A stretch of 32,635 bases of DNA, from positions 1 through 32,635 of the forward strand of contig JARCMD010000377.1 of NCBI GenBank assembly GCA_030248885.1. Direction: 5' to 3'. Shown here in pieces: positions 1-32,635 of the stretch (positions are counted from its first letter, which is position 1; every line of letters starts with the position of its first letter). The notes beneath the pieces are model-generated. The model was not told where the DNA came from. It saw nothing but the letters and a program-made list of their open reading frames with translations, and did not search any database. The stretch comes from Leptolyngbyaceae cyanobacterium MP9P1.79. GTDB taxonomy: Bacteria > Cyanobacteriota > Cyanobacteriia > JARCMD01. A program made the translations under genes and the position numbers.

Positions 1-917
1 CAGTGTAGGAATAATCGCTTGGCATCAATGTTGGAGATTACACCCCGCTTAGCGCGATACTCTTCTCCATTCATAGTGCGAACGCCAACTGCTCGCCCAT
101 CTTCTATAAGTACCTTATGCACCCGCTGATCCGTCAAAATCACCCCACCTAGGCTTTGTACCAAATTGACCAAGGCTTGCACTAGGGCACCTGTCCCACC
201 CTTGGGTCTTGCCATGCCTGGATCATGTCGCATTGCCATCATAAGTGCGCCAATACCCAAGTTCTTTTGGGAGGGAGGGGCACCTAGTTCAGCCGCAAGC
301 CGCGCCAAGGGAGCTTTGAGTAACTCCAGGTCAAACCACTCATTTAATACATCTTCTGCACTTCCCAGCATGGTACGTATAAAATCCAAAGTCATATCAG
401 GGGAACCAAGCACTGAGAATAAATCCTTCAGTTTCTCAACGTTGTAGTTGCCAGCAATGTCCACGATCGACTTGGGAGGAGCATTAAACATCGGAATCAT
501 AGCTCCGATCACCCGATGCCAGAACTTGGTGAATTCAGCATACTTCTGAGCATCGCGGGCGCTGTAGCGCTCGATTTCAGCGCACGTTTTTTCGAGGGAA
601 CGATGACCCAGAAAATATCGACCATCGGGGTGGGGACAAAAAACAACCGGATCACAGAATAGATACTCCAACCCGTATTTGGTCAGTTCTAGTTCCTCTA
701 CAACTGGGCCTAGATGAATAAACTCATGGTCGATCGCACACAGGTTGAACTTAAAACCAGGAGCCTCATCTGGTATAACTTCCTCCGTTGTCGCCGCCCC
801 TCCTGGAACGGGGCGCTTTTCTAGAAGTAAAACGCTGTAGCCTGCTTTCAGCAAGTAAGCAGCGCAAACTAATCCATTGTGACCTGCGCCAATAATGACA
901 ACATCATAAACCTGCAT
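1..917 (-). CDS. crtO: CrtO-type beta-carotene ketolase, partial (C-terminus beyond window)
   Basis: The first 305 residues of an FAD-dependent carotenoid oxidoreductase are present; the 3' end lies outside the window. The ATG at 917-915 is preceded by an AGGAG Shine-Dalgarno at about 926-931. The N-terminus has the dinucleotide-binding fold VVIIGAGHNGLVCAAYLL (residues 6-23), then an acidic strand end LLLEKR and the PGGAATTE segment typical of the phytoene desaturase/CrtO superfamily. Later segments such as CAIDHEFI, RSLEKTCAEIERYS, AEDVLNEWFD, ARPKGGTGAL and GVISNIDAKRLFL match my memory of Synechocystis CrtO very closely. CrtO adds 4-keto groups to beta-carotene (echinenone, canthaxanthin) at membranes. 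The gene runs out of the window and is transcribed away from the hemerythrin genes. Confidence is high for the family and good for the CrtO subtype. Confidence 0.9.
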   Translation of the reverse strand, partial: MQVYDVVIIGAGHNGLVCAAYLLKAGYSVLLLEKRPVPGGAATTEEVIPDEAPGFKFNLCAIDHEFIHLGPVVEELELTKYGLEYLFCDPVVFCPHPDGRYFLGHRSLEKTCAEIERYSARDAQKYAEFTKFWHRVIGAMIPMFNAPPKSIVDIAGNYNVEKLKDLFSVLGSPDMTLDFIRTMLGSAEDVLNEWFDLELLKAPLARLAAELGAPPSQKNLGIGALMMAMRHDPGMARPKGGTGALVQALVNLVQSLGGVILTDQRVHKVLIEDGRAVGVRTMNGEEYRAKRGVISNIDAKRLFLH

Positions 918-1454
918 AAACCAAAACTCCTGAAAGGTAGCTGAACAGAGGAAGCTAAAGACTATTTCACATTATCTATGGTTTACTCGACTTTAATCTA
1001 GTTTTGGTAATAATACTTCCCTGTACTAATTCCGTCCCTCAGTTGGGGTGGTTTAATAGTTGAAGTCTTTGGCAGTAAACTTAACGTTTTTAACACTCCC
1101 AAAACCATCTATCGGTTAGATTTATATAAAAATCTGTTAAGGGAGGAAATAAATTAAGTCAAAAGACTAGATCCACTGCTAGACATGGTTTGAAATGCGC
1201 TCGATATTAGTAAATTGAATGAGCAGCTTCGGTTCTCTTTTGGAGTTCTTATGATTCTTGGAAGTAAATCATCTAGATGCCTAAATCAATCAATTCCGAT
1301 CGTAAATCATGCTCCAAACGTGCTCTATTCCTCTAGGCTCAGTGATAATCCATCAAGAGAAGGATGAACTAGATTAACTATTATGAAATGCTCTCATATA
1401 GGTCATGACTTTAAACCTGATTAATCCTGATTAATATAGAGAGGATAACTGAGA
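918..1454. other. Divergent intergenic region between crtO and hemerythrin gene
   Basis: A 537-base A/T-rich region without a credible gene. It must hold the promoters of crtO (leftward) and of the hemerythrin gene (rightward). I see no clear -35/-10 pair I would defend. The only distinct structure is the 10-bp tandem direct repeat at 1416-1435. Confidence 0.5.
1416..1435. repeat. 10-bp tandem direct repeat upstream of hemerythrin gene
   Basis: CCTGATTAAT occurs twice with no gap, ending five bases before the GAGGA Shine-Dalgarno (1441-1445) of the hemerythrin gene at 1455. One helical-turn spacing between identical half-sites would suit a regulator binding one face of the DNA, but it may be chance. 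Confidence 0.45.
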
Positions 1455-2486
1455 ATGGTATTAACACTAGACGATACGAAGCGCACAGCAATTGCCTCTA
1501 AACTGGCAGACATGAAGGCGCTACAAGAACTATTGATTGCTAACGAGCAAACATTCCTGTCCGAGTGTTCTGACCAGGATATCTGTAAGTGTTTGCAAGA
1601 CATGCTGGAAGACGATCGCAAAAACATGGGTATTTTGGAAACTGTGATTGTGCAGTATGGCGTTCAAGGTGAGCCGAAACAAACCACTACTGAGATGATC
1701 AAGGAAATCCATAAACTTATGGAAGGATCTGAGTTGACTCTGTTTGAAAAAGTGGGACAGCATGAACTGCTCAAGCACCAGCAAGTCATGTCAGGATTGT
1801 TGGTCCACAAGGCAGCCCAAGTAGTTGGAGCTGACATTGAAGTCGCTATCACTCCTCTCAACACAGTCAACTTTGAAAACCGCGCCCATCAAGAACAACT
1901 GAAGGGAGTTCTGGAAATTCTAGGTGTGCGTGAACTGACCGGAAAAAACCCCGATCAAGGACTATGGGCCAGAGTTCAGGATGCAGTAGCTGCCTTGACA
2001 GGGGTTGCGGGTAGTGTTATCTCTCGCGCAGATGACGAAATGAACATTCAGGATGTGATTCGGATGGATCACATGAAGGTTAACACCCTGTTTATGGAGA
2101 TCGCTGGTACGGAAGATCCACAGAAGATTCAAGAGTTCTTCGGTCAAATTTACAAGGATCTGACTGTACACGCAAAAGCTGAAGAACAAGTGGTTTACCC
2201 TGCTGTCCGTCCCTTCTACAGCGACACTCAAGAACTCTATGACGAGCAAGCTGAGATGCAAGTTCAACTGGACGAAATCAAATCTCTTAGCCCCTCTTCT
2301 CCCCAATTCAAGGAGAAGGTAAGCCAGTTGAAAGAGAAGGTGATGGATCACGTTCGTCAGGAAGAAAGCACGATGTTCACTGCCATTCGCAACAACTGTA
2401 GTGATGAGCAAAAAGAACAGTTGGCAACTCAGTTCAAAGCTGCCAAGAGCCAACTCCAAACTCAGCTTGCTGCTTCAATGAAGTAA
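1455..2486 (+). CDS. Hemerythrin-domain protein with ferritin-like N-terminal half
   Basis: 343 residues; ATG at 1455 with GAGGA nine bases upstream. Residues 1-190 look all-helical with several His and Glu (for example H103, H108, H118, H145), consistent with a ferritin-like bundle I cannot name. Residues 197-310 form an HHE hemerythrin bundle: helix A H206 (MDHMKVNTLF), helix B H239/E243 (HAKAEEQVVYP), helix D H299/E303 (DHVRQEES). Helix C carries Q265 (YDEQAEM) where the paralogue at 2916 has His (EDEHVEI), so one usual metal ligand seems replaced. Such proteins bind a diiron centre and are linked to oxygen, NO or iron handling; the function here is unknown. The downstream paralogue shares this domain, including an almost identical LSPSSPQF loop. 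A strong terminator follows. Confidence 0.9.
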   Translation: MVLTLDDTKRTAIASKLADMKALQELLIANEQTFLSECSDQDICKCLQDMLEDDRKNMGILETVIVQYGVQGEPKQTTTEMIKEIHKLMEGSELTLFEKVGQHELLKHQQVMSGLLVHKAAQVVGADIEVAITPLNTVNFENRAHQEQLKGVLEILGVRELTGKNPDQGLWARVQDAVAALTGVAGSVISRADDEMNIQDVIRMDHMKVNTLFMEIAGTEDPQKIQEFFGQIYKDLTVHAKAEEQVVYPAVRPFYSDTQELYDEQAEMQVQLDEIKSLSPSSPQFKEKVSQLKEKVMDHVRQEESTMFTAIRNNCSDEQKEQLATQFKAAKSQLQTQLAASMK

Positions 2487-2915
2487 GTGAGTCTGGTTAT
2501 TTTTGACGAGCATCTAAGCTCAGTTTAAATAACCAAGTTTGATTATTTAAATCACAAGGTTCTGTAGTCTCTTCCTTCAAGCTCCCGTCATTCTCTAAAT
2601 TGAATTTAGCAGAGATGATGGGAGCTTTTTCTTACTAATTTTCTTACTAATTCTGGGTTCGATCGCGTCTTAGAGGATGTTTTAAAAGGGTCAGCTTGAG
2701 CCTTAAATGCAACTCGGAGGAGTGATCACAAGTCCCAGAATCCTGATCTCTCGTATAAGCTTCTCAGTGATTAGGGTAGCTAAAGACACGCTGGATGACT
2801 TTTCAAACGTCCTCTTAGCTTGTTTAATTAAGTCCTACACTTTTGGAATTCAAAATTAAGTAAGCTCACATCAATTTAAGAGCTTAAAAACCCTGGTTAA
2901 GGAGTGTAAAAGTTG
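2487..2915. other. Intergenic region between the two hemerythrin genes
   Basis: 429 bases. It contains the terminator at 2579-2632, which separates the two hemerythrin transcripts, and then about 280 bases of A/T-rich sequence that should contain the promoter of the second gene. No further gene or RNA is recognised. Confidence 0.5.
2579..2632 (+). terminator. Rho-independent terminator after hemerythrin gene
   Basis: A long hairpin pairs AAGCTCCCGTCATTCTCT with AGAGATGATGGGAGCTT (one G-U pair and one bulged T) around a short A/T loop. A T-run at 2626-2630 follows immediately. It lies about 90 bases past the stop codon at 2486. Confidence 0.85.
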
Positions 2916-3377
2916 ATGATGGATATTTTGGAATTAATCGCAGCCGATCATCGAACTGTAGATACCCTCTTTGCAGAAATCGAAAGTGCTGAAGACATAG
3001 AAACTCTATATGAAATATGCAACCAGTTATATGAGGAATTGAGCTTCCATACTGAAGCTGAAGACGCTGTATTCTACCCAGCCTTACAGGCTTTTGAAGC
3101 TGTAGATGCTTTGCTTAGGGAAGCAGAAGATGAACATGTAGAAATTAAGGATTTATTAGAAGAGATCAAAACACTGAGTCCCAGTTCTCCTCAATTCAGA
3201 GCTAAGATTACTGATTTGAAAGCTGCTGTGCAACACCACGTTGAGGAAGAAGAAAGTCAGCTATTCACGATCGCCAGAGAACTCATGAGCCAGGAAGATC
3301 TAGAGGTTCTTAGTGATGAATTTGAAGGAGTGAAAAACGAAGTTAAAGAAGCCATTTTAGTGGCGCTAGTTCGATGA
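2916..3377 (+). CDS. Single-domain hemerythrin HHE protein
   Basis: 153 residues if started at the ATG at 2916. A TTG at 2913 and a second ATG at 2919 are also in frame. AAGGAG at 2899-2904 precedes them, and the ATG at 2916 is the conventional choice. The whole protein is one hemerythrin bundle with a full ligand set: H12 (AADHRTVDTLF), H45 and E49 (HTEAEDAVFYP), H74 (EDEHVEI), H108 and E112 (HHVEEEES). It is a paralogue of the C-terminal domain of the preceding gene but lacks that gene's N-terminal half. A diiron, oxygen- or NO-binding role is expected from the family. It has its own upstream region after a terminator, so it is probably transcribed independently. Confidence 0.9.
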   Translation: MMDILELIAADHRTVDTLFAEIESAEDIETLYEICNQLYEELSFHTEAEDAVFYPALQAFEAVDALLREAEDEHVEIKDLLEEIKTLSPSSPQFRAKITDLKAAVQHHVEEEESQLFTIARELMSQEDLEVLSDEFEGVKNEVKEAILVALVR

Positions 3378-3459
3378 CGTCAAAGGACATTTAATAGACG
3401 ATCGAGAATGGATTGCCAATGGCGTAAAGTAGAGTCTTGCCATTCTCTACGATCGCTCC

Positions 3460-4380
3460 ATGACCCGCACTGCTCATGACCAGTTTGCCAAAAACTACCT
3501 CCGTGATCTCTTCGCCAACTCTGGCACTGTGCAGCTAGGGTATACCGTCACGAGTGAAGTGAAGGAGGTTGACCTTTATTTTCAGCCTAACCCAGACGCG
3601 ATCGAGGCTTTGCAAGCATTAGGATTACTGGGTCGGGTTGCTTCTACATTTTGCCTCATCGAACCCTACAGGAATGCAGTGCAGGTAGAACATGTGCAGG
3701 CTTGCCTAAGCAAGTTACTGGAGGCTTGTCTTCAGCAGCGCCGGGATGCCAAGCGCGATCGAGTTCCCGCCAAACAGGTGAGGCTACCACATCTTTGGAT
3801 TATGGCTCCAACAGCATCCCAAGCACTGATGCAGAGCTTTTGCGCTCAGGAGAGTGAGCAGTGGGGAGAAGGAGTTTACCTGTTGCCTGCCTCGCTGCGT
3901 ACAGCGATCGTTGTCCTTCATCAACTCCCCATAACTCTTGATACACTATGGTTACGGTTGTTGGGTCGCGGTTCTGTTCAGACCCAGGCAATTTCAGAAC
4001 TCATTGCCCTTTCCCAGGCTTACGCTTTTCGCAACGTTACCCTCGAACACCTTGCTAACCTTGACTTAATTATGAAGACTCGCCAAAAACGCCTCTCAAA
4101 GGACGAGCAGGAATTGCTCACCAATCTTTCCCCAGTCTACAAACTTTGGAAAGCAGAAACGATCGAGCAGGGACGACAAGAAGGACGACAAGAAGGACGA
4201 CAAGAAGGACGACAAGAAGGACGACAAGAAGGACGACAAGAAGGACGACAAGAAGGACGTGTTGAATCGCTCTCTCGAATACTTCCGGTGCTGTTACAGG
4301 TGGGGATGACGATCGAGCAAATTGCTGAACAACTCCAAGTAGATGTTGAAGTGGTCAGGCAGCTTGCTCAGAACACTTAA
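3460..4380 (+). CDS. Rpn/PD-(D/E)XK nuclease-like protein with GRQE repeat
   Basis: 306 residues; ATG at 3460. The opening (HDQFAKNYLRDLF), the EVKEVDLYFQP strand near residues 33-43 and the later LPHLWIMAPTAS segment resemble the Rpn/transposase-like PD-(D/E)XK proteins abundant in cyanobacteria. This family assignment is from memory of similar proteins, and I have not identified a complete catalytic set. After residue 237 a stretch of seven perfect GRQE units forms a charged, probably helical linker. The C-terminus (VGMTIEQIAEQLQVDVEVVRQ) looks like the short helix-turn-helix-like tail usual in this family. No clear Shine-Dalgarno is visible. A truncated copy of its 3' third follows at 4426. 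Confidence 0.75.
   Translation: MTRTAHDQFAKNYLRDLFANSGTVQLGYTVTSEVKEVDLYFQPNPDAIEALQALGLLGRVASTFCLIEPYRNAVQVEHVQACLSKLLEACLQQRRDAKRDRVPAKQVRLPHLWIMAPTASQALMQSFCAQESEQWGEGVYLLPASLRTAIVVLHQLPITLDTLWLRLLGRGSVQTQAISELIALSQAYAFRNVTLEHLANLDLIMKTRQKRLSKDEQELLTNLSPVYKLWKAETIEQGRQEGRQEGRQEGRQEGRQEGRQEGRQEGRVESLSRILPVLLQVGMTIEQIAEQLQVDVEVVRQLAQNT
4171..4260 (+). repeat. 12-bp tandem repeat (seven perfect units) inside the Rpn-like gene
   Basis: The unit GGACGACAAGAA is repeated seven times without a mismatch and runs into a partial eighth unit (GGACGT). Because 12 is divisible by 3, each unit encodes Gly-Arg-Gln-Glu and copy-number change would keep the frame. It looks prone to replication slippage. 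Confidence 0.95.
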
Positions 4381-4425
4381 ACTTAAGCAACCAAGCTGAT
4401 TTAAGTCGTTAGTCCGAGATCTGAT

Positions 4426-4746
4426 GTGTTTCGCAAACTTATCCTCGAACACCTTGCCAAACTTGAACTGATTATGAAAACTCGCCAAAAACGCCGCTCA
4501 AAGAGCTATCAGGAATTGCTCGACGAAATCTCTCCACTCTATGAACGCCTGAAAGTAGAAGCGCTCGAACAAGGACGACGAGAAGGACGACGAGAAGCAC
4601 AACAAGAAGCACAACAAGAAGAACATTCTATATTTCTCTCTCGGGCAGTTCCGTTGCTGTTACAAGTGGGAATGACGATCGAGCAGGTTGCTGAGCAACT
4701 TCAGATGGATGTTGAAGCAGTCAGACAGGCGGCTCAGAACACTTGA
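4426..4746 (+). pseudogene. Truncated duplicate of the Rpn-like gene 3' end
   Basis: An open frame of 106 codons whose product parallels residues from about 190 to the end of the preceding protein: LEHLAKLELIMKTRQKR versus LEHLANLDLIMKTRQKR, LLLQVGMTIEQVAEQLQ versus LLLQVGMTIEQIAEQLQ, and the same AQNT ending. The N-terminal nuclease-like part is absent, there is no Shine-Dalgarno, and the GRQE tract is replaced by degenerate GRREGRREAQQEAQQEE. Similarity begins abruptly at the TTTCGCAA at about 4429. I read it as a remnant of a partial tandem duplication. A small regulatory protein made from the tail alone cannot be excluded. Confidence 0.65.
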
Positions 4747-5080
4747 ATTCGGGCAATCAGCCTGCTTTAGGCTATTTCCAGGAAAGACTATACCAAGGGA
4801 CGTAGGGGCGAAGCATTCGACAGATAAACCTGTGAATTGACCAGAAAGTCATTGCCCGAACGCTTCGCCCGTGCAGGGATAAAATCTTTCTCAGAAATCT
4901 CCTTAAGACGTTAGTTCAAGAGTTAAGCTTCTGTCGAGGGTAAACTTGGGAGTGATTTATCAAGACCCATTATGGATGTGATAAGCGGGTTGCCGAAATC
5001 CTCGTATTCTTTTGGTCAGCCCCCTGTGTACTATGGGTATGGCATTATGGCTTCACTCATCCACAATCGGGACCTCCAGC
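4747..5080. other. Intergenic region before the transketolase-like gene
   Basis: 334 bases. It contains one copy of the structured dispersed repeat (4801-4910, minus orientation) and then about 170 bases that should hold the promoter of the gene at 5081. No other structure is recognised. Confidence 0.5.
4801..4910 (-). repeat. Structured dispersed repeat, copy 1
   Basis: Read on the minus strand, it starts TTAAGGAGATTTC and ends CTTCGCCCCTACG, matching the copies at 24545 and 30888 over most of its length. It lacks the block that contains GTAGCGTGTGC in the others. Arms GGGCGAAGCGTTCG and CGAATGCTTCGCCC pair across about 14 bp. Between them sits GACTTTCTGGTC, a small internal hairpin. Confidence 0.8.
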
Positions 5081-7294
5081 ATGACCGCAGCGACTTCCAA
5101 CCCTCCATCTGCAACCCCCACTTTTTGCGAAGGCATTCAATATTTCAGTGAGACAACGCCAGGGTTTGAGACCTATGGGCAGGAGCCTGCGATCGGCCCC
5201 GATGCGAAAGCGATCCCCAGCCCCACCGATAAAGCTGCCGTCTTCCAGACCCTCCTCTACGCCGATGCCCTGCGTTACCTAACCCTACAAGTTACCGCCA
5301 GCAAGGCCTCTGGACACCCCGGTGGATTTGCCAGTCAAGCCGAAGCCTATGCCGCGTTAGTCATGCTGGGCTACAAAAATATTTTGACGGAAGTTGGTCA
5401 CCACGCCCCCGGCTTCTACAGCGCCCTGTTTCTCGATCGCTCCCTGGAAGCAATGGGGATCACGACAGTTCAGCAGTTGCGCGATCGGTTCCGTGAAAAA
5501 CACGGGCTATTGGGACATCTGTCAGGCTATATCCCCGGTGTGCTTGCTCCCGCTGGCCCCCTCGGACAAGGACAACACTTCGCCATGGCAGCCGCCCTCC
5601 TTCATCGGCAGACGCTTTTTCCCTTCACCGTTGGCGACGGCGGCTTAGGTGAGCCATATATCGTCAGCAGCATGGCGCACTTCCACACCGCCTATCCCCA
5701 AGCCACTAACTTTTTGCCAGTGCTGGTTTGGAATGGCTACTCTCAGGAACATCACAGCATGGTATCCCTCAAATCCAATGCCCAAATGGAAGCCTTCTGG
5801 CGGGGCAATGGATTTGAGGAGGTGATTTTAGTCAACGCGAAGGATTTTGACGATCGGAATCAGCAGGGAGACTACGTAGACAGCACTGTTTTCTCCCTAG
5901 AAAAGCGCCTTGCCTTCACAGAAGCCATGCTCGTAGCGACTGACAAAGCGGCCCGTTCTGCTTTAGGTGGCACGTTAACGGTATTGATTATCAAGCAACT
6001 CAAGGGAGCCGGGGTTCACGCGAGGGGAGCCAAGTCCCATAATCTCTATCCAAAAGATACCCTCGACAGTCCCCACATTATGGAGACGCTAAAGACGATC
6101 GCCCTCACTCCTGCTGCCTGGGAACTGGTGCGTATCAACTGCGATCGGGCGGGGGGCGGTGCAGCGGCAAAAACAGCGGTTACGGAATCCGAGTTACCCT
6201 TGGCAGACTTGGGGCAATTACCCTTGGAGGAATATACTGTGGGCGGCGAGGCTAAGGTTTCCACGACAGCAATGGGGCGGCTGGTAGCCACGGTGGGAGA
6301 GCGCGATCGAACCTTCGTGGTTACTAATGCTGATGGCAACGAAGCTTCTGGGATCGCCAACATCAACCAAGCGCTGAAAATCATTCACCCCACCCCAGAT
6401 GACCTCTACAACCAGAGTCCTAACGGGCAAGTTTACGAACCCCTGAGCGAGGATGCCTGCGCGGGACTGGCAGCGGGATTGTGCCTGATGGGGGCGCGGA
6501 CGCTCTGGTGTTCCTACGAATCCTTCGCCATCAACGGCTTACCCATCTGGCAGACGGTCACTCAGGCGATGGCAGAACTGCGCCGCCCCACACCATCCAC
6601 GATCGCCCTTTATACAGCGGGAGCATTGGAGCAAGGACGCAATGGCTGGACCCACCAACGCCCTGAAATCGAAGCCTACTATGCCGCCATGATGCGAAAT
6701 GGCAATATCTTTCCGCTCTTTCCCCCCGATGCCAACAGCATTCAAGTTTGCTACGAGTGGGCGCTCAGCACGAAAAATAAGGGCATCGCCATCATCGCCA
6801 GCAAATCGCCACTCCCCATCCGCACTACGTTTGCACAAACTCGGCAGGGATTGAGCGATGGGGCAGTCATGCTCCAAAAAACTCCTGGGGATAAAACGAT
6901 CGCTTTTGCCGTGGTGGGAGACATGAGCTTGATGCCGGTGTTTGAAGCTGCCAAGCAATTGGCGACCCAAGGCATAGGCGTGAAAATTTCCTCGGTGATC
7001 AACCCCCGTCGCCTCTATCGCGCCTCTGATGTGGCTTGGAAAACTTGCTCTGAGCCAGATGGCGGGTTTTTGGATGATGCAGGCTTCGATCGCCTCTTTG
7101 GTGCCGATGCCCTGATTGGAGTGGCAGGGGGAGCCAGTGGCATGTTGGAACCCGTAATGCTCCGCAGCATGGCGAAGCGAGATACCTTTGCCTGGAAACG
7201 GGGTGAAACCACAGCCAGCGCCGGGGAATTGATGGCGTTCAATGGTTTGACGGCCGAAGCTCTAGTGAAACGGGCGATCGAATTACTTAAGTAG
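5081..7294 (+). CDS. Thiamine-diphosphate enzyme, transketolase/phosphoketolase-like
   Basis: 737 residues from the ATG at 5081. The frame is open further upstream, but only a TTG (5012) and two ATGs (5033, 5039) without ribosome sites are available. Transketolase features: ASGHPGG (H79), GHHAPGF (H107/H108), GPLGQG (159-164), the cofactor motif GDGGLGEP opening at 185 and closing with WNGY (N218), and the probable catalytic Glu of LSEDACAGLAAGL (E457). The C-terminal half resembles phosphoketolase instead: CSYESFA, a PTPSTIAL strand, GWTHQRPEIE and FPPDANSIQV recall the SYEAFA, NGFSHQGPG and LPPDAN segments of XFP. It therefore sits between the two families. The donor and acceptor sugars are unknown. 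An acid-sugar kinase gene follows after 129 bases on the same strand. Confidence 0.85.
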   Translation: MTAATSNPPSATPTFCEGIQYFSETTPGFETYGQEPAIGPDAKAIPSPTDKAAVFQTLLYADALRYLTLQVTASKASGHPGGFASQAEAYAALVMLGYKNILTEVGHHAPGFYSALFLDRSLEAMGITTVQQLRDRFREKHGLLGHLSGYIPGVLAPAGPLGQGQHFAMAAALLHRQTLFPFTVGDGGLGEPYIVSSMAHFHTAYPQATNFLPVLVWNGYSQEHHSMVSLKSNAQMEAFWRGNGFEEVILVNAKDFDDRNQQGDYVDSTVFSLEKRLAFTEAMLVATDKAARSALGGTLTVLIIKQLKGAGVHARGAKSHNLYPKDTLDSPHIMETLKTIALTPAAWELVRINCDRAGGGAAAKTAVTESELPLADLGQLPLEEYTVGGEAKVSTTAMGRLVATVGERDRTFVVTNADGNEASGIANINQALKIIHPTPDDLYNQSPNGQVYEPLSEDACAGLAAGLCLMGARTLWCSYESFAINGLPIWQTVTQAMAELRRPTPSTIALYTAGALEQGRNGWTHQRPEIEAYYAAMMRNGNIFPLFPPDANSIQVCYEWALSTKNKGIAIIASKSPLPIRTTFAQTRQGLSDGAVMLQKTPGDKTIAFAVVGDMSLMPVFEAAKQLATQGIGVKISSVINPRRLYRASDVAWKTCSEPDGGFLDDAGFDRLFGADALIGVAGGASGMLEPVMLRSMAKRDTFAWKRGETTASAGELMAFNGLTAEALVKRAIELLK

Positions 7295-7329
7295 ACAGCT
7301 CTCCTGGGATTGTGGTGGAAACTGTAGTG

Positions 7330-7360
7330 CAGGCTTCTAGCCTGTGCGGGCAAGATGCCC
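7330..7360. repeat. Double-hairpin intergenic repeat
   Basis: Two short hairpins lie side by side: CAGGCTtctAGCCTG (7330-7344) and GGGCaagatGCCC (7348-7360). This type of unit is common between genes in filamentous cyanobacteria. It lies between the transketolase-like and kinase genes and could affect mRNA processing, but it lacks a T-run and is not a typical terminator. Confidence 0.65.
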
Positions 7361-7423
7361 ACCCTACGGAGACTTCCATTTATCTAATCACCTAAAACTC
7401 AGAAGAGCCAAATAGATTCACCG

Positions 7424-8752
7424 ATGACTCAACCCAAAATCATTGTTCTAGACGACGATCCCACGGGATCGCAGACCGTTCACAGTTGCTTATTGCTCAC
7501 GCGCTGGGACGTGGCAACGCTGCAACTGGGATTGAGCGATGCATCCCCCATTTTCTTTGGGCTGACGAATACCCGATCGCTGTCTCCAGAAGAGGCAAAA
7601 ACCGTCACCGTGGAAGCCTGCCGTAACTTGAAACAAGCCTTGGCGCTAGAAAATATCTCCGACTTTTTGCTCGTCAGCCGTTCCGACTCAACCTTGCGGG
7701 GCCACTACCCGATCGAAACCGATGCCATTGCCCAAGAACTCGGCCCCTTCGATGCCCACTTTCTGATCCCTGCATTTTTTGAAGGCGGCCGCTTCACTCG
7801 CGATAGTGTCCATTACCTCGTGGTGAACGGCGTGCCCACTCCAGTGCATGAAACCGAGTTTGCCCGTGACTCCGTATTTGGCTACCACCATAGTTATTTA
7901 CCCAACTACGTAGCCGAAAAAACCAAGGGCGCGATCGTCGCTTCCCAAGTTGAGCGCTTCCTGCTGGCAGACATTCGCGCTGGGAGCCAAGACCGCTTGC
8001 GCCACCTGTCCCACAACCAATGTGCGGTTGTCGATGCTGAAACCCAGGCAGACCTCGATCGCTTTGCCGCCGATATTTTGACCGTAGCCGCCGAAGGTAA
8101 GCGGTTTCTGTTCCGCAGTGCCGCCAGCATTTTGACTGCCTTGGCTGAGCTTCCCCCGCAACCGATCGCCGCTGAAGCCATGGCGCAATACGTGCGGGAC
8201 GGCAAATCCGGCGCGGTTCTCGTCGGTTCCCACGTCAAAAAAACGACGGAACAACTTACAATTCTGCTTCAGGAACCACAGACCGTTCCGGTTGAAATTG
8301 AAGTGGCGAAGTTGCTAGCGGACTCGACCCAACGCTCCAGCTTACTCACTCAAGCCCTGCAAGCCATTCAAGCCGCTCACGCTGATGGCAAAACCCCCGT
8401 CATTTTCACCAGCCGCCAAGAGCTAACCTTTGAAACAGTCCAAGCTCGTCTAGATTTTGGGGTCGCTATCTCTGCCCTACTGATGGAAATCGTGCAAGGC
8501 TTGCCTGCCAATCTCGGTTTCCTGGTCAGCAAGGGCGGTATCACCTCCAATGATGTCCTCAGCACGGGGCTGGCATTACCAACCGCTCGGCTTTTGGGAC
8601 AAATCTTGGCTGGCTGCTCTGTTGTCCGCACTCCCCCCAACCATCCCCGGTTCCCAAATTTGCCCGTGGTACTATTTCCTGGAAATGTCGGTAATGCCGA
8701 TGCCTTGGCGATCGTCTTCCAGCGCTTAAGCCAACCGATGGGCGATCGGTGA
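7424..8752 (+). CDS. Four-carbon acid sugar kinase family protein (DUF1537/OtnK-like)
   Basis: 442 residues; ATG at 7424. The N-terminal sugar-binding domain begins with VLDDDPTG (residues 8-15) and carries SRSDSTLRGHYP (85-96), both hallmarks of the DUF1537 family. The C-terminal nucleotide-binding domain has KGGITSNDV (370-378) and FPGNVGNADAL near residue 418. Characterised members phosphorylate four-carbon acid sugars such as erythronate, threonate or denolate with ATP. Which substrate applies here cannot be read from the sequence. The usual partners (PdxA2-like dehydrogenase, class II aldolase, RuBisCO-like protein) are not next to it. Instead a transketolase-like gene precedes it, suggesting the two act on the same small sugar phosphates. 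Confidence 0.88.
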   Translation: MTQPKIIVLDDDPTGSQTVHSCLLLTRWDVATLQLGLSDASPIFFGLTNTRSLSPEEAKTVTVEACRNLKQALALENISDFLLVSRSDSTLRGHYPIETDAIAQELGPFDAHFLIPAFFEGGRFTRDSVHYLVVNGVPTPVHETEFARDSVFGYHHSYLPNYVAEKTKGAIVASQVERFLLADIRAGSQDRLRHLSHNQCAVVDAETQADLDRFAADILTVAAEGKRFLFRSAASILTALAELPPQPIAAEAMAQYVRDGKSGAVLVGSHVKKTTEQLTILLQEPQTVPVEIEVAKLLADSTQRSSLLTQALQAIQAAHADGKTPVIFTSRQELTFETVQARLDFGVAISALLMEIVQGLPANLGFLVSKGGITSNDVLSTGLALPTARLLGQILAGCSVVRTPPNHPRFPNLPVVLFPGNVGNADALAIVFQRLSQPMGDR

Positions 8753-8774
8753 ATCCTCAAAGCCCTTCAAAAAC

Positions 8775-8804
8775 ATTAGTCAAAGTTAACTTGTTTATTT
8801 GACT
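8775..8804. terminator. Weak hairpin between convergent genes
   Basis: AGTCAAA and TTTGACT form a 7-bp stem with a 13-base A/T-rich loop in the 68-base gap between the kinase (plus) and esterase (minus) stop codons. There is no strong T-run. Its position suggests a shared terminator, with low certainty. Confidence 0.35.
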
Positions 8805-8820
8805 CGTAATTGAATCAGCT

Positions 8821-9825
8821 TCAGCGCCGAGCGCCGACTTCACCTCGTTGAGCAAATGCTTGCTTTAAGCCCTTTGCTACATCGTCTACTGCTTGCTTTG
8901 CCTTAGGTACTACGCCCGCCAACCCAAAAAATTCATGGGTTAAACCATCGTAACGCTGCAAATGCACTGGAACACCTGCATCAATCAAACGCTGGGCATA
9001 GCCCTCTCCTTCATCCCGTAGTGGGTCAAACTCAGCCGTGATCACGATCGCTGGTGGTAAGCCTCTGAGACTAGTTGCTAGCATGGGGGCTGCATAAGGC
9101 TCGTGTCCCTGAACCTTATTCTCCAGATAATACGTCCAGAACCACGACATCATTGCAGCATTCAGGGGCTTAGCGTTGACATTTTCAAGGTAGGAAGGTG
9201 TGTTCATGGCGCTGTCAGTGACAGGATAGATCAGTAGCTGGGCAATGGGTAGCCGATCTCCTTCATCTCGCGCTTTCAGGCAAGCGACAGTGGCTAAGTT
9301 ACCCCCTGCACTTTCACCCCCGATCGCCACGCGCAGCGGATCGCCACTCAGTTGCTGGGCGTTTGCTAGCACCCATTGCAGGGCAGCAGCAGCATCTTCA
9401 ACAGCGGCGGGATACTTATACTCTGGGGCTTGGCGATAGGCAACCGAAACTACGATGCACTCAGCCGCATTGCAAAGGGCGCGACAGGAGGGTTCATAGA
9501 CTTCAAGATTAGCAATTACCCAACCCCCCCCGTGAAAATAAACCAGCACAGGAAAGGGTCCATCACCTTTAGGTGTATAGATTCGTGCCAAAATATTGCC
9601 CGCAGAACTAGGGATCAAAATGTGGCTAATTTTGCCAACGGGTTCTGGATTTGGCTTGATCAGGCTCAACGATCGCGCCCCAGTGTTCTCTGCAATCATT
9701 TCTTCAGCCGCATTCTTGAGCGTCGGTAGATTGCGGGCATTTTCTGGCGACGAGTGTTCGATCGGTGGTGTGCCAAACTTAGAGAACTCATCCAGAACGG
9801 CTTGCATCTGTGAATCGATCGGCAT
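8821..9825 (-). CDS. Alpha/beta hydrolase, HSL-family esterase
   Basis: 334 residues from the ATG at 9825-9823; a TTG nine codons upstream is the only other start and is less likely. The oxyanion motif HGGGW (98-102), nucleophile motif GGESAGG (S172) and the EFDPLRDEG (D267) and THEFFG (H297) segments make a complete Ser-Asp-His triad of the hormone-sensitive-lipase (family IV) esterases. Substrates are likely short-chain esters. No signal peptide is evident, so it should be cytoplasmic. It converges on the acid-sugar kinase gene and has a long upstream region without genes, so it is probably monocistronic. Confidence 0.9.
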   Translation of the reverse strand: MPIDSQMQAVLDEFSKFGTPPIEHSSPENARNLPTLKNAAEEMIAENTGARSLSLIKPNPEPVGKISHILIPSSAGNILARIYTPKGDGPFPVLVYFHGGGWVIANLEVYEPSCRALCNAAECIVVSVAYRQAPEYKYPAAVEDAAAALQWVLANAQQLSGDPLRVAIGGESAGGNLATVACLKARDEGDRLPIAQLLIYPVTDSAMNTPSYLENVNAKPLNAAMMSWFWTYYLENKVQGHEPYAAPMLATSLRGLPPAIVITAEFDPLRDEGEGYAQRLIDAGVPVHLQRYDGLTHEFFGLAGVVPKAKQAVDDVAKGLKQAFAQRGEVGARR

Positions 9826-10306
9826 AATAATTTTCCCGCTGCTATCGTTCAATTGGATAATCTCATACCAAGTTTAGAGAAGTCGGTTTCAACTTCCCTA
9901 TGTCTCAAAGATGATCTTGGAGGGTGAGAGGTGTGATATTTAGGAAAGTTGATTGTCTATTGCATGATTCACTTCTGCTTTGCTTTGCACAACTTTAACA
10001 ATGAAAAGCGAGAGAAGATTATCATGGCTAGTTGTTTTCATGTGTCGGAATTTAAGCGAGTGTTGCTGCTGATTACCTAGTACATAGCGGCGCAAGTCTA
10101 GATGCGCTGTAACAAGAGGCTTAAGCCCCTTGCCTGAGTTTCGCAATGGTAACCTCACTTACGCCGCAGACTACTAGCGCCTTCTATTATCTTGGCACAA
10201 GAATATTTAAGACGAAACCAGCCTGAACAGTGGAGACCTGAAATTGAGTTGATGATCGACATGCACCATCAGTTTGGAAACCACAAGGATGACCGCAAGC
10301 TAAGAT
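9826..10306. other. Gene-free region upstream of the esterase
   Basis: 481 bases. It should contain the esterase promoter at its left end. An imperfect 20-bp palindrome, CAAGAGGCTTAAGCCCCTTG (10113-10132), has the perfect core GGCTTAAGCC and could be an operator. A 72-codon minus-strand frame at 9940-10158 has no family resemblance and is not called. Confidence 0.45.
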
Positions 10307-10831
10307 TTAGGTGCGGTTGCCTTGGGTATTGAGTAGAGATTTAGCTCGATCGATTTCCTGGGGAGTTCCTTCCATAATCAGCAAAAAGCTGCCATTGGAA
10401 ACCTGCTGACTGTGAGTCTTAGCCTGCTCTGAGGTTAGTCCTAAGCCAAGCATCGCTCCCGTCAATCCACCTGCTGCTGTGCAAATTCCACCGCTCAGTA
10501 ACACAAAGGCGATCGTAGACGATAACGCCAGTGCGCCTACTCCCGGTAGAGCAATGAGTCCGGCCCCCAGCAGCAATCCAGTTGCACCCCCTGCAAAATT
10601 GCCAATCAAAAAGCCTTTTTTGAGTCCCGCTGCGGTGCCTGTGACCATGCCATGAGGGTTGGCAGGTAGCTTGGGCTGTAGGTTATTCTCGCCTAAGCCA
10701 TGACCCAGTAGGAAAATCTGTGCGATTGGCAAGCCTGAAAGAATGAGGTGATCGAGGGCTTGTCCTGCGGCTTCACGACTAGAAAACGTGCCGATCACCT
10801 GTCGGCGCTGGGTCAGAATGGTAGTTAGCAT
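10307..10831 (-). CDS. YflT-like general stress protein with glycine-rich hydrophobic core
   Basis: 174 residues; ATG at 10831-10829. Residues 10-45 (VIGTFSSREAAGQALDHLILSG) resemble the N-terminal fold of the general stress protein 17M/YflT family. About residues 72-132 are hydrophobic and Gly/Ala-rich, looking like two closely packed membrane or glycine-zipper helices. The C-terminus (SFLLIMEGTPQEIDRAKSLL) forms the second half of the ferredoxin-like fold. The combination is common in cyanobacterial stress proteins of unknown mechanism. No clear Shine-Dalgarno. The gene is probably monocistronic, because a minus-strand terminator (10937-10978) separates it from the P-II gene upstream. Confidence 0.75.
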   Translation of the reverse strand: MLTTILTQRRQVIGTFSSREAAGQALDHLILSGLPIAQIFLLGHGLGENNLQPKLPANPHGMVTGTAAGLKKGFLIGNFAGGATGLLLGAGLIALPGVGALALSSTIAFVLLSGGICTAAGGLTGAMLGLGLTSEQAKTHSQQVSNGSFLLIMEGTPQEIDRAKSLLNTQGNRT

Positions 10832-10936
10832 TGAATAATTCCAAAAGCGAGAGCTTTTTCTGTATCTTTAGCTACTATTCTATCTGTTTGTTTGCCCACG
10901 AATGGCACGATCTAGCACATGTCAGCAATTTTTGAC

Positions 10937-10978
10937 AAAAAAAACGATCGTAGGAAGGAGTAACTTACCCACGATCGC
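10937..10978 (-). terminator. Rho-independent terminator after the P-II gene
   Basis: Read on the minus strand, GCGATCGT and ACGATCG pair around an inner, imperfect GGGTAAG/CTCCTTCC region and are followed directly by eight T residues. It lies about 120 bases past the P-II stop codon and would end the permease/P-II transcript. Confidence 0.8.
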
Positions 10979-11100
10979 AACAAAACAGCAGATCTGATGT
11001 TTGATATTTAGTTTTTAATAAGCTGGAAATTGGGCAAGGGCAAAGCAGTCGTGCAGAAAACGGTTCAACCAGCAGAAAAAACAAACTTGAACCCCTAGGA

Positions 11101-11496
11101 TTAGGAAAATGCCTCGCTGAGAGTAGCAGGTTCTTCGATCGTCAGCGCCACTTCATCCTCTTCACCTGTCCGAATCCGCACCGCTCTACTCACCGGAATC
11201 ACAAATAACTTACCGTCCCCAACGGTGTCTGTTCTGGCTGTTCTAACGATGGTGTCAACAACAGCATCGGTCATTTCATCATTCACCACAATTTCAATTC
11301 TGACCTTGGGTACAAAGTCAACCGTAAAAGGCTTTCCTTCCATGTTGAGGAGTCCAAGAAACGCCATGGGTCGTCCCTTCTGTCGTCCAAAGCCCTTTGC
11401 CCCGGTGACGGTCATGCCCTGAATACCGAGCTTGACCAACGCTTCCTTTACGGCACCCAGTTTAGTGGGCTGAATAATGGCAAGAATTAAGTTCAT
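11101..11496 (-). CDS. P-II family signal protein with altered T-loop
   Basis: 131 residues; canonical P-II is about 112. Start ATG 11496-11494, 12 bases after the small membrane gene. The P-II fold is clear: MTVTGAKGFGRQKG (28-41), IEIVVND, the B-loop TVGDGKLFVIPV and the C-loop VRIRTGEEDE are intact, so trimerisation and ATP/ADP binding are expected. The T-loop (42-59) reads RPMAFLGLLNMEGKPFTV, about six residues longer than the usual T-loop. It lacks the RYRGSEY-type motif with the Ser/Tyr modification sites, so a different partner is likely. A 20-residue acidic tail follows. Its operon position behind an amino-acid permease parallels amtB-glnK and suggests it gates that transporter. Confidence 0.88.
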   Translation of the reverse strand: MNLILAIIQPTKLGAVKEALVKLGIQGMTVTGAKGFGRQKGRPMAFLGLLNMEGKPFTVDFVPKVRIEIVVNDEMTDAVVDTIVRTARTDTVGDGKLFVIPVSRAVRIRTGEEDEVALTIEEPATLSEAFS

Positions 11497-11508
11497 GATG
11501 ACTGGTAT

Positions 11509-11724
11509 TTATGAATATCTTCGAGAGTCGATGTAAGAGCGTGTGTGCTGAACATAACGATGGTTTTTAAGATGGTTTAGAAGCTTTGGATGCATCGGAC
11601 TGATCGCGTAACGGATGCTCCAGATCAGCCGGCAAAATAGGGGCTTGCCTTTGATCAAGCTATCGCCAATGAGGTAAGCGAGTCCGGCGACGAAGAAGGC
11701 GATCGAAATGCCGATCGCTGTCAT
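11509..11724 (-). CDS. Small one-helix membrane protein in the permease/P-II operon
   Basis: 71 residues; ATG at 11724-11722, 33 bases after the permease stop and ending 12 bases before the P-II start. Residues 3-23 (AIGISIAFFVAGLAYLIGDS) form one membrane helix. The rest is basic, with many His, Arg and Lys, and probably cytoplasmic. No known family is recognised. Tight spacing between two clearly real genes argues that it is expressed with them. It may be a transporter subunit or an adaptor for the P-II protein; this is inference only. Confidence 0.65.
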   Translation of the reverse strand: MTAIGISIAFFVAGLAYLIGDSLIKGKPLFCRLIWSIRYAISPMHPKLLNHLKNHRYVQHTRSYIDSRRYS

Positions 11725-11757
11725 AGAGTTAGTTTTGGCGCTTCCTGCTCCAGTCAG

Positions 11758-13077
11758 TCAATAGTAAAAGATGCCGCAGACCATAAACGAATTTGTTGCT
11801 AAGCCCAACAGGGGAATGACGATCGTTTTGAAGGGATTATGCTCCTCATCTAGCAAGTGTCTCAGCGTTGCAATTAAGGTTACGCCACAGGTGATGCCGT
11901 AGAGCATAAATGTACCAATGTTGGAAACCAGCGTGACGATCGTGACATTATCCACACTCTGCACGGCATACGCCCCAATGAGGGCCGACAGTCCAGCTAA
12001 AAAATAGATGCCAATATGGGGTGTATTGTAGCGACCATGCAAAAATCCAAAGACTGCTGGCAATTCCCGATCGTTGCCCATGGCGTAGCTAATCCGTACG
12101 CCAGTTGACAGTGACGAAAGGGCTGTTCCAATCAATGCCATCACCACGGTACTGGCGATCGTAATTTGCAGCAAAAATCCATTGCCAAACAACAGAGTAT
12201 CCCCCAAAATCTTGGCAATGTCCCCGATCGGCGCACCTGATGAAAGTGCCGCCGCAAATCCAGTCACCGTTTTACCATCAATGGTGGCGGTATATTGACT
12301 ACCAATGAAGAAGTTGGCGGCAAAGTACTCAAAAAAGTAGCAAATACAGGCTTGAATAAACAGCGATAGAATCACACCTCCAGGAATATCCCGTTGCGGA
12401 TTAACTGCTTCTCCTGCCATGGCAGTCGCGGATTCAAATCCCACCAGGAGCAGAATGGCGATCGTCGCTTGATAAATTAATCCCAGCAAATCATGGGGAA
12501 CTACAACACTCAGGGCATTCGCATGTTCATAGGTGACATTGGGATGTCCCAAACGATACACAATCATCAACAATCCTAAAAATACTAATGATGTGATTTG
12601 CACAACATTGATAACGATGTTGACCAGTGTAGATCCCGTAACCCCGATCACGGCAATGCTACCTACTAATGCAGCAAAAATGAAACAGATTAAAGCTTTG
12701 CTAAACCAACCAGACGCAAAGTTAGGATTAAACAGCTGTCCAATATAAACGACGAGGGTTCCCATAAAGCTGATCATAATACCGGGATAAACCCAGTAAT
12801 AGAGATGGGCCGCCCAACCCGTCACAAACTTCGCTAGACGAGCTAAGCGGAAATGCTTGTGTTCTTCCTTCGCTAGAATTGCAGCCTCGGCATAGTAGTA
12901 AGAACTGCCTGCGCCCGCATCAGGATAGGCTTTGGAAAGTGTGGCATAGCAACTGGCCGTGAGCAGGGCAATGACAGTTGCGAGGGCGATCGCTGCCCAC
13001 ATATTTTTGGCAGAGTCGGGAGGAGCTTGCAGTTGGTAAGTTGTCCATAGAAAAGCGCCTGGTGCAATCAGCGCCAT
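11758..13077 (-). CDS. APC-superfamily amino-acid permease, N-terminus interrupted by a stop codon
   Basis: 439 residues from the ATG at 13077-13075. About eleven to twelve hydrophobic segments, the GFESATAMAGEAVNPQRDIP segment and the loop ISYAMGNDRELPAVFG identify an APC (amino acid-polyamine-organocation) transporter. The substrate is unknown. The frame continues upstream as LKPTLGLVGITINAM, which is the normal first part of TM1 in this family, but is stopped by a TAA at 13122-13120. Six codons before that lies an in-frame ATG (13140). The annotated start therefore cuts TM1 in half. A nonsense mutation, sequencing error or readthrough are all possible. First gene of an apparent operon with the one-helix protein and P-II. 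Confidence 0.85.
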   Translation of the reverse strand: MALIAPGAFLWTTYQLQAPPDSAKNMWAAIALATVIALLTASCYATLSKAYPDAGAGSSYYYAEAAILAKEEHKHFRLARLAKFVTGWAAHLYYWVYPGIMISFMGTLVVYIGQLFNPNFASGWFSKALICFIFAALVGSIAVIGVTGSTLVNIVINVVQITSLVFLGLLMIVYRLGHPNVTYEHANALSVVVPHDLLGLIYQATIAILLLVGFESATAMAGEAVNPQRDIPGGVILSLFIQACICYFFEYFAANFFIGSQYTATIDGKTVTGFAAALSSGAPIGDIAKILGDTLLFGNGFLLQITIASTVVMALIGTALSSLSTGVRISYAMGNDRELPAVFGFLHGRYNTPHIGIYFLAGLSALIGAYAVQSVDNVTIVTLVSNIGTFMLYGITCGVTLIATLRHLLDEEHNPFKTIVIPLLGLATNSFMVCGIFYY

Positions 13078-13140
13078 CGCGTTGATCGTAATCCCTACCA
13101 GTCCAAGTGTGGGCTTCAGTTAGCTACTTGACTGAGTCAT

Positions 13141-13504
13141 ATTTAGTTATTACATCTCTCAGTATTGTGAATATTATCTTGAGGGGGTGAAGATTCACAA
13201 GTCTGTATCTCACAATACGATTAGACTAGTATTCTCTGTAACTCCGTTGCAACTGTTGCCACACCTAGCTTTAATTGCAAAGCCAAGTCTTTATACTGTC
13301 TTGTAGCTTCTGATACAAATAGTTTCACTCCCTATTTCTACTATGTGTCAGGGTATATATGATTTAAAATAAGTCATTCAAAAAGTAATTCAAAGCAAGT
13401 TGCCATCACTGAATTTCAAATATTTTTGAAGCTATATTCCTTTAGTTGTCTGCTTTCGCATTAGTCAATTTGACGTTAATGGTTTCAGTCGCTGGAGAAG
13501 AACC
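13141..13504. other. Divergent promoter region, permease operon and PPK2-GSIII
   Basis: 364 bases between divergent transcripts. It contains the NtcA-type site at 13205-13218, a 12-bp palindrome GTGAAGATTCAC at about 13187-13198, and several A/T-rich -10-like hexamers (ATATTA at 13171-13176 for the leftward transcript, TATACT near 13291 for the rightward). No gene is seen. Confidence 0.6.
13205..13218. promoter_or_regulatory. NtcA-type binding site GTA-N8-TAC
   Basis: GTATCTCACAATAC matches the consensus GTA-N8-TAC of the global nitrogen regulator NtcA exactly. Leftwards, a TAATAT hexamer lies 28 bases away; the classical activated spacing is about 22, so the promoter architecture is not ideal. 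Rightwards, TAACTC begins 20 bases away and misses the TA-N3-T pattern by one base. It lies 65 bases from the upstream permease ATG and 286 bases from the PPK2 start. The nitrogen-related genes on both sides support the reading. Confidence 0.65.
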
Positions 13505-14479
13505 ATGGAATCCGATCCTATGAACGGGAAACATTCTGAAACTACGCATTCTGAAACTGCAACTGTAGAATTTCTTGCTCCATCATCAGATGATCCAATG
13601 GCAAAGGAGGAGAAGCGTAAAGGTAAGAAACATAAAAAGTCCAAACTCAAAGGCACAGAACTGACGGTTTCTCACCATCCCTCCGATCGCGAAGAAGCGG
13701 GTTCAGAACTTTCCGATAAAAAGTACGAAAAAGAGCTTGCCCAACTGCAAGTGGAACTGGTGAAACTCCAGTACTGGGTAAAGCACACAGGTGCGCGGAT
13801 TGTGATTCTGTTTGAAGGACGGGATGCCGCAGGGAAAGGTGGCACAATTAAGCGGATTACTGAACCCTTAAATCCGCGTGGTTGTCGGGTTGTGGCTCTG
13901 GGAACGCCAAGCGATCGGGAAAAAACTGAATGGTATTTTCAGCGATATGTAGTCCATCTACCCGCAGCAGGTGAAATTGTTTGCTTCGATCGCAGTTGGT
14001 ATAACCGTGCTGGAGTCGAGCATGTCATGGGATTTTGCACCAATGAACAGTATCAAGAATTTCTCCAGACCTGTCCTGAATTTGAGCGAATGCTGGTCAG
14101 ATCTGGAATCATTTTGCTGAAGTATTGGTTCTCAGTCAGTGATGATGAGCAGGAGCGCCGGTTTCAATCTCGCACGACTGATCCAGCCCGCCGCTGGAAG
14201 CTAAGCCCGATGGATTTGGAGTCACGCGATCGTTGGGTGGAATATTCCCAGGCGAAGGATGCTATGTTTGCTCATACCAATATTCCTGAAGCGCCCTGGT
14301 TCACTGTTGAAGCCGATGACAAAAAGCGGGCCCGCCTCAACTGCATCAGCCACGTTATCAGCAAAATTCCTTACGTGGATATGACTCCAGAACCGCTGAA
14401 GCTATCGCCGCGTAAGGCTGCTCCTGAGTACGTGCGGCCACCGCGCAACGAGCAGTTCTTTGTCCCTCAGCTCTATTAA
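13505..14479 (+). CDS. ppk2: Polyphosphate kinase 2 (PPK2) family protein
   Basis: 324 residues; ATG at 13505 with GGAG seven bases upstream. After a charged, Lys-rich N-terminal extension (about 70 residues) comes the PPK2 kinase core: Walker A GRDAAGKGG (105-113), Walker B DRSWYNRAGVE (162-172) and the Arg-rich lid RTTDPARRWKLSPMD from about residue 223. PPK2 enzymes transfer phosphate between polyphosphate and nucleotides. Whether this one is specific for NDP or NMP cannot be told with certainty, but the single domain and length suit class I. The stop codon overlaps an out-of-frame ATG (TAATG). GSIII follows within 100 bases, giving a link between phosphate reserve and nitrogen assimilation. 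Confidence 0.93.
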   Translation: MESDPMNGKHSETTHSETATVEFLAPSSDDPMAKEEKRKGKKHKKSKLKGTELTVSHHPSDREEAGSELSDKKYEKELAQLQVELVKLQYWVKHTGARIVILFEGRDAAGKGGTIKRITEPLNPRGCRVVALGTPSDREKTEWYFQRYVVHLPAAGEIVCFDRSWYNRAGVEHVMGFCTNEQYQEFLQTCPEFERMLVRSGIILLKYWFSVSDDEQERRFQSRTTDPARRWKLSPMDLESRDRWVEYSQAKDAMFAHTNIPEAPWFTVEADDKKRARLNCISHVISKIPYVDMTPEPLKLSPRKAAPEYVRPPRNEQFFVPQLY

Positions 14480-14531
14480 TGGCAAGGGATGGAGAAAATT
14501 TCCTAGATCACGCCCATTCGATTTCACCTCT

Positions 14532-14537
14532 TATAAT
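14532..14537 (+). promoter_or_regulatory. Possible -10 box for an internal GSIII promoter
   Basis: A perfect TATAAT lies 25 bases before the proposed GSIII start, in the short gap after PPK2. Transcription would begin at about 14544, leaving a leader containing AAAGGAAAG as ribosome site. No -35 box or NtcA-type site is visible at the right distance, so an activator or chance match are both possible. Confidence 0.4.
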
Positions 14538-14561
14538 CTTGTATCTAAAGGAAAGACAACA

Positions 14562-16733
14562 ACGAGTGGTAATGAACTTCGCTTCCAGGCAATTTGCCAA
14601 GTCACCGATCGTGAGAAACTTCCCCCGAAAACGCCTAACCGTTTAGAAGAGCTATGGGCGATCGATGTATTCACTCTGGGCAAAATGCAAGCATGTTTGC
14701 CTAAGGATGTATTTAAGTCGATCAAGAACACAATTCAGACGGGTGGCAAGCTGGATGTGTCGATCGCTGGGATCGTTGCCGCCGCCATGAAAGACTGGGC
14801 AATTTCCAAGGGCGCACTGTACTACGCCCACGTTTTTTATCCCATGACCAACATCACGGCTGAAAAGCATGATGGGTTTATCTCTGTGCAAAGCGATGGC
14901 TCGGCGATCACCGAATTTTCTGCCAAAGTGCTGGTGCAAGGCGAACCGGATGGTTCCTCCTTCCCCAGCGGCGGCATTCGCTCAACCTTTGAAGCCCGGG
15001 GCTACACCGCATGGGATGTTACCAGTCCTGCCTACGTAATGGAAACTGACAATGGATCTACTCTGTGCATTCCCACAGTGTTTATTTCGTGGACAGGGGA
15101 AGCGTTAGACAAGAAAACACCCTTGCTGCGCTCCAACGCAGCAATGAGCAAAGCCGCAACCCGACTACTGAAATTGCTGGGAAATACAGACGTGGCGACC
15201 GTCAACTCTAGCTGTGGCGCGGAGCAGGAGTACTTCTTGGTGGATGCCCACTTTGCCCATAGCCGTCCCGATATCTTGCTGACGGGTAGAACCCTATTTG
15301 GACGACCGGCTGCTAAAGGTCAACAGTTCGATGACCACTATTTTGGCGCAATTCCAGAGCGCGTGCAGGTCTTTATGCAGGATGTGGAAGAGCGTATGTA
15401 TCGCTTGGGGATTCCGGCTAAAACTCGCCATAACGAGGTGGCCCCTGGTCAGTTTGAGATCGCGCCATTTTTTGAGGCGGCAAATGTGGCCAGCGACCAC
15501 CAGCAAATGACGATGACCATCCTCAAAAACACGGCGAAGAAGCATGGCTTCATTTGTTTGTTGCATGAGAAGCCCTTTGCTGGCATCAATGGATCTGGGA
15601 AGCATGTCAACTGGTCAGTGGGCAATGCCACCCAGGGCAATCTACTTGATCCCGGTGACAATCCCCATACGAACCTGCAATTTTTGCTGTTCTGCGGGGC
15701 GGTGATTCGTGGGGTGCATAAGTATGGGCCACTGCTGCGCGCTGTGGTGGCAACTGCCAGTAATGACCATCGATTGGGTGCTAATGAGGCTCCCCCTGCT
15801 ATTATTTCAGTCTACCTGGGCGTTCAGCTTGAGGATGTGTTTGACCAGATTAAACGGGGCGATGTCAAAAGCTCGGCGTACGCGGGTGTGATGAGTTTAG
15901 GTATTCTAACGTTGCCGGAGTTCCCCAAAGATCCAGGCGATCGGAATCGCACGTCCCCCTTTGCTTTTACAGGTAATCGCTTTGAATTCCGGGCAGTTGG
16001 GGCTAACCAATCTGTTTCTGGGCCCTTAGTTGCGATGAATACAATTCTGACCGATTCGTTGATTTGGATGTCCGACCACTTAGAAGCTGAGTTGGCAAAA
16101 GGAACGGCGCTACAAGATGCGGCGTTTACCGTTCTCAAAGAAGTGATGGATAATCACAGTGCGGTTGTCTTTGGGGGCAATGGTTACTCGGAAGCCTGGC
16201 ACAAAATGGCTGTGGAGCGGGGGTTGTTAAACTTGCCCACCACCGCCGATGCATTGCCTGTTTTGAAAGAGAAGTACATTGAAGAACTGTTTGAACGAAC
16301 AGGAGTGCTGTCGGCTGCTGAACTGGAAAGCCGCTTTGATGTCTATGCAGAGCAGTACATTGGGGTCATTGAGATGGAAGCCAAGCTGGTAATCAATCTG
16401 GCAAAAACCGTGATTTATCCAGCGGCGTTCCGTTATTTATCAGAGCTTGCTGCCAGTATTTCCAACCTAAAACAAATTGGCATTGAGTTTGAGCAAGACA
16501 GTGCTGAAACCGTTGCTGCCTTGACTAAGCGGATGATGGACACGGTGAGCAAGTTGGATAATGCGATCGGCAACCATGATTTCGCTACTGTCGAAGAACA
16601 TATGCAACACTGCGCCAAAACCCTTCGCCCCCTAATGGATAAGGTGCGCGAGTATGCAGATGCGATCGAAGGAAATGTGGCGGACGATCTGTGGCCCCTG
16701 CCCAAGTATCGGGAGATGCTGTTTATTAAGTAA
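14562..16733 (+). CDS. glnN: Glutamine synthetase type III (GlnN), apparent ACG start
   Basis: 723 residues if begun at the ACG at 14562, which fits the usual GSIII length (about 724). The N-terminus then reads (M)SGNELRFQAICQVTDREKLPPK, the expected GSIII opening, and AAAGGAAAG sits at ribosome-site distance. The only conventional start in the open frame is a TTG at 14460, which would overlap PPK2 by 20 bases and add 34 unusual residues. GSIII signatures: AEKHDGFISVQSDG, GEPDGSSFPSGG, SSCGAEQEYFL, HNEVAPGQFEIAP, GSGKHVNWSVG, ATASNDHRLGANEAPP and FEFRAVGANQS. The enzyme makes glutamine from glutamate, ammonia and ATP in the cytoplasm. In cyanobacteria GlnN is typically induced under nitrogen deficiency through NtcA. 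Confidence 0.93.
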   Translation, partial: TSGNELRFQAICQVTDREKLPPKTPNRLEELWAIDVFTLGKMQACLPKDVFKSIKNTIQTGGKLDVSIAGIVAAAMKDWAISKGALYYAHVFYPMTNITAEKHDGFISVQSDGSAITEFSAKVLVQGEPDGSSFPSGGIRSTFEARGYTAWDVTSPAYVMETDNGSTLCIPTVFISWTGEALDKKTPLLRSNAAMSKAATRLLKLLGNTDVATVNSSCGAEQEYFLVDAHFAHSRPDILLTGRTLFGRPAAKGQQFDDHYFGAIPERVQVFMQDVEERMYRLGIPAKTRHNEVAPGQFEIAPFFEAANVASDHQQMTMTILKNTAKKHGFICLLHEKPFAGINGSGKHVNWSVGNATQGNLLDPGDNPHTNLQFLLFCGAVIRGVHKYGPLLRAVVATASNDHRLGANEAPPAIISVYLGVQLEDVFDQIKRGDVKSSAYAGVMSLGILTLPEFPKDPGDRNRTSPFAFTGNRFEFRAVGANQSVSGPLVAMNTILTDSLIWMSDHLEAELAKGTALQDAAFTVLKEVMDNHSAVVFGGNGYSEAWHKMAVERGLLNLPTTADALPVLKEKYIEELFERTGVLSAAELESRFDVYAEQYIGVIEMEAKLVINLAKTVIYPAAFRYLSELAASISNLKQIGIEFEQDSAETVAALTKRMMDTVSKLDNAIGNHDFATVEEHMQHCAKTLRPLMDKVREYADAIEGNVADDLWPLPKYREMLFIK

Positions 16734-17068
16734 CCCAAGGCTGAGATCGCTGAGGAAAAAGTTGCCGCTGTGAGGTGAAGCCTTTGGGAAGTAGCCATGG
16801 GCACAAGCCTTAATGAGCTTAGTTGCCGAAGGGAGCATCTCACTTTTGCAACCCTCACCGTTCGGCTGAGCGCTCACATCGAAGCCTAAATCCCTCTCCC
16901 CACCTGGGAGAGGGACTTGGATCTTGCTCCCCTTCTCCCCTCTTGGGAGAAGGGGCTGGGGGATGAGGGGGTTGGCGTATCCTCTACAAAACTGAAATGC
17001 TCCCGTTGCCGAAGGCTTCGCCCCTACAGGGGAACTGTTTAAGGCTATTCAATCTACGATCCCTGATC
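16734..17068. other. Gap between convergent glnN and ArsA-like genes
   Basis: 335 bases. It contains the double-hairpin repeat at 16892-16975 and a short fragment, GCCGAAGGCTTCGCCCCTAC (about 17007-17026), similar to the end of the dispersed structured repeat. No gene is recognised. Confidence 0.5.
16892..16975. repeat. G/C-rich double-hairpin intergenic repeat
   Basis: Two perfect stems lie in tandem: CCCTCTCCC (16892-16900) with GGGAGAGGG (16906-16914), and CCCCTTCTCCC (16929-16939) with GGGAGAAGGGG (16945-16955). A G-rich tail follows. This unit type is widespread between genes in filamentous cyanobacteria. Placed between two convergent genes it could act as a transcription barrier or mRNA end. 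Confidence 0.8.
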
Positions 17069-18178
17069 CTAGCCAAAGGAAATCACCAGGTAGGCATCTT
17101 GGAACTTTGCCCCGGAGACGGGTCTACCGCTGAGTTCTGGTGGCAGAGAAATATTCCGCCTCTGGTCTCCCGCTTCGATCGTGACTTCAGGGCCATTCTG
17201 AGTCAGTTTCACCTGTTTTTTATCGAATCCAGGTAAGAACAAGCTCACTTTGCGCTCTGGAATGCTGATAGTCATCGGTCTGGGAGCTTGAGCCGTTTGA
17301 CTGAAGTCGGGGAGCGCATCCATTAGGGGTTGCCAATCTTGCCCCAATCGGGGAGGCAGGGGACTGATAGTTAGGGGGGCAAAGGCAGTCTGCAAGTCTG
17401 GGACTTCTTGAGTGACAACAGAGTCAGGATTGACAATCACCCCCGCTACTGTCAGCCCAATTTGTTGGGCGCTCCCCCAAAGATAGCGAGCAGTGGCCAC
17501 GTCTAGCGCCTCTGAGGTAGTGACTAGGTAAGCAGCGACCCGCTGGGGATCAGCCAGTGCCGCTTTCCCCTGTTCCAAAATATTGTTCACTTGGTTGGTC
17601 GGCTGTCCAAAGTTGTCACTCAGCAAATCCACATTTAAAACTGAGCCAACTAGAGGTTGCAGGAAGGGCAAAACTGTCTTGCCCAGGTCGGAGTCGGTAA
17701 AGACTTGCCGGAACCTGCGGATATACCAACTCAGGGTCTCCGGCAGTCCAAACATCCGTAAAGTGCTTTGATCCCCGGAGCCATCGTAGATAATCACATC
17801 GAACCGATCGCTGGCGTTATACTCCCGAAGGGCATTCAGGGCCAGGGCCATGTCCATGCCGGGGATCACTCCCAACTCTTGGGCAAAGACAGACTTCAAT
17901 ATAGGAGTACGCAGATATTGGGCTTCCAGCTTTTTCACCTCTTCCCAACTGCGTTCTAGCAAGGTGGCGGTTTGAAATTGCACCGCTTGCAAGTTCGGCA
18001 TCACTGTCTGGGGATCAGCGCTCAGTGGAGTCTCCAAAAGCGCGCCTAGTGTCGGGTCAGAGTCTTGCCCAATCAGCAACACTCGACTACCATTGTTGGC
18101 GAATTTTCTGGCAGTTGCGATCGCTACCGTCGCCCGCCCAATACTATCTTTGCCCAAAAACGTCAGAATAAATGCCAT
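17069..18178 (-). CDS. ArsA-family ATPase with C-terminal HSP20-like domain
   Basis: 369 residues from the ATG at 18178-18176, with AGGA nine bases upstream; the TTG before it is not needed. Residues 1-290 form an ArsA/Get3-like P-loop ATPase: the N-terminal strand and P-loop TFLGKDSIGRATVAIA, a DVIIYDGSGD segment, and the ATARYLWGSAQQIGLTVAGVIVNPD segment of the deviant Walker class. Residues about 300-369 (SIPERKVSLFLPGFDKKQVKLT onwards) form the HSP20-like beta-sandwich fused to cyanobacterial ArsA proteins. The P-loop is unusual: GKDSIGRAT, where relatives as I remember them have GKGGTGRTT. Function in this group is not established. It is followed downstream by convergent glnN and preceded by a DUF2862 gene. 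Confidence 0.85.
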   Translation of the reverse strand: MAFILTFLGKDSIGRATVAIATARKFANNGSRVLLIGQDSDPTLGALLETPLSADPQTVMPNLQAVQFQTATLLERSWEEVKKLEAQYLRTPILKSVFAQELGVIPGMDMALALNALREYNASDRFDVIIYDGSGDQSTLRMFGLPETLSWYIRRFRQVFTDSDLGKTVLPFLQPLVGSVLNVDLLSDNFGQPTNQVNNILEQGKAALADPQRVAAYLVTTSEALDVATARYLWGSAQQIGLTVAGVIVNPDSVVTQEVPDLQTAFAPLTISPLPPRLGQDWQPLMDALPDFSQTAQAPRPMTISIPERKVSLFLPGFDKKQVKLTQNGPEVTIEAGDQRRNISLPPELSGRPVSGAKFQDAYLVISFG

Positions 18179-18230
18179 CAAAACCGTCCTAGTGTTGCTT
18201 TACTTAAGGTGGCTCTACGTTGGAGTGGCG

Positions 18231-18536
18231 CTACTTTGCCAGGACTAACTCGTCCTCAAAGAACCATGTAGCAAACTGATCGTCAAACTTGACCAGTAAC
18301 CCCACTCCACTGCCATCTACCATTTTAAAGTCCTGAATGGTTCCAACCTCTCCCAACCGTTTGATGATCATAGGAGAAACCCGATCTCGTAACCGCCGTA
18401 CCTTTACCCGTTGACCTCTTTCCATTGCTGCTACTTTGTTGGATAAATGTTTGTTGTGTCGTGAATCCCTCCAAAGTTTACCAGTGTAACGGTATTCTCT
18501 AGGGAGTTGAGGAACATAAATGGCTGTGGTCTGCAT
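18231..18536 (-). CDS. DUF2862 family protein
   Basis: 101 residues from the ATG at 18536. The conserved part begins at the internal Met of MERGQRVKVRRLRDRVS (start 18425) and runs through EVGTIQDFKMVDGSGVGLLVKFDD to ATWFFEDEL. This matches the small cyanobacterial DUF2862 family, whose role is unknown but whose fold is likely an SH3-like barrel. Neither start has a convincing Shine-Dalgarno. The first 37 residues may be leader sequence rather than protein. It lies 52 bases upstream of the ArsA-like gene on the same strand and divergent from hisF, 58 bases away. Confidence 0.8.
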   Translation of the reverse strand: MQTTAIYVPQLPREYRYTGKLWRDSRHNKHLSNKVAAMERGQRVKVRRLRDRVSPMIIKRLGEVGTIQDFKMVDGSGVGLLVKFDDQFATWFFEDELVLAK

Positions 18537-18594
18537 GTTTGCTAAATCACAATTCCCATGATTCCTATTTTAGAGAGCTACTGGAGCCTAAGAA

Positions 18595-19359
18595 ATGCTG
18601 GCAAAAAGAATTCTGCCCTGTTTAGATGTGAAAGCAGGACGAGTGGTCAAGGGAGTCAATTTTGTTAATTTGCAAGATGCGGGAGATCCGGTAGAACTCG
18701 CCCAAGTCTATAACCAGGCAGGCGCGGATGAACTAGTGTTTTTGGATATTACAGCGACCCACGAAGACCGCAACATCATTTTTGATGTCGTACAGCGCAC
18801 GGCGGAGCAAGTTTTCATTCCGTTAACAGTTGGGGGCGGTATCCAAAACGTGGAGACGATCAAACAGTTGCTCCGGGCTGGGGCAGATAAGGTGAGCCTT
18901 AATTCAGCAGCAGTGAGGACTCCAGAGCTAATTAATCAAGCGAGCGATCGGTTTGGTAGCCAGTGTATTGTGGTGGCGATCGATGCCCGCCGTCGTCGTG
19001 ATCCGGGCAATCCGGGATGGGACGTGTTTGTGCGGGGTGGTCGGGAAAAAACGGGGCTGGATGCGATCCTGTGGGCTGAAACGGTTGCCCAGCGGGGAGC
19101 AGGTGAGTTGCTGATCACCAGTATGGATGCCGATGGTACCCAAGCTGGGTATGACTTGGAGTTGACCCGAACGATCGCCAGCCGGGTTGGGATTCCGGTG
19201 ATTGCGTCGGGTGGGGCAGGAAACTGTCAGCACATCTATGAGGCGCTAACCGAGGGCAAGGCTGAGGCAGCGCTTCTGGCTTCGTTGCTGCATTATGGGC
19301 AGTTAACTGTTGCTGAGATCAAAACCTATCTCACGGCTCATCAGGTGACGGTGCGATAA
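18595..19359 (+). CDS. hisF: Imidazole glycerol phosphate synthase subunit HisF
   Basis: 254 residues; ATG at 18595 with GGAG eight bases upstream. Complete (beta-alpha)8 cyclase subunit: [19 protein letters not shown] with catalytic D11, VGGGI and the phosphate-binding strand, VVAIDARR with the second catalytic Asp near residue 130, [16 protein letters not shown], and [11 protein letters not shown] near the end. With HisH it converts PRFAR and ammonia from glutamine into imidazole glycerol phosphate and AICAR in histidine biosynthesis. Length matches the family norm of about 255. No other his gene is nearby, as is usual in cyanobacteria where the pathway is scattered. Confidence 0.97.
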
Positions 19360-19737
19360 AGATTTGGAGACAAAGGGTGGGTTGATACACCCATCTTTCA
19401 GGGCGAAGCATACCCTTCGAGAGGAGAGCTACGAGCGATCGTATCTGTTATCCAAATCTGCCAATTTTGCTCCCCAATTTTGCTCTCAAGTATTTCGCTC
19501 CTACAATAGCTTGGCTTGGGCATTTCTGAGAACAGTTTATGAAGATGTTAATTAACTTCACAAACATTTATCTTCATGGTTTCTTAAGCTTCATAATTTA
19601 TTAAGTTAATTTAGCTGAGCTTATTGATTCTATTAGGTTGGAGAACTCGATCGAGGCATGAAGCCTAATGACATCTCTGCTCGATTTGTTACAATGTGTA
19701 AACATTAATCAATTGCAGGGACAAATGTAAACGGCTA
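19360..19737. other. Gene-free region after hisF
   Basis: 378 bases. At 19388-19430 it has a fragment, GCGAAGCATACCCTTCGAGA, matching the outer arm of the dispersed structured repeat as seen at 30895. The right part holds a likely extended -10 promoter (19687-19695) for the small gene at 19738. A 63-codon plus frame at 19364-19555 looks like non-coding sequence. Confidence 0.5.
19687..19695 (+). promoter_or_regulatory. Extended -10 promoter element
   Basis: TGTTACAAT fits an extended -10 (TG-N-TAnnnT) 42 bases before the ATG at 19738. It overlaps an imperfect palindrome, TGTTACAatgTGTAAACA. No strong -35 is seen. Support is by motif and position only. Confidence 0.4.
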
Positions 19738-19929
19738 ATGGTCATAATTCTCATTTTTGTAATTGCGTTGGTTGCTTGGTCGTTGCATTTGATGCAGGAA
19801 GCAGTCGATCGCAAAGAATTTTCCCTCATGCTAGCTGGCTTCTTGGTTGCCAGTTCTGCGGCTGCGATGCTAGCAGTCTATTTCTTGATGGGAAGTTATG
19901 TGGGTTTTATGGCTCATGTTGCTCAATAG
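19738..19929 (+). CDS. Small two-helix membrane protein
   Basis: 63 residues; ATG at 19738. Residues 2-18 (VIILIFVIALVAWSLHL) and about 29-51 (LMLAGFLVASSAAAMLAVYFLMG) are two clear membrane helices joined by a charged loop QEAVDRKEFS. It looks like one of the small conserved membrane proteins of cyanobacteria, but I cannot name the family. A possible promoter lies just upstream and no strong Shine-Dalgarno is present. Likely real because of the clean hydrophobic pattern and intact start. Confidence 0.6.
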   Translation: MVIILIFVIALVAWSLHLMQEAVDRKEFSLMLAGFLVASSAAAMLAVYFLMGSYVGFMAHVAQ

Positions 19930-20208
19930 CCGTCCAGTCTTGGTGAAGCGTCTTTTCCCTGGTGCAAGTTGTTTCGACCCAGACGAGTCAAGCTTTGTCA
20001 CAAGCCCCCCTACAAACAACTGACGAACTAGAGAACTTCAGTTTCCCAGAGTGGCGTTAGGGGTAGAACAGCAATCTTCATGTAGTGTTCAAACGTGTGG
20101 GTGTGCAATCCAGACACATTGTTGGATAAAGGTTCATCCAAGAAGATCAGCAAGTCTGGAACGCTACTTAGTGACAGACATTGTGTAGAAACACGCAACC
20201 TTGCGGAA
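19930..20208. other. Gap between two small membrane-protein genes
   Basis: 279 bases, followed by the terminator hairpin at 20209-20253. No open frame of note and no RNA family is recognised. Because it ends in a strong hairpin, a small untranslated RNA is possible but unsupported. Confidence 0.35.
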
Positions 20209-20253
20209 GCAGAGAAAAGCCTCCTGAAATATTATCAGGAGGACTTTCTCTGC
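20209..20253. terminator. Long hairpin, probable bidirectional terminator
   Basis: GCAGAGAAAAGCCTCCTGA (20209-20227) pairs with TCAGGAGGACTTTCTCTGC (20235-20253) over about 19 positions with one offset, around a 7-base loop. It lies six bases past the stop codon of the minus-strand gene at 20260 and after the plus-strand gene ending at 19929. The pyrimidine-rich arm gives a modest T-rich end on both strands. Confidence 0.7.
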
Positions 20254-20259
20254 TAGATA

Positions 20260-20472
20260 CTACTTTTGGAGTTTGTCGGGAGGGCTAACAATCACTCGCA
20301 CTAGGACAGAGATGGCAATAATGATGTAGAACGCGTCGGTGCCAGAAAACGGTGGCGGGGTTGGGAGTGCGATCGAATCACTGGGACTGGTCTGGCGAAT
20401 GGGCTGGCTAGTTTGACTGGTGGTTGAGGATGCTTGGGGCGATGATAGAGCGAACTGGCGATCGTGAACCAT
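20260..20472 (-). CDS. Small protein with Ser/Thr/Pro-rich N-terminus and one C-terminal membrane helix
   Basis: 70 residues from the ATG at 20472-20470, chosen because AGGAGG lies six bases before it; the frame itself is open for eleven more codons. Residues 1-45 are rich in Ser, Thr, Gln and Pro (SPQASSTTSQTSQPIRQTSP) and likely disordered. Residues 48-62 (FYIIIAISVLVRVIV) form a short membrane helix, followed by SPPDKLQK. The family is not recognised. A strong hairpin terminator follows directly. The ribosome site and terminator argue that it is a real single-gene transcript. Confidence 0.6.
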   Translation of the reverse strand: MVHDRQFALSSPQASSTTSQTSQPIRQTSPSDSIALPTPPPFSGTDAFYIIIAISVLVRVIVSPPDKLQK

Positions 20473-20719
20473 GTCCAACCTCCTATTAAACGTGTTTGTA
20501 CCCATAGTTTGCAGGTTGAGCTGACTTTCAACTAGGGAAAATCCAGTGGTTAGTCCCGACTTTAGTGGAGGTAAGCTAAAGTCCTGAATTCGTTTACCAA
20601 TGGTAGTTTGAGTAAATAGATCCGAGTTCCCTGTATCCAGATAATCGCGTTTCTAGGTGCTTATCTTCCGCAAGTCTGCCAAAATATCAGTAATGCCAGA
20701 GTAAATTGAACCAAGAATC

Positions 20720-21619
20720 ATGAATGCTCCCAAACGCAGCCGTGCCCGTGTACTTAGACCGGAAGGACTGAAGAAGCTTCGGGAACAGATACGATCGCAC
20801 GAAGCCGAAGAAAATTCAGGCTTTAAATACACGCTGGAACGATTGGGGGAGTTGACTGGACTCGATCCAGAGACAGTGAAAAATGTCCTGGATGGCAAAG
20901 GCTCCGATAAACGGACGATCGCCCGTTGCTTTGAATCTTTTGGGTTGACGTTGGAGGATAGCGATCACATTCCAGCAACGCAGGCAGTCGCTGCAACCGC
21001 TGATCCCAATTTTGTGGGACGGGATGAGGCGCTCATGGATCTGAATGCATTGGTCAGCCGCCAGGCAAAGGTGATCGTGATTCAGGCAAGGGGCGGCGTT
21101 GGGAAAACCACGTTGGCACGGAAGTATCTCCAGCAGGAGTTTGGTTCATTTTTGGAGTTTCCGATTGCCAAGGAGACAAAGGACATTGCTTCGATTGAGG
21201 TATTAATTGAAGAAAAGCTGCGACAACTGGGGGAAGAACCAGGGCGAGAATTTTTGGTGTCGCTCGATCGGCTCAAACGCAAGCTGCAAGCAGAACGCAT
21301 TGGGATCTTGATTGATAACCTGGAGCCTGCACTAGACTCAGCAGGCAAATTCATTGAGGCCCATCGTCGCTATGTGGAACTGCTGCGAGTGCTGAGTGAT
21401 CCGAGCGTCAAGTCACTTACCTTAATCACCAGTCGAGAACGCCTGCGAGAAGCGGATGTCACGGTGCAGCATTATGCGTTGAGAAGTTTGGATGTACAAG
21501 CCTGGGAGCAGTTTTTTCAGAGTCGCAATATCAATGTAGAAACTCCGGCGCTGGCTGCTTTGCACAATGCCTATGGGGAAATGCAAAGGCAATGGACATT
21601 CTCAGTGGGGCAGTGTTAG
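20720..21619 (+). CDS. STAND/NB-ARC NTPase, N-terminal half (frameshifted gene)
   Basis: 299 codons; ATG at 20720. Residues 36-82 (YTLERLGELTGLDPETVKNVLDG) look like the helix-turn-helix-like N-terminal domain seen in cyanobacterial STAND proteins. FVGRDEAL at 98 opens the NB-ARC module. The P-loop is ARGGVGKTT (123-131), the Walker B-like strand is IGILIDNLEP, and LITSRERL is the sensor-1 equivalent. The frame leaves the conserved sequence at LHNAYG (21560-21577) and ends in a non-homologous tail. The other frame resumes as GNAKAMDILSGA, restoring the usual GGNxxAL-type motif. One G is missing from a run that should have five (21575-21578). The gene should thus run from 20720 to 23058. Confidence 0.8.
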   Translation: MNAPKRSRARVLRPEGLKKLREQIRSHEAEENSGFKYTLERLGELTGLDPETVKNVLDGKGSDKRTIARCFESFGLTLEDSDHIPATQAVAATADPNFVGRDEALMDLNALVSRQAKVIVIQARGGVGKTTLARKYLQQEFGSFLEFPIAKETKDIASIEVLIEEKLRQLGEEPGREFLVSLDRLKRKLQAERIGILIDNLEPALDSAGKFIEAHRRYVELLRVLSDPSVKSLTLITSRERLREADVTVQHYALRSLDVQAWEQFFQSRNINVETPALAALHNAYGEMQRQWTFSVGQC

Positions 21620-23058
21620 AAGATTTTTCTGGTGATGTCGAAGCTTACTGGCAAGCAAATCAGGAAGATTTGTTTATTGAGCGAGACTTAGAAGATCTCG
21701 TCACGAAACAGTTCGATCGCTTGCAACAACTTGATTCAGATGCTTATAAATTACTCTGTCGCATGGGTTGCTATCGCTATCAAGATGTGCCAACAGTGCC
21801 CATTGCAGGACTCTTTTGCTTACTTTGGGATATCCCAGAAAATCGCCACCGACGAGTGATTAAGTCATTGCAGGATCGATCGCTAATTGATTTTGAAGAT
21901 GGAGAGTTTTGGTTGCATCCAGTAATCCGAGCAGAGGCAATAATTCGGTTGAGAGCAGGTGAAGAGTGGAACACAGCTAATCGAAAAGCAGCAGAGTTTT
22001 GGACTCAAAATATTAAGACTATCGAAACATTGAAGGAGGCATTAAGAGCTTTTGAGGCCTATCACCACTATATGATGATTAATGATTTTAATATGTCCGG
22101 AGTTGTAATTGTCAATCAGAGACCTAATCAGTGGGAAGGAAATGAACCTTTAGGTCGTTCATTTTACAGGTTAGGAGTACTTCAACAAACTATGGCTTCA
22201 ATACTTGAAATAGTACATAAAGTTAATCCTGGTTATGTTCTTAGTAGACTCTACAATATGCTAGGGGGTCTATTTTGGTTGACGGGGAGTCCTAACAAAG
22301 CTATAGAAGCTCACAAAAAATCAGGCTTAATATCGAAAGAATTTCTTGAAAATAATCAAGAATCTAAGCAAGATAGTTTTTGGTTTAAAAGATTGACTAG
22401 ATATGCCCTCTTCAATATAGGTTTATGCAATTTGGATCTGTGGGAACTTGAAATTTCACTACAGTATTTTGAAGAGGTTCTAGCTATTTTTGAGAAAGAT
22501 TGCTCTTCTGAAAATGGTTTCTATACCAATGAGGGTGGGATGGAAACCTGGTGCTGTCTGGCTTTCACAACTTCCTACTTGTCTGATAGAGAAAGAGCTT
22601 TCACTTGCGCTAATTTTGCATATAACTCAATAGCATCAGAAAAATTAGATTCTTGGGCCACGGGCTACTGTCCATTACTCTTAGGTTCCTCCTACAAGAA
22701 TTTGGGAGACTTTAAAAAAGCTTTTGAAATGTATGAAAAGGCTATGTCATATTCTGAAGAGAGTCACTACAAACAGGTAAGGGCTAAAGCTCTAACCGGT
22801 TTAGCTGAGCCTTACCGAGATCAGCTAGACTTTAAGAAAGCTATTTCACATCATTCAGAGTCTATTGAATATCTGAAAGAAATCAGCGCTAAATGTGATC
22901 TTGCTGAGGCTTTTTATCAGCTTGGACTGACCTATCAAGTAATGAGTAACTTTGAAGGAAGTGTAGAGAATTTTCAAGAGGCGATTCAGCTTTTTACTGA
23001 AATGGAAGCACCTAAGCAGGTGGAGAGAGTGAGGCAATCAATGCAAAATTGGAAATAG
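21592..23058 (+). CDS. STAND/NB-ARC NTPase, C-terminal winged-helix and TPR half (frameshifted gene)
   Basis: Open for 488 codons from the ATG at 21592, but the conserved sequence starts just upstream in this frame, so this ATG is a by-product of the frameshift. The first 130 residues (VTKQFDRLQQLDSDAYKLLC through SLIDFEDGEFWLHPVIRAEA) form the winged-helix arm of NB-ARC ATPases. The remainder contains TPR-like helix pairs, for example KNLGDFKKAFEMYEKAMSYS, YRDQLDFKKAISHHSESIEY and YQVMSNFEGSVENFQEAIQL near the end, the likely sensor. From about 22000 onward the base composition becomes distinctly A/T-richer than in the NTPase part. higB begins 7 bases after the stop. Confidence 0.8.
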   Translation: MDILSGAVLEDFSGDVEAYWQANQEDLFIERDLEDLVTKQFDRLQQLDSDAYKLLCRMGCYRYQDVPTVPIAGLFCLLWDIPENRHRRVIKSLQDRSLIDFEDGEFWLHPVIRAEAIIRLRAGEEWNTANRKAAEFWTQNIKTIETLKEALRAFEAYHHYMMINDFNMSGVVIVNQRPNQWEGNEPLGRSFYRLGVLQQTMASILEIVHKVNPGYVLSRLYNMLGGLFWLTGSPNKAIEAHKKSGLISKEFLENNQESKQDSFWFKRLTRYALFNIGLCNLDLWELEISLQYFEEVLAIFEKDCSSENGFYTNEGGMETWCCLAFTTSYLSDRERAFTCANFAYNSIASEKLDSWATGYCPLLLGSSYKNLGDFKKAFEMYEKAMSYSEESHYKQVRAKALTGLAEPYRDQLDFKKAISHHSESIEYLKEISAKCDLAEAFYQLGLTYQVMSNFEGSVENFQEAIQLFTEMEAPKQVERVRQSMQNWK

Positions 23059-23065
23059 GGAATAG

Positions 23066-23374
23066 ATGCGCGTCATCAGTCGAAAAGCGCTTAGAGAATT
23101 TTGGGAAATCCATGCTACTGCTCAAACTGGATTATTACTCTGGTATCAGCGAGTTACAGAGGCTAACTTTCAAACATTCAACGATTTTCGACAGGTCTTT
23201 CCTTCAGTAGACCAGGTGAATAACTTAACAGTTTTCAATATTAGCGGTAACAACTTCCGATTAATCACCTACATTGACTATGCCTATCAACTAATATTTA
23301 TTCGGGCTGTCCTAACCCATGCAGAATATGACAAGGAGAACTGGAAAAATGACGACTGGTTTGAAACGTCCTAG
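23066..23374 (+). CDS. higB: HigB-family mRNA interferase toxin
   Basis: 102 residues; ATG at 23066 with AGGGA six bases upstream and only 7 bases after the STAND gene stop. RVISRKALREFWEIHATAQT at the N-terminus, WYQRV, DFRQVFPSVDQV, LTVFNISGNNFRLITYIDY and the C-terminal VLTHAEYDKENWK are all characteristic of the HigB toxin family, ribosome-dependent mRNA interferases. The antitoxin gene overlaps its end by 26 bases, the usual toxin-first higBA order. No frame damage is seen, so the toxin is probably active and must be held in check by the following gene. Confidence 0.9.
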   Translation: MRVISRKALREFWEIHATAQTGLLLWYQRVTEANFQTFNDFRQVFPSVDQVNNLTVFNISGNNFRLITYIDYAYQLIFIRAVLTHAEYDKENWKNDDWFETS

Positions 23375-23753
23375 CAACTATTACATGGAACTGATTCAGG
23401 AATTTCCACCCCGTCCAATCAGTACTGAAGCTGAGTTAATGGTAACTCAAACTCGAATCCATTCAATTTTGGATAAGCCTAGTCTTACCCAGGACGATCG
23501 CGATTACTTGAAGGTCTTAGGGATGTTGGTTTATGACTATGAAGAACAACATGAGCCAATGCCTACCCTCAAAGGTGTTGCACTTCTCAAAGCCTTAATG
23601 GAAGAATCTAATCTTCAACCTAATAACTTGGTCTCTATATTTGGAACTGAAACTAATGTTTTAGAGGTCTTAAACCATAAGAGTCAACTAACACATTATC
23701 AAGTTCAAGAACTGGCTGAATTTTTTCATATTTCTTCCACTTCTTTCACCTAG
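23349..23753 (+). CDS. higA: HigA-family antitoxin
   Basis: 134 residues from the ATG at 23349, with AAGGAG ten bases upstream; an ATG at 23319 is in frame but lies deeper in higB. The N-terminus MELIQEFPPRPISTEAELMVTQ, then DDRDYLKVLGMLVYDYEEQHEPMP, is typical of cyanobacterial HigA antitoxins. The C-terminus (ALMEESNLQPNNLVSIFG through LTHYQVQELAEFFHIS) is an XRE-type helix-turn-helix that binds the operon promoter. It overlaps higB and should be translationally coupled. Because higB is so close to the STAND gene, the promoter controlled by HigA may also serve, or lie inside, that gene. Confidence 0.88.
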   Translation: MTTGLKRPSNYYMELIQEFPPRPISTEAELMVTQTRIHSILDKPSLTQDDRDYLKVLGMLVYDYEEQHEPMPTLKGVALLKALMEESNLQPNNLVSIFGTETNVLEVLNHKSQLTHYQVQELAEFFHISSTSFT

Positions 23754-23791
23754 TGCAGAAATAAATTTCTCAAGGGACACTGACGCAGATA

Positions 23792-23995
23792 ATGAAACCG
23801 ATCAGAAAGCAAGTTGTTACTGATAAGTTAATGCGTCCTATTGGTGTGCCGAGAATACTTGAGTACTTTACTGGCAAATCTAAACAGCCAGTCGTATTGA
23901 CGAGGATGATACATCACGATTTTGTCTTTGCTATTGCAACCAGCCAGCAAACCAAGAACCTATTTGCTGCATCCAACTCAAACTCAACTGCTTAG
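23792..23995 (+). pseudogene. Probable remnant of a small antitoxin-like gene
   Basis: 67 codons. Only the first 19 residues, MKPIRKQVVTDKLMRPIGV, resemble the start of small antitoxin-like proteins that in cyanobacteria continue with an IDYxDW segment. Here the continuation is unrelated, and the frame runs 65 bases into the oppositely oriented NfeD-like gene. I read it as the broken 5' end of another toxin-antitoxin gene beside higBA. This rests on memory of similar N-termini. Confidence 0.35.
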
Positions 23996-24263
23996 TTTTA
24001 GGATGCTCTAACGAAGGCATTCCTGGTGGCACCCCTTCATCAATTGGAACGACTAGCAGCGTTAGTCTTTCTCTACCAATTACCTTGACAGATGTGCCTG
24101 GCAACGCCTCTGTTTGAGAGCCAGGCTGGTAAAACCGGGCAAACCAGGTGGTAGCCATAAATCTGACCCGTCCCCGCAAATGCAGCGTAATGGTTTCCTC
24201 GACGTTACCGATCGCAGCTTGAGAAAACAATTCAATGATTTCTGGGGCAAATGTGAAACTCAT
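23931..24263 (-). CDS. NfeD-like OB-fold protein, soluble short form
   Basis: 110 residues; ATG at 24263-24261 with AAGGAG nine bases upstream. The central part, LRGRVRFMATTWFARFYQPG and SVKVIGRERLTLLVVP, is the five-stranded OB domain found at the C-terminus of NfeD proteins. No membrane helices are present, so this is a stand-alone soluble form; NfeD normally works with stomatin-like proteins in membrane quality control. The C-terminal 25 residues (WMQQIGSWFAGWLQ) are aromatic and amphipathic and might anchor it to a membrane. No slipin gene is adjacent. The 3' end overlaps the antitoxin remnant on the other strand. Confidence 0.75.
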   Translation of the reverse strand: MSFTFAPEIIELFSQAAIGNVEETITLHLRGRVRFMATTWFARFYQPGSQTEALPGTSVKVIGRERLTLLVVPIDEGVPPGMPSLEHPKTKQLSLSWMQQIGSWFAGWLQ

Positions 24264-24544
24264 CGTTGTAGCTCCTTTATTTCTAAGGTTTGATGCACTC
24301 AGTATGCAATTCCAAACCCTTCCTAACTAGGGAAAATCCAGTCCTTAGATCCGAAATTAAGCTTTTCTCAGACAAACAATCTAATCACTCCACCTGTCCG
24401 CTTTTCAGCATTTAGAAGATTTAGATCCAACCCCGATTGAATCCACTTAAAATCGGCAAAACTCCCTTATCTTCCCGAATATTAGATTTTAACTTCGGTA
24501 GCTCGGATCTCTCAGCGAAATCGTCCATAACTTCAGGACAGCCC

Positions 24545-24677
24545 TAGGAGATTTCCAGAAAAGTTTATACCTGGAATCGGAAGGGCGTTCGCGTAGCGTG
24601 TGCTTTGCACTTAGCCTCCGGGCAATGACCTTCTGGTCGATTCAACGGCTTATCTGCCGGAGGCTTCGCCCCTACAG
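24545..24677 (+). repeat. Structured dispersed repeat, copy 2
   Basis: The fullest copy: it starts TAGGAGATTTCCAGAAAAG, continues through GGGCGTTCGCGTAGCGTGTG, and ends GGCTTCGCCCCTACAG. AGCCTCCGG pairs perfectly with CCGGAGGCT across a loop containing the hairpin GACCttctGGTC. GTGCtttGCAC forms a further hairpin. It agrees almost base for base with copy 4 at 32533 over the first 100 bases. Confidence 0.88.
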
Positions 24678-24723
24678 TGGTATCTTCTTTCCCAGAAATC
24701 ATTTTATTTTTATAAAAATTACA

Positions 24724-24766
24724 AACCCCAGAGGAATCCTTGGGAGAGTTCCTGTGGGGTTTTGGT
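24724..24766 (-). terminator. Terminator after the alpha-2-macroglobulin gene
   Basis: On the minus strand AACCCCACAGGAA pairs with TTCCTCTGGGGTT (one mismatch), followed by TTTGTAATTTTTA. It begins about ten bases past the stop codon of the large gene. The plus-strand reading also ends in TTTT, so it may work in both directions. Confidence 0.8.
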
Positions 24767-24776
24767 CGTCGATCGC

Positions 24777-27700
24777 TTACTGATCGGCGATCGTCAGAGT
24801 TGAGGAGGCGGTGCGACCAAATTCCTCTGGGGCGTATTGCAAATGGGCTTCGCCGCCAGGGTAGAAGAACGTGCCAGGGGTTACCGATCGCACCAAGTAG
24901 TGGAGGGTGTAGACTCCGGGAGCGAGTTGATCAGCGTAGGCCACGATCCGATCGCGGTGGATGGTTTGGTAGCCAATTTCCCAGCTATCACCCTTGGATT
25001 GGAAGTAGGGCGTAGCGGTTTGGAAACTAGCATCCACTGCTTCAAATCCGGCGGGGAGGGGGTCAGTGATCACTACATTATTGACTGGGTGGTCGGTGAT
25101 CACCTGTAGCCCGATGTCGAAGACCTGTCCTGGTTGCACTGTAAGCGCTTCTTCAGGGGCGTAAATGCCCAGTTTGCGAATCACCTTGTCTTGATTGGCG
25201 GGGCGAATCTCCCGAATAACGCGAATCCCGTTCAAGCGTCCGGGTTGGTTTCCTTGCAGGCGATAGCGGTAGGCTGCTAGGTAGTGCAACGTGCCCCGAC
25301 CCGATTTGTTTAGGATTAGGTCGTTTTTGCCCTTGGGTAACTCAGCGATCGGCACCCGAATTTCCTGGCTGGGATTGCTGTAGCCCTTGAATTGGGCTGA
25401 TCCCAAGGTTTTACCCGCAAGCTGCACGGTGGCGGCAAAATCTGGGGGCGTGGGTTGAGTTTTGGCGTAGTCCACGAGGGCAGCTAGGGCAACCGCATTG
25501 TCGTAGGAGGTTTGCCAAGTTCCGTTGCGGCGCTGGGACAGTAACCCCTGAAGGAGCCGATCGATCGCCTCTGGTTTGGCTTTTTGGGCAATTAGCAGGC
25601 GCAGTGCTTCTGCTTGAGCCGCCGTGGAAGAGCTAATCCAGCCTCGGTTTTCTGGCAGACCCAGTTCTGACGAACCTACCGTGGCAGTGCGTCCCGTGTC
25701 ATAAATGACTTTTTGGATTTGTTTCGATAGGGTCTGGGCTTCCTGCTGCCAGTCTGGGAATTGGGACAGGTAGCGGCTGAGCTTAATGCGATTCAGCAAC
25801 GTGAAGTTTTTTTGCTGGGCGTAGATGTCCGCGAGGAAATCATTGCGCCGATCGCCCAAGTCTGCCAACGCTAGCAATGATTCCAGCCGCACTTGGGCTT
25901 TGCAGGAATCAGCTTTGCAGTAATCGTACTGTCCTGGATCAGCTAGGAGCTTGTTCAAGTAGGTCTTAACTCCGGTTACCAGAGTGGCACGGTTGGGAGC
26001 CGCCGCATTGACCCCAGCGAGACTCCGAGCCGCGTAGGGTGTAACTAGGGGATCGGAGCTTTTTTGTCCGGGATAGGCGGCAAAACCGCCATCGGGTTGC
26101 TGGAGCTTTTGCAGGGTTTCCAGGGCTTGATTGGTCTGTTGAGTCACGTCAAATCCCGTCAGGATTTGCTTGTATTGCTGCGAGAGGGTGAGTAAACTGG
26201 AGGCGATCGTCAACTGACTGGCGGCGGGTTCCAGGAAGGGGAGTTGCTCCTCATCCAGAACTTGGCGCGCAGGAGTCGTGATTGCGGGGATTAGCGTACT
26301 TGCCAACGACACCTCCAAGCCGCCCGCATCCAGGGCAACTTTGTTATCGACATTCAAGGGAATTTTGGCTTGATTGTCCGTGGTTCCCGTTTCCACCACT
26401 TGCTCCGTGACCTCCAACGGTTTGACTTCCAGGGGAACTTCAAAGGCATCGCTACCCCCATTGTTCAACTGAGTTGTAAAACGTACTTGAGCTTTCCCTG
26501 GACTGCCGACGGCGATCGGGAAGCGATAGGCTTGAGTCCCAGATTCCACCTGGGTTTGCAGGCTGGCCGTTTGACTTTGCTTGTCTACAAACTGGAGAGG
26601 CGGAGTAATTTCGCTGTTGATGGTTAGCGCCCCCGGTTGCCCCGTGGTATTGGTGACCGACAGCCCCGCTTGGAGCCGATCGCCAGGACGGGCAAACTGC
26701 GGCAAAATGGGGTTCGACAACAACGGCTGCGTGGTGATGAAGGTCGCATCTGCGGTGCCGAACCGGGGTTTCACGCCCGTTGCCGATTTTGGGGTGCCGA
26801 TCGTGGGTTCCCCAGCCGTGCCGATCGCCATCACGCGCCAGGTGGTTAAATCGTCGGGTAAGGTAAATTTCACCGTTGCCTGACCGTTTTCCGCTGTTGC
26901 CAAGCCATAGTAAGCCAAGGGTCGGAAATCTTTGCGGACGCGGGTATTGGCTGCGCCAGTCGAGAGTCCGCCACCGTAGCCCCAGCCCTTTTCCAAGGGA
27001 GATGAAAGCGGTTGCAGCACCACATCGGGGCGGTTGTCGCTGAAACGAGTGGCGATCGACTGCTCAGCGTAAACGGTTTTCACCAAATCGGGGAGCCGAT
27101 AGCCGCTGAGTTGCAAAATCGCCTCATTCACTGCCATCACGATAAATTGTCCAGAAACCGATTTGCCTTGGGCATCTTGTAACTGAAGTTGCACGGTCTG
27201 CTCTGCTCCGGGCAGCAAAGACGCTTGCTGGGGCGTAACCTGGACTTTCAGATATTGGTCATCCAAATTCACCTTGAATCCCACCATGCCAACGCGAGAA
27301 AGATTGCTCAGTTTCCCTGGTTCCACCTGGTTCAACGGTTGACCTTGACGAATCAGCACCGCTTCCACAGCGGCATTGGGCAACATTTCTGGCGTGACCT
27401 GAAACTGAATTTGAGGGGCACCGCCTTTGACCTTGGTTATGGTCTGATACAGCGGTTTGTCGCGAACGACTAAGAAAGCCAGTTCTGCATCTGGGTAGGG
27501 CGACTGAATCAAGGCTGTGGCGGTTTCACCCACTTTATAGGTGTCTTTATCGAGTTTAATCTCTAGCCGATCGCCCTCCCGGTTGCCCCAGTTGACGGCA
27601 TCCTGCCCCGTCACCCACACTTGCAAATCTGTGGCAGTGGCATCGGTGCCCCCGTCTGCCAAGTTTGCCTGGATGCGATAGGAGCCAGAATCGGGCGCAG

Positions 27701-30581
27701 TGAGGGAAACGGATTGGGGTGTATCTCCAGAGCGCACTTCGGACTTGGCGATCGTCTTATACTCCACCTGGTTTTGGGGCGTTTCGCTGCCTTCCACCAC
27801 TCGCGTCACACTGCTGTACTGCATCGACTGAAGTTCTAGGCGCACGGTCTGGTTTGAGATAGCTTTGCCAGTGGCATCTGTGACCATCACCTGCACGGGA
27901 AACGCCTTGCCTGCATCTGCCACAAAGTTGCTCTGCAAGCCAATAAGTTTATCAGTGGGCAGGGCAGTGAAGGTTTTGGAGCTAGCGACGGATAGATTCG
28001 AGACATCGGTCACTTCCACATCCACCTGATAGGTCATGGGGTAGGGCAAATCCTTAGCTACGGGCACAAGTTGCGTATTTTTGCCCTGTTTATCCAAGAC
28101 CTGATTGCCTTGCAGCACATCGCTGGGAACGGCAGGCGCTTCCTCTGGCCAAAACCAGCGGCGACCAAAGGAAAATTGCTCCCACCCTTTGGGGCTGAGG
28201 GTTGCTTGGCGGCGTGTGATGTAGTACTTGGCTTTGCCACCTTCGACGGGAGCGCCGAACAAGTAGCTGCTGGCGGCATTTGCCTGGATTTTGTCGCCTG
28301 CCATGGCAAATTCACGATCGATCGCTAGGTCAACCTTGAAGTTGGGCGGCTTGAATTCGGCGACCCGAAACTCACCAGAAATTTCGACCCCATTTTCGCC
28401 GATCGCCCGTATGGAGTAGTAACCCAAGGACAGGTTGGCGGGAATTGTCCAATCCACTGAGAAAGTGCCGAAATCATTGGTGGCTTGGCTACCGAGGTCA
28501 GTCTTTTGCCCTTCGGGGCCTTCCGCAGTGATGGCGTACCGAGCATTGCTATCCCGTTGCAAAGTACCGTTTTGTAGATAATAAGCGATGCCTGTGAAGG
28601 CAGCTTTTTCGCCGGGCTGATAGAGTTGGCGATCGGAGAAAATTGTGCCCCTCGATTCAGGCTTGCCGCTTTGCCACTCAGCATTGATATCGTAACCGTA
28701 GGCTCCGCTGTACTCGTTGGTGCGAGTAAAGGCCCAATCCTGACCCTCGCGGGCAATCACGAGCAAGGCAGGACCTTTGGTAAAGGTTTTTCCGCCATCC
28801 ATACATTTCTGGAGGGCTGGCTGATTCAATGCCAAGGTTCCCGCCGCATCGGTTTTGCCTGTGGCACAGGCTACGGGAGTAGGACGAGATTTTGCTTCCA
28901 GTTGTGATGGATAGATTTCGATCGTGGCGTTGGCGATCGGCGACCCATCCGCAAGCCGATGGGCCTTCACGATCCCCGATTCCGGGAACCACTGGGCAAA
29001 CACCCCGATATTTGTCGATTGCACCAAACCGTAGAACGACGGCTCATTCCATTTTTTCTGCCCATTGTCTTCATACTGGGTGGTGCGCGCCTGCACTCCA
29101 TAGGCCAACATTCCCGTTGCTGCCTTGAGTTGCTGCCGCAGCGGTACTGCATTTTCTACCGATTGATTTTTGCGTCCTGATGCTTTAAAGGTTTTCCACT
29201 TACTCGGATCGGGTAAAAGGTCGTTGCCGTCGCCCTTGGGATAGGCAGAATCGGTGTAGACCAAATCTGTGGGCTGCACAACCCGATAGGCAGCTTTGTA
29301 ACGGGATTCTGGCAAATTGACCGTGGAAATATTAAGTTGCAAGTCTTTATTGGTGGGGAAGATATTTAAGCCATTGGGGGCCCAGATATCGCCTGTAACG
29401 TTGCCCGTTGCGTATTTAACGGTGACCGCCTTGCCCAAGGTTTGCCCAAACCTATCCTTCAGGTCAGGGGCGATCGTCACGGTGTAGGTCGTCGCAGGAG
29501 CCAACGCCCACGGGTTCAAGCGCACCACCTTGTCACCCTCGTAGATCTGCACCAACTTGGGCGATTTATAAGGAGCGGGGCTGACCGTAATACTTTTGAG
29601 AGCAGATTCGGCATCAATGCCATTGTTGAATTCTAGCTGTCCGCTCCCTTGCTCAAAGCGACCCGAACCGGCCCCGGAGTTTGTGAGGGTTTTGAATGCC
29701 AAGGGTGAGTAGGTTTCGACGGCACCTTTAAAGGTTGTATCGCTAGGTAGATTGCCGCCGACGGGTTGCAGACCTGGGGTAAAGGCGAGGTCGTAGCGGG
29801 TGCCCGTCGCTAAGGGTTGCTCAGGGGTAAGCTGGTAAATCCAGGTTTTGAGAGACGGATCGAATTGCTCTTGGGGTTGGTCTGGTTGTTCAGCAGGCGT
29901 TCCCTCAGTGGCAGACGCATCACTTTTTTCCTGGGTGATTTTGAGGGAAACGGCCTTTGCGTCGGATGATTTAGCGGTCTTCGGGAGCAGTTGGGTATGT
30001 TGCTTGAGGGAATCTGGGTCGAGTTCTACGTTGGAGGTGATTTTCAGGGTGGGTTTGAGGGCGATCGGCTCTATATCCTTACCTAGCTCGATCGTCGGCA
30101 CATCCGACAATTTGATTTTTTCTGTATTAAACGTCCACACCAAATCCTGGGTCAGCTTGTGATTCTTCAAGTCTGCCAAGCCTGATTTCAGTGTCACTTG
30201 CACACGAGTCGCCTTGGGAAGTGCTTTATCTGCCTGGAAACCGACCATGCGGGGAGTTAGAAACCGAAACTGTCCGGGCAAGGCAGGGACGATCGCAAAC
30301 TGCTTCAACTTTTCCTGTTGGTCAGGATTGTCAATACTTTCGAGGGGAATTAATGCCTCTTTGAACCGAATGCGAATTTGAGCGAGGGTGTCGGCATCTC
30401 CCGTGGGGCTAATGTCTTCAATCCAGTCGGGCAGTTTGGGATTGGGTAAGGCAGCCACGATCGGCAACGGTTCCGGTTTTGACTCAATCTTGGCTGTGTT
30501 ACATCCCGTAATACCTAACACTACAATCAGCGCCATCAGCACCGATGTCCAAGCTTTCACAAAACGATTGACGAATTTCAT
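24777..30581 (-). CDS. Bacterial alpha-2-macroglobulin-like lipoprotein without thioester
   Basis: 1934 residues from the ATG at 30581, which has GGGGA at ribosome-site distance; the frame is open 21 codons further but without a better start. Residues 1-27 are a lipoprotein signal (hydrophobic core MALIVVLG, lipobox ITGC, C27), so the protein should be lipid-anchored, facing the periplasm. Repeated MG beta-domains follow, including the TIFSDRQLYQPGEKAAFTG segment and the RPLAYYGLATAENGQATVKF and TLPDDLTTWRVMAIGTAG segments of the A2M core, then an alpha/alpha toroid. Where thioester members have a GCxEQ motif, this one reads EEQLPFLEPAASQL, with no Cys. Such proteins are thought to trap proteases. 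No pbpC partner is adjacent. Dispersed-repeat copies flank the gene. Confidence 0.92.
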   Translation of the reverse strand: MKFVNRFVKAWTSVLMALIVVLGITGCNTAKIESKPEPLPIVAALPNPKLPDWIEDISPTGDADTLAQIRIRFKEALIPLESIDNPDQQEKLKQFAIVPALPGQFRFLTPRMVGFQADKALPKATRVQVTLKSGLADLKNHKLTQDLVWTFNTEKIKLSDVPTIELGKDIEPIALKPTLKITSNVELDPDSLKQHTQLLPKTAKSSDAKAVSLKITQEKSDASATEGTPAEQPDQPQEQFDPSLKTWIYQLTPEQPLATGTRYDLAFTPGLQPVGGNLPSDTTFKGAVETYSPLAFKTLTNSGAGSGRFEQGSGQLEFNNGIDAESALKSITVSPAPYKSPKLVQIYEGDKVVRLNPWALAPATTYTVTIAPDLKDRFGQTLGKAVTVKYATGNVTGDIWAPNGLNIFPTNKDLQLNISTVNLPESRYKAAYRVVQPTDLVYTDSAYPKGDGNDLLPDPSKWKTFKASGRKNQSVENAVPLRQQLKAATGMLAYGVQARTTQYEDNGQKKWNEPSFYGLVQSTNIGVFAQWFPESGIVKAHRLADGSPIANATIEIYPSQLEAKSRPTPVACATGKTDAAGTLALNQPALQKCMDGGKTFTKGPALLVIAREGQDWAFTRTNEYSGAYGYDINAEWQSGKPESRGTIFSDRQLYQPGEKAAFTGIAYYLQNGTLQRDSNARYAITAEGPEGQKTDLGSQATNDFGTFSVDWTIPANLSLGYYSIRAIGENGVEISGEFRVAEFKPPNFKVDLAIDREFAMAGDKIQANAASSYLFGAPVEGGKAKYYITRRQATLSPKGWEQFSFGRRWFWPEEAPAVPSDVLQGNQVLDKQGKNTQLVPVAKDLPYPMTYQVDVEVTDVSNLSVASSKTFTALPTDKLIGLQSNFVADAGKAFPVQVMVTDATGKAISNQTVRLELQSMQYSSVTRVVEGSETPQNQVEYKTIAKSEVRSGDTPQSVSLTAPDSGSYRIQANLADGGTDATATDLQVWVTGQDAVNWGNREGDRLEIKLDKDTYKVGETATALIQSPYPDAELAFLVVRDKPLYQTITKVKGGAPQIQFQVTPEMLPNAAVEAVLIRQGQPLNQVEPGKLSNLSRVGMVGFKVNLDDQYLKVQVTPQQASLLPGAEQTVQLQLQDAQGKSVSGQFIVMAVNEAILQLSGYRLPDLVKTVYAEQSIATRFSDNRPDVVLQPLSSPLEKGWGYGGGLSTGAANTRVRKDFRPLAYYGLATAENGQATVKFTLPDDLTTWRVMAIGTAGEPTIGTPKSATGVKPRFGTADATFITTQPLLSNPILPQFARPGDRLQAGLSVTNTTGQPGALTINSEITPPLQFVDKQSQTASLQTQVESGTQAYRFPIAVGSPGKAQVRFTTQLNNGGSDAFEVPLEVKPLEVTEQVVETGTTDNQAKIPLNVDNKVALDAGGLEVSLASTLIPAITTPARQVLDEEQLPFLEPAASQLTIASSLLTLSQQYKQILTGFDVTQQTNQALETLQKLQQPDGGFAAYPGQKSSDPLVTPYAARSLAGVNAAAPNRATLVTGVKTYLNKLLADPGQYDYCKADSCKAQVRLESLLALADLGDRRNDFLADIYAQQKNFTLLNRIKLSRYLSQFPDWQQEAQTLSKQIQKVIYDTGRTATVGSSELGLPENRGWISSSTAAQAEALRLLIAQKAKPEAIDRLLQGLLSQRRNGTWQTSYDNAVALAALVDYAKTQPTPPDFAATVQLAGKTLGSAQFKGYSNPSQEIRVPIAELPKGKNDLILNKSGRGTLHYLAAYRYRLQGNQPGRLNGIRVIREIRPANQDKVIRKLGIYAPEEALTVQPGQVFDIGLQVITDHPVNNVVITDPLPAGFEAVDASFQTATPYFQSKGDSWEIGYQTIHRDRIVAYADQLAPGVYTLHYLVRSVTPGTFFYPGGEAHLQYAPEEFGRTASSTLTIADQ

Positions 30582-31034
30582 AGTTTCCCCACAATCCACT
30601 CTCTGATTAAAGCCCACGGGAGTGACTTCAGGGGACGATCGCAAGTTTCCTTAATTCATTCCATCAACTCACTACCTTCAACAGGCAAAGAAAACCGCGA
30701 GTAGCTTTGTTTAGGAGTGACTTGCTTACCAAAAACCAACAAACTCGCGCAGTTTGGCAGACATTCCTGTCCTATGAGGATACTTGGTTTGAAGGTTGAG
30801 TTGAGTGCTACTCGGTTATTTTCGCCAACTTGCACTAATGTGCAGGGGTTTAGACAGGTGTGAGATACTCCCACGTTTCCACCTTAATGTAGGAGCGAAG
30901 CATACCCTTCGGGAAGCAAGCTACGGCAGATAAGCCTTTAAGTTGACCCAAAGATCATTCTCTGACTGCTAAGTGCAATGCACACGCTACGCGAACGCCC
31001 GTGCAGCGGGTAATATCTTGAGCAACGAAACTCC
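30582..31034. other. Gap upstream of the alpha-2-macroglobulin gene
   Basis: 453 bases. It should carry the promoter of the large gene, a 72-codon minus frame (30656-30874) that resembles nothing I can name, and dispersed repeat copy 3 (30888-31022). Confidence 0.45.
30888..31022 (-). repeat. Structured dispersed repeat, copy 3
   Basis: Minus orientation. It contains GGGCGTTCGCGTAGCGTGTG and TTGCACTTAGC like copies 2 and 4, then a diverged middle with GATCtttgGGTC in place of GACCttctGGTC. It ends GCTTCGCTCCTAC after an extra CCCGAAGGG. It is the most diverged of the four copies. Confidence 0.8.
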
Positions 31035-31229
31035 TTACTGATTCTCTCTGGCATCCCGAACGGCTGCATAAAAGCAGTACAACGTCAGTGGAATACTTGC
31101 CGCCAGTATAATTCCCGTCACCAAATTGCCATACTCAGGACTACCAGACGACAACTCAAAAATCGATCCCACCGCAGCGATCGCCGCCACACAAGATCCA
31201 CCCAGAAACACACCACTTTTAGGAGTCAC
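31035..31229 (-). CDS. Small two-helix membrane protein
   Basis: 64 residues from the GTG at 31229-31227, preceded by AAGGA at a nine-base spacing; a TAA lies two codons upstream in frame, so no longer start exists. Residues 7-26 and 36-57 (GNLVTGIILAASIPLTLYCF) are two membrane helices, with a short polar loop SSGSPEYGN between them. The C-terminus is charged (AVRDARENQ). The family is not recognised, though it looks like a small conserved cyanobacterial membrane protein. It lies 82 bases after peptide deformylase on the same strand and could be co-transcribed. Confidence 0.6.
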   Translation of the reverse strand: MTPKSGVFLGGSCVAAIAAVGSIFELSSGSPEYGNLVTGIILAASIPLTLYCFYAAVRDARENQ

Positions 31230-31311
31230 ACTTTAAAATCCTTGTAAAACAAATTATGGATAGATTAAGCCAGCCTACAACGTTTCAATCTATACCCCAG
31301 TCCCTACCTGC

Positions 31312-31875
31312 TTAAACAATAGTTTTTACAGCCTGAGTAGAAAAGCCCTGCTTAGCCAATTCTTGCTTCAGCATCAACGAGTTTTCCACCCGATCGACAA
31401 ACAAAATGCCATTGAGATGATCCATCTCATGCTGAATCACCCGTGCCAGGATGTCATCGGCACTGAGCTTTTGAGGACGACCATACTCATCTTTGTACTG
31501 AACTTCGATCGCGCTCGGCCGCTTCACATCTAAAAATACATTGGGGACGCTCAGACACCCTTCTTGAATCACACAGGTATCGCGGCTGACCTGCTTGATC
31601 GTCGGGTTGATCAAGATTAAAGGTGGGCGAGCTGGGTTATCAATTTCATAGTCAATCACCAACAATTGCTTATGTACACCAACTTGGGGCGCAGCCAAAC
31701 CAATGCCCTCAGAGCTATACATGGTTTGTAGCATCTCACGAATCAATTGCCGAAGCTCCGCATCCACATGCACCACTCGCTTCGCAGGTTGACGCAGAAT
31801 TCGATCGCCCAAGAAATGGACATTCAAAGGCGGTTTAGCCAGCTTCTTCTTCTCTACCAAAACTTCAGAACTCAT
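31312..31875 (-). CDS. def: Peptide deformylase
   Basis: 187 residues; ATG at 31875-31873 with AAGGG close upstream. The three signature motifs are intact: GIGLAAPQVG (57-66), EGCLSVP (105-111, metal-ligand C107) and QHEMDH (148-153, with metal ligands H149 and H153 and catalytic E150). The enzyme removes the N-formyl group from nascent proteins at the ribosome. Length fits bacterial type 1 deformylases with a slightly extended N-terminus. There is no fmt gene next to it. Confidence 0.96.
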   Translation of the reverse strand: MSSEVLVEKKKLAKPPLNVHFLGDRILRQPAKRVVHVDAELRQLIREMLQTMYSSEGIGLAAPQVGVHKQLLVIDYEIDNPARPPLILINPTIKQVSRDTCVIQEGCLSVPNVFLDVKRPSAIEVQYKDEYGRPQKLSADDILARVIQHEMDHLNGILFVDRVENSLMLKQELAKQGFSTQAVKTIV

Positions 31876-32086
31876 TAACCCTTACACTCACAAATCGAAA
31901 TGATTCCGCTTTATCTCAATCTTAGCAACAGAAGACCCAACAATTTACTTTAGGAGATTTACGAGAAAAATGTTACCCGTACCCAATCTCGAACATGGTG
32001 AATTCACAATCCTAAAGCACTTTATGCGTATGCTCATGCTGCTTCACATTGTCCTCAGTTCTCACAACCCGCTGAGAATTGAGTAC

Positions 32087-32473
32087 TCATTTACGCTCAG
32101 TTGAATAATTGAAATCCTTGTACAACATTCCCAGAGCAAGGTGGGTTTGGGCAACAGGACGACGCTTATAGGTACGAGCTGTGGCGATCGTTCGACTGAT
32201 AAATTCATCGCAAAATTGAGCATCTGCGGGAAATTCCCTTGGCACCAAGGGTGGGTCTTGGGCTAGCGCTACACCAAGGGGCATCGCAGTTGCCATTTGG
32301 TAGGACGTGGGAATGCCTTTTAAAATCGCCTCCCAAGAACCCGAAGGAATTGGTTCGATCAATTGCACTTCATGCACATCTCCGTCGTCTTTGATAAAAC
32401 ATGTTGCCAAGCCAAGGACTAGACAGTCGTCTGCCGCTAAGTCAGGGGCGTTGGCGAAGAACTCTTCTGTCAT
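32087..32473 (-). CDS. Conserved-looking protein of unknown function
   Basis: 128 residues if started at the ATG at 32473-32471 (MTEEFFANAPDLAADD). The frame stays open to an ATG at 32599, but those extra 42 codons run into dispersed repeat copy 4 and have the look of non-coding sequence. No family is recognised. The protein is soluble and acidic at the N-terminus, with a CFIKDDGDVHEVQLIEPIPS strand-rich segment and a LAQDPPLVPREFPADAQFCDEF segment. It seems compact and well conserved in style, so I regard it as a real gene. No strong Shine-Dalgarno is seen before the proposed start. Confidence 0.65.
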   Translation of the reverse strand: MTEEFFANAPDLAADDCLVLGLATCFIKDDGDVHEVQLIEPIPSGSWEAILKGIPTSYQMATAMPLGVALAQDPPLVPREFPADAQFCDEFISRTIATARTYKRRPVAQTHLALGMLYKDFNYSTERK

Positions 32474-32532
32474 AAATAAACCAATGAACGGCTTTGGTCG
32501 AAAATCAAATGCTCTGCTAGGCAACCATCGCC

Positions 32533-32635
32533 TTAGGAGATTTCTAGAAAAGTTTATACCAGGCACCGGAAGGGCGTTCGCGTAGCGTGTGCTTTGCACT
32601 TAGCATCCGGGCAATGACCTTCTGGTCGATTCAAG
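32533..32635 (+). repeat. Structured dispersed repeat, copy 4 (cut by window end)
   Basis: It starts TTAGGAGATTTCTAGAAAAG and is nearly identical to copy 2 through GGGCGTTCGCGTAGCGTGTG and TTCTGGTCGATTCAA, where the window ends. The second arm of the large stem lies beyond the edge. Confidence 0.88.

Follow-up and report, generated by a model that had tools for sequence, protein, structure and literature searches.

P-II proteins are the main nitrogen and energy sensors of bacteria. The AmtB-GlnK pair acts in both directions, which includes passing a signal on to DraG, and the PII-NG and PotN groups are P-II proteins linked to non-Amt transporters, of other types than the one dealt with here. 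The transporters known to be gated by P-II proteins are Amt (AmtB/Amt1), two ABC systems (NrtABCD and UrtABCDE) and SbtA (PMC10710835; PMC6603209), and according to a 2023 review the use of P-II seems to be restricted to transporters that are able to form trimers (PMC10710835).

We analysed 32,635 nucleotides of genomic DNA from Leptolyngbyaceae cyanobacterium MP9P1.79 (contig JARCMD010000377.1; hereafter the window), in which the gene of a P-II protein with an elongated T-loop lies next to that of an APC-type permease (Table 1). The literature that we searched for P-II proteins with APC permeases, for elongated T-loops and for PotN, mostly without subscription papers, holds no description of such a permease/P-II pair.

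Results

Table 1. Features of the permease/P-II locus and its surroundings in the window
Feature	Position	Strand	Basis or remark
Uncharacterised 174-aa protein, downstream of the terminator	10307-10831	-	in many relatives beside the pair
Intrinsic terminator (hairpin and T8), downstream of the P-II gene	10936-10978	-	direct folding
Long-T-loop P-II gene	11101-11496	-	ORF, Pfam, alignment, tree
P-II T-loop, GRPMAFLGLLNMEGKPFTVDF	within 11101-11496	-	6-residue insertion
"71-residue one-helix protein", not a gene of its own	11509-11724	-	residues 1-30 are the last helix of the permease, 31-71 an out-of-frame artefact
APC-type permease gene, full ancestral extent, interrupted here	11567-13140	-	judged from relatives
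One-base frameshift in the permease tail	11634-11640	-	relatives read ..GKPLFLPxDxxHPLRD.. in frame
In-frame TGA, separating the permease from its last transmembrane helix and tail	11758-11760	-	relatives
In-frame TAA, permease codon 7 after the ATG at 13140	13120-13122	-	relatives have a sense codon
NtcA-type site GTAN8TAC (GTATTGTGAGATAC)	13205-13218	-	78 nt before the permease ATG
Second GTAN8TAC site	13303-13316	+	189 nt before the PPK2 ATG; nearer to PPK2 and GSIII
Polyphosphate kinase 2 (PPK2), divergent neighbour	13505-14479	+	Pfam
Type III glutamine synthetase (GSIII, GlnN-type), divergent neighbour	14562-16733	+	Pfam

Elsewhere in the window an NB-ARC/TPR-like protein is apparently split, in a frameshift-like manner, into two overlapping ORFs in different frames (20720-23058, + strand), and a protein encoded at 3460-4380 (+ strand) has, towards the C-terminus, about eight GRQE repeats in tandem.

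A P-II protein with an elongated T-loop

The 131-amino-acid product of the P-II gene scored 104.1 bits against the Pfam P-II profile (PF00543; cut-off 25). Its best likeness is to GlnB/GlnK, with about 50% identity to canonical GlnB, and it contains the loops GFGRQKG, VGDGKLFV and RIRTGEE, which a first-pass annotation, made from the sequence alone, had named as nucleotide-binding. The same annotation described a T-loop about six residues longer than usual and devoid of the modification residues, and the alignment agrees: the insertion is six residues relative to every canonical P-II compared, FLGLxxxEGKPF stands in place of the canonical YRGxEY, and S49 and Y51 have no equivalents. A modification residue in the T-loop is not a requirement for all P-II proteins. 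Across the family the T-loop follows the pattern GFGRQKGRPLAFLGL, four variable residues, K/Q-P-F or similar, then VDF.PK. Little or no variation occurs at residues G35, G37, G41, Q39, K64, G93-K96, R107 and R109; K64 is K58 in canonical numbering, in which the tested set was Q39, K58, G87-K90, R101 and R103. From established P-II knowledge we take these positions to be those that bind the nucleotide and 2-oxoglutarate; judged by the alignment, the binding residues of canonical P-II are retained.

The structural model of the protein (pLDDT 82) was good except for the C-terminus and the T-loop (pLDDT about 50-60 in the latter), and its best fold matches were to the PII of Synechococcus elongatus (ferredoxin-like monomer fold, Foldseek probability 1.00). 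In a maximum-likelihood tree the long-T-loop P-II proteins formed one monophyletic clade (support 100/99), outside which falls the canonical GlnB that the window genome also encodes. The dN/dS ratio of 0.04-0.05 indicates strong constraint.

Other distant cyanobacterial P-II paralogues (L012-L029) were considered and set aside: they have T-loops of ordinary length and no consistent transporter neighbour. One different non-canonical paralogue (L092, 5109-8318) lies near another APC-like membrane protein (TGVDYFSTLGYQPG), a neighbour not repeated in a relative (L175), and a further non-canonical paralogue (L095, 4054-6126) has in its vicinity a gene recognised by eye as that of a CorA-like transporter.

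The permease gene and its lesions

Three adjoining ORFs, for an APC permease, a 71-residue membrane protein and a P-II, had been proposed in the first-pass annotation. The gene order is correct, and so are the distances of 33 and 12 nt from one ORF to the next in the present sequence, but the middle ORF is not a gene, and the permease, although of the proposed family, is not intact from its start. The reading frame at 11758-13077 (- strand) belongs to AA_permease_2/AA_permease; the window copy scored 60.7 bits and an intact relative 66.8 bits against AA_permease_2 (cut-off 27). A sequence search for solved structures matched only CAT4 chains (E about 1e-6), and the single-chain permease model (14 close relatives) had a pLDDT of 37. 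In every relative in which the region is readable, the 71-residue stretch is fused in frame to the permease (520-559 aa), of which it forms the last helix and the cytosolic tail; residues 31-71 of the window's version match no relative and come from the one-base frameshift. We therefore rejected the separate one-helix protein, and with it the idea of a small docking subunit. With the ancestral stop codon the permease would end about 70 nt before the P-II gene.

Since the TGA and the frameshift detach the tail and the TAA falls at codon 7, the permease is broken in this assembly. A search of the whole window genome reported the same two stops and no second copy of the gene. Intact copies are present in many relatives, and the tail motif HP[LSM]R[DE] was found in 19 of 20 cyanobacterial permease copies; this conserved cytosolic tail of the permease itself is a candidate docking site for the P-II.

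Linkage across cyanobacteria

Long-T-loop P-II proteins (66-100% identity) were found in 11 of the 291 genomes of the class sampled, and a pattern scan of GTDB genomes added further carriers, which brought the total to 26 cyanobacterial genomes, each counted once; they include Phormidesmis priestleyi ULC007, Tychonema bourrellyi and several Microcoleus. In all 25 genomes where no contig end truncates the locus, the P-II gene is preceded at a distance of 13-289 nt by the 3' end of the permease gene, and this linkage spans at least six cyanobacterial families. In the 26th carrier (G281) the P-II gene is at the end of one contig and the 3' end of a permease gene at the end of another. Thus the trio expected by the first-pass annotation is conserved as a pair, the one-helix protein being no separate gene. 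With gaps as wide as 276-289 nt in a few genomes, co-transcription may not hold for every carrier. In one genome (G014; L082, 4187-5228) two tandem long-T-loop P-II genes follow one permease; their T-loops differ slightly, and it is possible that the two products form a heterotrimer.

Viewed from the other side, 17 genomes in a sample of 390 carry the permease, and only two of them have no visible P-II. In one (G330) the locus is cut by a contig end. In the other (G094) the permease gene has internal deletions and the P-II gene is gone, with the PPK2 and GSIII genes remaining. This co-loss, seen in one genome, is the strongest individual argument that the two genes share a function. The GSIII copy of G094 (L126) has a TAG shortly past its start.

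NtcA-type sites, terminator and neighbouring genes

GTAN8TAC is the consensus sequence of NtcA (PMC3898017). Of 23 non-redundant regions of 300 nt preceding the permease, 17 contain such a site, where dinucleotide shuffling (300 sets, maximum 5) gave an expectation of 1.3. A few sites are far upstream of the permease and could belong to the divergent genes; the upstream-region scan found none near the permease in the f23 family. A putative NtcA site at promoter distance from the permease is conserved. The glnN gene is regulated by NtcA in Synechocystis (PMC6316151). In the window the GSIII gene begins with ACG (at 14562) where its relatives have a start codon.

Downstream of the P-II gene, the terminator previously placed at 10937-10978 was confirmed: a hairpin (10944-10978) with T8 after it on the - strand had a folding energy of -19 kcal/mol (z -4.8). 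It was not listed by the terminator scan and became apparent by direct folding. The 174-aa protein encoded beyond it has a glycine-rich hydrophobic segment and no Pfam match; with 47-81% identity it is found downstream of the pair in many genomes, and its gene is probably a unit separate from the permease and P-II genes.

The permease family in other phyla

Searches for the permease family retrieved members with 44-58% identity from 10 of the 151 Chloroflexota genomes and from 6 of the 199 Actinomycetota genomes; 249 Pseudomonadota genomes yielded none. At the depth searched the family is set apart from other APC permeases. No long-T-loop P-II was found beside the Chloroflexota and Actinomycetota copies; instead, a Ser/Thr kinase and/or a PP2C phosphatase gene adjoins the permease in all 13 informative loci. 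In 10 of the 16 loci the fetched stretch contains a gene of the glutamine synthetase family (one of the three glutamine synthetase-like genes scanned exceeded the GlnA equivalog cut-off), and GSIII lies beside several cyanobacterial permease copies. Amt-like genes and genes of canonical P-II are also present at two actinobacterial loci, one of which has a GlnD-like ORF as well; Amt and GlnD were identified by eye and by mutual similarity. The P-II-linked cyanobacterial permeases form one clade, sister to the kinase-linked Chloroflexota copies, and the HP[LSM]R[DE] motif is absent from the kinase-linked copies.

Loci L159-L167, L169 and L171-L173 of these phyla are conserved clusters of APC permease, PP2C phosphatase, Ser/Thr kinase and glutamine synthetase-like genes in varying order. 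They may represent an undescribed nitrogen-control unit; no description of the cluster turned up in the literature searched, which mostly did not include subscription papers.

Discussion

The linkage in 25 of 25 informative genomes, together with the co-loss in G094, makes a permease controlled by P-II the most likely reading of the locus. We think it rather probable that the pair is a nitrogen-controlled transport unit, in which an NtcA-driven APC-type permease would be inhibited by its dedicated P-II at low 2-oxoglutarate; co-transcription, physical contact, the direction of control and the substrate are all points that we infer. The first-pass annotation had also proposed a P-II gate on an amino-acid permease, and that part of its proposal gains from the conserved linkage and co-loss, with the docking subunit removed and with the window's own permease apparently broken.

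The unit might work as follows. NtcA would switch on the permease and the P-II paralogue as one transcript, and the conserved nucleotide loops would let the P-II sense ATP/ADP and 2-oxoglutarate. Under ample nitrogen, with 2-oxoglutarate low and ADP higher, the long hydrophobic T-loop (PLAFLGL..) would bind to the permease from the cytosolic side, where the HPLRD/E tail may be the docking site, and stop transport; under nitrogen scarcity the P-II would let go. As for the substrate, an amino acid connected with glutamine synthetase, such as glutamine or glutamate, is most likely, and the association with glutamine synthetase genes suggests, weakly, one of these two. That signalling genes also adjoin the permease in other phyla suggests a transporter habitually under dedicated control. 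It must be noted that APC transporters are monomers or dimers, not trimers, so a simple three-fold P-II plug does not fit; this geometry is our main doubt about gating by P-II.

The P-II could be co-expressed with the permease and have its target elsewhere (GSIII, PPK2, or enzymes of arginine or carbon metabolism), the linkage then reflecting nothing but shared regulation by NtcA. P-II proteins do have many soluble targets (PMC6243067), and PPK2 and GSIII adjoin the pair in several genomes. We nevertheless regard this as unlikely, as four genomes (G014, G150, G238, G136) and the Microcoleus-type loci keep the P-II and permease with no PPK2 or GSIII in the fetched stretch, while G094 keeps the PPK2 and GSIII genes and has lost both the P-II and an intact permease. 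More improbable still, in our opinion, is that the permease serves as a sensor input which sequesters the P-II at the membrane, and that the P-II signals to soluble targets and does not block transport. The same linkage and co-loss data agree with such an arrangement, as does the analogy to AmtB-GlnK, which works in both directions, but no second target of the P-II was identified and the data apply equally to a transport block.

A separate question, compatible with a P-II-controlled permease in the relatives, concerns the window copy, where the locus is likely to be decaying, the permease being a pseudogene and the P-II a remnant. The permease gene, 1.5 kb long, contains two in-frame stops and a frameshift, and the adjoining GSIII has also lost its ATG start. 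Alternatively, the permease may be intact and the lesions due to errors of assembly: the genome is a draft of 552 contigs and 89% completeness, in which errors are possible, and broken permease copies occur in other draft genomes too (L047, L052). The rest of the permease frame is still under strong constraint (dN/dS 0.03-0.06), so either the gene was broken recently or the draft is wrong there. None of 71 ABC-transporter domains in the same genome contains a stop, which favours real decay and makes general assembly noise unlikely as the sole cause. With its permease apparently inactivated recently, the P-II of the window genome is probably an orphan for now.

A broader reading, to which we give somewhat less than even credence, is that one glutamine-synthetase-linked permease family has been fitted with interchangeable dedicated controllers. 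In Chloroflexota and Actinomycetota this would be a kinase/PP2C pair, and in cyanobacteria a long-T-loop P-II made for the task, which would be the first P-II to gate an amino-acid permease of the non-trimeric LeuT fold. The family would then be a natural swap experiment, with kinase/phosphatase control in two phyla and P-II in another. If true, a P-II with a T-loop design of its own acting on one APC permease would widen the rule that confines P-II to trimers (PMC10710835).

Comparison with known systems

The pair works like a transporter with a dedicated P-II, of which GlnK-AmtB and SbtB-SbtA are examples, but it is a member of neither system. It shares with GlnK-AmtB and PII-Amt1 (the amtB-glnK operon) a P-II gene next to, or immediately behind, that of a nitrogen-related membrane transporter, a probable control by nitrogen, and the nucleotide and 2-oxoglutarate residues. 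It differs from them in that the transporter is an APC permease (AA_permease_2/AA_permease) and not an Amt channel, that no three-fold transporter is involved, and that the T-loop has six additional residues and no YRG apex, S49 or Y51. In the cyanobacterial bicarbonate transporter SbtA, too, a dedicated P-II-type gene stands beside one secondary transporter; SbtB, however, is a divergent P-II-like protein, whereas the P-II described here is near to canonical GlnB, and the transporters are from different families. Canonical cyanobacterial GlnB has the same fold and effector-binding loops as our P-II, which belongs to a separate clade and carries the T-loop insertion. The permease, finally, matches the APC superfamily (Pfam AA_permease_2) at the family level but represents a subfamily of its own, marked by the conserved cytosolic tail and the adjoining signalling gene.
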